From positions 1 through 64,000 of the IMG/VR virus record IMGVR_UViG_3300031784_002630: 64,000 bases of DNA; one strand, 5' to 3'. The notes under the pieces are model-generated. The model was not told the origin of the DNA. It searched no databases and was given only the letters and a program-made list of their open reading frames with translations. A program made the translations under genes and the position numbers. Below are positions 1-64,000 of the stretch, one piece after another; position 1 is the first letter of the stretch; each line of letters opens with the position of its first letter. The stretch is from a virus.

Positions 1-1811
1 CTTACTCTAACAATATAATATGTTGTACCATCTATAACTTCTTCATTAACGTCACCATCATAACTACTTAAACTAACACCATAACCGTCTGAATCAACAA
101 CACTTTCAATAAGTTCTTCCTTATTAATAAAATCATGGTCAATAATCCATTGAAAATAATCCATACCCATAAAATTACTTACAAAACTTTCTATGTTACT
201 TGTATATTGATATACTTGGTCATCAATTATTTTGTCAATATCATTTTGGTCATAGTCACCATCAGGGTTATCATTTATTTCCTCAATTTCGTCTGGTATT
301 TCTAAAAGTCTGTCTTCTATTTCAAAAATCATATCATTAAACGCATCGTATTGTTCTTCCCAATCTTCATTTCCAGTATCATACGCTTCTTTTTGAGTTT
401 CAAGTTCGTTTCTTTTGGATTCTAATTCAATTTCCTCTTGTTTTAATTTCGCAATTTCTTCTTCTTGTGAACTACTTAAGTTTTTACTATCGTCATCTAA
501 ATAAACTTCAGGATTTTCATTAACATCATGGTCAAAGAAATCTCTAATATATGACTCAACACCATCTTCGTCTATATGGTTTTCAACAAAAGAACGGTTA
601 AACCCTGCAATACCAATATCGTCCAACATGCTTTCAACCGCCTCACGTGATGCTTCTTCCATTTCACCTTCATCACCAACCGCCCATTCAGTTCCATCAA
701 CCATATTTTCAAATTGAGTTAAACCATAATGCCCGTATTGGACAGGTAATAAAACGTAAACATCCGATAATTGTTCAAATTCATCTAATTCTTCTTCTAC
801 CGCCGCCATATCCGCAATTAAGTCAGTATCTTCATATGCATTTTCTTGCGAATCATATTGTCTTTGGTATTCAGCCAATTGTCTTTTAGCACGGTCAAAT
901 TGTGCCTTAAGTTCAGGTGTCAATTCTTCTAACTCACCTATTGAAACTAAGTATTTAAACAATGCATTTGCTCTTAAACCAATGTCATCAGTGTCTTCAA
1001 TATCCCACTCATTAGTTTGTCTTCTTTGTTCGGCTAGTTCCAATTTTTGTCTTTGTATTCTTTCATTAGCCTCTCTGTTTAATCTTTGTCTTTCTTTTTC
1101 CGCTAATTCTTTGTCATTCCATATTTTAAGTTGGTCGGCAAATGTTGTACTAATGTATGAATTAATCCTTGATAATATCTTTTCTAATTTTTCGGTTCCA
1201 AAAATCCAACCTGTTCTAAATGAATCATCAGGAGCGTTATAATAAGTTTCAGTACCATCAAATTTTTTCAGTAATGCAACTTTATATGTTGGGTCCGATG
1301 TTGGTTTGGTTTTACTTACAAAGTAAAATAATTTACCGTCTTGGTTATATCTATCGTAGTGTCCTGAGTCACTAGCAGCAGTACACCATTTTGTACCTGA
1401 ACCAAAATAACAAGATGATTTATGTGTTTTAGGTGAAACAACAGTCATTTCATCATCTTCATAAACCACATCAGCATCATCAACTGTTTTAATTTCACGT
1501 CTTATACGGTTGTCATAATCATCCAACACTTTTTTAAGTGTGCTAATCTTATCATATTGGTTAATATCTTTTAAACTTAAATTTTGGCTAACAGTTGAAA
1601 ACTTTTCTAACAGTTTTACCACAATGTTTAAATCAGTATTAAAGTTTTTTGGGTTTACCACTTTACCCAAAAAGTTAAGGTATTTGTGTTGACCCGGTAA
1701 TACGTCTGACTTATCAATAATGGCACGTAATTGTTCTTCAGTAAATTTATTTGAAAACTTCTTTGCAAAATCTTCTTTTCTACCCTCCAATATAATTTGA
1801 ACTAATGACAT
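1..1811 (-). CDS. WCT-motif phage protein, partial (C-terminus beyond left edge)
   Basis: Open from an ATG at the right end and still open at base 1, so at least 603 codons are present and the C-terminus is missing. Around residues 130-145 it has the motif SSCYFGSGTKWCTAAS followed by Y..Y and a G.L..... strand. I recall this TKWCxxA signature from uncharacterised proteins of marine tailed phages; no function is established. Charged coiled-coil stretches lie near residues 224-260 and 440-480 and the C-terminal half is strongly acidic. The N-terminus, MSLVQIILE followed by GRKED, resembles a short capsid-targeting leader ending in I-L-E. A second WCT protein lies at 8964-10247. Role unknown; a virion-packaged effector is one possibility. 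Confidence 0.85.
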   Translation of the reverse strand, partial: MSLVQIILEGRKEDFAKKFSNKFTEEQLRAIIDKSDVLPGQHKYLNFLGKVVNPKNFNTDLNIVVKLLEKFSTVSQNLSLKDINQYDKISTLKKVLDDYDNRIRREIKTVDDADVVYEDDEMTVVSPKTHKSSCYFGSGTKWCTAASDSGHYDRYNQDGKLFYFVSKTKPTSDPTYKVALLKKFDGTETYYNAPDDSFRTGWIFGTEKLEKILSRINSYISTTFADQLKIWNDKELAEKERQRLNREANERIQRQKLELAEQRRQTNEWDIEDTDDIGLRANALFKYLVSIGELEELTPELKAQFDRAKRQLAEYQRQYDSQENAYEDTDLIADMAAVEEELDEFEQLSDVYVLLPVQYGHYGLTQFENMVDGTEWAVGDEGEMEEASREAVESMLDDIGIAGFNRSFVENHIDEDGVESYIRDFFDHDVNENPEVYLDDDSKNLSSSQEEEIAKLKQEEIELESKRNELETQKEAYDTGNEDWEEQYDAFNDMIFEIEDRLLEIPDEIEEINDNPDGDYDQNDIDKIIDDQVYQYTSNIESFVSNFMGMDYFQWIIDHDFINKEELIESVVDSDGYGVSLSSYDGDVNEEVIDGTTYYIVRV

Positions 1812-1820
1812 TTTTTTATT

Positions 1821-1828
1821 GATAAATA
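1821..1828 (-). promoter_or_regulatory. Putative TATTTATC promoter element for the WCT-motif gene
   Basis: On the minus strand the sequence reads TATTTATC and ends nine bases before the ATG at 1811. It matches the TATTTAT(A/C/T) element seen in front of other virion-type genes here. Inference only. Confidence 0.4.
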
Positions 1829-1861
1829 TTCAGTTTTTACTAATATAAAAAATAAGGATAA

Positions 1862-1869
1862 TATTTATA
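1862..1869 (+). promoter_or_regulatory. Putative TATTTATA promoter element
   Basis: TATTTATA lies 28 bases before the ATG of the 42-residue Cys-rich gene at 1898, back to back with the minus-strand element at 1821-1828. The divergent pair would serve both directions from an 86-base gap. Confidence 0.4.
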
Positions 1870-1897
1870 GTAATAAACTCAATTAAATAATACAACT

Positions 1898-2026
1898 ATG
1901 GGATGCGGATGCAAAGGTAATCAACCAGCTCAACCACCTGTTCAACAGCCTCAGACTACAAACGAAGCAGTTGCAAATGTGGTTAAAAAAACTGTTGAAA
2001 AATACTATCAACAAGTTAAAAAGTAA
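1898..2026 (+). CDS. Small MGCGCK protein, 42 aa
   Basis: A 42-residue protein starting MGCGCKGNQPAQPP, with a Pro/Gln-rich middle and a basic C-terminal helix (NVVKKTVEKYYQQVKK). The two early cysteines could bind metal, but there is no recognisable domain. It is supported by its position between a candidate promoter (1862-1869) and a strong rho-independent terminator directly after its stop, making a monocistronic unit. Function unknown. Confidence 0.7.
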   Translation: MGCGCKGNQPAQPPVQQPQTTNEAVANVVKKTVEKYYQQVKK

Positions 2027-2047
2027 GTAGTGTTAAAAGAACTTTTC

Positions 2048-2076
2048 AAGGGAGGATGAAAATCTTCCCTTTTTTT
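2048..2076 (+). terminator. Rho-independent terminator
   Basis: A ten-pair stem (AAGGGAGGAT with ATCTTCCCTT, including one G-U pair) closes a GAAA tetraloop and is followed by a run of T. It lies 21 bases after the stop of the 42-residue gene and just before the promoter element of the next gene. Confidence 0.85.
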
Positions 2077-2077
2077 A

Positions 2078-2085
2078 TATTTATA
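2078..2085 (+). promoter_or_regulatory. Putative TATTTATA promoter element, leaderless
   Basis: TATTTATA ends exactly four bases before the ATG at 2090, directly after the terminator of the previous gene. The spacing matches 22258-22265, 30464-30471, 32918-32925 and 44988-44995, suggesting a transcript that starts at or next to the ATG. Confidence 0.55.
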
Positions 2086-2089
2086 ATCA

Positions 2090-3133
2090 ATGGACATTGA
2101 ACAATTAATTAAGGACGGTGATACCGAAGAATTACAAACAGTTATAAAACGTTATTTTAATAACGACTACGAATTGTTTTTTAAATATGTTATAGACGAA
2201 GGTTATATTGAAATGTCAGATGATATTGATGATTCAATATATGATTTATACCCAAAAAATATTATTAAGTATTGGATGGTCAAAAACCCTGAAAAAACAA
2301 TTGATTATATAATTGACAGACATTTAATTGATGTAAAAAAAGAAGACGGAAAGTATTATATGGAATTATCTGATTTGTCAGATTTAAAATTCTTATTCCG
2401 TTCTGATGCCAAAAATTTTGTTGAATCAATTTTGTCAAATGATTACGACCCATATCATTATAGTTTTTCTGATTTTGGAATGGAACTTTCTAATTTAATT
2501 GGTGATTTAGACACAAAAAGCAAAATTGAAATGTCCAATTATTTAAGTAAACATGTGGGCCAGTTTGTTGAATATAATGGTGATGATGATACAATATCAT
2601 CCTATGTTGAGTCTGATGAATCTGGTGATATGTTTAAATTAACACAAGAAAGGTTAGAGGAAATAATGGGTGATGATGATTCTATAGCCAGTTTATTAAC
2701 TGACTCGCCTGAATTTCATGAGTTAGGATTTTTATTAACAAACGCTTATGGGGATGCGTATTCAACTGCCGAAAGAGACGCATACTATAACAAAACAATG
2801 GATGAGTTAAAAGATTTCTTTGAAACGCAAGATTTGGGATATTGGGAAACAAAAGAGGGTTTTACCTATGATAAAGAAGGTAAAAGAATTCCAAGAATGA
2901 AAGACATCTATTTTGTTAATATTACAAAGGTTATAAAACAAATGATTATAGATACTGTTGACAACAACATGTCTGATTTCGATGAGTATAACGCTTTTGA
3001 TAATTTAGGTAGTTTTGAGTGGATATTAAAAGAATATTATGCAGATGAAATTAGACTTAATTTAGATAGAGTTAGTCCTGACTACGGAGATATAGACACA
3101 TTATTTAATGAATATTTCCGAGACAATATTTAA
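2090..3133 (+). CDS. Hypothetical acidic protein, 347 aa
   Basis: A soluble, strongly acidic protein (many D/E clusters, for example YNGDDDT near residue 163 and MGDDDS near 196) with no signal peptide or membrane segment. I recognise no family. It is separated from the upstream gene by a terminator and has its own candidate promoter with no room for a ribosome-binding site. The acidic, helical composition resembles the C-terminal half of the WCT-motif protein at the left edge, but I could not establish homology by eye. Confidence 0.8.
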   Translation: MDIEQLIKDGDTEELQTVIKRYFNNDYELFFKYVIDEGYIEMSDDIDDSIYDLYPKNIIKYWMVKNPEKTIDYIIDRHLIDVKKEDGKYYMELSDLSDLKFLFRSDAKNFVESILSNDYDPYHYSFSDFGMELSNLIGDLDTKSKIEMSNYLSKHVGQFVEYNGDDDTISSYVESDESGDMFKLTQERLEEIMGDDDSIASLLTDSPEFHELGFLLTNAYGDAYSTAERDAYYNKTMDELKDFFETQDLGYWETKEGFTYDKEGKRIPRMKDIYFVNITKVIKQMIIDTVDNNMSDFDEYNAFDNLGSFEWILKEYYADEIRLNLDRVSPDYGDIDTLFNEYFRDNI

Positions 3134-3163
3134 CATTTTAAATTTATCATCTACCATTGTTTC

Positions 3164-4030
3164 ATGTCAAATGAAAATGTAATCTACAACCCATATTACG
3201 GGGACAATTTATGTAATCTACTAGCGAATTCAATAGTTGAAAAAATTAAATCCGTTGACCCAAAATTATACGTCAACATATCTGTTACCAACGTAAATAG
3301 TTTTTTTATGACCTGTGGTGAAACAGAATACACAGAACCATTAGACATTACCGAAATATTCAATAGTGTCATGGAGAACGTCCCTGAACCCTTAAAAATG
3401 ATTGTTAAAGTATTTGACTTAATATCATATAATACCAAAAGAGTTTCAAGTACAATTTTATACACAGAACATTTTTCAAAATACAAAAAAACATTATCTG
3501 AAAATTTTACAAAGTATTCTGAAATACTCAAACTAAATAAAAAAGAATGTTACACCAATATCAAATGTTTTAATACGGATGTTTATATTGAAACGATTTC
3601 AAACGTAAATGAAGTAAAATTACCTAAGGGTTATATAGATTGGAAACCCAACACCAAAGTCTTTACCTCGTTACCAATTTTTGGTAAAGACTTAAACAGT
3701 GAAAAATACATTTACATGTTGTTCAGATACATCGCACATACCTTGTTTGAAGCTGGGTTGTGTAATGTTGTAAAACTATCTGTTAATACAAATAATCCTG
3801 TGGACCAATTGTATTGGGATAATGTTAACTTTGAAATTGATAGTGAATATTTCTTAACTTCAAAGAAGTGGACTGAAAGTTTAGTTTTGGATATTTTTAA
3901 CTTTGAGGTTAATAAAGTTATTGAAGATTTAAACTTAGAAGTTTATGACTTTGCCAATGAAATTCTTCACGAGAATGAAAATTACCCTTGGCTTAGAAAT
4001 GATAAGTTAAATGATATTGTACTGGTTTAA
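3164..4030 (+). CDS. Diverged S-adenosylmethionine synthetase-like protein, 288 aa
   Basis: Two stretches follow the order and spacing of MetK. The N-terminal part (residues 12-70) has the GD..C..LANSIVEKI..DP....I pattern, then CGETEY and DITEIF, matching the HPDK..D.I.D..L..DP....E and GE......D.EEI blocks. The C-terminal part has RYIAHTLFEAGL, matching RYVAKNIVAAGL, and then a YPWLRNDK tail matching FPWEKTDK. The catalytic HPDK, GDQG and Lys/Asp loops are absent or replaced, and the length is about 290 rather than 385. I therefore infer a MetK-fold protein that probably does not make AdoMet in the usual way. It is convergent with the methyltransferase operon, the stops overlapping by three bases. 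Confidence 0.5.
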   Translation: MSNENVIYNPYYGDNLCNLLANSIVEKIKSVDPKLYVNISVTNVNSFFMTCGETEYTEPLDITEIFNSVMENVPEPLKMIVKVFDLISYNTKRVSSTILYTEHFSKYKKTLSENFTKYSEILKLNKKECYTNIKCFNTDVYIETISNVNEVKLPKGYIDWKPNTKVFTSLPIFGKDLNSEKYIYMLFRYIAHTLFEAGLCNVVKLSVNTNNPVDQLYWDNVNFEIDSEYFLTSKKWTESLVLDIFNFEVNKVIEDLNLEVYDFANEILHENENYPWLRNDKLNDIVLV

Positions 4031-4551
4031 ACTCGTTTGGAGTAACCAACAATTTGGTAGAAATCTTTTTTACCATCACAGTAATCCTTAACCAATTGGA
4101 GTAATGTTTTAAACATAAATGCCCCTGTGGTTTGTTTTTCACACTTGGTGAATAATTCAATAAAGGCTGTCAATGTTTCAATAGAGTAATATCCGTGTTG
4201 ATTTAAACTATCATAATCAAAAGTTGGGTAAAACAATAACTCGTAGTTATTCCTTTCATCCACACTATTAAATGGTTCGGTTCTTTCGTAATAATCCAAC
4301 ATTGTCTGAACATATTCCCCAACAATTTTTTTACTGTATTCACACTTAACTAATAGGTCAACAATCCAATGTGTGTGACTTGGTGTACGTAACCTTTGAC
4401 CTTTTGATTTGTATTTCACAATGAAATCTAAATCAGGGTTTTCACCACGAAATCCCTGATAGATTCCAATTGCCGTTCCATCACCAGTAACATAATACTT
4501 TAAAGGATTATGTCTTACGTCTTTTCCTTTTTCTTTATATGACAAGTCCAT
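4027..4551 (-). CDS. Hypothetical protein of the methyltransferase operon, 174 aa
   Basis: A soluble protein with no domain I can name. The stretch PDLDFIVKYKSKGQRLRTPSHTHW (residues about 39-62) is rich in conserved-looking polar residues and could be part of a nuclease-like core, but a proper PD-(D/E)XK arrangement is not convincing. It is the last gene of an apparent HNH endonuclease, methyltransferase, this-gene unit, five bases after the methyltransferase stop. Its position makes a restriction enzyme or methyltransferase accessory possible. That is inference from context only. Confidence 0.7.
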   Translation of the reverse strand: MDLSYKEKGKDVRHNPLKYYVTGDGTAIGIYQGFRGENPDLDFIVKYKSKGQRLRTPSHTHWIVDLLVKCEYSKKIVGEYVQTMLDYYERTEPFNSVDERNNYELLFYPTFDYDSLNQHGYYSIETLTAFIELFTKCEKQTTGAFMFKTLLQLVKDYCDGKKDFYQIVGYSKRV

Positions 4552-4556
4552 ATTGA

Positions 4557-5354
4557 TTAAAATATTTTAATTTGACTATTTTTCTTATCATAATCTTCAA
4601 GTCGTTTTAAAGACATATCAATATATTCTTGATGTATTTCAATTCCTACACAATCTCTATTTAATTTTTTCGCTGATAACAATGTGGTACCTGAACCCAA
4701 AAAAGGGTCTAATATCTTGTCCCCAACAAAAGAATAATATTTTACAATTTTATCAGAAAGTTCTTCAGGGTATGGCGCTAAATGTTTTGAGTGTGTTTCA
4801 GGATTTATATACCAAACATTACTTCTTTCATAATCATCAGTTACTAATGATTCTTTTAAGATATCTCCAGAATATGAACGGACTATTTTATCTATCAAAA
4901 AATTTGCAGGTTTTTGAAATACAAATATTGTTTCTGAAACTAAATTAGGTTTATAAGCAACCGGTTTTCTGTGTTGAAAAAACCCACCATTTCTATTTAT
5001 AGCAGAACCTTCTGGTTTAACCCATAAAATATCTTCAAGATATTTCCATCCAATTTTTTCCATTATTGAAAAAAAATGAAACGGTATTGGTAGTCTTTTG
5101 CTTTCGGAATTTCTATTAATTCTTTGGACTATTACTGGTGATAAATTAACAACGCACATGCGTCCCTCTTTAGTTATTCTGAAAACTTCCAAAAAAACTT
5201 TTTCTAAAAAAACTAAATAATCATCATATGTAGGCCATTGTGAATATGATTTAGCGTTATAATATGGTGGTGATGTCCATGTTAAATGAATAGATGAATC
5301 AAGTAATTCCTTTAATTTTAATTCACAATCACCTAAAATTATTTCATGTTTCAT
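4557..5354 (-). CDS. DNA methyltransferase, beta-class (SPPY type)
   Basis: A site-specific DNA methyltransferase using AdoMet. The catalytic motif IV is TSPPYYN at residues 27-33 and the AdoMet-binding motif I, DPFLGSGTT, lies near residue 216. Motif IV preceding motif I marks the beta class, and an S in SPPY is most often found in N4-cytosine enzymes, though N6-adenine enzymes also use it. The 265-residue length is normal for a solitary phage enzyme. Its start overlaps the stop of an HNH endonuclease gene by one base. It may protect phage DNA from host restriction; the recognition site cannot be read from sequence. Confidence 0.9.
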   Translation of the reverse strand: MKHEIILGDCELKLKELLDSSIHLTWTSPPYYNAKSYSQWPTYDDYLVFLEKVFLEVFRITKEGRMCVVNLSPVIVQRINRNSESKRLPIPFHFFSIMEKIGWKYLEDILWVKPEGSAINRNGGFFQHRKPVAYKPNLVSETIFVFQKPANFLIDKIVRSYSGDILKESLVTDDYERSNVWYINPETHSKHLAPYPEELSDKIVKYYSFVGDKILDPFLGSGTTLLSAKKLNRDCVGIEIHQEYIDMSLKRLEDYDKKNSQIKIF

Positions 5355-5779
5355 TAATTAAATTTTCTACTAGTTGGTTTAGTGTTGGAACAATCTCCAT
5401 TTTCAATACTCTTACGATTATGACAAAGTTTACAATAAGTCCTTACATTGTAAATATCGTTATTATAGTGATTGCCATCTATATGGTCTAAGTCTAAGCA
5501 CCCAATTTCAAATCCATCCCAACTTTCTTTATTGGGTACAGGACATTTAAAACCTAAATGACCATCAATATTTTCACAATATTTCTTCTTATGAATTGTA
5601 ATCCCTTCTCTAATTATACCTTTTTTTCTATCGTCTTGACATTTAGAACATTCTGTTTTAAAAGACCAATTAGACCAACTTCTTACAGCAACTTTATTTT
5701 TACAACCAACATTCACACATTTAGGTAATTCATTACCCATTTCATAAAATTTGCGTTTTTGGATTTCAGAAATTTTCAT
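5354..5779 (-). CDS. HNH endonuclease, 141 aa
   Basis: The C-terminal half carries an HNH/treble-clef nuclease: Cys79 and Cys94, DHIDG at 98-102, Asn111, and CKLCHN at 116-121. An N-terminal zinc-ribbon-like part has Cys21/Cys26 and Cys44/Cys47. Such proteins are usually free-standing homing endonucleases in phages. A longer reading from 5842 would run through a terminator, so I chose the internal ATG at 5779. That start sits four bases after a TATATTTG promoter element. The gene is fused by a one-base overlap to the methyltransferase, so it may also act with that enzyme as a nickase or restriction partner. Confidence 0.85.
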   Translation of the reverse strand: MKISEIQKRKFYEMGNELPKCVNVGCKNKVAVRSWSNWSFKTECSKCQDDRKKGIIREGITIHKKKYCENIDGHLGFKCPVPNKESWDGFEIGCLDLDHIDGNHYNNDIYNVRTYCKLCHNRKSIENGDCSNTKPTSRKFN

Positions 5780-5783
5780 AATA

Positions 5784-5814
5784 CAAATATAGTTAAAATA
5801 TTTAAACAAACAAA
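5784..5814 (-). promoter_or_regulatory. Bacteroidota-type promoter, leaderless
   Basis: The minus strand reads TTTG, 19 bases, TATATTTG, then TATT and the ATG of the HNH gene. This fits the Bacteroidota sigma-A consensus TTTG-N19-TAnnTTTG. The -7 element ends four bases before the start codon. The TTTG lies in the T-run of the terminator of the preceding redox genes. Confidence 0.75.
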
Positions 5815-5837
5815 AAACCCCAAGATTTTTCTTGGGG
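5812..5837 (-). terminator. Rho-independent terminator of the redox operon
   Basis: On the minus strand CCCCAAGA and TCTTGGGG form a perfect eight-pair stem with an AAAA loop, followed by TTTTTTG. It lies 20 bases after the glutaredoxin stop. Confidence 0.9.
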
Positions 5838-5856
5838 TTCATATAATTCAGTTACC

Positions 5857-6144
5857 TTACCCGTTAATAAAGTTCTTGACTTTTTCTAACGCTTCTTCCA
5901 ACTCTTGGAAATCTCTATCGGGTGCCATTGCTGAATGTTCAACCAATTTACCATCTTTAAGTTTCACACCTAAAAGTGCTGGTACATAATCATTTTCAAC
6001 AATCTTTTGAAATTCTTCGTACTCTTCTTCGTACTCGTCAATATCTCTTACTTCATAATCAATGCCACTCTCATCAAGAAGTTTTTTCATGTCTTGACAA
6101 TGAGGACATCCCTCCATAGTAAAAAGATATAATTTAGTTATCAT
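5857..6144 (-). CDS. Glutaredoxin-like protein, 95 aa
   Basis: A thioredoxin-fold disulfide oxidoreductase. It has the active site CPHC at residues 13-16 after a short first strand (KLYLFT), and a VPALLG segment near residue 54 in the place of the cis-proline loop. The length is typical of glutaredoxins. It overlaps the preceding thioredoxin gene by four bases, so the two are translationally coupled. In T4-like phages such proteins reduce ribonucleotide reductase, but no reductase lies in this window. The acidic insert EYEEEYEEFQ is unusual. Confidence 0.9.
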   Translation of the reverse strand: MITKLYLFTMEGCPHCQDMKKLLDESGIDYEVRDIDEYEEEYEEFQKIVENDYVPALLGVKLKDGKLVEHSAMAPDRDFQELEEALEKVKNFING

Positions 6145-6455
6145 AATACTTGTGCCGCTTCAATAAGAGCTTGTTCACTCATCATACCTGTTTGTGTTCT
6201 TGTGTTTTGTCCACCTGAATAAAATTTAAGGGTTGGAACCGCTCTTACACCAAGTGAACTTACAAGTTCTGAATCGCTCTCAATGTTGAATTTATAGACA
6301 CTAACGTCTGAGTTTGATTCTTTTAGTTTACTTGAAACTTTTTCAAGAATCGGTGATAATACCTTACATGGTCCACACCATGATGCATACAAATCCAAGA
6401 TGAATTTTTCATTGGATTGTAATTTTTCTTTTAGTTGTTCTGTTGTTAATTCCAT
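6141..6455 (-). CDS. Thioredoxin, 104 aa
   Basis: A canonical thioredoxin with WCGPC at residues 26-30 and the cis-proline motif AVPTLKFYSGG near residues 73-83. The length equals that of bacterial thioredoxins, with no signal peptide, so it acts in the cytoplasm. It is the first of a coupled thioredoxin-glutaredoxin pair closed by the terminator at 5812-5837. Likely roles are electron donation for phage nucleotide metabolism or redox maintenance in the infected cell. Confidence 0.95.
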   Translation of the reverse strand: MELTTEQLKEKLQSNEKFILDLYASWCGPCKVLSPILEKVSSKLKESNSDVSVYKFNIESDSELVSSLGVRAVPTLKFYSGGQNTRTQTGMMSEQALIEAAQVL

Positions 6456-6465
6456 TACTTAATTA

Positions 6466-6792
6466 TTATTCTTCAAATTTAATTTTATACTTTCTCATTG
6501 TATTTGCCGCTAACGTAACCGAATCTTTTCTGGTTGCATCATATAAAAAATATAACTCAAAACTATCAACACTTCTATTCAAAAAAATGTCATAGTCAGT
6601 TGTGTTGTAATACAACTCAAATTGAGTCCCTTCACTAGTAACTCTTTCAAATACAGGTTTGGCTTTAGATTCTTTTACCAAATCAACGGATACAAATCCA
6701 TAATCCCATATTGATGCAATAGGATTTGTATGTAAATGTTTATACAAATCCAATATGTGTAAAGGGACCCCTATGTTATTATCCTTGTCCAC
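6466..6792 (-). CDS. Hypothetical protein, 108 aa, GTG start
   Basis: A soluble protein starting with GTG (VDKDNNIGVPLH), inside the end of the upstream basic gene (14-base overlap). The sequence alternates beta-strand-like stretches (FELYYNTTDYDIFLN, FELYFLYD) and ends in a basic helix. No family is recognised. It lies 10 bases before the thioredoxin gene and is probably transcribed with the redox pair. Confidence 0.7.
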   Translation of the reverse strand: MDKDNNIGVPLHILDLYKHLHTNPIASIWDYGFVSVDLVKESKAKPVFERVTSEGTQFELYYNTTDYDIFLNRSVDSFELYFLYDATRKDSVTLAANTMRKYKIKFEE

Positions 6793-6931
6793 GTGATTTC
6801 TTCACATAATTCACTGATTTTTTATGGTTAGAAGTTTTTGTTTTAGCGTGAACGCCAGGACGAGAGATTTTTGCTTTTTCTTTGTACTTAGCAGAAAAGT
6901 TTGAGCTTGATTTTACGGGTTTCTTTGCCAT
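6779..6931 (-). CDS. Small very basic protein, 50 aa
   Basis: Translates as MAKKPVKSSSNFSAKYKEK and ends VKKSRGQG, with about one third Lys/Arg and no hydrophobic core. The length and charge suggest nucleic-acid or ribosome binding, but no family is recognised. A Bacteroidota-type promoter lies upstream at 6964-6995, making this the probable first gene of the unit leading to the redox genes. Confidence 0.7.
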   Translation of the reverse strand: MAKKPVKSSSNFSAKYKEKAKISRPGVHAKTKTSNHKKSVNYVKKSRGQG

Positions 6932-6963
6932 TGTCTTATATAATTATCTATTGTTTTGTTTCA

Positions 6964-6995
6964 CAAAGTTAATACTTAAAAATTAAAAATCCAAA
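6964..6995 (-). promoter_or_regulatory. Bacteroidota-type promoter for the basic protein and redox operon
   Basis: The minus strand reads TTTG, 20 bases, TAACTTTG. The element ends 32 bases before the ATG at 6931, leaving a short leader, and it overlaps the stop codon of the PcfJ-like gene. Confidence 0.6.
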
Positions 6996-8650
6996 TCAAA
7001 ATTAAAATTGTTTGATGATTCAACTGTTTTGTCCCATTGTACCAATCCAATATAATATTGACCTAATTGTGAGTCATTTGGTTCTTTAAGTATCATTTTT
7101 CTTTTAACTGTCTTATTGTTAATATATTGTGTTTTCATAAACATTTCAAATGTTTCAGAGTTCAAGGCTTTATTAACTTGTCCGTCCAAAATTTCCATAA
7201 TATGATTCCAAGATTCAGGAAGTGATTTATTAAATTTACCCAAATATTGAACTCTTGTTATATTCAACTTTTTCTTTGATGGGTCATAGTTTAACATATA
7301 TTCAATTGTTCCTCTTTCCACCCCATTTGCATTTCTTAAAGAAACTATAACACTTGGACATTTATCAATATATGTTCTTACACAGTTATTTTGATATGCG
7401 CTTTCCTCATTATATTCATCAGAAGAACGTAATAACACTGGTTGGTATTCAATACCACTGAAATCATATATTGATTGTTCTACGTTGTCCACAAACCCAT
7501 CATTATAATTTCTTACATGGTACCCTTGTTTATATGTTGATATTAAAACGGACCAATTAGCATGTTCGGTTACAAAATCATCAATTGTTTTAGCGTTTAG
7601 TGAAACTTGTTCACCGTATGTTTTTAATTGGTTGTAATACATTATATGGTCGTTCAATGTATTTTGATTAATATCACCATTTAATTGCCATTTGAAGTAT
7701 GTAAATATTTTTTCTTTTTCACTTTTGGTGAAGTCATCAGGAAAATTATACATACAGTTGTTACTTGGTTGATTTAATAAATCTAATATAATTTTATTTT
7801 GATAAACTTTATCATAACCAAAATATTTTATCGTATACCTAAGAGAGTGGATATTTGTATGATTACACACATGCAAATTTTTCTTAATTTCATTACCACT
7901 AATACCGTGATGTGACATGAAGGCATCAATAAATTTTAAGTTATGTTTTTTTAAAACGTTGAATTTTGGTAAATGTTCTAAGTATTGTACATCAATAAAC
8001 GCATTAAAATTATTAGGTAATTTGACACCTTTTTTAAGTAAGGAATACCTAACTAAACTTTTAGCTAATTCAATATTATTCATATCATAGTTTATTTCAG
8101 GAAAATTATGAAATCCCAATGCGTATGAAAATTCTGATAATAAATTTCTTTTTATTGTACCATCATGAAGATTGTTTTTATATGGTGATGTAATCATTGA
8201 GAGTTGTTCTGAAATCATCCCAAGATAATTACATGGATTCTTTCTTATTACCTTTGTAAACTTTCTTTTGTTTTGATAATTTAAAATGTGACCAACATAA
8301 AAATCGCCAGTCCTTCTATTAACTGTTAAAAAATAACAATTTTTTATTTTACCAAAAAACCTAATACCAACTCTTCTATGGTAAACTGAAATAAATAATT
8401 TCAAAGATAGTTTATCACCACTTTCCTCTAAAACAATCATTTTATTTCTTTGGGTGACGGCACACATTAAATTTGAATAGTTTTCTAAAAAACTTTCTTC
8501 ATCGTGATGTGATTCCCCTGAAAGTTCAAAAATACCTTTTCGTATTTTTGATTTATCATAACCCCTATAGTTTTCAAAAACAAGATGGTCCTGATAAAGA
8601 TGAGTTTCATAACTTTTAAATTCCTGTTTAAAAATTTCTTTTTTTTCCAT
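6983..8650 (-). CDS. PcfJ-like protein, 555 aa
   Basis: Residues about 415-475 carry the pattern of the PcfJ-like family: AYQNNCVRTYIDKCPSVIV, then LR, then GTIEYML strands and a RVQYLGKFN segment. This corresponds to the QNCV..Y...I..G...I..LR...........V.Q..G..N signature. The family occurs on conjugative plasmids and in phages; its biochemical role is not settled. The N-terminal 400 residues are helix-rich without a named domain. The gene begins one base inside the stop of the small upstream gene at 8650-8925, so translation is coupled. Confidence 0.75.
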   Translation of the reverse strand: MEKKEIFKQEFKSYETHLYQDHLVFENYRGYDKSKIRKGIFELSGESHHDEESFLENYSNLMCAVTQRNKMIVLEESGDKLSLKLFISVYHRRVGIRFFGKIKNCYFLTVNRRTGDFYVGHILNYQNKRKFTKVIRKNPCNYLGMISEQLSMITSPYKNNLHDGTIKRNLLSEFSYALGFHNFPEINYDMNNIELAKSLVRYSLLKKGVKLPNNFNAFIDVQYLEHLPKFNVLKKHNLKFIDAFMSHHGISGNEIKKNLHVCNHTNIHSLRYTIKYFGYDKVYQNKIILDLLNQPSNNCMYNFPDDFTKSEKEKIFTYFKWQLNGDINQNTLNDHIMYYNQLKTYGEQVSLNAKTIDDFVTEHANWSVLISTYKQGYHVRNYNDGFVDNVEQSIYDFSGIEYQPVLLRSSDEYNEESAYQNNCVRTYIDKCPSVIVSLRNANGVERGTIEYMLNYDPSKKKLNITRVQYLGKFNKSLPESWNHIMEILDGQVNKALNSETFEMFMKTQYINNKTVKRKMILKEPNDSQLGQYYIGLVQWDKTVESSNNFNFDLDF

Positions 8651-8925
8651 TAGTTTAAGAATATATCACCGTAAGGTCCTTTTAAGATAAAATTTTCAAC
8701 TTTTTCTTCAACCCTGTCTTTGGTAAGGATTAACATAATATCAATTAATTGTTTTTTGGTCAACTCTAAATCCTCACCTTTGTCATAGTTTTCTATAACC
8801 GTACCCTCAACCAATTCAAAAAACATATCCTTATCACCATCACCAATTAAATTAATTAGGTCATTTGGGTTGTTATTAAAAAATGATTTAAAGTTGGACA
8901 AATATATTTGAACATCAACATTCAT
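8650..8925 (-). CDS. Hypothetical protein, 91 aa
   Basis: A small acidic protein (MNVDVQIYLSNFKSFFNNN) with no recognised domain. It is the first gene of a two-gene unit with the PcfJ-like protein, overlapping it by one base. The ATG follows a near-perfect Bacteroidota promoter with only four bases between, so the messenger is probably leaderless. It could be a partner or regulator of the PcfJ-like protein; this is inference from coupling. Confidence 0.75.
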   Translation of the reverse strand: MNVDVQIYLSNFKSFFNNNPNDLINLIGDGDKDMFFELVEGTVIENYDKGEDLELTKKQLIDIMLILTKDRVEEKVENFILKGPYGDIFLN

Positions 8926-8929
8926 ACTA

Positions 8930-8960
8930 CAAAGGTAAACAAAAAAAAGGGTTAATCAAA
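8930..8960 (-). promoter_or_regulatory. Bacteroidota-type promoter, leaderless
   Basis: The minus strand reads TTTG, 19 bases, TACCTTTG, TAGT, ATG. The TTTG element is formed by the loop of the preceding gene's terminator hairpin, so terminator and promoter are interleaved. Confidence 0.75.
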
Positions 8961-8970
8961 AGATTAACCC
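8941..8970 (-). terminator. Rho-independent terminator of the WCT/LRR gene
   Basis: On the minus strand GGGTTAATC and GATTAACCC form a perfect nine-pair stem around TTTT, followed by eight T residues. The stem includes the stop codon of the gene. Confidence 0.9.
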
Positions 8971-10247
8971 CAAATTCTCAATTTCACTTTCAAATCCTCA
9001 GGAAGTTTTAAGCTATCACATCCTTTGAAGTTCACCAATTTAAGATTTGGTAAATCTTTCAAACATTCAGGAATTGATTTAAGATTCTTGTTGTTTGGAA
9101 GTGACAAGTATCTTAATTTCTTACAGTCACATATTTCAGATGGTAATTCACTAATCAATCCATCAATGTGAAGTCCTTCAAGGTTTGTTAATCTACCGAT
9201 TGTTTTTGGTAATGGGAAACCTTGTGAACCTGAATTTCCACCTGAGAAATCCATTTTTGTAATAGTATCAGGCAATGATTCAAAGAACTCATCAAATCCA
9301 TATAACGCAATGAATTGTGCTGCTGGGCTTCTTGGGAATTCAACATCAACCGATGTTCCTCCTTTACCTGAACTCTTGGTCATATTTTCCATAAACTGAG
9401 GTTTGAAGTATTCTTTTACTTCTTTGTCAGTTTGATTTAAAAACTCAACTAAGTTGATTGAACGGTCATCCTTGTCCATGAATTGAGAACTTTGGAAATG
9501 GAATTGCCATCTATTTGTTGGTAATCCAGTATCTTTAGATGGTTCAGAGTTTTTGTCGTAAATCTGGTACAATGGACCGTCTTTGATATATCTTTCAAAA
9601 TAAGACAAACCTGGTGCTGATGTGCACCATCTTGTTTCTTTATTTTGACCACCGTAGAAACAAGCCGCTTCTTTACCCAATTCATCTGTTCTTGTAATTT
9701 TTGTAATTACATAGTTTGGTGTTTCAACTTCAAATGAACCACCAGGATGTGAATATTTAGCATCTTTTCTTTCTGCTTTAGTTGTTGTCGCTTTTTCTAA
9801 TGAAAAATCTTTAACCAAATCATAAAGTTCGTCTGAGGTCAATTTATTAATATCTCTTTTGTCAACAGGTAATTGATTCTTGAATCTTTCAAATTTAATT
9901 AAATCATCTTTAACCTTATATAAATCCTCAAAAAATAAATCAATTCTTCCTTGTGATTCTCCTGTAATATTTTTACCAACACCTTCAGGACGTAATCTTT
10001 TAATTTGATTAATCATCCATTGAACATATCCACCAGTCTTTTTAACTTGGTTAAAATTTTCAGGATTTTCCTCAACTCTTGATGTTGGGTCATTGGCAAT
10101 TAATATCAATAACTCATTAGGTGTCAAAACAGGTCTAATTTTTTTACCTGTTTTTTTATCAACTGTTGGCTCAGTAAACTTCTTCAAGAAGAGTTCTGAA
10201 CGAACATCTTCATTGATGATAGTTTTTAACATTTCTGTGAATTTCAT
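8964..10247 (-). CDS. WCT-motif protein with C-terminal leucine-rich repeats, 427 aa
   Basis: Residues about 195-225 carry CFYGGQNKETRWCTSAPG followed by YFERYIKDGPLYQIYD, the same WCT signature as the left-edge protein. From about residue 335 there are leucine-rich repeats with 22-24-residue spacing: LPKTIGRLTNLEGLHIDG, LPSEICDCKKLRYLSLPNN and IPECLKDLPNLKLVNFKGC. LRR regions usually bind proteins. The N-terminus MKFTEMLKTIINE has the form of a capsid-targeting leader ending in (L/I)-x-E. Known: LRR and WCT patterns. Inferred: a packaged, protein-binding virion component or injected effector. Confidence 0.8.
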   Translation of the reverse strand: MKFTEMLKTIINEDVRSELFLKKFTEPTVDKKTGKKIRPVLTPNELLILIANDPTSRVEENPENFNQVKKTGGYVQWMINQIKRLRPEGVGKNITGESQGRIDLFFEDLYKVKDDLIKFERFKNQLPVDKRDINKLTSDELYDLVKDFSLEKATTTKAERKDAKYSHPGGSFEVETPNYVITKITRTDELGKEAACFYGGQNKETRWCTSAPGLSYFERYIKDGPLYQIYDKNSEPSKDTGLPTNRWQFHFQSSQFMDKDDRSINLVEFLNQTDKEVKEYFKPQFMENMTKSSGKGGTSVDVEFPRSPAAQFIALYGFDEFFESLPDTITKMDFSGGNSGSQGFPLPKTIGRLTNLEGLHIDGLISELPSEICDCKKLRYLSLPNNKNLKSIPECLKDLPNLKLVNFKGCDSLKLPEDLKVKLRIWG

Positions 10248-10266
10248 AATTTAGAATATCTTTTAA

Positions 10267-10274
10267 AATAAATA
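10267..10274 (-). promoter_or_regulatory. Putative TATTTATT promoter element
   Basis: TATTTATT on the minus strand, 19 bases before the ATG of the WCT/LRR gene. A weaker member of the TATTTAT(A/C/T) set. Confidence 0.3.
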
Positions 10275-10291
10275 TCTTAATAAGTAGAAAA

Positions 10292-11134
10292 TTAATAGTT
10301 CATAATCAATAATTCTTGTCCCATATTTTGTGTTACACCTTTTTTTGCAGAAGCCGCCTTAGCAAACTCTTTCATTTTCCAAGTGTATTCTGATTCAGGA
10401 AACCATGTGTGTAACAATTCAAAGTCATAATATGACAACGAAAACTTACCTTTAACATCATGTAATACTTTTGCCAACCTTTCGTGGTCTTCACGGTCAA
10501 AGTCATGATTAGAATAATAGTTTTCAGTTTTCCAATACGGTGGGTCCAAATAAATGTAAGTAGATTCAGAGTCATACTTTTTAATAACATCAGCAAAGTC
10601 CATATTTTCAACTTTTGTTATTTTGTTGAAGTGTTCAACCCAATCAGGTTTACTTAACTTGTCCCTAAATGTCAAAAACTTTGATTTGTAATTACCTTTC
10701 AAGTCAATAAACCCAGATGATTCAGGTTTTGAACCGCTAAAGATTGATGTAAGAATGTATGCGTATTTTGCGGCAACTTCATAATCAGGATAATTTACTG
10801 TAAATCCAGATGCGTACAATTCTTTTTGGAATGTATCAAATTGTTCTTTGTAAATTAATGGCGTTACGCTTTCACCACGTTGTTGACATGGTATGTTGTT
10901 TACAGCTTTTAATAGTTCTGAAGGGTTCTGAATACATCTAAATAGATTGTAATTTAGAGGATTAAAGTCGTTATAAACAACTTCTTTTAAATTTGGAAAT
11001 TTTTTTAAATCCATATTAAAAAAACACCAAAACATTCCACCAAATGTTTCTACGTATGTTTCCATGTCTTTTGGATAAAATTCATTTATCCATTTTCCTA
11101 TTCTACTTTTACCACCAATATAACTTAATGCCAT
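10292..11134 (-). CDS. Dam-like DNA adenine methyltransferase, 280 aa
   Basis: An N6-adenine DNA methyltransferase of the Dam (alpha, DPPY) class. It has GGKSRIGKWI at residues 7-16, the AdoMet motif TYVETFGGMFW near 26-36, and the catalytic DPPYW near residue 195. Length matches Dam-family enzymes. Motif I is slightly unusual (ETFGG instead of EPFGG). The upstream neighbour, three bases away, is a LAGLIDADG endonuclease. Likely role is modification of phage DNA against restriction or to mark replication status. Confidence 0.9.
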   Translation of the reverse strand: MALSYIGGKSRIGKWINEFYPKDMETYVETFGGMFWCFFNMDLKKFPNLKEVVYNDFNPLNYNLFRCIQNPSELLKAVNNIPCQQRGESVTPLIYKEQFDTFQKELYASGFTVNYPDYEVAAKYAYILTSIFSGSKPESSGFIDLKGNYKSKFLTFRDKLSKPDWVEHFNKITKVENMDFADVIKKYDSESTYIYLDPPYWKTENYYSNHDFDREDHERLAKVLHDVKGKFSLSYYDFELLHTWFPESEYTWKMKEFAKAASAKKGVTQNMGQELLIMNY

Positions 11135-11137
11135 AAC

Positions 11138-11821
11138 TTATTTTTTTCTATATTTTTGTTTATTTTTTATTGTTTCAATTACTTCGTCAAATATAAGTCT
11201 TTTTCTTTGAAGAAAAAAGTTTGAGTCAAAATAAAATCCGTAATATATATTTTCAATGTCTTTCATTCCTGACCATCCAATAAATTTATATTCTTTATTT
11301 TTTGGTCCGTATAATTTGTTAATGTTTGTACCAAACAATAAATTCATTCTTTCATTAATGTTGTTTAACATATCCAAAGACCCTCCAACAATTTTTAAAT
11401 CACCTCTTTGTGAACCATCTCTTTTGTCGGTATTAATTCTTATGCATCCATCACCATCAAAATAACCCCTTAAAAAATGTCTTTCAAATTTTTCATTAAT
11501 TTGAGGATATTTTACAGAAAATGTTTTATTTTGTAATACACCCAATTTTTCTAAATCATTAATTATTTTTTTTCCAGACATAAAAACTTCACAAGTTTCT
11601 CTTTTTTTGTTTTTCCAAACATTCATTTCACCGTCAATGGATTTAATAAATTTCTCTAAGATACCAACATCTTTACTATGTAATTTTAAAGTTAATTGAT
11701 ATCGGTGTTTTCTTGGGTCGTTGGTTACGCACCCATCCGCAAATATAAATCCCAAAAAGTAAGCTTTTTCTTCACTGTCTATTGTTTCAAAATAATTTTC
11801 ATTATATATTTTCTTTTTCAT
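11138..11821 (-). CDS. LAGLIDADG homing endonuclease, 227 aa
   Basis: Two LAGLIDADG motifs are present, YFLGFIFADGC at residues 21-31 and FLRGYFDGDGC near 115-126, each ending in the acidic catalytic residue. Two motifs in one chain indicate a monomeric homing endonuclease. It sits three bases upstream of the Dam-like gene in the same direction and overlaps the small ribbon-helix-helix gene, so it is a free-standing element rather than inside an intron. It cleaves DNA to promote its own inheritance. No intron boundaries were recognised. Confidence 0.9.
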   Translation of the reverse strand: MKKKIYNENYFETIDSEEKAYFLGFIFADGCVTNDPRKHRYQLTLKLHSKDVGILEKFIKSIDGEMNVWKNKKRETCEVFMSGKKIINDLEKLGVLQNKTFSVKYPQINEKFERHFLRGYFDGDGCIRINTDKRDGSQRGDLKIVGGSLDMLNNINERMNLLFGTNINKLYGPKNKEYKFIGWSGMKDIENIYYGFYFDSNFFLQRKRLIFDEVIETIKNKQKYRKK

Positions 11822-11966
11822 AATGTTTTTTAACTAAATTTTGAATAAACTTAGAAACACTAATTTCTTCGTTTTTCATCTTATCAAACAGATGTCGGTC
11901 AATACTAATTCCGTATTTTACTTTTTTATCTTTTTCGTCTTTATAAGGTTTTCTTTTTGTTGTCAT
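11802..11966 (-). CDS. Small ribbon-helix-helix-like DNA-binding protein, 54 aa
   Basis: Translates as MTTKRKPYKDEKDKKVKYG, then ISIDRHLFDKMKNEEISVSKFIQNLVKKHYEKENI. The pattern of a basic arm, one beta strand (KYGISID), a helix, a turn with SxSKFI, and a second helix matches the Arc/MetJ ribbon-helix-helix fold. Such dimers are DNA-binding repressors. It overlaps the start of the LAGLIDADG gene by 20 bases and has a TATTTATA element upstream, so it may regulate the endonuclease/Dam unit. Confidence 0.6.
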   Translation of the reverse strand: MTTKRKPYKDEKDKKVKYGISIDRHLFDKMKNEEISVSKFIQNLVKKHYEKENI

Positions 11967-11972
11967 GTATAA

Positions 11973-11980
11973 TATAAATA
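11973..11980 (-). promoter_or_regulatory. Putative TATTTATA promoter element
   Basis: TATTTATA on the minus strand, six bases before the ATG of the ribbon-helix-helix-like gene. Confidence 0.45.
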
Positions 11981-12039
11981 TCAGAAAAGTGCGTTAAAAT
12001 GTAAATAATATTTACTGATATTTTTATTTTAATATACTT

Positions 12040-12183
12040 ATGATTATGTCAGAATGTAAGCAATGTAAAAAGAAACCGTTAACTCGTTATAATACTTTTG
12101 TAACGGTTATTTCAGTTTATCTACTAATAACATCTGTGTTAGGTACAATTGAACTATATAAGTTCATCTTATCACTTTTTTAA
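12040..12183 (+). CDS. Small CxxC membrane protein, 47 aa
   Basis: Translates as MIMSECKQCKKKPLTRYNT, followed by a hydrophobic segment (FVTVISVYLLITSVLGTIELY). It has a short Cys-containing basic head (C6xxC9) and one membrane span. The second ATG at 12046 (MSEC) is an equally good start. It converges on dnaJ and overlaps its end by 12 bases. Function unknown; small single-span proteins of this kind are common in large phages. Confidence 0.6.
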   Translation: MIMSECKQCKKKPLTRYNTFVTVISVYLLITSVLGTIELYKFILSLF

Positions 12184-13179
12184 TATACTCAAGATTTTTT
12201 CTTTTTGTTCTTCAGTAATTTTACTCAATGAACGATTCACATGTATTTTGACTATCAAATCACCCCTTCCTTCATTGATATAATATCCTTTACCTTTAAT
12301 TCTCAATGGTTTTTCAGTTGTTAAAGTATCAACAGGTACCTTAATCATTAACTCACCTTCAGGGTGTGGTATTTTAAAACTATTTTCAGTTATAAAATCT
12401 TCTGGTGATACTCTTATGTTAGCATATAAGTCAGCGCCAATTTTCTCAAAATTTTCATCAGGGTTTAATCTGATTTGAATTACCAAATCACCAACCCCAA
12501 CACTATTTTGATAATCACCGGCATTTGGAACCCTCAAGAAATCACCATTGTCTAATGAACGTGGTATATTAATATCTATGGATGCAAATGTTGGTTTGTG
12601 ACCATTGCCATTGCACGTAAAACACGTTTCAATCAATACTGAACCCTGACCCTTACAAGATGGACAATCGTGGGTCTGAACGTGTATCTGACCACCAAAA
12701 TTAAACTGTTGTTGAACAACACCCCTTCCTTGACAAGTCATACATTGTTCACGTTTTCCACCATTACCACTACAAACGCTACATTGTTCTTTTTTGTGGT
12801 AATTAATCTTTTTGTTTGACCCCAACATTGATTCAGAGGGTGTTACATGTACGTTCAATACTTTGTCAGGAGCTCTTTGTCTTCTCCTTTGTTGAAATGG
12901 ATTAAATCCACCGTTAAACATTGAAAACAAGTCATCCATACCTCCACCACCTGAACCATTAAACATACCGCCAAATGGGTTGTTTTTTTTATTATCATAT
13001 TCTTGTCTTTTTGATTCAGTACCAATTGTGTCATACGCTTCAGCTATTTCCTTAAACCTATCAGCACCTTCAGGGTTTACATCTGGGTGGAATTGCTTAC
13101 TTAATTTCCTATAGGCTTTCTTTATTTCCTCTTGGGAAGCTTTTTCATTAACACCTAATATTGAGTAGAAATCTTTCAT
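12172..13179 (-). CDS. dnaJ: DnaJ co-chaperone, full domain set, 335 aa
   Basis: The J domain (residues 1-65) has the HPD tripeptide at 31-33 that stimulates DnaK ATPase. A Gly/Phe-rich linker spans about 68-100. All four zinc repeats are present: CSVCSGNG, CMTCQGRG, CPSCKGQG and CFTCNGNG, between about 133 and 197. The C-terminal substrate-binding beta domains follow. It is slightly shorter than bacterial DnaJ (about 375). No DnaK or GrpE lies in the window, so it presumably recruits the host DnaK for virion assembly or replication. Its ATG overlaps the ATG of the divergent gene at 13178 within a CATG palindrome. Confidence 0.95.
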   Translation of the reverse strand: MKDFYSILGVNEKASQEEIKKAYRKLSKQFHPDVNPEGADRFKEIAEAYDTIGTESKRQEYDNKKNNPFGGMFNGSGGGGMDDLFSMFNGGFNPFQQRRRQRAPDKVLNVHVTPSESMLGSNKKINYHKKEQCSVCSGNGGKREQCMTCQGRGVVQQQFNFGGQIHVQTHDCPSCKGQGSVLIETCFTCNGNGHKPTFASIDINIPRSLDNGDFLRVPNAGDYQNSVGVGDLVIQIRLNPDENFEKIGADLYANIRVSPEDFITENSFKIPHPEGELMIKVPVDTLTTEKPLRIKGKGYYINEGRGDLIVKIHVNRSLSKITEEQKEKILSILKK

Positions 13180-13819
13180 GAATTACATTGTTGTATTGTT
13201 TAAGAATAAGAAAAGAAAAAAAATCATCAAATCTTTTGTTAGAAAAAATGTTGCGGAATTGTATTTTAAGAAAATTTGTGAGCAATCTGACCAAGTAAAG
13301 TTTAATGTTGAGGTTGAAAACTCATTGGATGTAACGTATGAAGTTGGTTTATTATCTAAAACTATTGATACCCAATTTCAATTATTCTCTCAAGATGATA
13401 TTGGTAGAAATGTTAGGGTAAACCTTGATGATTCTGATTTACAGATAATTAAAATTCACAAATATAGAATACCTGAAAAATTACAGGATTGGTCAACAAA
13501 TAAAAGAATTACATATGATGAATTCTTTAAAAAACATTTTACCAACAAAGATTTAAAGAATGTTTTTACCGTTAATAATAAAATTGTCATTCAAAAAGAC
13601 GATGATACATCAATATATTCATTGAAAAATGTTGATGAGTCACAAAGGTTATTAATGTTATTACAGGATGAATTTATTAGGTTAAAAAGGGCAGACGCAA
13701 TATTTGTTAAAGACATGGATACTATACAAAGAAAGTATCTGTATGAACATTTGGAAAAATTGGGTATAGATAAAAAAAGATTGTATAGACAATCTACTAC
13801 TTTTTCAGAACGAAAGTAA
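13178..13819 (+). CDS. Hypothetical protein, 213 aa
   Basis: A basic N-terminal strand and helix (MNYIVVLFKNKKRKKIIKSF) is followed by beta-rich sequence and a helical, charged C-terminus. No family is recognised. It is transcribed away from dnaJ, the two start codons sharing the CATG at 13177-13180, so neither gene has an untranslated leader between them. Any promoter must lie within the other gene. Its stop region overlaps the convergent 74-residue gene by 23 bases. Confidence 0.75.
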   Translation: MNYIVVLFKNKKRKKIIKSFVRKNVAELYFKKICEQSDQVKFNVEVENSLDVTYEVGLLSKTIDTQFQLFSQDDIGRNVRVNLDDSDLQIIKIHKYRIPEKLQDWSTNKRITYDEFFKKHFTNKDLKNVFTVNNKIVIQKDDDTSIYSLKNVDESQRLLMLLQDEFIRLKRADAIFVKDMDTIQRKYLYEHLEKLGIDKKRLYRQSTTFSERK

Positions 13820-14021
13820 AATCAACGTCTGAAATCGAAATAACAATTTCATTATTTCCTTTGTCAATTTCCCTAAAATTAGTTTGTAATTTTCTAAATT
13901 TTTCTTCAGGTAATTCCACTATAATCTTGCTGTGTCCTGAAATAAATGTATTTTCAATTGATTCTGTTAGTTCAGCCAACTGTGTTAACCAATCCCTAGA
14001 GTTTTCTTTATTCTCTTCCAT
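13797..14021 (-). CDS. Hypothetical protein, 74 aa
   Basis: A small acidic protein starting MEENKENSRDWLTQLAELTES, ending in alternating strands (NEIVISISDVDFTFVLKK). It overlaps the preceding gene by 37 bases in another frame. It is the last of four overlapping small genes. No function recognised. Confidence 0.6.
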   Translation of the reverse strand: MEENKENSRDWLTQLAELTESIENTFISGHSKIIVELPEEKFRKLQTNFREIDKGNNEIVISISDVDFTFVLKK

Positions 14022-14212
14022 AACGAAATGTCTGTTGGTTCAATATCAATTGTATTTTTAATATCTTCTTTATTAATAGTTTTTAAGCTTTTAACAAAAT
14101 TTTCTTTTTGTAATTGGATTTCATTTTGGTCCTGAAGTTTTGACTTGTCATACCAATCCAATAATTTATCAAGATATGGATTCTTGTTCTGATTCGAGTT
14201 TTGGGATGTCAT
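13985..14212 (-). CDS. Hypothetical protein, 75 aa
   Basis: A hydrophilic protein starting MTSQNSNQNKNPYLDKLLDWYD and ending LWKRIKKTLGIG, a basic amphipathic tail. Overlaps both neighbours (37 and 44 bases) in the same direction, as expected of coupled small phage genes. Function unknown. Confidence 0.6.
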   Translation of the reverse strand: MTSQNSNQNKNPYLDKLLDWYDKSKLQDQNEIQLQKENFVKSLKTINKEDIKNTIDIEPTDISLWKRIKKTLGIG

Positions 14213-14570
14213 CTACGTCAAATTTTAAATTTTTCAAATCTTCCAATCCACCTTTTTCAAATAAAGTTTTTAATTCATTAACCTTTTCTTTGAAAAGTCT
14301 TTCTTTTTCCTCTTTCTCCTTATTGTAATTAATAACTGTTTCAATATTATTGATTGTTTCAGATATTGATTCTTCGTTTATTTCAGAAACAAACGAAATG
14401 TTTTTACTTTTATCGTCAGATTTATTGAATACTGTTTTGGTTTCATCAACCTGACTTTTTAATACCGCCCAACTCGCAGGAAATACCATATCAAAACTTA
14501 AATAAGTTTTAAGTTTTCTTATCGATGCACAATAATCAACAATGTTTTCAATTTCTTTGTATAAACTCAT
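14169..14570 (-). CDS. Hypothetical coiled-coil protein, 133 aa
   Basis: N-terminal helices (MSLYKEIENIVDYCASIRKLK) and a long charged, helix-forming C-terminal half (KEKEEKERLFKEKVNELKTLFEK near residues 84-106). No membrane span. Four-base overlap with the upstream membrane protein gene. Function unknown. Confidence 0.7.
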   Translation of the reverse strand: MSLYKEIENIVDYCASIRKLKTYLSFDMVFPASWAVLKSQVDETKTVFNKSDDKSKNISFVSEINEESISETINNIETVINYNKEKEEKERLFKEKVNELKTLFEKGGLEDLKNLKFDVDDIPKLESEQESIS

Positions 14571-14758
14571 AGTCCAAAAACAATATAAGTAATTAAATAC
14601 GACAATGTCAAACCATAGTATGTAAGTTCCCCCAAACTCATCTCCATTTTAGTGAATGAGATGAGAGAACTTACAAATCTAATAGATAATCTGAGTAAAC
14701 TCAGAATTGAGAATACAAATACAAATGTTGCAATATAATATAAAATATTATTCACCAT
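14567..14758 (-). CDS. Small membrane protein, 63 aa
   Basis: Two hydrophobic segments (NILYYIATFVFVFSILSLLRL near residues 4-24 and LTYYGLTLSYLITYIVFG near 45-62) flank a short polar stretch, so two membrane spans are predicted. It overlaps the Hc1-like gene by 11 bases and the next gene by 4. Function unknown; a holin role is possible from size and topology but it lies 3.5 kb from the endolysin. Confidence 0.65.
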   Translation of the reverse strand: MVNNILYYIATFVFVFSILSLLRLSIRFVSSLISFTKMEMSLGELTYYGLTLSYLITYIVFGL

Positions 14759-14924
14759 CTTTCTTTGAATCCAAAATTTCAGCTCTTAGTGCTTGTGCTA
14801 ATGCTTTCAACTCTTGACAAGTTTTTCTTGCTCTTGTTCCCGCTGATTTGTTTCCTGCGTAAAATTTGTTAGTATCAACTGACAATGTTTCAACAAGAAC
14901 TTTGATTTTTTCTAATGTTTCCAT
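14748..14924 (-). CDS. Hc1/histone H1-like protein, 58 aa
   Basis: Residues 16-55 (VDTNKFYAGNKSAGTRARK, then TCQELKALAQALRAEILDSKK) match the histone H1-like Hc1 family of Bacteroidota, whose consensus is DFxKFYxKGNKxAGTRxRKxMQELKxLAQEIRxEV. These are small DNA-binding proteins found in nearly all Bacteroidota genomes, so this is either an acquired host gene or a phage version. It probably binds or compacts DNA. It lacks the long Lys/Ala tail of chlamydial Hc1. First gene of an overlapping cluster of small genes. Confidence 0.85.
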   Translation of the reverse strand: METLEKIKVLVETLSVDTNKFYAGNKSAGTRARKTCQELKALAQALRAEILDSKKDGE

Positions 14925-15006
14925 CTTTATAATTGTTTTTTAATTTATTTTTTATTTTAGATAATTTTAATTTTATTATGCTGGTAGTAAAGAGAATAAA
15001 GAAAAA

Positions 15007-15492
15007 TTAAACTTCTAAACTTTTTTCTAATAGTTTGTACAACTCAGTAAACATCTCAATATCAGATTTTGAATGTTGATTTTTTCTCGAGAATATTGAT
15101 GTAAAAAAATCATTTAAAGAATTTTTGACAACTTCTTGGTCTTGGTTATAAAATACATCCATAAAAAAACTTTTGAAGTATTCATAACTCTCGTCAGTTT
15201 TAACAAAGAATATGTTTTCTTTTGAAAAGTTTTCAACTGTTTTATTCCAACACCAAATGAAATGTGATTCTTTATCTTCTAAAGTTAATCCAATATTGGT
15301 TTCTTTATTGTCATTGGATGTATCACCTAAATAAGTGTCTTGAACCAAGTTAAGTAATGAGAAACAAAAATCTCTGAATAAATCACTTAATTCAGGAATA
15401 ATATTGTTTGCTTTATACCAAGCATCAATTTCTTCGTAGTTCATCGGTTTAGCTAGCCAATTAAAAAATTGGTCCATATTATACTTCTTCAT
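15007..15492 (-). CDS. Hypothetical protein, 161 aa
   Basis: A soluble, aromatic-rich helical protein (MDQFFNWLAKPMNYEEIDAW at the N-terminus, FIWCWNKTVENF near residue 78). No family recognised. It stands alone, with 82 bases to the Hc1-like gene and 47 to the repeat protein. A TATATTTC sequence six bases before the ATG could be a weak promoter. Confidence 0.75.
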   Translation of the reverse strand: MKKYNMDQFFNWLAKPMNYEEIDAWYKANNIIPELSDLFRDFCFSLLNLVQDTYLGDTSNDNKETNIGLTLEDKESHFIWCWNKTVENFSKENIFFVKTDESYEYFKSFFMDVFYNQDQEVVKNSLNDFFTSIFSRKNQHSKSDIEMFTELYKLLEKSLEV

Positions 15493-15539
15493 TATAAAGA
15501 AATATACCTATGGACCAAATAAAGAAAAGATTAAATTTT

Positions 15540-17336
15540 TTATTGAGTTTTTCTGTTGTAATCAATAAGATTTTTCATTTTTTCCATATCACTGATTACT
15601 TTTTTGTTTTCAACTGACTCTTCAAGCTTGTTAAAAATTTGTTGTGTTGCTTTCAACGATTTCAAATTACCGTTTGATTTTTCACTACCAGCAATGTCAA
15701 CAGGTGCTGGTTGTCTCTTATAAGATGCGTTCATTTGTTCTGCACCATATAAATTTTCTTTATAATTCTTGTAGAATTTTTCACCTACTTCACTTGGTAC
15801 TACATTACCTAAAGCGTTACCGTCTTCATCAACTTGTGCGTTACCAGTAGTTGAGTGACCTTTTAAGTACTTTTCAATTTTAGTATCATCAGGTTTGATT
15901 TCATCAAATACTAAATTTGTTTGACCAGGATACGCGAAAGCATCTATATATTCATCTACAGCGTTCGATGCGTCATAAGCATTTTTCTTGTCATCAGAAA
16001 CTTCTTTACCAAAATCTTCTCTTGACATAATTTTATTACCTTTAGGAAATGACTGTGGGTTTTCTTCATATTCAGTACCCATGTTTTTCATGTAATCCTT
16101 CATTTTAGCCGCTACTTGTTTCATAGCATCTGTATTTTCTTTCTTAGTTGTATTCATTGCGGTTTTAAACCCTTTGTCTACAACTTTTTCAGCTTCAACT
16201 AATCTTTCAATAAAGTTAATTAATTCAGATTCTGTAAAAACAACTTTTTCTTTAGTATTTTTATTTTTACTTTCTTTTACTTGATATGTTTTTCCGTCAA
16301 CTTCAAAAGAACTTTTACCATCTTTTTTAGCATTTGCTAAAGCTCCTGAAAATGCGTTACCTTCCCCCACTTCGTTTTCACCCATTTCATTTTTTCTTGT
16401 TTTTACCTTAAATGGTTTACCTGTCATTTCTCTATATTTGTTAAACATTGTTTCACCATTTCTTTTATTAAACCAAGATTGTTTATCGCCATATTTGTCA
16501 TATAATTGCTGAAAAGTATCAAATTCTTCAGTATCAAAATCATCACCACCTATACCATAGATATCTCCACTTCTAACCGGTCTGTCTTTTTCGTCACGGT
16601 ATTCATCACCTTTAAAATCTTTTCTTTTAGGGTCACCAAATGAACCATACATAGCTTCACCAATTTCATTTTTTCTTGTTTTTACCTTAAATGGTTTACC
16701 TGTCATTTCTCTATATTTGTTAAACATTGTTTCACCATCTCTTTTATTAAACCAAGATTGTTTATCACCATATTTGTCATATAATTGTTTAAAAGTATCA
16801 AATTCTTCAGTATCAAAATCATCACCACCTATACCATAGATATCTCCACTTCTAACTGGTCTGTCTTTTTCGTCACGGTATTCATCACCTTTAAAATCTT
16901 TTCTTTTAGGGTCACCAAATGAACCATACATACCTTCTTCAATTTCCATATCTTCTGAGTCTCTGTTGTCAAATCTACCCTGACCAGGTCCAACATAGTG
17001 CCAACCCCTAATATCGTCATAGTCATATCCTAAATTTCCTAAATATGGGTTTTCTTTTCTGTCTTTTTCACGAGCAACTTCAGGGTCTTCTTTTTTACCA
17101 AACATTTTCTTGAATATGTTTTCTTCACCCATTTCACCTGAAACAATCTCACCGTATTCAAACCCAGCTGGTGTTCTATCTTTATCTGACATCTTATCTC
17201 TTAATTTCTTAAATATATCTTTTTTAGATATAACTGTTTCAGCAGCAGAATCGTCATCCATATCAGTAATATCAATGAAAGTATCTTCATCTTCCTTGAT
17301 AATCTTCTTAAGTAAATTTAAAATTTTGTTTTCCAT
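15540..17336 (-). CDS. Acidic repeat protein, probable virion component, 598 aa
   Basis: A hydrophilic, acidic protein. Residues about 132-317 are a tandem pair of 93-residue repeats beginning EAMYGSFGDPKRKDFKGDEY and containing DFDTEEFDTF and KQSWFNKR. The N-terminus MENKILNLLKKIIKE has the form of a capsid-targeting leader cut after (L/I)-x-E, and a similar ESELINFIERLVEAEK segment recurs near residue 360. No enzyme domain is visible. Its position near lysis and virion genes and the TATTTATA element upstream suggest late expression. A scaffold or internal head protein is possible. Confidence 0.75.
   Translation of the reverse strand: MENKILNLLKKIIKEDEDTFIDITDMDDDSAAETVISKKDIFKKLRDKMSDKDRTPAGFEYGEIVSGEMGEENIFKKMFGKKEDPEVAREKDRKENPYLGNLGYDYDDIRGWHYVGPGQGRFDNRDSEDMEIEEGMYGSFGDPKRKDFKGDEYRDEKDRPVRSGDIYGIGGDDFDTEEFDTFKQLYDKYGDKQSWFNKRDGETMFNKYREMTGKPFKVKTRKNEIGEAMYGSFGDPKRKDFKGDEYRDEKDRPVRSGDIYGIGGDDFDTEEFDTFQQLYDKYGDKQSWFNKRNGETMFNKYREMTGKPFKVKTRKNEMGENEVGEGNAFSGALANAKKDGKSSFEVDGKTYQVKESKNKNTKEKVVFTESELINFIERLVEAEKVVDKGFKTAMNTTKKENTDAMKQVAAKMKDYMKNMGTEYEENPQSFPKGNKIMSREDFGKEVSDDKKNAYDASNAVDEYIDAFAYPGQTNLVFDEIKPDDTKIEKYLKGHSTTGNAQVDEDGNALGNVVPSEVGEKFYKNYKENLYGAEQMNASYKRQPAPVDIAGSEKSNGNLKSLKATQQIFNKLEESVENKKVISDMEKMKNLIDYNRKTQ
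16384..16941 (-). repeat. In-frame tandem duplication, 2 x 279 bp
   Basis: Positions 16384-16662 and 16663-16941 are nearly identical, with a period of exactly 279 bases (93 codons), inside the acidic repeat protein. Only scattered substitutions separate the copies, so the duplication is recent. Confidence 0.95.
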
Positions 17337-17351
17337 GTTAATTTATTTCTA

Positions 17352-17359
17352 TATAAATA
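17352..17359 (-). promoter_or_regulatory. Putative TATTTATA promoter element
   Basis: TATTTATA on the minus strand, 15 bases before the ATG of the acidic repeat protein. Confidence 0.4.
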
Positions 17360-17361
17360 GT

Positions 17362-18042
17362 TTAATCCTTGAAAATAGTTTCTTCAATCTCGTGTAAAAG
17401 TATTGCTCTTACAATATTTTCATGAATATTTTTATTTTTTGCAACGTTTTTAATTGCTTCCGTTAAATTATTGTCTTCCCACATTTTCAAAGCTTTAATA
17501 TCACCCTGATTACAATATGGGAAATTCTTACATTTCTTTTTAACCCTAACAAATTTTCCACCTTTGTATAATGGTTTTGCACCACCTCTCCAATTCTTAC
17601 TGTTTTTAGCTAAAAAAGAAGCACCAACATATGAACCTGATGACGCCGAACCAGTTGCTTCTTTGAATTCACCTTTTTCAATTTCGGTGTCTTCTTCTTT
17701 CATATGTTTCTTTTTACCTTGACAATGAGCTTTTTGACTGAATCCTTTTGGGTTATTACAATTAATACTTTTTTTATACTTTTCAGACCATTTTTCGTCT
17801 AATTCTTTTTCTTCTTCAACAGGTCCACCTTTTGCTTGAATTTTCTTTGGTGCCTCATCAGCCCACATAGACATTTTAGGTCCCGATAATGGTCCTTCAT
17901 AACCCCCACCACCAGTACTTGTAGTCTCTTTAGTCTCAATTTTACTATACAAGTCCCTAACTTGTTTTTTAGCTTCAGGTGATGTTAATTGTGCACCTAC
18001 CTTTTGTAAACTATCTTGAAATTGTTTTGTTACAATATTCAT
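17362..18042 (-). CDS. Virion-associated protein with KSINCNNPKGFSQKAHC motif, 226 aa
   Basis: The central motif SEKYKKSINCNNPKGFSQ followed by KAHCQGKKK recurs in many large phage virion proteins, as I recall it; its role is unknown. The two cysteines, plus CKNFPYCNQGD near residue 170, suggest metal binding. A Gly-rich stretch (TSTGGGGYEGP) follows an N-terminal helix. I chose the ATG at 18042 (MNIVTKQFQ) because the longer start would overlap the preceding gene. It follows the lysis cluster in the same direction. Confidence 0.7.
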   Translation of the reverse strand: MNIVTKQFQDSLQKVGAQLTSPEAKKQVRDLYSKIETKETTSTGGGGYEGPLSGPKMSMWADEAPKKIQAKGGPVEEEKELDEKWSEKYKKSINCNNPKGFSQKAHCQGKKKHMKEEDTEIEKGEFKEATGSASSGSYVGASFLAKNSKNWRGGAKPLYKGGKFVRVKKKCKNFPYCNQGDIKALKMWEDNNLTEAIKNVAKNKNIHENIVRAILLHEIEETIFKD

Positions 18043-18049
18043 ATTAAAC

Positions 18050-18460
18050 TTATTTAATGACTGCAAAAATAACACCTATTGTACCAATAGCAATTCCACC
18101 CCACTTAAGGTTTCTTTGTTTAATGTACGCTCGTTTGTATTCTTCAGCAATTGATTCTTTTAATTTAACAGTTTCAATATATTTTTTTTCACTGTCAATA
18201 TAAAGGTTTATTGTTTCGTTGTTGTTACTAATGATTGAATCTTTCAATACTAATTGTTGACTCATAATTGAAACTGAATCTCTAACAATTTTTATTTCTT
18301 CATAACAATTATTTCTTTGTTGTAGTACCAATAAAGCATTTCTCAATGTTGATACAGGAACTATACAACTATCTTTACTTAAGTTCGGCGAACTCTTTTG
18401 CGAATAAATCGGCGACATCATTGTCAGAAAGACTGTTAAGATGAGCAATATCTTTTTCAT
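18050..18460 (-). CDS. Exported coiled-coil protein with C-terminal anchor, spanin-like, 136 aa
   Basis: It begins with a signal peptide (MKKILLILTVFLTMMSPIYSQ, cleavage expected near residue 21), continues with a helical periplasmic region and ends with a hydrophobic segment (WGGIAIGTIGVIFAVIK). Its first 86 bases overlap the end of the preceding membrane protein in another frame, the arrangement typical of Rz/Rz1 spanin genes. It lacks a lipobox cysteine, so it is not a classical o-spanin. Together with the partner it may span the envelope at lysis. Inference from topology and context. Confidence 0.65.
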   Translation of the reverse strand: MKKILLILTVFLTMMSPIYSQKSSPNLSKDSCIVPVSTLRNALLVLQQRNNCYEEIKIVRDSVSIMSQQLVLKDSIISNNNETINLYIDSEKKYIETVKLKESIAEEYKRAYIKQRNLKWGGIAIGTIGVIFAVIK

Positions 18461-18719
18461 GTTGTTCTTTTAATTTTTTTGTTTTTTGGTTTAAATCACC
18501 AAGTTTATTATTAAGTTGTAAATTTTTGTCGTGAAGTTTTTTAGTCTCTTCTGCAATACTATCAACCATTAATTTATTTTTTCCAATCAGAAGATTTAAT
18601 GAATCACATTGTTTTTCCAAATCATTGACTTTAGATAAATTAACAGGTTTAGGTTGGGTCATAATGATATAACCAATGAATAACAATACCACAACAATTT
18701 CAATAATTGTTCTTTTCAT
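18375..18719 (-). CDS. i-spanin-like membrane protein, 114 aa
   Basis: One N-terminal membrane anchor (IIEIVVVLLFIGYIIMT, residues 4-20) is followed by a long heptad-rich coiled coil (about residues 29-95). This is the layout of Rz-type inner-membrane spanins. It lies two genes after the amidase and overlaps the exported partner by 86 bases. Function inferred from topology and order. Confidence 0.65.
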   Translation of the reverse strand: MKRTIIEIVVVLLFIGYIIMTQPKPVNLSKVNDLEKQCDSLNLLIGKNKLMVDSIAEETKKLHDKNLQLNNKLGDLNQKTKKLKEQHEKDIAHLNSLSDNDVADLFAKEFAELK

Positions 18720-18720
18720 A

Positions 18721-19251
18721 TTAATTTTCCTTTACTGATGTTTTCTTTCTTCCGGCAATTACCTTAGCCCATTTAGATTTGAACTTCTCATAATATCCTG
18801 TTAGTTTACTAATAGTATCCATAAACTTCTCGTCGAGTTTTAATTGGTTACCATTAATATATACACCATTTTGTTCACCAATTGTCATAAAAAATTCAAT
18901 ATCGTGGTCAATAATTTTACCACTCCATTCTACAGAATTTTTATACAAGTTTAAAGGACCAAAATCTGTCAAATCAGATACTTCAGAAACAAATTCGTCC
19001 ATTGTCTCTTGGAATGTTGTTTTATCATCAGTAGTGATTGATGTTTCAGTAGCGTTTGTACCATGAATAACTAAGATACCACCTGAAACTCTATACTTTT
19101 TGTATTGGTCTTTTGGTGTTTTTTGTTCATCTTGGTCAATTTTTTCTTCAATATCAGCACCGATATTTGGTGCACCTATTGGTTGTTCTGTTAGTAATCT
19201 TGACCTTTTCAAAAGGTCTTTAATTTCGTCGTATTGATTATTGTTCATCAT
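18721..19251 (-). CDS. Hypothetical protein in the lysis cluster, 176 aa
   Basis: A soluble protein with a polar N-terminal arm (YDEIKDLLKRSRLLTEQPIG) whose LLTE fits an (L/I)-x-E cleavage site, then a beta-rich core (YRVSGGILVIHGTNA...) and a basic C-terminus (KVIAGRKKTSVKEN). No family recognised. It overlaps the amidase gene by 14 bases. A virion-internal protein is one reading; a lysis regulator is another. Confidence 0.7.
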   Translation of the reverse strand: MMNNNQYDEIKDLLKRSRLLTEQPIGAPNIGADIEEKIDQDEQKTPKDQYKKYRVSGGILVIHGTNATETSITTDDKTTFQETMDEFVSEVSDLTDFGPLNLYKNSVEWSGKIIDHDIEFFMTIGEQNGVYINGNQLKLDEKFMDTISKLTGYYEKFKSKWAKVIAGRKKTSVKEN

Positions 19252-19798
19252 TAAAGTTTTCTAATAAATATACGAAGTTGAAAGCTGGCGACAAATCTGT
19301 GTAATCTTCTGACAAATTACTTCTATTAATTATTCCGTTGAATTTTTCAACCCCGTTTAATTTGGTATTATGACCTATAAATTTTTTTGGTATTTTGAAT
19401 TCTTCACATAATGTAGTACACAATTTAACCAAACTTTGTAATTGTTCTTCACTGTATTTGTCCCAAAAATATTTGTTTCTCCATTTTCTTTCATGAACAT
19501 CTGTAACTTTGTTTCCCAACCAATTTGAATAAGTTGTTGATAGTAAATTTTTATTTACCCAACCTAAGTTTTCTAAACAAATAACAATTGATTTATCACC
19601 AAGTTTTTTATCTTCTAAAAACTCTGAGGATTTTTCAGGTGATAATGTCTCAACAACTGAACCATCCTTTAATATAACATAATTGGGAAGTCGGTCATAC
19701 TTCCCATTATTTCTAAAATCTAGTGACGTTAAATAATCTTTTCCCACCCTTGATGTGTGGCTTAAAATTATTAATTTTTTCTTTTTTGATTCAGTCAT
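19238..19798 (-). CDS. Endolysin-like N-acetylmuramoyl-L-alanine amidase, 186 aa
   Basis: Resembles the Amidase_2/PGRP fold: a first strand with the zinc-ligand His (IILSHTSR), PNYVILKDGSV, then IVICLENLGWVNK, and YSEEQLQSLVKLCTTLCEEFKIP followed by KFIGHNT, which carries a second His. The usual C-terminal DPG/K motif is not clear, so the enzyme is diverged. No signal peptide, as expected for an endolysin that needs a holin. Neighbouring membrane and spanin-like genes support a lysis role. Confidence 0.7.
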   Translation of the reverse strand: MTESKKKKLIILSHTSRVGKDYLTSLDFRNNGKYDRLPNYVILKDGSVVETLSPEKSSEFLEDKKLGDKSIVICLENLGWVNKNLLSTTYSNWLGNKVTDVHERKWRNKYFWDKYSEEQLQSLVKLCTTLCEEFKIPKKFIGHNTKLNGVEKFNGIINRSNLSEDYTDLSPAFNFVYLLENFNDEQ

Positions 19799-20603
19799 TC
19801 TTCGTATAAACTAATCTGTTTATTTGTGGTTCAATAACAGGTTCGTCATCTACAAAGTATAATTGTTCTGATGGTGTAGGTGTAGGAGGTATAACTTCAT
19901 TTACAGTATCATTTACAGTATCATTTACAGTATCAGTTACTGGTTCATTAATTTCAGTCTTTTGATTGTATTTTTTTTCGAATAACTCTTGTAATTTATT
20001 CAAATCATCTTGAGTTGGTATGTATGGTTGATATTTTTCAACAATTTCTTTTTCTTTTTTACCAGCTTCTTTAGATATCTCATCAATAATTTCATCGGTA
20101 ACTTCGACCATTGGTATAGTTTCAATTTTTGTTTGTTCAGAATACTTAACCAACATGTGTGCAAATGTTAAGGATATTAATGGTAACATTCCACCTGAAA
20201 TTAAAGCTAACCATCTTTTTTGTGCTAACATGTCTGTAATGTCAACTCCAAATGTTTCGAGTAACGGACCCGATAATTCGACCCATTGTTTAAATAAATC
20301 ACTTGTCTGATTAATAAATGAATAAGCAAAAAATACGTTACCAACAAACTGAATAAAAGTTACAATCAAAAATGGAACATAGACAAATCTACCCATGTTC
20401 GCTGAAATACCAGCAAGTGCTCCAAGAGCGGCAATTTCAATTGCTACGGACAAATAAATTGCCCAAGAAAAAGGGTTAGTTAAACCATAAAAAGTTGTTA
20501 CGTGACTAATGGAAACAAAGGCAACTAATAAAATAGGAATTGTAAATGACGTAGCAATAATTCCTTTTAGATTTTCTCTAACCCAATTCTTCAAGTTCTT
20601 CAT
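19791..20603 (-). CDS. Multi-span membrane protein of the lysis cluster, 270 aa
   Basis: About four hydrophobic spans lie in the first 170 residues (IIATSFTIPILLVAFVSI; AIYLSVAIEIAALGALAGI; FVYVPFLIVTFIQFVGNVFF; WLALISGGMLPLISLTF). A long charged cytoplasmic tail contains a DTVN repeat and a Pro-rich segment. No family recognised. It overlaps the amidase gene by eight bases. It could be a holin or an unrelated inner-membrane protein; the size is large for a holin. Confidence 0.7.
   Translation of the reverse strand: MKNLKNWVRENLKGIIATSFTIPILLVAFVSISHVTTFYGLTNPFSWAIYLSVAIEIAALGALAGISANMGRFVYVPFLIVTFIQFVGNVFFAYSFINQTSDLFKQWVELSGPLLETFGVDITDMLAQKRWLALISGGMLPLISLTFAHMLVKYSEQTKIETIPMVEVTDEIIDEISKEAGKKEKEIVEKYQPYIPTQDDLNKLQELFEKKYNQKTEINEPVTDTVNDTVNDTVNEVIPPTPTPSEQLYFVDDEPVIEPQINRLVYTKND
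19899..19934 (-). repeat. 12-bp tandem repeat, three copies
   Basis: Three exact copies of ATTTACAGTATC (plus-strand reading) encode the DTVN repeat in the tail of the membrane protein. A slippage-prone microsatellite in frame. Confidence 0.9.
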
Positions 20604-20863
20604 TATTTTTTATCTTCTTCGTTTTTATAGTGATTAATCGGAACGTGTTCCTTGTCACTAAGTTCTTCAATTTCAAGAGTTTTCCAATTAGGTGTTGTCT
20701 TGATAATTTCTTTCATCTTTTGTTCTGTAACAATTTTTGAGTTAATAGAATCAACTTGTTTTTTTAATCTTGAAACTTCAGAACCTGTTCCACAAGTACG
20801 GAATAATACCAGTACTAAAACGACCAAAAGAATCCACTCTAAATTTTCTTTAATCTTTTTCAT
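20603..20863 (-). CDS. Small membrane-anchored protein, 86 aa
   Basis: One N-terminal span (LEWILLVVLVLVLFRTCG, residues 8-25), then a short coiled coil (SEVSRLKKQVDSINSKI) and a charged tail. The stop overlaps the start of the multi-span protein by one base. The size and single span suit a pinholin- or spanin-like accessory, but there is no diagnostic motif. First gene of the lysis-type run. Confidence 0.65.
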   Translation of the reverse strand: MKKIKENLEWILLVVLVLVLFRTCGTGSEVSRLKKQVDSINSKIVTEQKMKEIIKTTPNWKTLEIEELSDKEHVPINHYKNEEDKK

Positions 20864-20893
20864 AATGTTTTTTTATTAATAAATACCAAATTT

Positions 20894-21721
20894 TTATAAA
20901 TAGTCAAATAATGTTGAACACTCATTACGTAATTTACGTAACGCTTTTTCTTTAATTTGACGAACTCTTTCCTTAGTCAATTTAAAATCATTACCGATGT
21001 CTTCAAGTGTTCTTGGAGTTCCAGTTAGTCCAAAATAGTCCTCAACAATAATTCTTTCACGTTCATCCAAGATGCTCAAAATGGAAAGTAGTTTTTCTTT
21101 TAACATTTCCTCAGTATTCAACCCTTCGTCAGGCATTGAAGCGTTTTGGTTAATAATCATATCCAAAAGTGTATCACCATCTTCATTAATTGTTTGTTGC
21201 AAATTAATTGTAGTTGGGAGTGTGGCTAATCTACTGTCGAGTTCCGAAATACCTTTATCGACTTCTTTCTTTGCCCTGTGTAGCTCTTGAACCACATTTA
21301 CAGGAAGACGAATTGTTCGTGCGTTTTCATTAAGGGATTGTAAGATTGATTGTTTAACCCACCAAACAGCGTATGAAATAAAACGTAATTTTTTAGTCCA
21401 ATCGAAGTTTTGAATGGCTTTTATTAATCCTAAGTTCCCTTCAGCAATCAAATCTGAAAGGTCTAATCCTTGATTTTGGTATTGTTTAGCAACTGTAATT
21501 ACAAAACGTAAATTACCTTCGAGTAATTCTTTGTGAATCTGTTGTTTTTGACGCTCAGTACAATTTATATCTAAAATCAAATCTGACAGTTGACGTTCAC
21601 GGTCAGGTGTCATTACTTTTAGTTTACGAATGTCCTTAAGGTATGATGAAATTTCTTCTTGGTTAATAGAACCTGTGTTCTTAGTTGTTTGGTGGTTTTT
21701 AGATAGCTCTGGAGTAGTCAT
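20894..21721 (-). CDS. Sigma-70 family RNA polymerase sigma factor, RpoD-like, 275 aa
   Basis: Region 1.2 (YLKDIRKLKVMTPDRE), region 2 (GNLRFVITVAKQYQNQGLDL, DLIAEGNLGLIKA, and RFISYAVWWVKQSILQ, the -10-recognition/melting part), a shortened region 3, and region 4 with LEDIGNDFKLTKERVRQIKEKAL, the helix-turn-helix for the -35 element. It is strikingly close to the Bacteroidota primary sigma, which is also about 285 residues and lacks region 1.1. It should redirect host RNA polymerase. Region 3 and the -10-contacting residues differ from the host form. It overlaps the upstream gene by 23 bases. Confidence 0.95.
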   Translation of the reverse strand: MTTPELSKNHQTTKNTGSINQEEISSYLKDIRKLKVMTPDRERQLSDLILDINCTERQKQQIHKELLEGNLRFVITVAKQYQNQGLDLSDLIAEGNLGLIKAIQNFDWTKKLRFISYAVWWVKQSILQSLNENARTIRLPVNVVQELHRAKKEVDKGISELDSRLATLPTTINLQQTINEDGDTLLDMIINQNASMPDEGLNTEEMLKEKLLSILSILDERERIIVEDYFGLTGTPRTLEDIGNDFKLTKERVRQIKEKALRKLRNECSTLFDYL

Positions 21722-22256
21722 AAAGTAGTTCTTTTTCTTGGTTTGTTAGTTTGTCGATTCCGACTGTTTTTATTTTGTCTAATAGTTCGTCTAATGTTGG
21801 CACGTTTGCCTGTTCATATATATCATCAGGTTCATTTTTGGAACCAAACAAGTTGGTCAAAACATGTTCCATGACTTCAGATATGTGTTTTATGTCAGTA
21901 TTTTCGGACAATTTGTCAGTTTTTAGCGTGTTTTCATTATCTAAATCCATTAAGTCATCTTCAATGTCTTTAGGTAACGATACTAATATATTTTTATTGT
22001 GTGGTAATAAAATATAATTGTCAATTATATCTTCTAACACAATTTTACAGAACTCTTTGATATCCTTTGGTGTCTCTTCTGTTTCGAAATGTGAAATCAC
22101 ATATTCATCTGTAAAATGAAACTTCATAAAATTTGAACATAAAACAGGTTCAAATTGTCCTAAAATTTGTTCTAATAGAAAGTTATTGTTTTTAAAATCA
22201 CCGAACAACAACAGGAAATACTTTGTACCTACAACTTCTCTTTTTTTATTTGACAT
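21699..22256 (-). CDS. Hypothetical protein upstream of sigma, 185 aa
   Basis: A soluble acidic protein. The C-terminal 30 residues (PTLDELLDKIKTVGIDKLTN, then QEKELLYDYS) resemble a short helical tail common in Bacteroidota, LDxILDKIxxxGYxSLTxEEKxFL, for example at the end of rhomboid proteases. The rest is unrecognised. It overlaps the sigma factor gene by 23 bases, so it could be a partner or regulator of it. That role is inferred from position only. Confidence 0.7.
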   Translation of the reverse strand: MSNKKREVVGTKYFLLLFGDFKNNNFLLEQILGQFEPVLCSNFMKFHFTDEYVISHFETEETPKDIKEFCKIVLEDIIDNYILLPHNKNILVSLPKDIEDDLMDLDNENTLKTDKLSENTDIKHISEVMEHVLTNLFGSKNEPDDIYEQANVPTLDELLDKIKTVGIDKLTNQEKELLYDYSRAI

Positions 22257-22257
22257 A

Positions 22258-22265
22258 TATTTATA
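22258..22265 (+). promoter_or_regulatory. Putative TATTTATA promoter element, leaderless
   Basis: TATTTATA, four bases (TTTT), then the ATG at 22270. Confidence 0.55.
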
Positions 22266-22269
22266 TTTT

Positions 22270-22554
22270 ATGAAACAGATTATTATTACTGAAAATCAAT
22301 TAGCAAATATAGCTAAAAAACTTAATAAAACCAAAAAAAATATTAAGGAAGGAAACGATATGAATGTTTCTAACTATATGTTTTTTGGTAACATTGAACA
22401 GATGCATAGACAATTAGGATTGTTATTAGAATTAGACCCACAAATGGTTGACTCTATTATACAAGACGGACATGATTGGGCTGATGACCACATTTCCGAA
22501 GCGAAAACAAATATAGACCAAGTATTTGATTTTATGATGAATAAAATTGATTAA
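22270..22554 (+). CDS. Hypothetical protein with candidate capsid-targeting leader, 94 aa
   Basis: Start chosen at the ATG four bases after TATTTATA; an upstream in-frame start at 22186 lies inside the divergent gene. The N-terminus MKQIIITENQLANIAKKL has I-T-E at residues 6-8, like a capsid-targeting leader. The rest is helical and acidic (GHDWADDHISEAKTNIDQVFDF). Isolated on the plus strand among minus-strand genes, with its own promoter and terminator. Function unknown. Confidence 0.75.
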   Translation: MKQIIITENQLANIAKKLNKTKKNIKEGNDMNVSNYMFFGNIEQMHRQLGLLLELDPQMVDSIIQDGHDWADDHISEAKTNIDQVFDFMMNKID

Positions 22555-22597
22555 AATTATTGAGGACTAAATCCTCCGATTACCAAGAAATAAAAAG

Positions 22598-22626
22598 ACC
22601 TCCTATTAATCATAGGAGGTTTTTTG
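22598..22626 (+). terminator. Rho-independent terminator
   Basis: ACCTCCTAT and ATAGGAGGT form a perfect nine-pair stem around TAATC, followed by TTTTTTG. It ends the plus-strand 94-residue gene and overlaps the end of the convergent small gene. Confidence 0.9.
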
Positions 22627-22737
22627 TTTTCTTGAATATACTTTTTTGGATTTTACAACCCTCACAACATTTTTTCTACGAACAATTTGTGCGATGTGTC
22701 CGTCTGATAAACCCTGTTTCCAATCTTTCTTTTCCAT
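22606..22737 (-). CDS. Small basic protein, 43 aa
   Basis: Translates as MEKKDWKQGLSDGHIAQIV, then RRKNVVRVVKSKKVYSRKQKTSYD, with a net strong positive charge and an SDGHIAQIVRR helix that could be DNA-binding. The ATG lies seven bases after a good Bacteroidota promoter (22745-22776), which is the main support. Its last codons lie in the terminator hairpin of the opposing gene. Function unknown. Confidence 0.55.
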   Translation of the reverse strand: MEKKDWKQGLSDGHIAQIVRRKNVVRVVKSKKVYSRKQKTSYD

Positions 22738-22744
22738 AACAATA

Positions 22745-22776
22745 CAAAGATACTACTAAATACGCAATTAACCAAA
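22745..22776 (-). promoter_or_regulatory. Bacteroidota-type promoter
   Basis: The minus strand reads TTTG, 20 bases, TATCTTTG, seven bases, ATG at 22737. It starts within the last codons of the SbcC-like gene. Confidence 0.7.
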
Positions 22777-22780
22777 CTAA

Positions 22781-25105
22781 TTACTGTATTACCTTTGAAA
22801 TATTATCTTCTTTTTTAATCTTAACTACGTTGTCCGACCAATTTGATACCAATGGGTTGTGGGTAATTACAAACACTTTTTCAAAGTAATCCTTAATCTT
22901 AGTAAAAAATTCCCCTACCATGTCAAGGTTTTCATTCGATACCTTACCAAACACCTCGTCAAATACAACTATGTTTGGTTTAGGTAGTGAACATACTTTA
23001 CTTAAAACCGCTCTTAGTGCCAATGAGGCGATTGTCCTTTCAAAACCTGAACCACTTGCCATTAGTTTTTCAACACCTGTCCCATTGTCAACCATCACAA
23101 ATTCAACTTCATTCTTGTCATTAATTCTAACTTCAAGTTTAAAGAACGCACTATCTTGTAACAATCTTTGTAACTCATCGTTAATCAATGGTGTCATGGT
23201 TTTCATAATCATTTTTGAAATACCGTTCTTACCAAAGATTTCCAAGTAGGTTTTATAAATCTTTTCTTTTTCGAACTCGGATGCAATTTGTGTTATGATA
23301 CCTTGTTTGTTTTTGATATCACGTTCACAATTCTGAATCATCGTTTTGTTGGAAGATATTTTAGATGTGTGAGATGTTTTTTCACGTTCAATTTCTTCTA
23401 TGCGAAGATTAGCTTTAATGATTTGTTCTTCAATGCTCTTGTTCTTTTCAATCTTTGTTTGAACTTGGTGATATCTTTCAAGTTTCCCCTCAGCATTGGC
23501 GAGCTTGAGACCGTCTGCCTCAAGAGTAAGTTCATACTTTTCTTTGATGAGTTTGCTCTTCTCGTATTGTTCGAATTCTTTCTTAATTTGTACATATTCT
23601 TTTTCTTTTGTATTAAGTTCTATTAAAACACAATTTAGGTTTTCACTTTGTTCCTTCAGGGAGTCTATTTCTGAAAGTTTAGCTTGTGTTAAAGCTGCGT
23701 TCATTAAATCAATTCCACAGTGTTCACATTTGATTCCACCTGACACTGTCTTGGACAATTGGACCAATTCGTTAATCTTTACATCAACAAGTGTTTTTTG
23801 TTTGTAATTGTCATTGTAAGATTCTTTAATTAAATCATACTCATCCTCTTTAAAGTACTTTGATGGTTCAACCACATCAACTTCTTTGATTTGTAATTTG
23901 GTTGTATTAATCTTTCCTTTGAGAGTTGTAATCTCGGATTCAAGTGTTGACAAATTAAGAACTAACAATTCGTGGTCGATATCATTGTATTTTTGTGAAA
24001 TCAACCCTTCTTTGTAATCCCTACCTTTTGTTAACCTTGTATCTGCATCTAAAATCTTGACATCTAAATCTTTGTTTTCATTTTCATAGCTTACAATTTT
24101 ACCTTCTAAATCTATAATATCAGATTTTAATGTCTCGGTATTATAGACATTCGACATCATTGATTTGTTAAATTCAGAGTAGAGTTCCTTACCAGTCTCT
24201 TCTTTTTTCTTCAAGAATTCAAGACCCAAAAATCTTGATAAGACCTGACCACGAGCGGTTGGTTTGGCTTCCAATAAGTCTTCCAAATTTGACGCTGTGG
24301 TCAAGATTGTCATTAAGAAGTCATCAATATCCCCAATTGAATTCTTGATGAAACTTTCGGTCTCCCTTCTTTGTTCACCTGTGAAATTTTGTAATTGTCC
24401 ATCAGCAAGTTTTTTAAAGAAGTCCAATTCAGTTTTTACATTCCATTCACCTGATTTGGCTTTTTTTCTTTCAATTTGACGAACAATAATGTATTCTTCA
24501 CCATCAATCATAATGTCACCCCTAACTGATACTTTGTTCTTATCAGAAAATCTGTTGAAAATTTCTTCGGCTTTGGTTGTCTTGGTTGTGGTGTTAAAGA
24601 ATAAGAAAAGTAACAAGTCGACAGTTAAGACCGTCTTTCCACCAAAGTTTGGTGGGTCTGACTCAACAACTGTGATACCATTACATTGGTCAAAATCTAG
24701 CACCTGATTTTCACCATAAGACAAGAAGTTTGAAAACTCAATTTTCTTAATGTACCACTTTTTAAATGCGGTAACCTCTTGTGATGTCATTTTATTTTCA
24801 ACCGCAGTATCCAACTTAATAACATCATCAAATATGTTATCTTGTCCCTTCTGTTTAAGAAGTTCTTTCATCAATTCAATCTGGTAGTTTCGGTCCATTA
24901 TATTGAACGAAACGTCCACAGTTTGTTTTACATCACTAGATGTTTTAACTTTGGTTAATACGTTTATGTTTGTTGAGTTATATTTCTTTGAGAAGTATGT
25001 TCTAACACTTTTGATTCTTTCTTGTGTGAAATTTTCAGCAGTATCCTCCCACACCACTTGGACATATGGATTTTCAAGTTTACTTACATCTAATTTGTGT
25101 GTCAT
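22781..25105 (-). CDS. SbcC/gp46-like recombination ATPase, 774 aa
   Basis: An SMC/Rad50-type ATPase. A KIEFSNFLSYGENQVLDF strand and P-loop with NFGGKTV lie near residues 125-155. Long coiled coils flank a zinc hook, CEHC, near residue 458. The signature/Walker B region NIVVFDEVFG is near 713, followed by VFVITHNP. It pairs with the SbcD-like nuclease 1.3 kb upstream, as T4 gp46 with gp47, to process DNA ends in recombination-dependent replication. The P-loop is degenerate (PPNFGGKT), and the N-terminus has an extra domain of about 115 residues. I chose the ATG at 25105 to avoid a 41-base overlap. Confidence 0.95.
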   Translation of the reverse strand: MTHKLDVSKLENPYVQVVWEDTAENFTQERIKSVRTYFSKKYNSTNINVLTKVKTSSDVKQTVDVSFNIMDRNYQIELMKELLKQKGQDNIFDDVIKLDTAVENKMTSQEVTAFKKWYIKKIEFSNFLSYGENQVLDFDQCNGITVVESDPPNFGGKTVLTVDLLLFLFFNTTTKTTKAEEIFNRFSDKNKVSVRGDIMIDGEEYIIVRQIERKKAKSGEWNVKTELDFFKKLADGQLQNFTGEQRRETESFIKNSIGDIDDFLMTILTTASNLEDLLEAKPTARGQVLSRFLGLEFLKKKEETGKELYSEFNKSMMSNVYNTETLKSDIIDLEGKIVSYENENKDLDVKILDADTRLTKGRDYKEGLISQKYNDIDHELLVLNLSTLESEITTLKGKINTTKLQIKEVDVVEPSKYFKEDEYDLIKESYNDNYKQKTLVDVKINELVQLSKTVSGGIKCEHCGIDLMNAALTQAKLSEIDSLKEQSENLNCVLIELNTKEKEYVQIKKEFEQYEKSKLIKEKYELTLEADGLKLANAEGKLERYHQVQTKIEKNKSIEEQIIKANLRIEEIEREKTSHTSKISSNKTMIQNCERDIKNKQGIITQIASEFEKEKIYKTYLEIFGKNGISKMIMKTMTPLINDELQRLLQDSAFFKLEVRINDKNEVEFVMVDNGTGVEKLMASGSGFERTIASLALRAVLSKVCSLPKPNIVVFDEVFGKVSNENLDMVGEFFTKIKDYFEKVFVITHNPLVSNWSDNVVKIKKEDNISKVIQ

Positions 25106-25109
25106 AAAT

Positions 25110-25316
25110 TTAAAGTTCGGTACTATCGGTGGGTTGAATAGGTCCATCATTTTCTGTGGTTCCTGAATTTTTTATGTGTTCCTCATGTAATGCTTTCAAA
25201 TGTTCAACCATTTTCTGATTATACATTTTTTGATACATCTTACCCAATTGGTCAATCTGAGTGTTTCGTTGTTGCACTTTCTTTTTGTGGTCTTTTCTAT
25301 TTCTTGATTTTGGCAT
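25110..25316 (-). CDS. Small basic helical protein, 68 aa
   Basis: MPKSRNRKDHKKKVQQRNTQ at the N-terminus is strongly basic, then a helical middle and an acidic, Thr/Ser tail. It lies four bases before the chosen start of the SbcC-like gene and may be translated with it. A TATTTTTC sequence ends four bases before the ATG. Function unknown. Confidence 0.7.
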   Translation of the reverse strand: MPKSRNRKDHKKKVQQRNTQIDQLGKMYQKMYNQKMVEHLKALHEEHIKNSGTTENDGPIQPTDSTEL

Positions 25317-25363
25317 CTGTGAAAAATATTAATGTTGTTTAAGTATAAGAAAAATAAATGATT

Positions 25364-25401
25364 AAAAAAAGAAGTCCCTGTAAACTTTCGCTTACAAGGA
25401 C
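25364..25401 (-). terminator. Rho-independent terminator
   Basis: On the minus strand GTCCTTGTAA pairs with TTACAGGGAC (ten pairs, one G-U) around a GCGAAAGT loop, followed by TTCTTTTTTT. It ends the unit that includes the SbcD-like gene and the genes after it. Confidence 0.85.
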
Positions 25402-25423
25402 CGTATTTTAGATTTAAATTAGG

Positions 25424-25756
25424 TTATTTTTTTTCGAACCATTCAATGATTGCGTTGACCGCCCAAACTGAACCAGATGCTAACATACCATCAAAAAATG
25501 TACTTGCAATTATGTTTGTATCAAAACAATACTTGGTCGGTGAAAACAACACCAAACTCATAAAAAATCCAACCCATGTTGATGTACACATCATACATTT
25601 CAGTAATCCTGATAAAAATTCACCTAATGATTGAAATGGTGCATATTCATCTGCTCCCCATTTATAAAGACCAGCTCTTAAGGATTCAAATATTGAACCG
25701 TAAACTAAAATTTGACTCATTCCATAAGCCATTAAAATCCAAATTGTTAACCACAT
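25424..25756 (-). CDS. Membrane protein with CMMCTSTWVG motif, 110 aa
   Basis: Hydrophobic segments at residues 1-22, about 50-72 and 82-104 indicate three spans. The sequence LLKCMMCTSTWVGFFMSL resembles the C.wC.s.W core of the DUF1360-type membrane proteins found in phages and Gram-positive bacteria. Its function is unknown. It is the last gene before a terminator in the recombination cluster. Confidence 0.75.
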   Translation of the reverse strand: MWLTIWILMAYGMSQILVYGSIFESLRAGLYKWGADEYAPFQSLGEFLSGLLKCMMCTSTWVGFFMSLVLFSPTKYCFDTNIIASTFFDGMLASGSVWAVNAIIEWFEKK

Positions 25757-25764
25757 ATTTTAAA

Positions 25765-26421
25765 TTATTTGTATAAAGTATCATCTAAATTTGAGGAACG
25801 TAAATACTTTGCCCTCTCGTTTATTTCATTATTTTTTTGTTGTTCTGTTAATTTTTTGTTCAACTCATCAATCTCAATATTCTTATCTCTAAGGTTCTTC
25901 ATTAAAGATTGAATTGTATTTTGCAATTGTTGTGAATTGTTGTTATCGTGGAAAATATTTTCCATTTCTGTCATCTTAGTGGAAAATACTACTAGTTCTG
26001 ACTCTAATTCTTCTATTTTAGTGGAAAATATTTTTTTTTCAGATTCTAACTGTTGTATTTTTAACAACAGTTCATTCTCACTTGTTTTGTCACTAATATA
26101 TTCTATTTTTGTTACAACGGTCTCTACAGGAACCTCTTTGATAACCACTCGGTCAACAGGTACTTCTTTAATAACTTCAACAATTTTTTCAACCTCTTTA
26201 ATCACTTCAACAGGAATTTCCACCCGTTTTTCACGGATTACCTCCTTTTCCACCCATTTTTCTTGAATCCCACCCATATTTCCCACAAGTCCGTACTTTT
26301 CAATGTTATATCCGGTCTTGAATGATTTCTTAATCAACTCATCAATTGTGATGTTATTAAGTTTGCAAAATAACTCAACCTCCTGTTGTTCAGAATAAGA
26401 TAGAGTTATTTTGTGTTCCAT
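25765..26421 (-). CDS. Coiled-coil protein with KEVPVE repeats, 218 aa
   Basis: The N-terminal 45 residues (MEHKITLSYSEQQEVELFCK) look like a small helical DNA-binding or dimerisation unit. Residues about 55-105 are a degenerate KEVPVEVIKEVEKIVEVIKE repeat, and the remainder is a heptad-rich coiled coil. I chose the ATG at 26421, one base after the stop of the SbcD-like gene, rather than the longer form inside it. No enzyme domain. Possibly a structural or DNA-organising partner of the recombination genes. Confidence 0.7.
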   Translation of the reverse strand: MEHKITLSYSEQQEVELFCKLNNITIDELIKKSFKTGYNIEKYGLVGNMGGIQEKWVEKEVIREKRVEIPVEVIKEVEKIVEVIKEVPVDRVVIKEVPVETVVTKIEYISDKTSENELLLKIQQLESEKKIFSTKIEELESELVVFSTKMTEMENIFHDNNNSQQLQNTIQSLMKNLRDKNIEIDELNKKLTEQQKNNEINERAKYLRSSNLDDTLYK

Positions 26422-26422
26422 A

Positions 26423-27205
26423 TTAATAGTTGTGAAGTTTTTCAGTCCCTGATTCAATAATAGAATAATCATCCATTTTGAATACCAAGAAAGGTTTTGG
26501 GTTTTCTAAATCCACAAATTCGTATTTATCATTTTCAACATCATAAATACCGTATCCATGTGACTTTACTGTTTCACCAAAATTTTGTTGAATCGTTGAC
26601 CCAACCATATAAGCTTTCTTTTGGCCGGGAATATCAAAGACTTGGCGCTTATGGATATCACCACAAAGCACAAGGCTACAACCCATAAAACGATGTGTAT
26701 CGAACCCTTCTTCAAATTTATAACCAACATCTGTAGTAAGACCGACAATCGGTCCATGAAATAATCCAATCTTAACATTTTGCGAATTCGGGTCAATGTC
26801 GGGTGTAATGTTGTGGTCCATAAGTGAGTAAACCACCCAATCAATATTTTCATCTTTATAAACTCCTCTATTTTTATAATAATTTATTTGTTCATTTTGT
26901 AGTGAATCAATAATTGGTGATAGAGCATCCAACCTTGATGAGTTGTTTTCAAGGAAATCATGGTTTCCAATAATTAATACTGTTTTGGCAATCTTAGAAC
27001 ATTCGGTCAGTGTCCAAGCAACAAACTCAATTAGTTCTGGTGTCATTTGATTCTTTGAATGGACTAAATCTCCCGTAAATACAATACGGTCAGGTGCAAT
27101 TTCTCTCCATTGTTCAAACATTGTATTTAAAATACCACGATACAAATCATGGTCTTTAAACATCCTTACGTGTAAATCTGAAAAGTGTACGAGTTTTTTA
27201 ATCAT
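26423..27205 (-). CDS. SbcD/gp47-like recombination nuclease, 260 aa
   Basis: A calcineurin-type metallophosphoesterase of the Mre11/SbcD class. The metal-ligand motifs appear in order: DLH (10-12), GDLVH (45-49), GNHDF (80-84), FHGP near 148 and GDIHKRQ near 183. It is shorter than SbcD (about 400) but similar in core to T4 gp47. It is the nuclease partner of the SbcC-like ATPase at 22781-25105. I chose the ATG at 27205, as the longer reading begins with TTG. It overlaps the zinc-ribbon gene by eight bases. Confidence 0.9.
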   Translation of the reverse strand: MIKKLVHFSDLHVRMFKDHDLYRGILNTMFEQWREIAPDRIVFTGDLVHSKNQMTPELIEFVAWTLTECSKIAKTVLIIGNHDFLENNSSRLDALSPIIDSLQNEQINYYKNRGVYKDENIDWVVYSLMDHNITPDIDPNSQNVKIGLFHGPIVGLTTDVGYKFEEGFDTHRFMGCSLVLCGDIHKRQVFDIPGQKKAYMVGSTIQQNFGETVKSHGYGIYDVENDKYEFVDLENPKPFLVFKMDDYSIIESGTEKLHNY

Positions 27206-27419
27206 TATCAAATAATTTAAAGTCTTGATTCACATGTGAACACTTATCACAACAATAAGTTGGAAATGGTACAATAGTATCCTCGTGTGAACCAGTTAAT
27301 AGTTTTGAAACTTTTTTGATATAAGTAACTTCTCGGAACATATCATGTCCACAAGCCTCACAAACAACCGATGGTTGTTCTCTGAGGTCAATATTCATTT
27401 TTGGTGTATCCATATCCAT
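27198..27419 (-). CDS. Zinc-ribbon protein, 73 aa
   Basis: Two Cys pairs, CEAC at 20-23 and CDKC at 57-60, with an intervening KKVSKLLTGS.EDTIVPFPTY, form a zinc ribbon. The pattern CxxCGHDMF...KKVSKLLTG...VP.P..C.KC.HVN recurs in large phages as I recall it; no function is established. It begins the coupled SbcD-like unit, which suggests a role in replication or transcription near recombination genes. A TATATTTT sequence just upstream may be a promoter. Confidence 0.75.
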   Translation of the reverse strand: MDMDTPKMNIDLREQPSVVCEACGHDMFREVTYIKKVSKLLTGSHEDTIVPFPTYCCDKCSHVNQDFKLFDND

Positions 27420-27456
27420 AAATGAAAATATAGTAAATTAAAATTAAAAAACCAAC

Positions 27457-27567
27457 TTAATCATTTGGTATTTTTACGTGAGGGTTGTTACTAAACTTTT
27501 TTGAAAGTTTTTCCCAAAACTTTCTTTCTTGTCTGTACTTACCCTTTCTTGTTCTTTGTATTTTCAT
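27457..27567 (-). CDS. Small basic protein, 36 aa
   Basis: Translates as MKIQRTRKGKYRQERKFWEK, then LSKKFSNNPHVKIPND. Very basic with an amphipathic helix. It overlaps the end of the PD-(D/E)XK nuclease gene by 29 bases. Support is limited to an uninterrupted frame, an ATG and charge pattern typical of small phage proteins. Function unknown. Confidence 0.45.
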   Translation of the reverse strand: MKIQRTRKGKYRQERKFWEKLSKKFSNNPHVKIPND

Positions 27568-28324
27568 AGTGTTCAATCATAAGTTTAAGTTCCGCCTGTA
27601 AGTCCTTACATTTGTATACCTTATAATTATCACTGTTTTCATTTATCCATATCAAATAGCTATCCCCTATCTTAAGATTGGTATTCTTTTCAATAATATG
27701 TTTATATAACCCTAATTGAAGTGAGTATGTATTCATTTCACATTCATCTAAATGTGATATTGGTTTTAGATATTTGTTACCATATGAATTACTCATTTTA
27801 ATTTCTTTGTTGGTCTTGTAATCCCATATTTCGAGCATTTGTGATTTCATATTGTAAAATAAACAGTCTACCATTCCTGCAATTTCATAATCGTGGTCAC
27901 AAACTACCAATTCCATTTTAACAGGAATCAAGTTTTTCTTTGCGTCTTGATAAAATTGGTGAAACATTGTTTCACATTTTTTATATCTTTCTTCAATAAT
28001 ATCATGTCCAAAAGTTTTAACAGCATCTGACGGGTCATACGGAAATGATTTGTTGTTCCACCAGTTTTCAGCCATGTTGTGAACTAATGTTCCTTTGACT
28101 GTTGAAATGTCTCTCTTTAAATCCCAATCACCTAATACACTCTCAACAGTTAATCCTCTTTTTGCGGCATAGGTTTCAGCTAACCTTTGGGTTTCAAATT
28201 CTTTTTTAAACTTCTTGATAAAAGTTGTTGCTGAAACATATTCTTTATTACCCACATAATATTTGTGTGGACCATCAAAATATTTTACATCATTAAATTT
28301 TGCTAATTCTAAAATTGTATCCAT
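27539..28324 (-). CDS. PD-(D/E)XK family exonuclease, RecB/Cas4-like, 261 aa
   Basis: The nuclease motifs appear in RecB-family order: GTLVHN at 78-83, GMVDC near 152-156, EIWDYKTNKE near 165-173 (the D-x-K pair), and YSLQLGLYKHII near 200-211 (the Q..Y motif). It processes DNA ends or phage recombination intermediates. There is no Cas4-type four-cysteine cluster. It overlaps the primase stop by one base, so it is coupled with replication genes. Confidence 0.85.
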   Translation of the reverse strand: MDTILELAKFNDVKYFDGPHKYYVGNKEYVSATTFIKKFKKEFETQRLAETYAAKRGLTVESVLGDWDLKRDISTVKGTLVHNMAENWWNNKSFPYDPSDAVKTFGHDIIEERYKKCETMFHQFYQDAKKNLIPVKMELVVCDHDYEIAGMVDCLFYNMKSQMLEIWDYKTNKEIKMSNSYGNKYLKPISHLDECEMNTYSLQLGLYKHIIEKNTNLKIGDSYLIWINENSDNYKVYKCKDLQAELKLMIEHYENTKNKKG

Positions 28325-29247
28325 TATCTTTCTAATTCAATATAACTATCTTCAGGTATCACACCTCTCATGTCAGCAATATCACTTTCAATCGGGAGTT
28401 TAACCACTTTTATTTTACCATATAACTTACCACCACTCAATCTAAAATATAATCTTTTAGCGTCTTCCCATGCGTCACCATCTAATACAATAGTAATTTT
28501 ACCTTTTGCCTTTTCATATAAGGTTTCAAATAATAAATCTGACATTTTCTTACCTAACAAAGGAATTGAGTTATCTAAGAACAATGCATCAAACGGACCT
28601 TCACAAAGGTATATGTCTTTATCCCAATCAATTAGATTTTCATTGAATATGATAATTTGTTTTTCAGCTTCAGGATTCTTGTATTTTGACTTACTGTTTG
28701 GGTTCCATGAACGACCAACAAAATAATTTAACTCACCTTCCAAGTCAAATGATGGTACAATGATTCTGTAAGCGTATTCACCTTCCGTACAATACCCAAT
28801 TCGGTGTTTTAAGACCATCTCATCGGTTATACCCCTTCGTTTAATGTAGTTCCTCATTTCCCTAAAAGGAATGTGATATTGGTTACCTTCTGTACAAAGT
28901 TGATATTCTTTTGGTAGTCTAAGTTTTTCGTATCTCTTATCAATTGGTTTAAACTCATCAGGACGAATAAGGTCATACATTTCCTTATCTTTTTTCTTAC
29001 CAAATCGGTCAATCAAATAACCTAAGTGTCCTTTGGTATTATGAGTTTCACCACACACCCAACATTTGAATACGTGTTGAGCGTAGTTGATTTCAAGGTT
29101 TCCCTTTCCATCACCTTTGTCTAATGCTTTTAAATCATAGGAACAAATAGGACAGTCATAACTTATCTGTCCTTTAGACGGGTAGTGTAGTTTGTGTTTA
29201 CCAAACACACCGTCAAGTAACTCAACTAATAGAGCATTATCTTCCAT
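28324..29247 (-). CDS. DnaG-type primase, 307 aa
   Basis: An N-terminal zinc ribbon has CPIC at 32-35 and CWVC at 62-65. A Toprim catalytic core follows, with EGPFDAL near 216-222 and DGDAW near 255, where the acidic residues bind magnesium. It synthesises RNA primers at the phage fork, with a helicase not present in this window. At 307 residues it is compact, similar to T4 gp61. A promoter with TATCTTTC ends four bases before the ATG. Confidence 0.92.
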   Translation of the reverse strand: MEDNALLVELLDGVFGKHKLHYPSKGQISYDCPICSYDLKALDKGDGKGNLEINYAQHVFKCWVCGETHNTKGHLGYLIDRFGKKKDKEMYDLIRPDEFKPIDKRYEKLRLPKEYQLCTEGNQYHIPFREMRNYIKRRGITDEMVLKHRIGYCTEGEYAYRIIVPSFDLEGELNYFVGRSWNPNSKSKYKNPEAEKQIIIFNENLIDWDKDIYLCEGPFDALFLDNSIPLLGKKMSDLLFETLYEKAKGKITIVLDGDAWEDAKRLYFRLSGGKLYGKIKVVKLPIESDIADMRGVIPEDSYIELER

Positions 29248-29251
29248 ATTA

Positions 29252-29282
29252 GAAAGATAATAAAAAATTAGTAAGAATCAAA
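29252..29282 (-). promoter_or_regulatory. Bacteroidota-type promoter, leaderless
   Basis: The minus strand reads TTTG, 19 bases, TATCTTTC, TAAT, ATG. The last base of the -7 element is C rather than G. The TTTG falls at the stop of the RuvC-like gene. Confidence 0.6.
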
Positions 29283-29888
29283 TTACCAAAACTTATTCAT
29301 TTTCATATACCCTCTGACACAGGTATATGCATCCGCTTGGTCGTAACACTCTTTTTTAAGAGTCATGTTCTTTGTATATAACCAAGTAATCTGTGGTTCT
29401 TCTTTTGCCACCATATCCCAAATCACTTGTTTTTTGTCTACGTCTTTTGGATAACCACCAAACAAGACTTCACGATTTTTATCATTTTTACCCATCAAAT
29501 TTTGCCAAGCAAATTTTCTTGAGTTGTAAGTTGAAATATAGTTTGGCACGATTCCTAATGCATCATAGATTGCTTTTGTAATCATTGCATTATATCTCAT
29601 TAATGTTCCAACTGTGTGAATGTTATTTGAACCTAATAATGGTTCCTCAATAACGACTTTGGTAATACCAAGATTTTTATAATCCTCAATCTTTTTAATA
29701 AAAGAATTTACCTTTAGAATTAACTCCTCAATTTTTTCTTCAGGTTGTGGTTTAATCACAGGTGAGAAGTGAGTTAATTCTAATAACTTCTCAGATTGAA
29801 TATCAAACAAAGCCCAACCAATTGTTTTGGTACTAATGTCCAAACCCAAAACTTTAGGTGAATTTTTTAAATCTTGTTTTTTTGCCAT
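29283..29888 (-). CDS. RuvC-like Holliday junction resolvase, 201 aa
   Basis: An RNase H-fold nuclease. The first catalytic Asp lies in VLGLDISTKTIGWALFD (Asp17), VVIEEPLLGS supplies Glu81/82, and the C-terminal DQADAY supplies Asp183/186. This is the arrangement of RuvC-type resolvases, which cleave four-way junctions before packaging. The length fits. It lies upstream of primase in the same direction but the primase has its own promoter. Confidence 0.85.
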   Translation of the reverse strand: MAKKQDLKNSPKVLGLDISTKTIGWALFDIQSEKLLELTHFSPVIKPQPEEKIEELILKVNSFIKKIEDYKNLGITKVVIEEPLLGSNNIHTVGTLMRYNAMITKAIYDALGIVPNYISTYNSRKFAWQNLMGKNDKNREVLFGGYPKDVDKKQVIWDMVAKEEPQITWLYTKNMTLKKECYDQADAYTCVRGYMKMNKFW

Positions 29889-29934
29889 ATATTATCAGTA
29901 ATTTACCGATACTTTTCTTTAAGTAAAGAAAATA

Positions 29935-30459
29935 TTAAACTGTGATTGTGAAGTAGTTGTCAAACTCATCCATATTTTCAATAATATTCAAGTGTAAAGT
30001 GTTTCTACGGGGGTTATCAATGTTTAACTTATTTGTGTTACTCTTCATTAATGTTTTAATTATAATTTCAATTTCACCTCTGTTTTTATTAAAGTTTAAC
30101 ACCTTACAGCTAATTTGTAATCCTGAATCTGTTTTTACAATAAAAAATTCTTGTGAATTTTCTTTTCTAGTTTGACCTGAGCTAAAATCTTTTTTTAATA
30201 AGGTTCCGTCGATTACTGGACCTTGTATTGCCCTTTTTTGTACAATAAACGCTTTGTTTGTAATCTTTGGGATTGCGTCTTTAATTGCCGACTTGATTTC
30301 ATCAATTGTTATATCTGAATCATTTTCTTTTCTTGTCATTCTTTCTTGAGCATGAGTACTTAATATAAACCTTATTTTATAATCATTTAAGGTAACATCA
30401 ACAATTGGATTATCAATTTGTTCTTCAACCAATATGTTAAGAATCCCAAGTAGTTTCAT
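29935..30459 (-). CDS. Hypothetical protein with candidate capsid-targeting leader, 174 aa
   Basis: MKLLGILNILVEEQIDN is a short hydrophobic leader with L-V-E at residues 10-12, matching the (L/I)-x-E form. The body has FILSTHAQERMTRKEND followed by ITIDEIKSAIKDAIP, a His-x3-R pattern and helix that resemble small RelE/BrnT- or DUF4258-like folds, followed by beta strands. I would not name it on that basis. It has a TATTTATA promoter four bases before the ATG. Confidence 0.75.
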   Translation of the reverse strand: MKLLGILNILVEEQIDNPIVDVTLNDYKIRFILSTHAQERMTRKENDSDITIDEIKSAIKDAIPKITNKAFIVQKRAIQGPVIDGTLLKKDFSSGQTRKENSQEFFIVKTDSGLQISCKVLNFNKNRGEIEIIIKTLMKSNTNKLNIDNPRRNTLHLNIIENMDEFDNYFTITV

Positions 30460-30463
30460 TAGT

Positions 30464-30471
30464 TATAAATA
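30464..30471 (-). promoter_or_regulatory. Putative TATTTATA promoter element, leaderless
   Basis: TATTTATA on the minus strand, then ACTA, then the ATG at 30459. It lies 11 bases after the ncRNA terminator. Confidence 0.55.
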
Positions 30472-30482
30472 CTCATAAATTA

Positions 30483-30509
30483 AAAAGAGGACCTTTTGGG
30501 TCCTCTTTT
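30483..30509 (-). terminator. Rho-independent terminator of the candidate ncRNA
   Basis: A perfect 11-pair stem, AAAAGAGGACC with GGTCCTCTTTT, and a five-base loop. On the minus strand it ends in a T-run. It could act in both directions. Confidence 0.85.
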
Positions 30510-30664
30510 AGAAGTCGTGAGACTTGGCTCCACCTCTTGTCCACAATGTTCTAGTTAGCGGTGGACTTGCTCAGAAGGTTTTGTTTCGGGTTCATTGGGA
30601 GGGTTACCTTCAACCTTTCCAATCAGGTTCTTTTGATTTAAGTCTTCAGAACCTTCAGACTTCA
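30483..30664 (-). ncRNA. Candidate structured non-coding RNA, about 180 nt
   Basis: A Bacteroidota promoter predicts a start near 30664 and a terminator ends the transcript at 30483. By my count 30511-30666 is about 45% G+C, against roughly 30% around it. The 5' end (30658-30663) can pair with 30511-30516 just before the terminator, closing the whole domain. Inside, 30626-30631 pairs with 30648-30653, and 30539-30544 with 30561-30566 (six perfect pairs each); 30575-30580 can pair with 30612-30617. No convincing reading frame fits: the best are 14 codons from ATG and 37 from GTG. It lies between a virion gene and an unrelated gene with its own promoter. Family unknown. Confidence 0.65.
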
Positions 30665-30669
30665 CTATA

Positions 30670-30700
30670 CAAAGATAGTGAATATTTTGATAAATACAAA
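30670..30700 (-). promoter_or_regulatory. Bacteroidota-type promoter for the candidate ncRNA
   Basis: The minus strand reads TTTG, 19 bases, TATCTTTG, a consensus match, directly before the G+C-rich island. Confidence 0.8.
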
Positions 30701-30708
30701 CTTTTTTT

Positions 30709-32913
30709 TTAAAAATCGTATTTTACGGTAATCTGTTGTACCCCTTGTCTTTTTTCGGGATTCTGTAATTTTGACATCATTAATAAATCTTGGTCAGAGT
30801 TATATAATCCTACTTCAGTGAAATACACATCTTTACCTAACGACCATTTTGGATTTGATGAACGAATATATTGTGAATCAGCAAGGTTAACCAAATATCT
30901 CATTTCATATATTGTTGCTTGTACATCAGAATGAACTGTTCCATAAAAGAAATATTCATCACCAAACGTCATACCAGTATTATAGTTAATCAATGGTAAT
31001 TCAATGTAATTTTCTAATCTATAAAAACTCGCGTTATCGTATTCGTCTTTTGTTATTTGAAATGTTGTTCCGCTTATTTCGAGTGGTCCAATATTGATAG
31101 AGCCAGTGTTTGCTGTAATTGCAGATGTAACATCAATTTCTCTCCACTGCATCGAATCAGGTCTTTCACCCGTTGGTACAATTTGACAAATTAACTTAAC
31201 ATTAGTACATGTAAATCCTGAAGGTTGTAAACCCATGTCCTCAATTAAGAATGGGAATTCATTACCAAATCTCACAATTACATCATCTGTTTGACCACTT
31301 ACGGTTGAACCTGCAATTTTTGAGTAATAGTTACAATGTAAACCATTTGTAGAACCAGTGTTTTCAAATCGGTATGTTACAAACATTGTTTCAGTATCAC
31401 CTGTTAATATACCACTTGTTGCCGCGATGTTTTGGTTAAACGTGTTTGGAACCACCAATCCTAATCTTGGTGCGGGTAATGTATAGTTTCTATTTGATTT
31501 ATACGACATGGCGGCTGATAATTCTTCATCATCAATTGCTATCATTTTCAAATCAGGAAATACTTTACCAACTCTGTTTGGATATCCATCAGCATTTGCG
31601 TGAGTATCCCATAAGTGATAATAACGTAAACCCGGATAATTCATATTATCATTTTCTTCTGATAACATATAATGTGGTTGAAATAAATTTAAACCATCAA
31701 AACCATCAGGGTCAACGTAGAATGATTCACCCATAACACCTGTATTTGATTTATGCCACATCAAAGTTGGTAAGTCAAGTTTAAAGTTTCTTCCTTGTCC
31801 TGTGGCACCTGAATTTGCCAAGTCAAATGCTTCTGTTGCAAATTTCTCACCATAAAAATTATCAATACCCTGATTGGTATAATGTATCAAACCAATAACT
31901 TTTTGTTCCTCTGGTTCAACATATATTTTTTCATCAAATGAATTGTAATAAAATGTGTCAGTTGTTCCTGAAACATAATTTATGTCTTCGAAAATTTGAC
32001 CACCTTTGGTTTGATATCCCAAGAATTCTTTTGTCGACGAATAACCCGTTGAACCAAATTCACTGAAATCTTTGTAAAAAGTATATGATAAACCTGCTGG
32101 TGATTCGGTCCATGGCTGATTCATATTCCAAACTAAGACATCTTGTTGTTGAATTTCACAATTCAACTCAAACGAAAACACACCACCATCATAGTATGGT
32201 GTTGGTGTATAACTATCATAATATGGTGTCATACCTGATGGGTAGAAAAACGCTCTTCCTGTTCCTGTAAATGAACTAAAGTCAGGTAATATTCTATCAA
32301 CAGTTATTGTACTTCCAACGACATCTTCAACTCTGTAAGTTAAAATAGGATATGGATAAGTTAAATCATTACCGCAGTTATTATCATTATTTAAATATAA
32401 AACAACAAACTGACCAACTTCAGGTGTTCCTGTCACAGTAGCATCACAGTTGTTGACAGTGACATCAAATGTATTCCCACTTGTTAATGCCGATAAATTA
32501 AATTTATAATTTGCAGTCACGGTAAGTGCTGAACTTGTAAAAGCACTAAACGCTCCTGTTGAACCTGTAAAAAATCCTCTTGGCTGAGCTGTGTTAAAAA
32601 TTGGAACTACTTGTGAATCTTGAAAAGGTATACCAAATGTATTAGTTTCACCGGTTGAACTAGACAAATAAATTGGATATTTAATACCCATTTTATTACT
32701 TTGTGGTACACCTGTGTTATTCTGATAATTAAATTCAGGAACTAAAACTTGTAAAGTTGTTAAATTACCACCGCTGATACAATCATAACAAACCTCACTA
32801 TCTCCTAACTGAAAATAAGCAACATTAAAGTTACCTTGAGAAATTTTTCTTCTTCCAACATCAGTTAGTTGGGTGTTTATTAGAGCTGTTGTATCTTTTA
32901 TTATGAATGCCAT
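30709..32913 (-). CDS. Tail/baseplate structural protein, 734 aa
   Basis: The N-terminus, MAFIIKDTTALINTQLTDVGRRKISQGNFNVAYFQLGDSEV, resembles a domain that opens virion proteins of T4-like phages of Bacteroidota, as I recall it. The C-terminus has the tail-like segment YFTEVGLYNSDQDLLMMSKL. The body is beta-rich and Gly/Thr/Asn-rich, with no enzyme motif. It leads the structural cluster and has a TATTTATA promoter four bases before its ATG, consistent with late expression. Exact position in the virion cannot be told. Confidence 0.75.
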   Translation of the reverse strand: MAFIIKDTTALINTQLTDVGRRKISQGNFNVAYFQLGDSEVCYDCISGGNLTTLQVLVPEFNYQNNTGVPQSNKMGIKYPIYLSSSTGETNTFGIPFQDSQVVPIFNTAQPRGFFTGSTGAFSAFTSSALTVTANYKFNLSALTSGNTFDVTVNNCDATVTGTPEVGQFVVLYLNNDNNCGNDLTYPYPILTYRVEDVVGSTITVDRILPDFSSFTGTGRAFFYPSGMTPYYDSYTPTPYYDGGVFSFELNCEIQQQDVLVWNMNQPWTESPAGLSYTFYKDFSEFGSTGYSSTKEFLGYQTKGGQIFEDINYVSGTTDTFYYNSFDEKIYVEPEEQKVIGLIHYTNQGIDNFYGEKFATEAFDLANSGATGQGRNFKLDLPTLMWHKSNTGVMGESFYVDPDGFDGLNLFQPHYMLSEENDNMNYPGLRYYHLWDTHANADGYPNRVGKVFPDLKMIAIDDEELSAAMSYKSNRNYTLPAPRLGLVVPNTFNQNIAATSGILTGDTETMFVTYRFENTGSTNGLHCNYYSKIAGSTVSGQTDDVIVRFGNEFPFLIEDMGLQPSGFTCTNVKLICQIVPTGERPDSMQWREIDVTSAITANTGSINIGPLEISGTTFQITKDEYDNASFYRLENYIELPLINYNTGMTFGDEYFFYGTVHSDVQATIYEMRYLVNLADSQYIRSSNPKWSLGKDVYFTEVGLYNSDQDLLMMSKLQNPEKRQGVQQITVKYDF

Positions 32914-32917
32914 CTTA

Positions 32918-32925
32918 TATAAATA
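32918..32925 (-). promoter_or_regulatory. Putative TATTTATA promoter element, leaderless
   Basis: TATTTATA on the minus strand, then TAAG, then the ATG at 32913. Confidence 0.55.
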
Positions 32926-32937
32926 TAGTTAGTTGAT

Positions 32938-34737
32938 TTATTGACTTGGACCGTAGTATTGTTCATACAATGTGTTTATTAATTGGTTTGTTTGTGGTGT
33001 TAAAACTTTTAATAATGTACAATTATTAGTGATTGACGGACCATTGAATCCAACAGTAACATTTTGATTTGCATCGACTATTGCTGATGAACAAGGTAAT
33101 GTTCCTGTGGTTATTACTAAAGTACTCAAACCACCTGGCGGAAGAGTTGATACTCCGCGAGCACATATATTAACTTTTTGACCTGGTTGTACGTTATATC
33201 CATTTTCCGTTCCTCCTGTACAATTGACCCATGTGTAAAACTGAACAGTGTTTCCAATATTTTCAATTTCAAATGGTGAACAAGGTGTTGAGCTTCCACT
33301 GCTAATTTTTGTAACAGTAGAAATAACAGTACCTGATACCGTTAACCCTTTTTTCAGTGTAACTGTTGGGTATAAAACACTAAAAGTTTTTTGTGTTGTT
33401 GTATATGGATATCTAAAACTGTATGGACTTGGAACGATAATATTTGTTGAAGTCAAAGAGTTTGATGTTGGTGATACCGTTGATGTTCCTGAATATAATA
33501 CAGGTGTATATGCCGTAGTGGCACTACCTGGTTCAGCCGTGGTATTATTAACAGATATAAATAATGGAACATCAATTGTAATACCATCAGGTAACGGAGG
33601 ACTTACTTTTAATTCGTAATCCAAATTTTTAATTACTTGGTTTCCGTAATCTTCTTTCGATGTAGATGACTTTGTTTGTAATGACAAAGTATATGTAACT
33701 TTCTTAGTTCCCGGTAGTATAGTAAATGAACCTTGAACTTCTGTATTTGAACTGTCCTTTACAAAAAATTGAGTATCACTTTGTGGACACAGATTATTAA
33801 AAAGTGGTGAAGATTGGTAGGTACCGTTGAATAATTTATATTGATATCCACCTGTACCTCCTTTAGCCTTTATTATTACACTACCATTACAAGAACCTTC
33901 ACAAGATTCATTAGTCGTTGTTAAGTTAAAAGATAAAACTGGTGATGATGGACAAGAACCTGATACCGCAGTCCATGTATTCAATGTTCCTTCTTCAACC
34001 CATCCGCCCAAAGGATTAAAGGTGTTCGATGAATTTTTCAAAACACTTCCTGTTTTTCCTAATACGGTCCAATAACTAAATGTTGTTGCAGAAACATATG
34101 ATATAGTAAAAGCAGAACTTGCTGACGATGTGCCAGTATAGGCCGGTCTTTCATTCACAAAATCATAGAATGTAAATGGATAAGCTGTGAATGGTGTGCT
34201 ATCCGTATATAAACAAAGGTCAGTTGGATAAAATGGTAGTGGTGGTGGCGGTGGGTCACATTCTTCACAAGTGTCAAATGGACCTGAACTTAAAGTGTCA
34301 CCTGTAATTGTTTGACCACTAGATAAAGTTTGTCCTGAGTATGTCCAACATCCCTGAGCTGTTGTGAATTTATATATTAAACCTTCAACAAAGTTTGATG
34401 ATGTTAAACCTGTTAAATACAAATAATCAGAATTATTACAACTTTGAAAATAATCCATGTAGAAAGTATCCGATTCAACTAAACATGTTGTGGTTGCACT
34501 ATAATCACCATAGAAATCTACCACAGTTGCAACGTATTCACCAGGTATTAAATTTTTGATGTTTTGGTCTTTTAACCCATTACTCCATGTAATTGAATAT
34601 GGTGTTGAACCTCCCGTAATTGTCAAATATATCCTACCGTCATTACTGTCAGGTGTTGAAGAATTAATTGAGTAACATTCTACACCCATAGGTAGAATTG
34701 TTATAACACCGCAATCATTATATAGTATAGTTGACAT
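32938..34737 (-). CDS. Virion adhesin-like protein with SprB-type repeats, 599 aa
   Basis: Residues about 18-85 read VECYSINSSTPDSNDGRIYL...TGGSTPYSITWSNG...NLIPGEYVATVVDFYGD, and residues about 265-345 repeat the same plan (ESCEGSCNGSVIIKAKGGTGGY). Both follow the SprB repeat consensus C.G..dGs....GG..PY.Y.W.nG....i.nL..G.Y.v.v.D. SprB is the cell-surface gliding adhesin of Flavobacterium. Other parts are Ser/Thr-rich beta domains, with a Pro run near residue 167. No signal peptide. Inferred to be a tail-tip or capsid decoration protein that binds surface glycans or competes with host adhesins. Confidence 0.75.
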   Translation of the reverse strand: MSTILYNDCGVITILPMGVECYSINSSTPDSNDGRIYLTITGGSTPYSITWSNGLKDQNIKNLIPGEYVATVVDFYGDYSATTTCLVESDTFYMDYFQSCNNSDYLYLTGLTSSNFVEGLIYKFTTAQGCWTYSGQTLSSGQTITGDTLSSGPFDTCEECDPPPPPLPFYPTDLCLYTDSTPFTAYPFTFYDFVNERPAYTGTSSASSAFTISYVSATTFSYWTVLGKTGSVLKNSSNTFNPLGGWVEEGTLNTWTAVSGSCPSSPVLSFNLTTTNESCEGSCNGSVIIKAKGGTGGYQYKLFNGTYQSSPLFNNLCPQSDTQFFVKDSSNTEVQGSFTILPGTKKVTYTLSLQTKSSTSKEDYGNQVIKNLDYELKVSPPLPDGITIDVPLFISVNNTTAEPGSATTAYTPVLYSGTSTVSPTSNSLTSTNIIVPSPYSFRYPYTTTQKTFSVLYPTVTLKKGLTVSGTVISTVTKISSGSSTPCSPFEIENIGNTVQFYTWVNCTGGTENGYNVQPGQKVNICARGVSTLPPGGLSTLVITTGTLPCSSAIVDANQNVTVGFNGPSITNNCTLLKVLTPQTNQLINTLYEQYYGPSQ

Positions 34738-34952
34738 CAGAAGTTTTTAATTATTTCACAATTATTGGCATCGACAATTTTAACACTAAAATCAACCATT
34801 GTATCATAAGGTGCTGGTATACTGACACTAAATGGTAAATCAGCATCATTAATCGTTGCCAAATACACACAGGTTATTAGTGATGTATCACAGATATAAA
34901 CATTATATCCTTGTGTTGCTGTAATTGAGTTTATTGTAATCTGTCTTCCCAT
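34737..34952 (-). CDS. Small beta-rich virion protein, 71 aa
   Basis: MGRQITINSITATQGYNVYI and a conserved CDTSLITCVYLATINDADLPFS stretch form a small beta domain ending DANNCEIIKNF, like a single repeat of the neighbouring adhesins. It overlaps the next gene by one base and follows the large Thr/Pro protein by 12 bases, so it is part of the same structural operon. Function unknown. Confidence 0.7.
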   Translation of the reverse strand: MGRQITINSITATQGYNVYICDTSLITCVYLATINDADLPFSVSIPAPYDTMVDFSVKIVDANNCEIIKNF

Positions 34953-34964
34953 TTTAATTAAGTA

Positions 34965-37730
34965 TTATGAACATGTACAATCATTATGTACCGAAACTAT
35001 TGATGTCGCAGTTCCACCCAGTGTAGTTCCGACAACTTCCCAACATCCTGAGTATCCAGTTCCATTCAATCTCACAAAATCGCCGACACTTACATTCAAT
35101 AAACCAAAGTTGTTAACCGCAATACTTCTAACTGGTTCAGAACAACTTTCTACGATAAATTTATCAGGTAAAGTTGTTTTTGTAGGAGTTTGAGTAGGTG
35201 TCTTAGTTGGTGTAGGAGTTGGAGTTTTAGTTAAGGTAGGTGTGTTAGTTGGTGTCTTAGTAGGTGTGTTAGTTGGTGTCTTAGTCATAGTAACCGATGG
35301 AGTTACTGTAACAGTTGGCGTAGGAGTTAATGTAGGTGTCTTAGTTTGTGTAGGTGTCTTTGACGGTGACGCATTAGGTGTATATGTTGGTGTTGAAGTC
35401 TTAGTTACAGTTGGTGTTATTGTCGGAGTAACAGAACTAGTTGGTGTTGATGTTGGTGTAATTGTATTAGTTGGTGTTACTGTTGTTGTTGGAGTTACCG
35501 TTGGTGTTACAGTACTAGTTGGAGTAGGTGTTGGTATTAAAGAGTTCTCACAACTTGAACATCCACTGAATGATGCAATAATAGTATTGATAGTTAAAGT
35601 TGGACTTTGGTCATAAACAATATCCAAATAAGTATAACACTTAGTTGTTCCTGATACATCAGCACTGAAGGTTTGACCTGTTGTTACAATAGTACCACCT
35701 GATGTTCTCATAGACTCATTGATATAATAAATTTCATCATCAGAACAATCTTGAATTCTACGTACAAACACACACTCGAATTCAGTATCATTTATGATAT
35801 AAGTTGTTGAACCTGATACTGGTACATTTCTTTGTAAACTTGGTGTCGGAGTGACTGTTGGAGTTGGTGTGGGGGTTGGAGTTATATCTTCAACTGTAAC
35901 ATCGGCATCTACCAAAAGACAAGGATTTGGACTCGGTGTTAAACTAATTGTCGGTGTTGGTGTCGGACAAGTCTCAGTTGGTTCGGGCACATAGTCACAA
36001 TCAAACAACGCTTGAAAATCAACCGTAATACAGACGTTTGGTGTTGGTGTGGGGGTTGGTGTTGGACACGGTCCTTCTGACCATATCAATTCATCCAAAT
36101 CAGGACAATTTGAAAAACATGGGGTTTTACCCGCCAATATACAATCACCACCTAAAGTATCGGATAAACACCATTTTGTTCCATCATAAAAAACAGTACC
36201 TGATGTGGAACCTGTCCAATATGGTCTTCCATTATAAGTTCCACCCGATGTATAATTTCCATCATACATTGATGTACCTGAAAAGTTTGTATATAAACAA
36301 AATTCAGTATTACAAGGACTGTAAACAGGTGTAACAGATGGTGTCGGCGTTTGGGTTGGTGTAACAGTTGGTGTTGGTGTTGTTTGATTACAGTCCCCAA
36401 TTACTGTAACAAATACACCCTCAGGTACAATCACACTATATTCACATGCACAAATATTTAATTCAGATAGTTCAGGTACAATCAAATTTTGATTATCACC
36501 ATTACAATCTACATATGTTACTGTTGATGGGAACTCCTGAGTATTATTAATTTGATATTCAATACAGTTACTTCCCGGTCCACAACAACTATAATCGTCA
36601 GTACAAACCGAACAATTATCGTATGGTCCTGTCAGACCACTAATAACATATCTTTCACCAAAACCAGTCATTGGTATTACTTCAGCACAGCCTGTAAAAC
36701 CAGTTCCTGTTATATAATACACCTGACCAACATTTATGGTTCCAACATAATCATCGACAACAAAAATTTCGTTTGGTGAACAACATGCCCTAAATTGATA
36801 ATCCGTAGGACCAGCTGTTACTGAAGGAGTGGGAGTATTAGAAGGTGTTAAAGTTGGTGTAACCGTATTGGTTGGTGTAACCGTATTGGTTGGTGTAACG
36901 GTTTTAGTTGGTGTAACCGTATTGGTTGGTGTTACTGTTGGTGTTACTGTTGGTGTGACTGTTTTTGTAGGAGTTACCGTTGGTGTAACCGTATTAGTTG
37001 GTGTTACGGTATTTGTAGGCGTAGGTGTAGGTGTTGGGCAAACTTGTGAACAAGCATCGGTATACGAACTTACTAAACCTCTGTGTGGTAAATTAGGGTT
37101 AAAACATACAACATCATTAATACTACCACCGCTCACAAATGTTCCACAACAATCAGTATACGAACAAAGTATATTATCAACGGTACCTGAAACACAACAA
37201 GGGTATGTTGTTAAACAATCATTACAATCAGACCAAGTACCAGGTGTTGTAACATTTATTGTTGTTTCACCTGTCTGAACATAAATTGTTGAACCTGTGA
37301 CTCCTGTAATATAAGATGCACACCCAACAAAAGCAAATGTTGTAGGGCTCGTTGTGGCAGTGGTTATAGAAAATCTCCATATTTCACCAACGGTTAATGG
37401 TCCATATGTATTTTCAAAAGCGAAATCACCCCTTCTAATACTAAAGGTACTACCATCACAACAAGCTGAAAAAGTATAATAACATCCATTTGGATTTGCA
37501 GCGTCACATGCCGGACAAGTACTATATTGTTCAGTTGCAAATGATTGTTCTGGTGGGTCTAAAGAATTAGTAATTGTGTAGTAATAACAACTACCGTCAC
37601 CGGTATAAATAACGGTGCTTACATTTGCGGTCCACGTACCAGCAGTGTCAATTTCAAATGTTCTATAAATTGGAGCACCAGACCCTAAAGGGTTACAACA
37701 TTGATAAAAATACCTATTAACTAGTGCCAT
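34965..37730 (-). CDS. Large virion protein of Cys-rich domains joined by Thr/Pro linkers, 921 aa
   Basis: Small Cys-rich beta domains with a recurring plan (...CC....F.V......V......[12 protein letters not shown]...) alternate with low-complexity linkers of [11 protein letters not shown] repeats near residues 231-301 and 732-849, plus shorter ones. The last domain ([21 protein letters not shown]) repeats the pattern. Thr/Pro linkers act as stiff spacers and are frequent sites of O-glycosylation in bacteria. No catalytic motif. It begins the three-gene adhesin operon and has a TATTTATA element seven bases before the ATG. Probably a fibre or spike component. Confidence 0.75.
35182..35535 (-). 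repeat. Thr/Pro low-complexity coding repeat array
   Basis: Short degenerate repeats of GTTGGTGTTAC-like units (plus strand) encode the C-terminal Thr/Pro linker of the 921-residue protein. Period is a multiple of six bases. Confidence 0.9.
36826..37038 (-). repeat. Thr/Pro low-complexity coding repeat array, copy 2
   Basis: Repeats such as GTTGGTGTAACCGTATTG (18 bases, plus strand), several exact, encode the N-terminal NTVTPT linker of the same protein. Confidence 0.9.
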
Positions 37731-37737
37731 ATTATAT

Positions 37738-37745
37738 TATAAATA
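37738..37745 (-). promoter_or_regulatory. Putative TATTTATA promoter element
   Basis: TATTTATA on the minus strand, seven bases before the ATG of the 921-residue virion protein. Confidence 0.45.
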
Positions 37746-37761
37746 ATCAAATGTTTGTTTT

Positions 37762-39438
37762 TTATGATTCTTTTCTTAAAGAACCGTCATAAAAATCAAA
37801 TCGGTCATGTTCGGTTGGTGTTAACAATAACAATCCAGGGTTTATATTACCTTTTTTTGTTTCCTGATATATGAAACTCATCCAAGTTTGTTCAAAAGGT
37901 CTGGCCCATTTTGTTTCTAAAAACATTTTTTGATTACCATATTTTGTAACCACTTGTGGCCAATTACAATAATAAACATCACCCAAAGCGTATGGAATAC
38001 CTTTATATGTTAATATTTTATTAAAGTTGGTTTTTGGTGCATTTGGGTCTAAACCCATCACAGGTAAATTTGGTTTGTTTGGCCAAAATTCTTCTCTAAT
38101 ATGTTGTGGTACATTATACCATGACCATTGAGTTCCGTTGTCACCATAAAACTCGGTGTAATTCATTTTTAAGAAATCAAGGTCTTCTTTCTTAGTAATC
38201 TCTAATGAATTAATATACAAATTATTTACAGTTCTATTGAATCCGTTTTTACAAACTTCACCTTTCTTTGGAAAAAAGAACATGTCATCCTCAAAGAAGA
38301 AATAAAAATCAAAATTGTTTTCATCGGCATGTTCGGCAATAAATTGTCTACCACCACAGATACCTAAATTATCTTTCTTAATGTGTTCAAAACCAAACTC
38401 ATTACATAACTCAATATATCTTTCAGTTGTTTCTAAATCTGATGAATTATCCAATAGATATTTTTTTGGTCTATCCAAAAAGTTTCTGTCGTATTGAATC
38501 ATAGACTCAATCAATGTCTCAAATTGTTTTGGACTATTAAATGTTATAACATAAAGAGCTGAATTATTAATGTTTAAATCTTTGTTTAATGATTTTTTAC
38601 CTGATATATTTTTAACTTCGTATGTATCATTTTTTAAATCTTCACAGAACTTTGAAATTAACCCGTTACCTTCAATTTCAACATAATCAATCATATCACT
38701 ATGTTTATATAACATAATACTAAAGATTGATTCTTCGGTACCCATGTATCCACTTCTTAGTGTCTCGGATAATATGTTGTAATATATTCCGTTAATATCT
38801 GAAAATACGTGTTTTGGTCCGCCAAATAATCCACCTCTACATACTAACTTAACTTCATCACCAGCATATGAATTTATTTTAGGATATGAGAATCCATGAA
38901 TTTCGTTGTTTGCATCATATGGAAACGCAACAAAACCAAACTTATCAAAAACCTCAGGTAATTTGTTTTGTATTTTATCGTGCGTAAAATATCCTGGATG
39001 AATTGTGTTTGTAATACCAGCATCAATCCAATAAAGATGTTGTGAGTTAAATTGGTCCATAATTCTTGCATCATTCATCAAGAACATTTTGGACATTACC
39101 AAAGGATTATACCACTCAAGTTTTGCTTGTGTTGAATCTTGTAACCAACCAGCTTGTCCAAACCAATCAGGATTATTTCTAATCTCTTGTATTTTATCAT
39201 AAGGAACAGTTTGTTTGAACCATTCCTTATCTCTTGTAATGAATTGTGTATTTGACCTATCTCTTCTTTCAAAAACAAATGATTCTAATTCGGGTTCACC
39301 AAAAATAATCATATTGTTTTCAATTTGTAATAATTGGTCAAATTTATCCAAATAATGTTGAAATGTCCTTGACCATCCTTCACCAAGTTCGTCACGTTTA
39401 ATATTCCAAAGTCCTGTTACAACTGTTACGTTACTCAT
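37762..39438 (-). CDS. HtrL/YibB-like and GT2-like fused glycosyltransferase, 558 aa
   Basis: The N-terminal 270 residues (VTVVTGLWNIKRDELGEGW, then FERRDRSNTQFI, LYWIDAGIT and TEESIFSIML) resemble the HtrL/YibB family, uncharacterised GT-A-like proteins. From about residue 285 a second domain begins with ALYVITFNSPKQFETLIESM, with DFYFFFEDDMFF near residue 380, which has the look of a GT2 nucleotide-sugar site. I chose the ATG at 39438, directly after the previous stop; a longer reading overlaps that gene. It ends a run of seven glycosyltransferase-type genes. Substrates unknown. Confidence 0.7.
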   Translation of the reverse strand: MSNVTVVTGLWNIKRDELGEGWSRTFQHYLDKFDQLLQIENNMIIFGEPELESFVFERRDRSNTQFITRDKEWFKQTVPYDKIQEIRNNPDWFGQAGWLQDSTQAKLEWYNPLVMSKMFLMNDARIMDQFNSQHLYWIDAGITNTIHPGYFTHDKIQNKLPEVFDKFGFVAFPYDANNEIHGFSYPKINSYAGDEVKLVCRGGLFGGPKHVFSDINGIYYNILSETLRSGYMGTEESIFSIMLYKHSDMIDYVEIEGNGLISKFCEDLKNDTYEVKNISGKKSLNKDLNINNSALYVITFNSPKQFETLIESMIQYDRNFLDRPKKYLLDNSSDLETTERYIELCNEFGFEHIKKDNLGICGGRQFIAEHADENNFDFYFFFEDDMFFFPKKGEVCKNGFNRTVNNLYINSLEITKKEDLDFLKMNYTEFYGDNGTQWSWYNVPQHIREEFWPNKPNLPVMGLDPNAPKTNFNKILTYKGIPYALGDVYYCNWPQVVTKYGNQKMFLETKWARPFEQTWMSFIYQETKKGNINPGLLLLTPTEHDRFDFYDGSLRKES

Positions 39439-39439
39439 A

Positions 39440-40366
39440 TTAATATTGTAATATATCATGCCAAACCATGTATAAAGGTTTGGGTTTATTCCAACTTTTA
39501 TTCCACATTTCAAAATGAAATTCGTCGTGTTGATTTGTTTGATGAACGTCAAATAAAAAATCTAACAAGTGATTTTTATCAAATAAATCATAAACTACTT
39601 TCATAATAGATTCTTCAGTACATAAAAAATTGTGTTTTAATACTTCAACAGATAATTTCCAAAATTCTTCAATATATTTTTTGAGTTGTATTGTGTCACC
39701 ACCAATTAATCCACCTATTGGAAAATCTCTTACAATATCATAATCTATAATCCCATGTTGTTTGAATTCATAGCTAGTTTGTGCGTTAGAACCAACAAGT
39801 GTAACAATTTTATTATCACAAATATCATTCAATTTTTCAAATATTTTCGTGTTAAATAATTTAGTAAAATCGTATTGTAACATTTCATTGTGTTGCCAAG
39901 CTAAAGGTCCATTACCACTGTGGTATGATTTATCACCAAATGGAACACAATAACGCCAAGGAAAGATACCAGGATGTTGTAAGCCTATATCAACCCAATA
40001 TACTCGGTCAAAACCATCAAGTTCCTGTTCCAAGACTTGAAACTTTCCCCACATTATTTCAGTACCTCTACCATCAAGACCATTGTTTTCAAAATTCTTA
40101 TCTCTAACAATGCTAATTTCTTTGTGAAGTTTCATATCAGTAAGCTCAAGAATTTTAATTTCAAGATTGTCTAAATTATGTGTGTTTTTTAAACTTAATA
40201 ATTCTTCTTGATTTTTTTTTTGGGTATAGCAAATTATTGGTAAATTTATACCGCGACAATGACTAATTAACGAACCCCAATATCTTGGTTTTCTACTTGC
40301 TCTTGTTCCTTGAAATGGATACCCCTCAACATCCATCCAATACCCTGTAACTATTTTTGACTTCAT
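39440..40366 (-). CDS. HtrL/YibB-like protein, putative glycosyltransferase, 308 aa
   Basis: MKSKIVTGYWMDVEGYPFQG at the start, FDRVYWVDIGLQHPGIFP near residue 120 and FLCTEESIMKVVYDLFD near 250 parallel the N-terminal half of the following gene, so the two are probably paralogues. The VYWVDIG segment sits where a DxD-type metal site would be. No signal peptide. The start overlaps the preceding stop by one base. Confidence 0.65.
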   Translation of the reverse strand: MKSKIVTGYWMDVEGYPFQGTRASRKPRYWGSLISHCRGINLPIICYTQKKNQEELLSLKNTHNLDNLEIKILELTDMKLHKEISIVRDKNFENNGLDGRGTEIMWGKFQVLEQELDGFDRVYWVDIGLQHPGIFPWRYCVPFGDKSYHSGNGPLAWQHNEMLQYDFTKLFNTKIFEKLNDICDNKIVTLVGSNAQTSYEFKQHGIIDYDIVRDFPIGGLIGGDTIQLKKYIEEFWKLSVEVLKHNFLCTEESIMKVVYDLFDKNHLLDFLFDVHQTNQHDEFHFEMWNKSWNKPKPLYMVWHDILQY

Positions 40367-41103
40367 TAAAATCTTGTGTGAAAATCGCCGAGTTTAGTAT
40401 AAAAAGAAAAACAATTTTGAATCAAATTAAAATAACCTTGATATGCATATTTCATTTCAGCTTCTAAAGCTGAAATTCCTATTTCAAAACCATCTGGATA
40501 ATTTCTGATATCATTAGCTATACTATACCATAAAAATTGTTCCCATCTTTGAACAAAAAATTTAAACTTCCAATTATTTTTGAATACCAAGAATTGTTCA
40601 TTAACAACGTGTGCTTCATCCCATTTGTTGTGTTCAAAAACATCATAATCGTACAGTTTATCTTTGAAAAAACTTTGTTCGGGTTCTTTTTTATGTGGTC
40701 CGATTGGAGCGGGTCTTTCGAATAAAAAATCTAAACCATCTTTTTCCATGTAAGACAACATGTTCAATATTTTTTCTTCTGAAAATCCATTATGCATTCT
40801 CCAATCACCATCAGTAAAAATAATATACTCAGGTTTATCTCCTGTTATTTTTTGGTGTTCCAAAATATGTTTTAAAGACAATACTTTTAAATTTAAATTA
40901 AAATTGAACCCACCTCGAGAATCATATAATGGTGGGTTTATTACTTTGGTGTGTATTCTATTACCCTGATTTTGAAGTTCATGATTTGTGGTTGTAATAA
41001 AAAATTCACATTCGGTTGTATTATCCCTTAGTTCTTTATAGAAAGATGGTGTAATTGATTCGTACGGTTCATTTACCGCTAAAGTTGTAAAACAGTATTT
41101 CAT
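40366..41103 (-). CDS. Putative glycosyltransferase, GT-A type, 245 aa
   Basis: Begins MKYCFTTLAVNEPYESITPSF, typical of GT-A transferases that start with a Rossmann-like strand. YIIFTDGDWRMHNGF near residue 95 has the Asp-x-Asp metal/nucleotide site. The C-terminal aromatic helix (WEQFLWYSIAND) fits an acceptor lid. No close family recognised. It lies in a head-to-tail run with spacings of 0-4 bases. Confidence 0.65.
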   Translation of the reverse strand: MKYCFTTLAVNEPYESITPSFYKELRDNTTECEFFITTTNHELQNQGNRIHTKVINPPLYDSRGGFNFNLNLKVLSLKHILEHQKITGDKPEYIIFTDGDWRMHNGFSEEKILNMLSYMEKDGLDFLFERPAPIGPHKKEPEQSFFKDKLYDYDVFEHNKWDEAHVVNEQFLVFKNNWKFKFFVQRWEQFLWYSIANDIRNYPDGFEIGISALEAEMKYAYQGYFNLIQNCFSFYTKLGDFHTRF

Positions 41104-41106
41104 TAT

Positions 41107-41784
41107 TTATAAATTTAATTCTTTTAAAAATTCCAAACACTTAACACCACTCGGTTTTGTTGGTTCATCGTTTTCGTCTAATTGTATACCAATAAAAAAA
41201 TCTTGATTGTCTCTTGGTATGTATGTGTCTTGTTTATCAAAACCAAAATATAAAACATTGGATTTATCAATATTATTGATATACTGATGTAAAATTTCTT
41301 GGTCTGTTCCCCACCTTAAGTCAGACGTATTAACGAATTGTATAAAGTGTTCTTCAAACTTATTTATTTTTCTTTTGATTCCAAACAAACCACTTGGCAC
41401 GGGTGCGTGCCACGGGTGGTCTCTGATAATAAAATAATCTTCATTACTTTGTTCCCATATTCTAATATATTGAACTTCTCTTTCAGATATTCTACTATCT
41501 AAATCTCTCACAATTGTTGGAATATCTTGTAAGAAAGAAAAAAATCTCCAAAAATATGGAAAATGTATTGATTCTTTTTCACCTAATTTAATTTTGGAAA
41601 CATCAATCATTACTGCGCCCATTTCAGTAAGTTTTTCAACATAACCTTGTAATATATTTTCGGGGTGATAATAAATGACTGTTGTCCAATCAGGTAACAA
41701 TTCCTTATTAATTATTATATTTTTTTCAGCCCCAACATAATATTTTGGGTCATAACCAAAAAGACTAAATGATATATGTTTCAT
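41107..41784 (-). CDS. Putative glycosyltransferase, 225 aa
   Basis: MKHISFSLFGYDPKYYVGAE and then DWTTVIYYHPE resemble uncharacterised transferase-like proteins of polysaccharide clusters (FSLFG..PKY..GA..N). IVRDLDSRISERE near residue 88 has an acidic metal-site look. The ATG at 41784 is preferred because the longer form uses TTG and would overlap the preceding stop. Substrate unknown. Confidence 0.65.
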   Translation of the reverse strand: MKHISFSLFGYDPKYYVGAEKNIIINKELLPDWTTVIYYHPENILQGYVEKLTEMGAVMIDVSKIKLGEKESIHFPYFWRFFSFLQDIPTIVRDLDSRISEREVQYIRIWEQSNEDYFIIRDHPWHAPVPSGLFGIKRKINKFEEHFIQFVNTSDLRWGTDQEILHQYINNIDKSNVLYFGFDKQDTYIPRDNQDFFIGIQLDENDEPTKPSGVKCLEFLKELNL

Positions 41785-41785
41785 A

Positions 41786-42781
41786 CTACTCAATAATTTT
41801 ACTAAAAAAATTCAAAATGTAATCCTCATTAAAATAAATTGGTAATTTATTATCAACAAAAATTGGTTCTTCAAAATATGATTTTAATCTATCATTATCT
41901 TTATATAACTCATCTAAAAATTCAACTAAACTTTCAAAACTTTCAAATTTGTGACAGTTAATAAAAGATTTAGGATTAAATCCTTCTTCCTCAATATATT
42001 GATTACCATAAAATAATGGTATTGTATTTGCTGCGTAAGCGTGTATAATTTTTTCTTGAGTTAAATTATCAGTATTTGTAAATTGGTAGGCAATGTTAAA
42101 CACTGTGTCAGAGAAAAAATTAATCTTATCCCTATATGTTAGTCCATCAATTCTACCCATGTATTCTTTGTTTGAATAATTGTGGTATTGATAAGGGTTT
42201 AGTGTTTCTTCGTCGGGAACTGTTCTACGCCAAGGTCCTGATGATTTAATGAAATGTTTCTCTTGAATCAAATCAAACAATTTTTCTCTGTCGGGATTGT
42301 TGCTTGATTGGACTATACTACAAAAATGTTTTTTACTTTCGAGTATCTTCGACCCGTCCCTTTTTTTGGTTAACCAATCAAATGGTGTGTCAAACATTCC
42401 TCCTTCATTATGTAAAACAAAAGCATCTAATACTAAAGTTGGGAACCTAAGATATCTCTCATTATCAATATGTTCATAACCTAAAACATAATAGTTATCA
42501 CCTTTATTTAAATGTGCGTTAAAATCGGGTCTAGCTTCACCACTAATAAAAACTTTTTTAATAGAATCATCATATTGATGAATACCTCTTACAGTTTCAT
42601 TTGTGTAATAATCTAATTCGTTTTCACGATAAAATTGATTAGTATAGATTACAATGTCCGGATTGATTGCGTCAATCACAACATTATATTTTTTATTTAG
42701 GATGTTTACAAAGTAATTCATCCAAGAAAAATTTCCAACACCAGGGAAACTAGCTCTAGATAATTTTATAGTTTTTTTCAT
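41786..42781 (-). CDS. GT10 fucosyltransferase-like, 331 aa
   Basis: The C-terminal half has the GT10 (alpha-1,3-fucosyltransferase) signature: FNIAYQFTNTDNLTQEKIIHAYAANTIPLFYGNQYIEEEGFNPKSFINC, which follows F...ENS....YVTEK...A...G.IPIY.G...I...FN..SFI. The N-terminal half is a Rossmann-like acceptor domain. GT10 enzymes transfer fucose from GDP-fucose. The expected E of TEK is retained (QEK). Short spacing and overlap with neighbours indicate an operon. Confidence 0.8.
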   Translation of the reverse strand: MKKTIKLSRASFPGVGNFSWMNYFVNILNKKYNVVIDAINPDIVIYTNQFYRENELDYYTNETVRGIHQYDDSIKKVFISGEARPDFNAHLNKGDNYYVLGYEHIDNERYLRFPTLVLDAFVLHNEGGMFDTPFDWLTKKRDGSKILESKKHFCSIVQSSNNPDREKLFDLIQEKHFIKSSGPWRRTVPDEETLNPYQYHNYSNKEYMGRIDGLTYRDKINFFSDTVFNIAYQFTNTDNLTQEKIIHAYAANTIPLFYGNQYIEEEGFNPKSFINCHKFESFESLVEFLDELYKDNDRLKSYFEEPIFVDNKLPIYFNEDYILNFFSKIIE

Positions 42782-43617
42782 GTATATATGTTATTAATTG
42801 GTACAAAAGTGTATCGGTCTTCGTCATCAACCTTTAAGTTAACAAATTGTGCAAAAACTTCATTGTTTGAATTGGGACCATCGTTAGTTGTTGGCCAATA
42901 TATTTTATCTGCGTTTGATAAAAAACTTGCCCAAAATGAAAATGTTCCTTGACAAGCAACAATTTTATTGAACGATGTTATCTCTGAGAAAATATCCAAG
43001 ATTCCTGACTCCAAATAAATCGGATTATATTTTTCAATTTTACTGATTAGACTTTGATGTTTATATAAATGGTCGTAACCAACATATAACTTATCAAATG
43101 ACTCATTTTCTAAAATATTAATATAATAGTCATCCGGTAATACAAATCTAGCATCGTCTCTACTGTTTCTTAGCATGATGACCATATCATTATTATTACG
43201 TTTTGGTCTAACCAAACTTGAATAATAAGAACGAATTTTTTCTTTATATGGTTTGATATAATCATATTTTGTAAAGTATCCTACCACTTCAATATGATGA
43301 TTATTAAATTGATTAATAAAACCTTCCAATCCGTTAAAATTAAAAAGGTCAATGTCGTCCATAGTTTTTGTTGGAGACTCAACTCTTTTTCTACCCGTCA
43401 AACTTCCAAAGGGAAATTTTTCATTTACATAATTACCCACACTAGTTAACTCCCGTCTTATTAATGGGTTTGGTGGTAAAATTAAATCATAATCTAATAT
43501 ATCTGACGCAACTCTACTTACACCGTAAATAAATAATTTATTACCTAAATTTTTTCTGAACGTTGAAAAATGCCCACCCGACAATCCTTGAACATATTCA
43601 TCATAAAATGTTATCAT
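42778..43617 (-). CDS. Putative fucosyltransferase-like protein, GT11-type features, 279 aa
   Basis: The segments MVIMLRNSRDDARF near residue 145 and KIVACQGTFSFWASFLSNADKIYWP near 222-246 recall the HxRRGDY and S.FSWW..WL....K.I..P motifs of GT11 and related GT-B fucosyltransferases. Similarity is partial, so the family is tentative. It overlaps the GT10-like gene by four bases, which would make a fucosylation pair. Confidence 0.55.
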   Translation of the reverse strand: MITFYDEYVQGLSGGHFSTFRKNLGNKLFIYGVSRVASDILDYDLILPPNPLIRRELTSVGNYVNEKFPFGSLTGRKRVESPTKTMDDIDLFNFNGLEGFINQFNNHHIEVVGYFTKYDYIKPYKEKIRSYYSSLVRPKRNNNDMVIMLRNSRDDARFVLPDDYYINILENESFDKLYVGYDHLYKHQSLISKIEKYNPIYLESGILDIFSEITSFNKIVACQGTFSFWASFLSNADKIYWPTTNDGPNSNNEVFAQFVNLKVDDEDRYTFVPINNIYT

Positions 43618-43633
43618 TATTATAGGGTATAAA

Positions 43634-44899
43634 CTATAAATTGCCAGTTATTCTTTCACACCATCCTTTAGATTCTGAGTGAGGCCAAACAACCCAATAC
43701 TTTGGTTTATGTGCCGTTTGGAACTCTCTCCATACTTTACAATATCCATCAGGGTCATTCATCATTTGGTTAATTTCAGATTTATCAGCGTCTTTTCTAT
43801 ATATTGTTTCATCCTGTTCATTGTGGAACGCAACAACCCAAAAATCATAATCTTTTTCAGGTACCGAGCCATAATTAACATCAATACAATGTTTAAATAT
43901 GCTAGCAAAACTTTCTAACCATTTTTCTTCACTTTCAAATTCTTGCGGATTTGGTGGATACTTTTTATCTAAGGTGTATTGTTGTACAGCTCTTTTTTGA
44001 AAAATAAGACCCGCATATTTTTCGTAATCTCTTAATGTTCTTGTAGTTCCGAATCCATAAGGACCATCATGTCCTTCTTGAACTTCTCCGTCCATACCAA
44101 ATAGTTTTCTATTCAATAAGTGCGCTTGATTATTTCTTCTAACCCATTCTTTATCATCATCCCATTGTTTGGTTCTACCCTTACGAGTATATTCGTGCCA
44201 AATCAATACTTTATGTGGGTGGAATAAGTCATATCCACAAGTGTAAGCTCTTGCTGAAATTGAAATTTCTTCACCGTGAAAATAGTAGTGCGGATTGTGT
44301 TGAACTTCTTTTGAGAATTGTCCTAAGGTAAAACAGTAGTGTGCGGAATAGAATCTTGCTGGTACTGGTTCTGTCATCTCTCTCCAATTTGGAATTGTCT
44401 CAGGTAAGAAGAATACCGCACCTTCAGGAATAAATCTATCAAACGCCATTCTCCAAGGCTCTTGTACCCTACCCGCTGGGTCATTGTCAGGGTCAAATGA
44501 TGACACATATCCTGTAAGTAATGGTTTCTTATGTCCTTTCTTTTGAAGTTGTTTAACCATGTTAATCATTTCTTCATCCCAATCAGGTGCAAACCTCATA
44601 TGTGAGTCAATTTGAAGTGTATATGCTTCGTCTTTATATAGTTGTTGAACTAAGTGTCTCGCCCAACAAACACCTTCAGCTTCTTGATAAGGAATATTTA
44701 AGATTCTGAATCTATCGTCATTTTCATATTCAGATAAATCATCAAATTTATCATCAGGATGAAATTGTCTTGCAATACCAATGGTAATGTTTTGGGGGTT
44801 CTTAGCGTTTTCCAACATGTTCTTAATTGTTGGAATCAGTTGTGGGTCACGATAGGACGCAATCTGTACAAAAATTTTTGAGTTTTTCTTAGGTTTCAT
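43634..44899 (-). CDS. GlcNAc-transferase-type protein (PF11397-like), 421 aa
   Basis: IFVQIASYRDPQLIPTIKNM at residues 8-27, WARHLVQQLYKDE near 90, LQIDSHMRFAPDWDEEMI near 105 and HYYFHGEEISISARAYTCGYDLFHP near 210 match the GlcNAc family of GT-A transferases that modify Skp1 in Dictyostelium and occur in phage and virus clusters. The DSH metal site is intact. Likely adds N-acetylglucosamine to a protein or glycan acceptor. It is the first gene of the minus-strand transferase run. Confidence 0.85.
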   Translation of the reverse strand: MKPKKNSKIFVQIASYRDPQLIPTIKNMLENAKNPQNITIGIARQFHPDDKFDDLSEYENDDRFRILNIPYQEAEGVCWARHLVQQLYKDEAYTLQIDSHMRFAPDWDEEMINMVKQLQKKGHKKPLLTGYVSSFDPDNDPAGRVQEPWRMAFDRFIPEGAVFFLPETIPNWREMTEPVPARFYSAHYCFTLGQFSKEVQHNPHYYFHGEEISISARAYTCGYDLFHPHKVLIWHEYTRKGRTKQWDDDKEWVRRNNQAHLLNRKLFGMDGEVQEGHDGPYGFGTTRTLRDYEKYAGLIFQKRAVQQYTLDKKYPPNPQEFESEEKWLESFASIFKHCIDVNYGSVPEKDYDFWVVAFHNEQDETIYRKDADKSEINQMMNDPDGYCKVWREFQTAHKPKYWVVWPHSESKGWCERITGNL

Positions 44900-44987
44900 T
44901 ATAAAAATTCCATTTATAAAAGAATATAAGTTTTTACCTAATGAAGTGAATATAAAGAATTGTTTGTACTTTATATTTATATGGAAA

Positions 44988-44995
44988 TATTTATA
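44988..44995 (+). promoter_or_regulatory. Putative TATTTATA promoter element, leaderless
   Basis: TATTTATA, then GTAA, then the ATG at 45000. Confidence 0.6.
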
Positions 44996-44999
44996 GTAA

Positions 45000-45167
45000 A
45001 TGAAATTACTTAAAACAATAGAAAAATTAATAAGAGAATCTGAGGACGCTTATAATAAAGCGTTGGAGTCTGTTGTTGACGAAAAAGAATTGGACCGTCT
45101 TGAAAAGAACTACAAGGACAGTTTAAAATTGATGAAAACCTTTCATCAGATTAACAAAAAGAATTAA
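45000..45167 (+). CDS. Small helical protein with candidate capsid-targeting leader, 55 aa
   Basis: Translates as MKLLKTIEKLIRESEDAYNK, then a highly charged helix ending KLMKTFHQINKKN. I-R-E at residues 11-13 fits the (L/I)-x-E cleavage form. It stands alone on the plus strand between two minus-strand operons, with a TATTTATA element four bases before its ATG. It is convergent with a fibre gene two bases away. Possibly an internal head peptide; inferred. Confidence 0.65.
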   Translation: MKLLKTIEKLIRESEDAYNKALESVVDEKELDRLEKNYKDSLKLMKTFHQINKKN

Positions 45168-45169
45168 TA

Positions 45170-47299
45170 CTATAACCCAAATTGTGTTTTGTTTGCGTTG
45201 TAATTTTGAATAATTTCAGATTGGGTTAGTATTTTATTATAAAATCTGTAGATTGCAATATCCATAGAACCTTCTTTACTATAAGTTCCGTTACCCTGAG
45301 CACCACCACCAAATACTAATTTACCTCCTGAGCTTGGACTCCAAGAAGTGTTGGATGAAGTACCTGTTAGTACACCATTTACGTATAATCTAGTTTGATT
45401 TAATGTTTGGTCCCATACCGCAACCCATTGTTGCCATGATGCTGTTGATGACCAAGAAGGTCCTGCCGAACCTCCACTATTTTTTAATAAACCACCCGAA
45501 TAAAACCCACTAGAAAAATAACTACCATAAATCCCATTCATTACAAAATTTCCAACAGGATTTTTTATCCATAATTCCATAGATATATTTACATTTCCCA
45601 ATAAATTACCACTTGTTACATTTATAAAACCAAAATCATCAACATTATCAAAACTAATGAAACCACCATTAGCCGAATTAAATGTTGGTGAATTTAATAA
45701 AGTCATATTACTTCCATATCCACTTATATCATTCCAAGTACTTGAACCTGATGTATATGAATTTGGGTCTGAAGCATCTAAAAAAAGAACTAACCCTGAA
45801 TTTACAGGAAATGCGGTTGGTTGATATATTGGAAGTTGTGAATTATATAAATTAACAATATCGGTTGCGGATAATTCTCTATTATATAAATTAAAAGAGC
45901 CAACGTTCATATTGGTAGCAGAATTGACACTATCACTTCTAGTTCCCATAGTTAGTCTATTATGTGTATTCCAAGACGAAACACCATTAGCTACTAAAGT
46001 AATCATATTCCAAGAACCTGTTGTATTTGTTCCATCTGATACTACACTAGAAGTATTACCAGATGAAATAAGAGTTCCATTTTTATATAATTTAATTCCT
46101 GAATTTCCTGTTCCTCCCCAGTATTGGTAATTATTAAGATTACTTTGTCTTCTTACTCCCCATCCTTGTAATAATCCAGCCTCTTCAGCATTATATGAAA
46201 AATATGTTTCCCAAGTATTGGTACTATTAACATACATCCAAATATTGGCAGTTATTGTTGTATAATTTTTTAATGTTGAATCTGTTAAAAGAATATAATC
46301 ATCAACACCATCAAGATTAATATTACCATTGTTAATCGCATTTAAATAAGGACCATTAATCAAACTAAAACTTGACGTGTTTAATAAACCATTATTTGGG
46401 ATTGTTAAACCAGCCGCAGTTACAGGAAACGATGAAAATGGGTTTGCAGTGGTTCCATCTTCTAGTTGAAATTCTGTGAGTACATATTGAGTATTAGCAG
46501 CATAACTTCCAGCAATATATAAAAAATTTTTAGAAATATTATAAGTAAAAGTTTGGGTATATTTTTGCCAAGTAGTTGTAACTGGAAAATTCCCATAGCT
46601 CCAACTACTTACATCTCCACTTCCGTTTTGATTATTCCAATTAATATCAAAATTAGGTCCCGATAAGACTTTACCCCAAAAAGAAAAAGTATAAGTTTGT
46701 CCTGTAACTAATAATCCGCCCGGACCATAAACTGGATTAGTATATCTACCCCAAGTAAACCCACCTCCTAAATTTTGTAAAGCCTTCGTTGATTTAGAAC
46801 CAACATAAGGACGGTCATTTGTTATATCCGCAATACTGATAGTACCACCATATGCCACCCAACCAATTGTGGTTCCATAAGCAAAATCACCATTAGCAAA
46901 ATAATTGTTTACCTTAGGACAAAAATCTAATACTAACCCACTAGTTATTGACCCACCGTAAGGTAATTCATTTTTTAACATGGAATAGATTCCTGAATCT
47001 AACAACCAATTTATTGCAGTAGTAGTTCCTGTAAATGGTGTTGAACCTACTCTATCTGGTAACCCGTTAATTATTGTTAATAAACTTGTATTGGTAAAAT
47101 CACCCGTTCCCCACATTAAAGGTGGGTTAGAATTTTTTATAATAACATATTGATAAGACGAATCAACACTATTGTAAAAAGTAGCGTTTGCCGCACCTGC
47201 ACCCCAGTTTGCGGGACCAACACCTACAAGGATGTTGGACTGTTTTGCCGTGTTTGGTGGTTGTACTGAACCTGTCTTATATGCTATTGGTTTGGACAT
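45170..47299 (-). CDS. LamG-domain tail fibre protein, paralogue 1, 709 aa
   Basis: The first 110 residues (MSKPIAYKTGSVQPPNTAKQ, GVGPANWGAGAANATFYNSV) are shared with the next two genes and probably attach to the virion. Two concanavalin/LamG-type beta-sandwich domains follow (NLDGVDDYILLTDSTL..., and DASDPNSYTSGSSTWNDISGYG... FDNVDDF), separated by a Gly/Asn-rich domain with GQTYTFSFWGKV. LamG domains bind carbohydrates or proteins, so this is a receptor-binding fibre. Start set at the ATG at 47299 next to the promoter element. Confidence 0.8.
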   Translation of the reverse strand: MSKPIAYKTGSVQPPNTAKQSNILVGVGPANWGAGAANATFYNSVDSSYQYVIIKNSNPPLMWGTGDFTNTSLLTIINGLPDRVGSTPFTGTTTAINWLLDSGIYSMLKNELPYGGSITSGLVLDFCPKVNNYFANGDFAYGTTIGWVAYGGTISIADITNDRPYVGSKSTKALQNLGGGFTWGRYTNPVYGPGGLLVTGQTYTFSFWGKVLSGPNFDINWNNQNGSGDVSSWSYGNFPVTTTWQKYTQTFTYNISKNFLYIAGSYAANTQYVLTEFQLEDGTTANPFSSFPVTAAGLTIPNNGLLNTSSFSLINGPYLNAINNGNINLDGVDDYILLTDSTLKNYTTITANIWMYVNSTNTWETYFSYNAEEAGLLQGWGVRRQSNLNNYQYWGGTGNSGIKLYKNGTLISSGNTSSVVSDGTNTTGSWNMITLVANGVSSWNTHNRLTMGTRSDSVNSATNMNVGSFNLYNRELSATDIVNLYNSQLPIYQPTAFPVNSGLVLFLDASDPNSYTSGSSTWNDISGYGSNMTLLNSPTFNSANGGFISFDNVDDFGFINVTSGNLLGNVNISMELWIKNPVGNFVMNGIYGSYFSSGFYSGGLLKNSGGSAGPSWSSTASWQQWVAVWDQTLNQTRLYVNGVLTGTSSNTSWSPSSGGKLVFGGGAQGNGTYSKEGSMDIAIYRFYNKILTQSEIIQNYNANKTQFGL

Positions 47300-47302
47300 A
47301 AT

Positions 47303-47310
47303 GATAAATA
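47303..47310 (-). promoter_or_regulatory. Putative TATTTATC promoter element
   Basis: TATTTATC on the minus strand, three bases before the ATG at 47299. Confidence 0.4.
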
Positions 47311-47332
47311 CCAATTTAAAGATTTACAAACC

Positions 47333-47590
47333 TTAAATTGGGTTTGGGTCTGTCCATTCTGGTGTTGCCAAAATTGTTAATATTTCATCATAGGTGTAAG
47401 GACCTTCTTTTGTTGTCATTGTTGCAACAAAATCTGGCGCTTCACCGTCCCATTTAATTAATGTCTTAGTTTCATTAACTGACTTTCGTAATGTAGTTGC
47501 TGATGTTTCTAAAACCTCATCAAAATTAATTTTGTTAATTTCACTTACGTTAAAAATTAAAAAATTGCGTTCATCGTATATTTGTATCAT
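47333..47590 (-). CDS. Small fibre-associated protein, 85 aa
   Basis: MIQIYDERNFLIFNVSEINK and a WDGEAPDFVATMTTKEGPYTYDE segment give a small alpha/beta protein. It lies 11 bases after LamG paralogue 2 and 33 before paralogue 1, so it is part of the fibre operon. The size and position suit a fibre chaperone or adaptor, but no family is recognised. Confidence 0.7.
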   Translation of the reverse strand: MIQIYDERNFLIFNVSEINKINFDEVLETSATTLRKSVNETKTLIKWDGEAPDFVATMTTKEGPYTYDEILTILATPEWTDPNPI

Positions 47591-47601
47591 AATTTTATTT
47601 A

Positions 47602-49773
47602 TTAAAGTCCATATTGTGCTTTTGTAGCATTATAATTTTGTAATAATTCGGCATTTGTTAATTGTCTGTTGTAAATCATTACTTTAAATATTTTTCCTTT
47701 ATATGTTCTACCCATAAAGGTATGTGAAAGAGTACTTACGTTTCTATTACCTATTGCACCCACATAGAAATTTTGGTCTAATGTTCTATTATTTGGAATA
47801 ATATAAAACCCATTACCATCTAATGGTAAATTAGATACACCATTTATCATAAATTGGTTAAGATAACCAGTTTGATAATCGTTAGCATCTGCAGCTCCCG
47901 CAATATAAGGTGGTGGTACAGCACCTCTAAAAGATTTAAAATTAGTACCATACCATCTTAAAGCACCATCACCTGTAGCATTAACACCCACTAAAGCTGC
48001 CAATCCAGGAATATCGTTATCCATTATACCCCAAAAACAAATGGTACCCGCATATGTTGAAGTAAATTGAACGTAATCATCCACACCATCAAATACTAAT
48101 GCTCCTCCATTTGTTGTGCTATATGAAGTCCCATTTATTAATGTTCCGTTATTGTTATATCCACTCAAATCATAAATTGTTGTTCCTTCACCACCATAAC
48201 AATTTGGATTTGAAAAATCGTAATAAACTGTTAATCCTTGATTAACTATAGATTGGGATGGGAGATAAATTGGTACTCCAGCACTATATATATTTTGAAT
48301 TTCCGTATTTGATAACACCCTATTATAATAATTAAAAGTATAAATGTTACCTTTAAAAGGATATTGTTGACCACCAACACTAATTACACTATTAGAACTT
48401 ACACCGGCACCACCACCTTCTACATTAGTTTGCAAAACACCATTGATATAAATTTTAGTATTATTATAGAGTGTTGTAGCGTTATTTCCACCAACCCCAT
48501 TAAAGGTAATAGCCATATGTAAAGGAACATTATCTTGGATAGCGTTATTTAACACATAATATCCACCACCATTAGCCGATGATACCCAATAAAAATAAAA
48601 AGCACCAGTTCTAGGAACATGTGATAATCCCCAATTTGAACCTCCAGCACCAGCCAATTCAAACCATCCGTAATTATTATTAGACGCCCCTGTTCCCCAT
48701 TCAAACCAACTTTCAATAGTGAAAGTTTTATCATTCCAAGTTGAGAATCCTATAGGATAAGTAATTCTATCATCCACACCGTCAAAATTGTATGACCCAC
48801 CATATTTTCCACCAAAATAAGCACCATTAATTAAAGACCAATTTCCAGTGTTTATTAAACCTGTGTTTTGTGGAGTGTAATTAGGAAATGATGAAAAAGT
48901 TGTTGATGTTGAACCTTCTTCAATTTGAAATTCAGTAAAAATAGACACACCAGCGACATTATAAAAATAAAATTGAGTTCTAGCGTCGTTATATAAAAAA
49001 GTATAATTATACTTTCTCCAAGTACCATCTATTGTAGTACTTGGTAAAACAGTTCCGTTCCAAGGATATGAAAAATTGTTTAATTCTCCCAACCCATTTT
49101 GGTTATTCCAAATAGGTCCTTTATCAAATCCAATATCCCCGCTAGTACCATCTGTTTTTCTACCCCAAAACGAAAATGTGTATGTTTTACCTACTTCCAT
49201 TAAATTAGTTGTATACATTACATTACCACCATTTGTAATTTGTAATGCTTTAGTAGTTTTAGAACCAACATATGGTTTATTATTTGTAATATCAATTACA
49301 GTAGATGAACCACCATAAGAACCAAAATAAAAAGGATATCCAGATTCTGTGTTGTTAAAATCTCCATTAACAAATAAATTCTTTTGTGTTGCATTAAATC
49401 CCGCAGCCAATCCACTAACAACAGGACCACCGTAAGGTTGTTCATTTTTTAACATAGAATAAGTTCCTGAACCCAACAACCAATTTATTGCAGTACTAAC
49501 ACTTGTAAATGGTGTTGAACCTACTCTATCAGGTAAACCATTTATTATTGTTAATAAACTTGCATCAGTGAAATCACCTGTTGCCCACATTGCTGGTGGG
49601 TTAGTATTTCTTATAATCACATATTGATAAGATGAATCAACACTATTATAGAAAGTTGCGTTTGCCGCACCCGCACCCCAGTTTGCAGGACCAACACCCA
49701 CAAGAATATTGGATTGTTTTGCCGTGTTTGGTGGTTGGATTGAACCCGTTTTATATGCTATTGGTTTCGGCAT
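47602..49773 (-). CDS. LamG-domain tail fibre protein, paralogue 2, 723 aa
   Basis: Begins with the shared N-terminal module (MPKPIAYKTGSIQPPNTAKQ). The middle domain has GKTYTFSFWGRKTDG, and the two LamG-like domains begin NFDGVDDRITYPIGFST and DFSNPNCYGGEGTTIYDLSGYNNNG. The C-terminal parts differ more from paralogue 1 than the N-terminal module does, consistent with receptor-binding variation. One-base overlap with paralogue 3. Confidence 0.8.
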   Translation of the reverse strand: MPKPIAYKTGSIQPPNTAKQSNILVGVGPANWGAGAANATFYNSVDSSYQYVIIRNTNPPAMWATGDFTDASLLTIINGLPDRVGSTPFTSVSTAINWLLGSGTYSMLKNEQPYGGPVVSGLAAGFNATQKNLFVNGDFNNTESGYPFYFGSYGGSSTVIDITNNKPYVGSKTTKALQITNGGNVMYTTNLMEVGKTYTFSFWGRKTDGTSGDIGFDKGPIWNNQNGLGELNNFSYPWNGTVLPSTTIDGTWRKYNYTFLYNDARTQFYFYNVAGVSIFTEFQIEEGSTSTTFSSFPNYTPQNTGLINTGNWSLINGAYFGGKYGGSYNFDGVDDRITYPIGFSTWNDKTFTIESWFEWGTGASNNNYGWFELAGAGGSNWGLSHVPRTGAFYFYWVSSANGGGYYVLNNAIQDNVPLHMAITFNGVGGNNATTLYNNTKIYINGVLQTNVEGGGAGVSSNSVISVGGQQYPFKGNIYTFNYYNRVLSNTEIQNIYSAGVPIYLPSQSIVNQGLTVYYDFSNPNCYGGEGTTIYDLSGYNNNGTLINGTSYSTTNGGALVFDGVDDYVQFTSTYAGTICFWGIMDNDIPGLAALVGVNATGDGALRWYGTNFKSFRGAVPPPYIAGAADANDYQTGYLNQFMINGVSNLPLDGNGFYIIPNNRTLDQNFYVGAIGNRNVSTLSHTFMGRTYKGKIFKVMIYNRQLTNAELLQNYNATKAQYGL

Positions 49774-51920
49774 TATAGTCCAAATTGTGTTTTTATTGAG
49801 TTAAAGTTTTGTTGTACTTCAGTATTAGTTAATGGTCTATTATATATTCTAACAATATTAACTGTTGAATTACCAAATTCTTGTAAATTTTGAGATGGTA
49901 CTTGAGCCCTAACACCACCTATAGTAACATCACCACCAGGGTTGGGTGAATAGTTAGCCGTTGTTCTACCTAAATATTGACCATTTTTATAATACTGGTT
50001 TCCACTTCCATCCCAAACAACCACCACATGAACTAAACCACTGTTATTTACACTAATAGTAGCATCTCCACTATTATTTCTAGCCATAATATTTGTAGGT
50101 TTAACACCAACACCAAAACCCCAATTTGAACCGTATTGACCTTGAGCAAGTATATTTCCCCCGTTTGTTGAGGTGGTCATCACTAATTCAACTGTCGGTC
50201 TTGAGGCGTTTACACTTCCATTACCTGGAATTATGATATAATCATCAACACCATCAAAAACTAATCCTCCACCATACGTTGAACTGAACGCGACACCATT
50301 ATATAAAGTACCATTATTTCCATACCCACTTAAATCATATATTGCCGTCCCTGAACCGGGATAACAGTTTGGATTTGTAGCGTCTAAATAAAGCGTTAAT
50401 CCTTGATTAATCATTATACTATTACTTGCTTGATATGTTGGTAAACCAGCGGTGTATAAATTTTCAATTTCAGTTACAGACAATTCTCTATTATATAAAT
50501 TAAATAAACCAACTTTATAATTAGTCGCCGAATTTAAAGAGTCACTTCGAGTTCCCAAAGTAAGTCTATTATGTGAATTCCAAGAAGAAACTCCAGTAGC
50601 AACTAATGTAATCATTGCCCATGAACCTGTCGTATTTAAATCGTAAACATAACTCCATGTTGAATTACTACTTCCAACAAGAGAACCATTTTTATAAAGT
50701 TTAATACCCGAATTTCCCGTTCCACCCCAATATTGAAAAGTGTTATCACCACTTCGTCTTAAACCCCAACCTTGAGTTAATCCTGCTTCCTCGGCATTAT
50801 ATGAGAAATATGTTTCAAATGTTGATGTAAAACTATTAATATACATCCAAATATTTGCGGTTATTGTTGTATAATTTTTTAATGAAGCATCAGTTAAAAC
50901 AGCATAATCGTCAATCCCATCAAAATTAAACACACCACCCTGATTTGTATTGAAATAAGTACCATTAGCTAAAGATAAACTAGATGTATTTAATAAACCT
51001 TCATTAGTTGGTTTCATTGAGAGACTATATAAATTATAAACAGAAGGGATTGCATAATTTGTTGCTGTTGAACCTTCTTCTAATTGTAATTCAGTAAATA
51101 ATACTGGACTAGTTGGACTCCTAAAAGAAGGAGTTGAAGGAGAATAAACATAAAAATAAAATTGAGTTCTTACAGCATTTAAAGTAAAAGTAAAAGAAAA
51201 TTTTGTCCAACTTGTAGGAAATATGCCTGAACTAGAGGGTAAATATCCAACCCAAGAATTAGTTTCTCCGCTACCAAATTGATTATTCCATGTTAAAAGC
51301 GCATCACTAGGAATATCCCCAATTGCTTTTACCCAAAAGGAAAACACATATTGTTTTCCAACTTCCATAGCAATACCTGAATAACATCCGAATCCTCCTC
51401 TGATTGCTGTTTTTGTAGTACTTCCTGGATAAGGAGGGTCATTAGTTATATTATAACTTGCGTATCCACCATAATCATACCATCCTATAAAATCAGGATA
51501 AGTTGTCGCATTAAATATATTTTTACCTGTTGATGGTCCATTTACAGATATTACTAACCCGTTAGTAATAGGTTCACCATAAAGTTGTTCACTTTTCAAC
51601 ATGGAATAAACTCCTGTTTCAAATAACCAATTTATCGCAGTATTTACGTTTGTAAAAACGGTCTGATTAATTCTTTCAGGTAAACCATTAATTATTCTTA
51701 ATAAACTTGTATCAGTAAAATCACCAGTAGCCCACATTGCCGGTGGATTAGAATTTTTTATAATAACATATTGATAAGATGAATCAACACTATTATAAAA
51801 AGTCGCATTTGCAGCACCAGCTCCCCAATTTGAAGGACCAACACCCACAAGAATATTGGATTGTTTTGCAGTATTTGGAGGTTGGATTGTTCCCGTTTTA
51901 TAGGCAATTGGTCTTGGCAT
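49773..51920 (-). CDS. LamG-domain tail fibre protein, paralogue 3, 715 aa
   Basis: Same architecture as its two neighbours: N-terminal module (MPRPIAYKTGTIQPPNTAKQ), GKQYVFSFWVKAIGD middle domain, LamG-like domain 1 (NFDGIDDYAVLTDASLKNYT), and LamG-like domain 2 (DATNPNCYPGSGTAIYDLSGYGNNG). Domain 1 is close to that of paralogue 1, domain 2 closer to paralogue 2, which suggests domain shuffling. The ATG at 51920 is chosen; a longer frame reaches 51959. Confidence 0.8.
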   Translation of the reverse strand: MPRPIAYKTGTIQPPNTAKQSNILVGVGPSNWGAGAANATFYNSVDSSYQYVIIKNSNPPAMWATGDFTDTSLLRIINGLPERINQTVFTNVNTAINWLFETGVYSMLKSEQLYGEPITNGLVISVNGPSTGKNIFNATTYPDFIGWYDYGGYASYNITNDPPYPGSTTKTAIRGGFGCYSGIAMEVGKQYVFSFWVKAIGDIPSDALLTWNNQFGSGETNSWVGYLPSSSGIFPTSWTKFSFTFTLNAVRTQFYFYVYSPSTPSFRSPTSPVLFTELQLEEGSTATNYAIPSVYNLYSLSMKPTNEGLLNTSSLSLANGTYFNTNQGGVFNFDGIDDYAVLTDASLKNYTTITANIWMYINSFTSTFETYFSYNAEEAGLTQGWGLRRSGDNTFQYWGGTGNSGIKLYKNGSLVGSSNSTWSYVYDLNTTGSWAMITLVATGVSSWNSHNRLTLGTRSDSLNSATNYKVGLFNLYNRELSVTEIENLYTAGLPTYQASNSIMINQGLTLYLDATNPNCYPGSGTAIYDLSGYGNNGTLYNGVAFSSTYGGGLVFDGVDDYIIIPGNGSVNASRPTVELVMTTSTNGGNILAQGQYGSNWGFGVGVKPTNIMARNNSGDATISVNNSGLVHVVVVWDGSGNQYYKNGQYLGRTTANYSPNPGGDVTIGGVRAQVPSQNLQEFGNSTVNIVRIYNRPLTNTEVQQNFNSIKTQFGL

Positions 51921-51926
51921 TGTAAT

Positions 51927-51934
51927 AATAAATA
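51927..51934 (-). promoter_or_regulatory. Putative TATTTATT promoter element for the fibre operon
   Basis: TATTTATT on the minus strand, six bases before the ATG at 51920. Confidence 0.35.
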
Positions 51935-51967
51935 CCACAAAATGTTTTCCTTTAATCATTTCTTTCG

Positions 51968-51975
51968 TATTTTTA
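51968..51975 (+). promoter_or_regulatory. Putative promoter element for the plus-strand glycan operon
   Basis: TATTTTTA, a near match to TATTTATA, ends six bases before the ATG at 51982. The divergent fibre operon starts 61 bases away on the other strand. Confidence 0.35.
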
Positions 51976-51981
51976 TTCCAA

Positions 51982-52788
51982 ATGGAAAAAGTAATCTTAA
52001 CAGGTTCAAAAGGTTTTATCGGGTCTAATTTGAAAGTAGAATTAGAAAAACAATTTGAGGTTATTGAAATTAATGAGGATGTATTTAATTCTCACACATG
52101 GAAGTCAGATGTCTCAAATTTATTTTGGTTAGACATTAAATCTGTATTTCACGTTGGCGCTTGTTCAAACACATTAGAACAAGACGTTAATTATATGATG
52201 TTGGTTAATTATGAGTTTAGTAAACACATATCAAACATTTGTAAATCAAAAAAAATTCCTTTGATTTATTCGTCATCAGCAGCAAATTATGGAACCAATA
52301 ATGAATTCCCATCTAACTTATACGGGTGGAGCAAATATATTGCCGAAGATTACATTATTAATAATGGTGGAATTGCACTTAGATACTTTAATGTGTATGG
52401 ACCAGGTGAAGAACATAAAGGAATTATGTCATCTGTCGCATATCAAATGCACAAAAAGAATTTATCAGGTGATGAAATTAAATTATTTCCTGGTAGTCCA
52501 AAAAGAGATTTTATATATGTTAAAGATATTATATCAGCAAACATATTTGCATTTGAAAACTATAAAAAGTTATTGGGTAAGTTTTATGATGTTGGTTCAG
52601 GCGTTGCAGAATCATTTGAAAAAATATTGAATATTATGAAAATTGATTTTGGATACACATCAAAAGATATAATTCCAAAAGGTTATCAATTTTATACTTG
52701 TTCCAATAAATTAAAATGGATGAAGGGTTGGGAACCAAAATACACACTTGAAAAAGGATTAACTGAATATATGAATTATTTAAAATGA
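51982..52788 (+). CDS. hldD: HldD-like ADP-heptose epimerase, NAD(P)-dependent, 268 aa
   Basis: An extended SDR epimerase. It has the nucleotide-binding TGSKGFIG at residues 7-14, SSSAANYG then YGWSKYIAE (the catalytic Tyr-x3-Lys), and RYFNVYGPGEEHKGIMSSVAYQM near 132-154, which is the HldD/RfaD signature. HldD converts ADP-D,D-heptose to ADP-L,D-heptose, the donor of the heptosyltransferases. It is 268 residues rather than about 310, so trimmed. Directly upstream of GT9- and TibC-like genes. Another sugar epimerase activity cannot be excluded. Confidence 0.8.
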   Translation: MEKVILTGSKGFIGSNLKVELEKQFEVIEINEDVFNSHTWKSDVSNLFWLDIKSVFHVGACSNTLEQDVNYMMLVNYEFSKHISNICKSKKIPLIYSSSAANYGTNNEFPSNLYGWSKYIAEDYIINNGGIALRYFNVYGPGEEHKGIMSSVAYQMHKKNLSGDEIKLFPGSPKRDFIYVKDIISANIFAFENYKKLLGKFYDVGSGVAESFEKILNIMKIDFGYTSKDIIPKGYQFYTCSNKLKWMKGWEPKYTLEKGLTEYMNYLK

Positions 52789-53495
52789 GAGACGATTTTG
52801 TAAACTTTCTAAGACCATATGGTGTTTTAGATACTAAAGTTAGATTGGGTAGTAATAATGATGGTGGTTATATTGTAAATCAAACAATATTGGACAAGGC
52901 TGATGTGTTGTACACATATGGTGTTGAATATAATTGTGATTTTGAACTAGATTTTCACAATAGAACATCTAAACCTGTTCATTTATATGACCACACCGTT
53001 GATTTTACACACCCTAACGACAACTTAATTTTTCACAAAGAAGGATTAAGTCACATAAAAGAAAACGATAAAAAACATTTTTTTGACCATCTTAAAGAAA
53101 ATGGTGATGAAGATAAAAATGTTTTTTTAAAAATTGATGTTGAGGGTGCCGAGTATGAATTCTTTGAAAATACCAATATTGAAGAACTATCAAAAAATGT
53201 GATTGGTATTGTGTTGGAAATACATTGGACTGGTGATGTTAATGAATATCGTCCAAGAGCAACCAAAATTTTAGAAAAAATTACAAACCATTTTACTTTA
53301 ACACATTTACACGGAAACAATTCCGCACCAATGATTGGTTCATGGTGGATTGCGGTACCTGATACAATGGAGTTAACATTTATTAATGATAGATTGTTTG
53401 AAGCATTTCATTTTGATAGAGGTCAATGGCCAACAGAATTGGATATGCCAAATAATCCAGAACTTCAAGATTTTCCATTAGTTTGGATATGTTAA
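52785..53495 (+). CDS. FkbM-family methyltransferase-like protein, 236 aa
   Basis: The segment VFLKIDVEGAEYEFFENT near residues 113-130 is the characteristic FkbM/Methyltransf_21 motif. The N-terminal RLGSNNDGGYIV fits the start of related sugar-cluster proteins. The usual AdoMet GxGxG strand is replaced by VLYTYGVEYNCDFE. It overlaps the epimerase gene by four bases. Probably O-methylates a sugar, though the diverged cofactor site leaves doubt. Confidence 0.75.
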   Translation: MRDDFVNFLRPYGVLDTKVRLGSNNDGGYIVNQTILDKADVLYTYGVEYNCDFELDFHNRTSKPVHLYDHTVDFTHPNDNLIFHKEGLSHIKENDKKHFFDHLKENGDEDKNVFLKIDVEGAEYEFFENTNIEELSKNVIGIVLEIHWTGDVNEYRPRATKILEKITNHFTLTHLHGNNSAPMIGSWWIAVPDTMELTFINDRLFEAFHFDRGQWPTELDMPNNPELQDFPLVWIC

Positions 53496-53518
53496 TTTGA
53501 TTTATTATTATTTAATTT

Positions 53519-54532
53519 ATGAGAAAAATTTGGCATACAAGAAACGAATTTTTATGGAACGTACCAGCTCAAGAAGTTGGAGATGCGGTATACTTTGATT
53601 TGTCAGAATGTTATTCAATGGGCGATGCTCTTTGTTCAACCCCCACTATTAAAAAAGTTTCAGAAGCATATGGTTGTAAGTTAAATCTAATTACGAAACA
53701 TCCTGAATTGTTTAAACACAATCCATATATTAAAAACACTTATCGTCCCGATTCAATTAACTTTGACTACCTAAGAGAAAACTTCCTAATCCATAGTTCT
53801 TTCTATAATGTTGGTAGACAAAATGATAAAGGAGTTCAGTCAAAACATGCTAGAATTGATATTCGTCAATTCCATGCCATGAATTTAGGTTTTAACTTAT
53901 TACCCACTGAAATGGAATGTGAATATTATTCAGACCCATTTGAACCTATTGAAGGTTTACCTGAAAAATATGTATTGATACATCCAGCAACCACGTGGCA
54001 ATCTCGTACTTGGGATTTTGATAAATGGCAATCAGTAACAACCAAATTAAATGAAATGGGAATTGCTGTTGTTTCAATTGGTAAAGACACAGATGAAGTT
54101 GGTTTTTGGCATATTGAAAAGAAAGGATTTGATATTGATATTAAATTAGGGTTGAACTTAATGAATCAAACAAATATCTCTCAGGCTTGGCATTTAATTC
54201 AAAATTCAATTTGTTTTATAACAATGGATTCAGGATTGTTACACTTGGCAGGTACAACAGACGCTCACATTATTCAACTTGGTTCTTCAATTAACCCATA
54301 TTGGAGGATTCCATATAGAAAAAACTCACAACAATATAAGTTTCATTATGTTGGTGGTGGTTGTGATATATTTTGTGCTTCAGAATTAAAATATGGTATT
54401 GAGGAGTGGGGTTCAATTCAAGGTGTTGCACCTTTGATTAATTGTTTAGAGAAAAAAGAAACTTTTGAATGTCATCCGAGTGATGAACAAATTTTCAAAA
54501 AAGTAATAGAAATTTATGGAACAGGAAATTAA
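53519..54532 (+). CDS. GT9 heptosyltransferase-like glycosyltransferase, 337 aa
   Basis: A GT-B fold protein of the ADP-heptose:LPS heptosyltransferase family. The N-terminal domain starts MGDALCSTPTIKKVSEAYG (residues 39-57), the place of the GD.L..TP.I..L motif. The C-terminal domain has VLIHPATTWQSRTWDFDKWQ near residue 155, and FITMDSGLLHLAGTTDAHIIQLGSS near 238-262, the D(S/T)G..H.A donor-binding loop. Next to HldD-like and TibC-like genes, ADP-heptose is the likely donor. Confidence 0.85.
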   Translation: MRKIWHTRNEFLWNVPAQEVGDAVYFDLSECYSMGDALCSTPTIKKVSEAYGCKLNLITKHPELFKHNPYIKNTYRPDSINFDYLRENFLIHSSFYNVGRQNDKGVQSKHARIDIRQFHAMNLGFNLLPTEMECEYYSDPFEPIEGLPEKYVLIHPATTWQSRTWDFDKWQSVTTKLNEMGIAVVSIGKDTDEVGFWHIEKKGFDIDIKLGLNLMNQTNISQAWHLIQNSICFITMDSGLLHLAGTTDAHIIQLGSSINPYWRIPYRKNSQQYKFHYVGGGCDIFCASELKYGIEEWGSIQGVAPLINCLEKKETFECHPSDEQIFKKVIEIYGTGN

Positions 54533-55706
54533 AATAAAAGTAGATTTTCATCTTGGCGCCAAAGTTGAGATTGTTGGTGTTCCCGATAAGGAATATCCTG
54601 AAGATGAAACTTATGAAGTTTTATTCTTAGATAATAAAACAAATAAACTTTTACATTCAGACACTTTAAAACCAAATTATTGGACAAAAACCGCAATCAA
54701 TTATTATGTTGAATGGAAAGTGGTTGTTATGAAAAATGGTTTGGGAATTATTCATGAGGAAGTTTTAGATTTAAAAGATAAAGATGTATTAATCGCAATT
54801 ACAAACACACCAATTGGTGATAATTTGGCTTGGGTTGAATATGTTAAAGAATTTGGTAAAATTCATAATTGTAATATTACATTCCAAACTTTTATTCCTT
54901 CAATATTTGAAAAATCTTATAGTGATTTTACAATTGTTCGTGGTGATACTTACGAATTTAATGATTCTAAATTTTACGCAACTTATAAAATATCATACGG
55001 CATTCCAAATGAAGAACATATCAATTTACGTAAGTTATTATTTAAGAAAAAATATCTTCATTTTGATGACTTAACATATTGGAAAAAAAATGAATCACCG
55101 TATCATCCATCATTAATCCCTCTTCAACATTTTGCACCATCAGTACTTGGTTTAGAATTAAAAGAGATGAGACCTCATTTAATTTGTGAAAATAATGAAA
55201 GACCAATTCAAAAAAAATATGTCTGTATTTCTGAATTTGCGTCAGGTGAAATTAAACAATGGAATAATAAAGTTGGTTGGCAAACTTTAGTAAATGAATT
55301 AACTTCATTAGGTTATGAGGTGGTTTCAATTTCAAAAGAAAAAACTGACTTAAAAAAAGTTACAAAAAGAAATGGTAATTTACCATTAACTGACCGTATG
55401 TGGTATCTACATCATTGTGAGTTTTTTATTGGTGTGAGTTCAGGTCTTGCTTGGTTAGCATGGGCATGTGGTAGAAAAGTAGTTATGATTTCTGGTGTGA
55501 CAAAAGCAACCAATGAATTTACTGAAGATTGTATAAGAGTAATCAATGAAGATGTTTGTCATGGTTGTTGGAACTCTGAAAAACATGCCGATAAATTTAC
55601 TGTGTTTGAAAAAACATTATGTCCCGAAAATAAAAACTGGGAGTGTTCAAGAAAAATATCACCAAAAATGGTAATTGATAAAATAAAAGAAAATAATTTA
55701 ATATGA
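54516..55706 (+). CDS. TibC/BAHT-like autotransporter O-heptosyltransferase homologue, 396 aa
   Basis: The N-terminal beta domain (VDFHLGAKVEIVGV...YEVLFLD...NYWTKTAINYYVEWKVVV) and the following IGDNLAWVEYVKEF match the bacterial autotransporter heptosyltransferase family. The C-terminus has GVSSGLAWLAWACGRKVVMISGVTKATNEF and then CHGCWN, LCPEN and WECSRKIS: four cysteines in the spacing of the family's iron finger. TibC uses ADP-heptose to modify Ser in adhesin repeats. Family length is about 400. It overlaps the GT9 gene by 17 bases. Confidence 0.85.
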   Translation: MEQEIKIKVDFHLGAKVEIVGVPDKEYPEDETYEVLFLDNKTNKLLHSDTLKPNYWTKTAINYYVEWKVVVMKNGLGIIHEEVLDLKDKDVLIAITNTPIGDNLAWVEYVKEFGKIHNCNITFQTFIPSIFEKSYSDFTIVRGDTYEFNDSKFYATYKISYGIPNEEHINLRKLLFKKKYLHFDDLTYWKKNESPYHPSLIPLQHFAPSVLGLELKEMRPHLICENNERPIQKKYVCISEFASGEIKQWNNKVGWQTLVNELTSLGYEVVSISKEKTDLKKVTKRNGNLPLTDRMWYLHHCEFFIGVSSGLAWLAWACGRKVVMISGVTKATNEFTEDCIRVINEDVCHGCWNSEKHADKFTVFEKTLCPENKNWECSRKISPKMVIDKIKENNLI

Positions 55707-56347
55707 CGGATTTTAATAATATAAATTGTACTATAAACTTTGTTGACGGTGTTTTTATTAACATATGGGATACTTGGAGTCACAGGTATCTTGTTGAGGT
55801 TTATGAAAATTACGGAAATGATTGGGCGTTGGTCAATCATAACATAATGTCCCCCGAAAATTGGTTTGTACATTTAGGTAAAAAATTTAGAAATCAGTGG
55901 AGAGTTAAAATTTGGGGTTGGAAAAATAACTATCCAGTATTAGTTACTCAACATACATTTAATGAATCAGATAAAGAAGTAGCCTTAACATTTGATACTG
56001 ACTCATATAAAGAGTCATGTACGTGGGCAGAACAATCAATTGATTATCGAGATAAAGTAAGAACAAATCTTACAATATATTCAAAATTTTCAGACAGATT
56101 ATCACAACAATATGTTGATTCTAAAATAACATTCTTACCTTTAACCGACATTAGTAGATTAAATACAAAATACTATTCAAGATTTAAAATTGGTAGGTTT
56201 AACATTAAACGAGAATCTTTAGGTGAATGGGGAAGTGGTTTTTTATTTTGTAGTAACCATACAAAACCAAACGTATCATCAGAACATAAAAATAACTGGT
56301 TACCATTTAACTCAAGAGAACTTTTTAACGATATAATGAATTTATGA
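55703..56347 (+). CDS. BAHT N-terminal-domain-like protein, 214 aa
   Basis: The first 95 residues (INFVDGVFINIWD, RYLVEVYEN, NHNIMSPENWFVHLGKKFRNQWRVKIWG) repeat the plan of the TibC-like beta domain next door, but there is no glycosyltransferase domain. The C-terminal half (WAEQSIDYRDKVRT..., SRFKIGRFNIKRESLGEWGSGFL) is unrecognised. It overlaps both neighbours by four bases. Possibly an acceptor-binding or scaffold subunit of the glycosylation complex; inferred from domain sharing. Confidence 0.65.
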   Translation: MTDFNNINCTINFVDGVFINIWDTWSHRYLVEVYENYGNDWALVNHNIMSPENWFVHLGKKFRNQWRVKIWGWKNNYPVLVTQHTFNESDKEVALTFDTDSYKESCTWAEQSIDYRDKVRTNLTIYSKFSDRLSQQYVDSKITFLPLTDISRLNTKYYSRFKIGRFNIKRESLGEWGSGFLFCSNHTKPNVSSEHKNNWLPFNSRELFNDIMNL

Positions 56348-57927
56348 GTACAATTATAGGAATACATCACGGAGGTCACGATTCATCAGTTGCATTAGTA
56401 ATTGATGGTAAATTAGTTTGTGCTATTGAAGAAGAAAAATTAACAGGTATTAAAGCAATACATAGTTATTGGGCACACCCAATTAAAGGTTTAGAGTTCA
56501 TTGAAAAGAACTTTGGTGTTACATTGGAAAATTGTGACCATGTTGCTTTTGCATTACCAAAACACTATAAGATTGAAGATGATAACATATGTTTAATTGA
56601 TAAAACAACTAGTTATTCACACCATAAATGTCATGCTTTAGGAGCATATTTTACATCAGGATTTGAGGGTAAAGTATTGGCTGTGAGTCATGATGGTCAA
56701 GGTAATAGAAGTAGAGGAAAAGTTTACTTATGTGACAATGGTGACTATGAAGTTGTTAGTTCACAAAACGTTCCAACAACCACATCATTAGCTGGTTTGT
56801 GGGGAAGAGTAACCGTATTACTTGGTTGGCAGATGTTTAAAGATGAAGGTAAAGTCGTTGGTATGGCATCTCATGGTAAATACAATGAAATGTTGTACAA
56901 CTATCTTAAACACATTATAAAATATAATGGTGACTTAACATTTGGACCATCAAATTCTGAAACATTGTTTGATTTTATTTTTGTTGATAAATTAAAAAAT
57001 TCAGGTTATTTTGATTCTGAAGAAAATAGAAATGACTTAGCATTTTGTTTAGAAAAACACACCGAAGAATTAATGTGGCAATATCTTAGAGATTTGAAAT
57101 CCAGATATCCTGATTATAATAAAGTAACATTTAATGGTGGTTTATTTGCTAACGTAAAATTAAATCAATCCATCAATAGTTTTAATTTCTTTGAGGAGAT
57201 TTACATACACCCTTCAATGGGTGATGGTGGTTTGTCTACCGGTGCTGCGTTGTGTAAAGCAAATGAACTTGGTGAATTGTTATTACCACTTAAATTAGAT
57301 AATGTATTTTTTGGTTCAGAATTTAATGGTGACGATTGGATGTCAGAAATAAATAACTATCCAGGTCAAATTTATTTTGAACCTTCTTCACATAGTAGAG
57401 TTGCCGAATTAATAGATGAAGGAAAAGTTGTTGGTTTATTTTATGGTAAAACAGAGTATGGTCCAAGAGCGTTAGGTAATAGAAGTATTGTTACTAGACC
57501 TACCGACACCAAAACACACGTATTGTTAAATAAAAAATTAAGACGTAATGAAATTATGCCATTTGCACCAAGTGTGTTAAAAGAACATATTAATACTATC
57601 TTTCACGCAGATAGGTCACTATACGCAGCAGAATTTATGACATTGTGTTATGACACCAGAAAAGAATGGGTTGATAAGATTCCAGCAGTTATTCATCCAA
57701 AGGATAAAACTGCAAGACCTCAAGCTGTTGATAAAAATAATAACCCAAATTTTCATAGTATCATATCAGAATACTATAAGTTATCCGATATTCCTGTTGT
57801 ATTAAACACATCATTTAATGCTCACGGGGAACCAATCAATAACTACCCAAGTCAAGTTATAAAACATTTACTTGAAGGTTGTGTTGATTATATTGCTACA
57901 GAACATTTTATTTTTAGTAAGCTATAA
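56344..57927 (+). CDS. Carbamoyltransferase, NodU/TobZ family, 527 aa
   Basis: The N-terminal ASKHA-type ATPase/hydrolase domain has GIHHGGHDSSVALV at 5-18, SYSHHKCHALGAYFTSGF near 90-107 and DEGKVVGMASHGKYN near 174. The C-terminal YrdC-like domain has YGKTEYGPRALGNRSIVTRP near 369-388 and VVLNTSFNAHGEPI near 481-494. These match O-carbamoyltransferases that carbamoylate sugars using carbamoyl phosphate and ATP. Slightly shorter than the usual 570. Four-base overlap with the upstream gene. Confidence 0.93.
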   Translation: MSTIIGIHHGGHDSSVALVIDGKLVCAIEEEKLTGIKAIHSYWAHPIKGLEFIEKNFGVTLENCDHVAFALPKHYKIEDDNICLIDKTTSYSHHKCHALGAYFTSGFEGKVLAVSHDGQGNRSRGKVYLCDNGDYEVVSSQNVPTTTSLAGLWGRVTVLLGWQMFKDEGKVVGMASHGKYNEMLYNYLKHIIKYNGDLTFGPSNSETLFDFIFVDKLKNSGYFDSEENRNDLAFCLEKHTEELMWQYLRDLKSRYPDYNKVTFNGGLFANVKLNQSINSFNFFEEIYIHPSMGDGGLSTGAALCKANELGELLLPLKLDNVFFGSEFNGDDWMSEINNYPGQIYFEPSSHSRVAELIDEGKVVGLFYGKTEYGPRALGNRSIVTRPTDTKTHVLLNKKLRRNEIMPFAPSVLKEHINTIFHADRSLYAAEFMTLCYDTRKEWVDKIPAVIHPKDKTARPQAVDKNNNPNFHSIISEYYKLSDIPVVLNTSFNAHGEPINNYPSQVIKHLLEGCVDYIATEHFIFSKL

Positions 57928-59888
57928 TGAATAACAAGGAAAAACTATTATTTTTTACACCTCACTTATCAACAGGTGGATTACCTCAAGTATTGGTAAA
58001 TAAAATTTCTTTATTAAAAGATGAATATGATATTTTATGTGTTGAACACCATAATCATGCGTGGTTATTTAATGTACAAAGAAATAGAGTATTGGAACTT
58101 ATTGGTGAAGACAAATTGATTACATTAGATGATAGTAGAAGAAAAGAACACTTCACTGAATTACTAACATCGTTTGACCCTGATTTAGTATGTTTAGAAG
58201 AATTTCCTGAATATTTTTTAGAGGATGAAATAACTGCGGTTGTTTATAACAAACAAAGAAAATATAAAGTATTTGAAACTACGCACGATTCATCATTTCC
58301 TGTTCAAAATAAAAGATGGTTTCCTGATAAATTTTTATTTGTTAGTCCTTTTAACGCTTTCAGATATTCAGTATATGATATACCATACGAAGTTATTGAA
58401 TACCCTGTTGATTTCAAATCAAGAGACCAAGAAAAATATAAAGAATTACTCGGTCTTGAAAAAGATTGTATACACATTGTAAATGTTGGTTTATTTACCC
58501 AAAGAAAAAATCAGGGTTATTTGTTTGAAATTGCTCGTAAATTACAAGGTCATAAATTTAGATTTCACTTCTTAGGTAATCAAGCTGGTAATTTTAAAGA
58601 TTATTGGGAACCTTTAATGAATAACAAACCTGATAACTGTATTGTTTGGGGTGAAAGACATGATGTCTATAACTTTTTACAAGCGGCTGATTTATTCTTC
58701 TTCGCATCAAAAGGTGACCGAAATAATAAAGAATTAAATCCAATTGCAATTAAAGAAGCGTTGGAATATAAAATGCCAATGATGATGTTTAATTTAGATG
58801 TTTACTGTGGTAAATATGACATTTATGATAACATCACATATCTTACTGGAGATATAAACCAGGATACAAACTTACTACTTAAAAAATTTAACATGGATAA
58901 TTTACAAAACTTAATGCACATCAGCTACGAAAAAGATGAAAACAAAATCAATATTTTTTACAGTGGTTACGACCCAATTGATTATAAAGTATCGTTCAAA
59001 TGTTTAACATCGGGAGCACCAATGTATTGGATGAATTTTAAAGCCGACTCACCTTTGGGTTGGTTTGTAATACCAATACCTCAACATATCATAAAGTTCC
59101 ATCAATTGGCAACTTTTAGAGGTTTCTCACTTGATTTTTATGACCAAAATGACAATTTAAAATACAGTCACGAAATTGTTGTAAATGATATTTTTCCAAG
59201 ATTACCTAAAGTAAATTTTGAACCATTTGATTGTTCATTCAGGAATTATATAGAATTCTTTAGTGATGACATTTACGGTAGTTTTAACCTAAATGATATG
59301 GATACGGTAATTGATGTTGGTGCTAATATTGGTTTATTTGCTAAGTACATGTACGCTAAAGACGCTAAAAAAGTTATTTTAGTTGAAGCGAATCCTTTAT
59401 TGGATAAAAATATTAAAACAGTTTTAGGTTCTGATTATGAAAAATCACCGGTCTATTTAGCACCTTTAACAGGTAAGAAACAAAACATAAAGTTTCATTA
59501 CTCAACAAAAAATTCAACAATTGGTACTCATACTTTTGATAACTCAAATCCATCGTACAGTGATTTAGATTCAACTATGGACTTAGAAACCATAACATTT
59601 GATGAGATTGTTAACGAAAATAATTTAACAAATATTTCATTATTTAAATGTGATATTGAGGGTGGTGAATATGAGTTAATTGAATCATTAACTGATGAAC
59701 AAATGAATATGATTGAAAAGTTTATTATTGAGTTTCATGGTAATAATAATGGTGAATTGATACCAATGGTGGATAAGTTAACTAAATTTGGATTTGAATG
59801 TGAATTATTCACACTACATATGACTCGTAAAGATAGGGTTAGTGTTAATGAACCTCACGGTGTTTTAATCACTAAAAGAAAAAAATAA
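57927..59888 (+). CDS. GT4-like glycosyltransferase fused to FkbM methyltransferase, 653 aa
   Basis: Residues 1-300 are a GT-B (GT4-like) transferase: FFTPHLSTGGLPQVLVN at the start, VNVGLFTQRKNQGYLFEIARKL near 180-203, and NPIAIKEALEYKMPMMMFN near 271. Residues about 345-440 form a beta domain like that of the TibC-like proteins. From about 450 comes an FkbM methyltransferase: DTVIDVGANIGLFAKYM with GANIG binding AdoMet, LVEANP and LFKCDIEGGEYELIESL. The fusion suggests sugar transfer followed by its O-methylation. Confidence 0.85.
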   Translation: MNNKEKLLFFTPHLSTGGLPQVLVNKISLLKDEYDILCVEHHNHAWLFNVQRNRVLELIGEDKLITLDDSRRKEHFTELLTSFDPDLVCLEEFPEYFLEDEITAVVYNKQRKYKVFETTHDSSFPVQNKRWFPDKFLFVSPFNAFRYSVYDIPYEVIEYPVDFKSRDQEKYKELLGLEKDCIHIVNVGLFTQRKNQGYLFEIARKLQGHKFRFHFLGNQAGNFKDYWEPLMNNKPDNCIVWGERHDVYNFLQAADLFFFASKGDRNNKELNPIAIKEALEYKMPMMMFNLDVYCGKYDIYDNITYLTGDINQDTNLLLKKFNMDNLQNLMHISYEKDENKINIFYSGYDPIDYKVSFKCLTSGAPMYWMNFKADSPLGWFVIPIPQHIIKFHQLATFRGFSLDFYDQNDNLKYSHEIVVNDIFPRLPKVNFEPFDCSFRNYIEFFSDDIYGSFNLNDMDTVIDVGANIGLFAKYMYAKDAKKVILVEANPLLDKNIKTVLGSDYEKSPVYLAPLTGKKQNIKFHYSTKNSTIGTHTFDNSNPSYSDLDSTMDLETITFDEIVNENNLTNISLFKCDIEGGEYELIESLTDEQMNMIEKFIIEFHGNNNGELIPMVDKLTKFGFECELFTLHMTRKDRVSVNEPHGVLITKRKK

Positions 59889-60730
59889 TGAATATTTTTT
59901 CATTAAATAGTGTTAACAATAAGGTTACTTTTAGAACTCACGGTGTTTCTAAAGTAATAAATGATGATGAATTTCCATTAAATGTGTATTTTTCAAAATA
60001 CATTAATGACGAAATTGTTTGGAAATCAACCGCAAATGACAATTGGTTTGTAGATTACAACGATTTTAATTTTAAGAATATTACTGTAACCACTAAATCA
60101 GGTAAAACTATTTTTGAGGAAAGGTTCATACCAAATAAACAAGATTTTTTACACCAAATATTCTTAACATATTGTTCATCAAACCCTAATAATGTTGGTT
60201 TGGCTATAGGAACACATGATGGTGAATATGGTGAATGGGTACAATCTGTTAAAGAAGGACACACAAACGCAATTCTTGTTGAAGCGTCTGATAAACAATT
60301 TAATGGTTTAATAAACAATTATAAATCAATTAACAACGTTAAACTAATTCAGTCTTTAATAACACCAAATGGGGATGAAGTTTCTTTCTATGAAAGTGAA
60401 TCAGGTTATTTTAATTCAACAGATATTAATCATTTTGAAAAATTTAATATTACAGATATTGTTGAAACAAGAAAAACATCAATATCGTTAAAAGATTTAA
60501 TTATAAATAATTTTGATACTAAACCTTTTTGGATGCACTTAGATGTTGAGGGGTTAGACGCTAAATTAATTTTATCGTTAAAAAATAATACCCATCTGTT
60601 ATCTGATTTTATTATTTTTGAAAACTCAAATATTACTGATGAAGATAATGATGAGGTAAATAATTTTTTATTATCTTTAGGGTATGAACTATTTAATTAC
60701 GATATTTCAACATTAGCAATTAAAAATTAA
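59888..60730 (+). CDS. FkbM-like methyltransferase with N-terminal beta domain, 280 aa
   Basis: The C-terminal two thirds have GLAIGTHDGEYGEWV near 101-115, AILVEASDKQFNGL and FWMHLDVEGLDAKLILSL near 216-233, the FkbM plan. The AdoMet loop is GTHDGEYG, a variant of GANIG. The N-terminal 80 residues (VTFRTHGVSKVI, FPLNVYFSKY, NDNWFVDYN) look like the beta domain of the neighbouring heptosyltransferase-like proteins. Starts one base inside the previous stop. Confidence 0.75.
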   Translation: MNIFSLNSVNNKVTFRTHGVSKVINDDEFPLNVYFSKYINDEIVWKSTANDNWFVDYNDFNFKNITVTTKSGKTIFEERFIPNKQDFLHQIFLTYCSSNPNNVGLAIGTHDGEYGEWVQSVKEGHTNAILVEASDKQFNGLINNYKSINNVKLIQSLITPNGDEVSFYESESGYFNSTDINHFEKFNITDIVETRKTSISLKDLIINNFDTKPFWMHLDVEGLDAKLILSLKNNTHLLSDFIIFENSNITDEDNDEVNNFLLSLGYELFNYDISTLAIKN

Positions 60731-60732
60731 AT

Positions 60733-61377
60733 ATGGCAAACGGAGTTTATAAAATAACAGATGACTTTGAAAAAGAACTTGGTAGATATACTGGAGCACC
60801 TTATGTTGTTACATTAGATAACATGAGTAACGCATTATTTTTAGCATTGTATTATGAAAAAAATATAACCAAATCAATTCAAAGTGAAAAAATATCAATA
60901 CCAAATAGAACATATCCTTCAGTTCCTTGTGAAATAATACACGCAGGATTAAAAGTTGATTTTATACCTGTTGATGGAAAAACAATTAAAGGTTCTTATC
61001 AATTAATTGGTTCAAATGTTTGGGATTCAGCATTGTCATTTACTGCTGACATGTATAAACCAAATAGTCACATGTGTATTTCATTTACAGGACCATATAA
61101 ACACTTTAAACTAAGTAAAGGTGGTGCAATACTAACAGATAGTTTAGATGCGTATCACTGGTTTAAACGAGCAAGATATAGTGGTAGACGTGAATGTTCA
61201 TATCATGATGATAACTTGGATATGTTAGGTTGGAACTTTTATATGATGCCTGAGTTAGCAACACGTGGTTTACTACTAATGAATCAATTCTATAATATTG
61301 ATGGTACTAAAAAACAAAATAATGATTTAGAATTACCATATCCTGATTTATCAAAATTTGAAATTTATAAACAATGA
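60733..61377 (+). CDS. Short DegT/DnrJ-type aminotransferase-like protein, 214 aa
   Basis: Resembles the first half of sugar aminotransferases of the DegT/DnrJ/EryC1/StrS family: ELGRYTGAPYVVTLDNMSNALFLAL (residues 14-38), ISIPNRTYPSVPCEIIHAGLKVDFIPVD, a DSALSFTADMY segment, and SFTGPYKHFKLSKGGAILTD near 114-133 where the PLP lysine lies. Family members have about 370 residues; the C-terminal domain is missing. It may be a dimeric minimal enzyme or a non-catalytic remnant. Three bases after the FkbM-like gene. Confidence 0.75.
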   Translation: MANGVYKITDDFEKELGRYTGAPYVVTLDNMSNALFLALYYEKNITKSIQSEKISIPNRTYPSVPCEIIHAGLKVDFIPVDGKTIKGSYQLIGSNVWDSALSFTADMYKPNSHMCISFTGPYKHFKLSKGGAILTDSLDAYHWFKRARYSGRRECSYHDDNLDMLGWNFYMMPELATRGLLLMNQFYNIDGTKKQNNDLELPYPDLSKFEIYKQ

Positions 61378-61946
61378 TTAAAGTTTTAGTTGGTAATGGT
61401 GGTCACGCTCGTGAAGTTATGTCACAAATGGGTGTTAAATTAAAAAGATTTGTTGATGACGAATATGTTAACTCAGATACATTACCATTATCTTCATTAC
61501 AACCTGATAAACATGTTGTAATGGTTGCAGTTGCAAACTCTAAAGATAGATACGATATAATACAAAGATTACCAAAAAACACAAAATATTTTACATTCAT
61601 ACATCCCACAGCTATTATCATGGATGATGTAGAAATTGGTGATGGTAGTTTTATTGGTGCTTATTCAATATTAACAACTAATATTAAATTAGGTTCACAC
61701 ACATTATTAAATCGTAGTAACCATATTGGTCATGATTGTATCATTGGTGATTATTTTAGTGCAATGCCAGGTTCTATTGTTTCAGGAAATGTCACAATAG
61801 GTGATAAAGTTTATTTAGGAACTAATTCATCAATTAAAGAAAAATTATCAGTTGTTGATAATGTAACAATAGGTTTAAACACTGGTATTGTTAAAAACAT
61901 TAATAAAGAAGGAATTTACGTTGGAGCAAATACAAGAATGTTATGA
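61374..61946 (+). CDS. PglD/NeuD-type sugar O- or N-acetyltransferase, 190 aa
   Basis: The N-terminal Rossmann-like sugar-binding part starts KVLVGNGGHAREVM (residues 3-16), typical of PglD/NeuD. A left-handed parallel beta helix with hexapeptide repeats follows (VEIGDGSFIGAYSIL, IKLGSHTLLNRSNHIGHDC, VTIGDKVYLGTNS). The catalytic His of NHIGHD is present. These enzymes acetylate amino sugars or sialic acids with acetyl-CoA. Next to the aminotransferase-like gene, an amino-sugar acceptor is likely. Four-base overlaps on both sides. Confidence 0.88.
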   Translation: MIKVLVGNGGHAREVMSQMGVKLKRFVDDEYVNSDTLPLSSLQPDKHVVMVAVANSKDRYDIIQRLPKNTKYFTFIHPTAIIMDDVEIGDGSFIGAYSILTTNIKLGSHTLLNRSNHIGHDCIIGDYFSAMPGSIVSGNVTIGDKVYLGTNSSIKEKLSVVDNVTIGLNTGIVKNINKEGIYVGANTRML

Positions 61947-63697
61947 AAGTAAGTGTTATAGTACCCGCTTATAAATTTGCGAATTATTTAGAACAAGCGT
62001 TATTGTCCGCTTTATGGCAAAAAACAAGTTTTGAGTTTGAGGTATTAGTTAGAGATGATTTTTCTCAAGATGGTTCAGAGCAAATTATTGAGCGATTAAC
62101 TAATTTTTATCCCAATTTAAAACATTTTCGTGCAACTGAAAATTTAGGTTTTCATAAAAACATACCATTTTTATTATCGCAAGCACAAGGTGAATATATC
62201 GCCTATTTAGATGGAGATGATTATTTTTTTAATGAGTATAAATTACAAAAACAAGTTGATTTTTTAGATGCAAACCCTGACTATTCAATGCATTGTACAG
62301 GTTATTGGTTATACACTAATGGTATTTATACCCCCAACAAAACTAATACATGGTTATGTAGTCCAATTAAAGACATAACAACAGAAGACTTATTTGTAGA
62401 GAATTACGTATCTTTTGGAAGAATGTTTAGAAATTACAAAGATTTAATTAAACCATACATGATGTCATTACCTTATTTAGATTATCCTGTCAATTATGAG
62501 TTATCATTAAGAGGTAAGATACGTGGTGATGAATGGGTTGGTGGTATATACAGAGAACATGGTCAAGGTGTTTTAACATCACTTTCACCTGAAGAAAAAA
62601 AACAAACACATAAATACGTAAGAGATTACCTATATAACAGACACAATCAAATGAAAAATAAAACAATTACAATCATAGATTCTTTTGTTCATAACAAAGA
62701 AGTTGAAGTTAAATTATCACAATTTTTGGATATTTTAAAAGGAAATAATCAAGATACTTTATTAGTATCTAACACAATTATTAAACCTGAAATTTTATCC
62801 AAAACAAACTATTACTTATACGACTCAAATAATAAATTGTTTGAAAATGATTATACAAATGTTAGTAATGTGACTTTATATCATTTGAGAGATGATATTG
62901 ATATTTTTGATGTTATGCCAGGTTTACAAAGACATGGTCTACCTGTATTAGTTAATCTATTCAATTCTTTAATATTTGCAAAGTCATTAGGTTATACCCA
63001 CTTTCAAAGATTAGAAGTTGATGATAAACTTTCAGAGTCATCTTGGGATTACATAAATACCGTACCATCATTGTGTCACGACAATGGTAAAAAAGGATTG
63101 TTTTATTTTAATGAAAATGACTCAAGAAAAGATGTTTCGTTTCACTATTTTTACTGTGAGATTGAGTATTTTTTACAAATCATTAAACGAATTACATGTG
63201 AACAAGATTATGTAAATTATTTAATGGATAGGTTTGGTAATTTAGATTTTAAAATTGCCGAAGAATATTTGTATCAGAATATTATTGATAATGATATTGA
63301 CTCACACATTTTAAGAAAAACTGGTGACCAACAAACAATTGATTTTGAAGGTACCTTATGGAATACTGAGACTTCAATTAGTAACATATCCCCCAAGTAT
63401 GAAGGTTGTTCAACAAGAATATATAAAGTATATAGAAATATTGATAGTGTAAAAACATTAACAAACTATTTGGCTGTTGTATCTTACAACTATACAGATA
63501 CACCAAAAAATAGAGTTGTTATATCATATTTTAATGACGGAACTGAACAAACATTTAATCAATCTGTTAGTGGAAAACATAGTTGGTCATACTATATTCC
63601 AAAAGATGGTTTAGAAAAAATTGATGTGTATGAAGATGGTAGATTTCTATATTCTGAAACAAATAACAATGTATATGCTAACATGTATATTAAATGA
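61943..63697 (+). CDS. GT2 glycosyltransferase with long C-terminal extension, 584 aa
   Basis: Residues 1-230 are a GT2 domain: KVSVIVPAYKFANYLEQALLS at the start, VLVRDDFSQDGSEQI near 33-47 and AYLDGDDYFF near 91-100, which holds the DxD-type metal site. Then about 200 residues (DSFVHNKEVEVKLSQFLDIL, HFQRLEVDDKLSESSWDY) look like a second, degenerate GT-A-type module. The last 120 are beta-rich (TRIYKVYRNIDSVK..., SWSYYIPKDG). Four-base overlap with the acetyltransferase. Confidence 0.82.
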   Translation: MKVSVIVPAYKFANYLEQALLSALWQKTSFEFEVLVRDDFSQDGSEQIIERLTNFYPNLKHFRATENLGFHKNIPFLLSQAQGEYIAYLDGDDYFFNEYKLQKQVDFLDANPDYSMHCTGYWLYTNGIYTPNKTNTWLCSPIKDITTEDLFVENYVSFGRMFRNYKDLIKPYMMSLPYLDYPVNYELSLRGKIRGDEWVGGIYREHGQGVLTSLSPEEKKQTHKYVRDYLYNRHNQMKNKTITIIDSFVHNKEVEVKLSQFLDILKGNNQDTLLVSNTIIKPEILSKTNYYLYDSNNKLFENDYTNVSNVTLYHLRDDIDIFDVMPGLQRHGLPVLVNLFNSLIFAKSLGYTHFQRLEVDDKLSESSWDYINTVPSLCHDNGKKGLFYFNENDSRKDVSFHYFYCEIEYFLQIIKRITCEQDYVNYLMDRFGNLDFKIAEEYLYQNIIDNDIDSHILRKTGDQQTIDFEGTLWNTETSISNISPKYEGCSTRIYKVYRNIDSVKTLTNYLAVVSYNYTDTPKNRVVISYFNDGTEQTFNQSVSGKHSWSYYIPKDGLEKIDVYEDGRFLYSETNNNVYANMYIK

Positions 63698-64000
63698 TAT
63701 CATTAACCATTACAACGTGTAAAAGATTTTCATTGTTTGAAAGAACAATAAATTCTTTCTATAATAATTGTGTTGACCGTGATTTGATATCACACATCTT
63801 TCATTATGATGATTCATCTTCAGATTTTGAAAGGAAAGAAATGTTTCTTTTATTAAAGAAATTATTTCCAAAGGTGATGTTAACATCAATAACATTTCAA
63901 CCTTCAGATTTTAATACCAGAAAAAGACATTTGGAGATTATGAAAGTTTGGAAAACAAACAATGAAAAATTTAATTTTGATTATGTGTTTCATTTAGAGG
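63694..64000 (+). CDS. GT2-type glycosyltransferase, partial (N-terminus)
   Basis: Starts at the ATG overlapping the previous stop by four bases and runs off the right edge after 102 codons. MISLTITTCKRFSLFERTIN, then FYNNCVDRDLISHIFHYDDS, fits the first strands of a GT2 domain with the early Asp pair. Continues the glycan operon beyond the window. Confidence 0.7.
   Translation, partial: MISLTITTCKRFSLFERTINSFYNNCVDRDLISHIFHYDDSSSDFERKEMFLLLKKLFPKVMLTSITFQPSDFNTRKRHLEIMKVWKTNNEKFNFDYVFHLE

Follow-up and report, generated by a model that had tools for sequence, protein, structure and literature searches.

A name such as 'histone H1-like' suggests a DNA-compacting histone, as has been proposed for moraphages (PMC12619734, excerpt). 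The gene at 14748–14924 of the window (the whole 64,000-base stretch analysed here, out of a virus record of 73,330 bases) encodes a protein of this name with 58 residues. The present analysis separates the name from the DNA-binding part, because the phage protein is the head domain only, as are most of the bacterial members examined. A function for this 58-residue head could be the first for an uncharacterized bacterial family.

The phage gene encodes the head of Hc1

The translated protein matches PF07432.18 (Hc1, Pfam) with an E-value of 2.4e-19 and 69.4 bits, passing the curated cut-off of 23.5 bits; residues 1–55 align with positions 1–56 of the 57-position profile. It is the sole PF07432 match in the entire 73,330-base record, and the frame tested on the plus strand of the same stretch is interrupted by stops. 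A scan of viral contigs with Hc1 yielded 139 stretches that encode a relative, and the median dN/dS is 0.13 for the 73 of 120 pairs with dS < 2 (16 hand-picked sequences, first 165 bases; the 47 other pairs were dropped as saturated). These two results place the gene beyond chance. Megablast with positions 10000–34000 of the window gave zero matches, and tblastn at E up to 10 retrieved six records with Hc1-like proteins. Among the PHROGs, the window protein matched only phrog_34555 (0.042), while six of 40 relatives matched phrog_34555 (best 0.0022) and three matched phrog_4704, 'tail length tape measure protein' (best 0.0028). We discount both as family assignments and take them for chance coiled-coil matches.

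The original prediction had proposed an Hc1/histone H1-like protein in a phage, at the head of a cluster of overlapping small genes, that might condense the DNA of the phage or of its host, or else be packaged. The family and the phage context are borne out, with Pfam support far over the cut-off, and the cluster is indeed a run of five overlapping minus-strand ORFs (Table 1). Compaction and packaging stay conjectural; the match covers only the N-terminal, dimerizing half of Hc1. Thus, the observation is real and its interpretation was half right.

Chlamydial Hc1 (HctA) dimerizes through its N-terminus (PMC2848022, excerpt), and its DNA-binding part is the lysine-rich C-terminal tail, not the N-terminal half (PMC3469542, excerpt). 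Residues 2–57 of the phage protein align with positions 5–60 of the 121 positions of the HctA model NF051889 (NCBIfam), at 21.9 bits and therefore below the equivalog cut-off of 100. The C-terminal domain is absent from the phage protein, which ends three residues beyond position 55. None of the 110 distinct phage relatives in the alignment (43 of the window kind, 29 from the huge-phage query and 38 of the cyanophage kind, with L023 left out) has a tail of at least 10 residues past position 55, compared with six of 51 distinct Bacteroidota proteins. Judged by sequence, the head alone is the common form of the Hc1 family among the members examined, and DNA binding is therefore not simply transferable from Chlamydia. 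The tails in Bacteroidota, together with a net charge of +11 to +15 in four of 71 cellular rows, nevertheless lead us to expect DNA binding in part of the family. The window protein itself has a net charge of +2 (pI 8.9), and the values for its distinct phage relatives lie between +1 and +5.

A tailless head could also act as a decoy for the host nucleoid: the pairing half would form mixed dimers with host Hc1 and disable or redirect it in a dominant-negative-like manner. The uniform absence of the tail in the phage relatives is consistent with this, as are the Hc1 genes found across one Bacteroidota class (46 of 149 genomes) and the tails of some Bacteroidota proteins. However, most cellular members are tailless too, so that the missing tail is no sign of a decoy; moreover, 103 of the 149 class genomes are without an Hc1 match. 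We consider a decoy unlikely.

A predicted hairpin with a conserved basic face

AlphaFold2, supplied with 40 sequences, predicts a two-helix hairpin (helices 2–22 and 26–57) with a mean pLDDT of 94.1. The turn carries the conserved motif of the Hc1 family, GN..AGTR.RK. Across 179 distinct members, N25, A28, G29, R31, R33 and R47 are present in 100% and T30 and K34 in 97%, a conservation that is partly forced because the search patterns themselves contain the motif. The same motif is present in 30 Bacteroidota loci that were fetched by profile, not by pattern. In a helical wheel, K26, R33, K40 and R47 face outward on one side of helix 2, one heptad apart, and R31 and a conserved acidic residue at position 17 (helix 1) flank the core. 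The half of the protein formed by helix 2 holds eight K + R versus five D + E. We infer that the outward basic row and the turn motif make up one conserved face, the conservation being computed and the geometry taken from the helical wheel.

Searches of the PDB by sequence gave a best E-value of 0.3. Foldseek returned generic hairpins from the PDB (best E 0.26). In BFVD its best E-value was 0.012, and 'Histone H1 [uncultured virus]' ranked next at 0.11; VIA-align reached a best Z of 8.7, again with generic hairpins such as the FemA arm. No DNA-binding protein was prominent among the structural matches from Foldseek (PDB and BFVD) or VIA-align. The Foldseek and VIA-align lists do include ribosomal chains and the arm of seryl-tRNA synthetase, as would suit a basic hairpin that binds RNA or the ribosome and tunes translation. 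Such matches are generic hairpins with E-values of 0.26 or worse, however, and homology to uL29, which the ribosomal chains among the Foldseek matches had suggested, was rejected: the profile-profile probability was 0.31% over 17 columns, close to the 0.15% of the reversed control (Bacteroidota uL29 profile of 26 sequences from 29 loci, three loci being without a motif-bearing ORF). An RNA- or ribosome-binding role is in our view quite unlikely.

Gene neighbourhood

Table 1. Features around the Hc1 gene of the window. Fractions are loci with a relative, out of the best 80 of 139 Hc1-related viral stretches.
Feature	Coordinates	Strand	Remarks
Hc1-domain protein	14748–14924	-	58-codon ORF, ATG start; PF07432, 69.4 bits; without lysine-rich tail
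Second gene of run	14567–14758	-	63-aa hydrophobic protein, probably a membrane protein (judged by eye); 11-base overlap with Hc1; 57/80
Third gene of run	14169–14570	-	133-aa protein; 80/80
Fourth gene of run	13985–14212	-	75-aa protein; 29/80
Fifth gene of run	13797–14021	-	74-aa protein; 77/80
Convergent 213-aa gene	13178–13819	+	80/80; Hc1-independent anchor for the second scan
DnaJ-type chaperone	12172–13179	-	PF00226, PF01556 and PF00684 over cut-off; 80/80
161-aa gene	15007–15492	-	Upstream of Hc1; 80/80
D12-class DNA adenine methyltransferase	10292–11134	-	
LAGLIDADG-type protein	11138–11821	-	Directly beside the methyltransferase; 9/80
Amidase	19238–19798		Upstream of Hc1
Sigma factor	20894–21721		Upstream of Hc1
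Promoter-like stretch	14943–14991	-	TTTAC 14987–14991; TAAAATT 14963–14969; AATAAAT 14943–14949

In all 56 loci in which both genes were called, the 63-aa hydrophobic gene follows Hc1 at a distance of no more than 20 bases and shares its strand. The 133-aa protein, modelled with a mean pLDDT of 79.2, gave no Foldseek match at E ≤ 0.001 and no Pfam family over its cut-off (best PF00664, 20.5 versus 28 bits).

Several other features of the region were recorded. The LAGLIDADG-type gene, with relatives in so few of the loci, is probably a mobile homing endonuclease. The 598-aa protein encoded at 15540–17336 (minus strand) contains a long, nearly exact internal direct repeat, the two copies of which start MYGSFGDPKRKDFKGDEYRD in translation. 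An SbcC-like protein (22781–25150, minus strand) matches a PHROG profile of 967 positions only from 208 to 953, which implies that the N-terminal part is either absent or located elsewhere. The interval 43634–63697 is rich in glycan genes, among them a GlcNAc-type glycosyltransferase, a nucleotide-sugar epimerase, a carbamoyltransferase and further glycosyltransferases.

Hc1 is a core gene of its locus

From the best 80 of the 139 stretches, 40 distinct Hc1 proteins were aligned. L023, an in-frame fusion of Hc1 with the gene that follows, was omitted, and so were L045 and L072, in which the gene caller missed Hc1 although it is visible in both. In L023 (about 996–1160), the Hc1 reading frame runs on without a break into the C-terminal portion of the neighbouring small hydrophobic protein, a junction that reflects either a fusion or an assembly slip.

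Since the first 80 loci had been selected by similarity to Hc1, conservation among them is inflated, and the count was repeated with loci chosen by neighbouring genes. When the 161-aa gene was used, Hc1 was adjacent in 12 of 12 loci, of which one is truncated where its contig stops. With alignments of the 213-aa gene (its profile built from the Hc1-chosen loci), Hc1 was found in 77 of 80 loci at the same place, on the opposite strand and about 900–1100 bases beyond the anchor; the other three (L372, L384 and L410) lack it but stop < 1800 bases past the anchor, too early for its presence to be judged. Of these 80 loci 26 are near-copies of the first set, and Hc1 is present in 53 of the 54 that are not, the sole exception being one of the three that end early.

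Hc1 is also slow to change. Across 75 loci of the neighbour-chosen set it shares a median of 73% identity with the window, whereas 14 of 15 other gene families lie between 29% and 53% (blastp matches over half of the query, families with at least 20 loci, two near-copies of the window left out). The D12 methyltransferase, at 77% over 76 loci, is the only compared neighbour that exceeds it. On these comparisons of sequences, Hc1 is a core gene of its locus and is under purifying selection. As Hc1 is among the most conserved genes of the region, its role matters to the phage.

The fixed gene order, with the hydrophobic gene so close to Hc1 and the 133-aa gene at every locus, would also suit an adaptor within the operon, Hc1 pairing with the hydrophobic or the 133-aa protein and having no nucleic-acid role. 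Hc1 evolves far more slowly than these presumed partners, however (73% versus 40% and 46%, respectively), and S-SRM01 and the huge-phage records LR756500, LR745206 and LR756502 have Hc1 without the window's flanking genes nearby. An adaptor is therefore not a likely explanation.

A promoter-like element precedes Hc1

Two elements recur upstream of Hc1, TTTAC ∼ 60 bases and AATAAAC ∼ 24 bases before the ATG. In shuffle controls, which leave shared ancestry in place, TTTAC followed after 15–40 bases by ATAAA averaged 2.84 loci, with 7 as the highest count (200 dinucleotide shuffles), compared with 31 of 40 distinct loci observed; the same pattern occurs in 48 of 55 distinct upstream regions of the neighbour-chosen set. 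By gene family, it is found in 76% of 46 Hc1 regions and in ≤ 29% of every other family. When the regions are aligned on TTTAC, columns 22–28 read TAnnTTT, from which the TAAAATT of the window differs by one mismatch. A pair of TTTAC and a TAnnTTT-like element is present in 37 of 46 Hc1 regions (mean 4.3, maximum 11 in 300 shuffles with TTTAC kept and shared ancestry likewise in place), and a stricter form of the pair in 24 of 46.

The Bacteroidota -33/-7 promoter is TTTG / TANNTTTG (PMC6847099, excerpt). The Hc1 elements TTTAC and TAnnTTT are similar to it, with the final G mostly absent; the full -7 element TAnnTTTG occurs in just two of 50 aligned stretches, which makes the promoter reading partial. 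The loose pair is also seen before the 161-aa gene (26/48), a small plus-strand ORF (10/17), the methyltransferase (11/49) and the gene at 18721–19251 (11/44), and it precedes 100 of 1534 genes of ≥ 80 aa. AATAAAC was considered as a region-wide promoter and rejected: it occurs in the 100 bases upstream of 78 of 1534 genes of ≥ 80 aa, and is frequent before Hc1 only. Hc1 probably has its own promoter, used by a host-type RNA polymerase.

The promoter and the neighbours also bear on the idea that Hc1 is a virion or packaging protein that enters the head with the DNA, as proposed in the moraphage paper (PMC12619734, excerpt) and in the original prediction. The core status of the gene would suit this. 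However, the tail is absent and the charge low, the promoter-like element is of host type, and none of the identifiable neighbours (chaperone, amidase, methyltransferase and sigma factor) is a head gene. We regard packaging as very unlikely.

Hc1 in other large phages

The Hc1 of a huge phage (LR756500), used as query, found 52 viral loci, 12 of them with window-type neighbours, and with that of S-SRM01 443 stretches were obtained, 80 loci being retained. In a tree of 117 rows and 59 columns, with 44 of 114 inner branches open, the Hc1 proteins from the phage records of 635 kb and 642 kb are nested in a Bacteroidota group. S-SRM01 and a marine virus instead branch on the Fibrobacterota side, with long branches converging at S-SRM01. 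The starred branches require the 'other phage' label to change three times, which does not imply three gains. The simplest reading of the tree is that large phages acquired Hc1 more than once.

Proposed function

These data are compatible with a small dimer whose binding partner is nucleic acid or a host protein. The likeliest mechanism, to which we assign a probability of roughly 0.4, is a dimeric Hc1 head that binds nucleic acid. The gene, the first of the five-gene run, would be expressed from its own promoter as a stand-alone head, the predicted antiparallel two-helix hairpin of 58 residues. From the literature on Hc1, the hairpin would self-associate like the homologous chlamydial N-terminus, and the resulting dimer or larger oligomer may touch nucleic acid, phage DNA foremost, through GN..AGTR.RK and the face of K26, R33, K40 and R47. 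The head would thus be a small nucleoid-associated protein inside the infected cell.

This reading draws on the PF07432 match, the hairpin model, the conserved basic face, the core status and slow evolution of the gene, the promoter-like element, the dimerizing chlamydial N-terminus, and the existence of tailed or charged cellular members. Against it we count the missing DNA-binding part of Hc1, the net charge of only +2, the lack of a prominent structural match to a DNA-binding protein, the pattern-forced component of the motif conservation and the -7 element, which in most loci is without its final G. We speculate further, and with more doubt, that the tailless hairpin serves large phages in general, which gained it repeatedly and retain it among the slowest-evolving genes of the locus; it could act as a minimal nucleoid protein via its GN..AGTR.RK face or as a decoy that pairs with host Hc1 and so usurps the host nucleoid.

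Comparison with known systems

PF07432 has been described in four complete moraphage genomes, with genome compaction suggested (PMC12619734, 2025; excerpt); that paper was the only hit of a full-text search for PF07432 in the open-licence papers covered. The occurrence of the family in such phages and the compaction guess are thus already published. According to the excerpt, moraphages are large aquatic phages with predicted Bacteroidota hosts in which DnaJ is often present; the absence of the tail, the conservation of the locus and the promoter-like element are not mentioned there. Both DnaJ and PF07432 occur in the window, and contigs bearing window-type loci reach 321,283 bases in length. 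The window's own record, a fragment, has neither a family-B DNA polymerase nor a T4-type prohead protease, but among five sister records the polymerase is over cut-off in all five and the protease in four, and DnaK is present in one of the two sister records tested. Placed by the gene content of these sister records, the window phage most likely belongs in or near the moraphage lineage.

The 'histone H1' of Synechococcus phage S-SRM01, so named by its depositors, is likewise a tailless member of the family (62 aa, in a phage of 240,842 bases). It differs in lying on the other side of the tree, among long branches, and in its gene setting. In S-SRM01 (L135), the 'Histone H1' gene (3971–4159) lies ∼ 3 kb from a gene (7217–7651) with the annotation 'DNA starvation/stationary phase protection protein', which represents another DNA-protecting family.

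The stand-alone Hc1 proteins of Bacteroidota and Fibrobacterota, for which no experimentally tested function was found in the literature searched, resemble the phage protein in being mostly of equal length, tailless and bearers of the same invariant motif. They differ from it, in Bacteroidota, by the six of 51 distinct members that are tailed.
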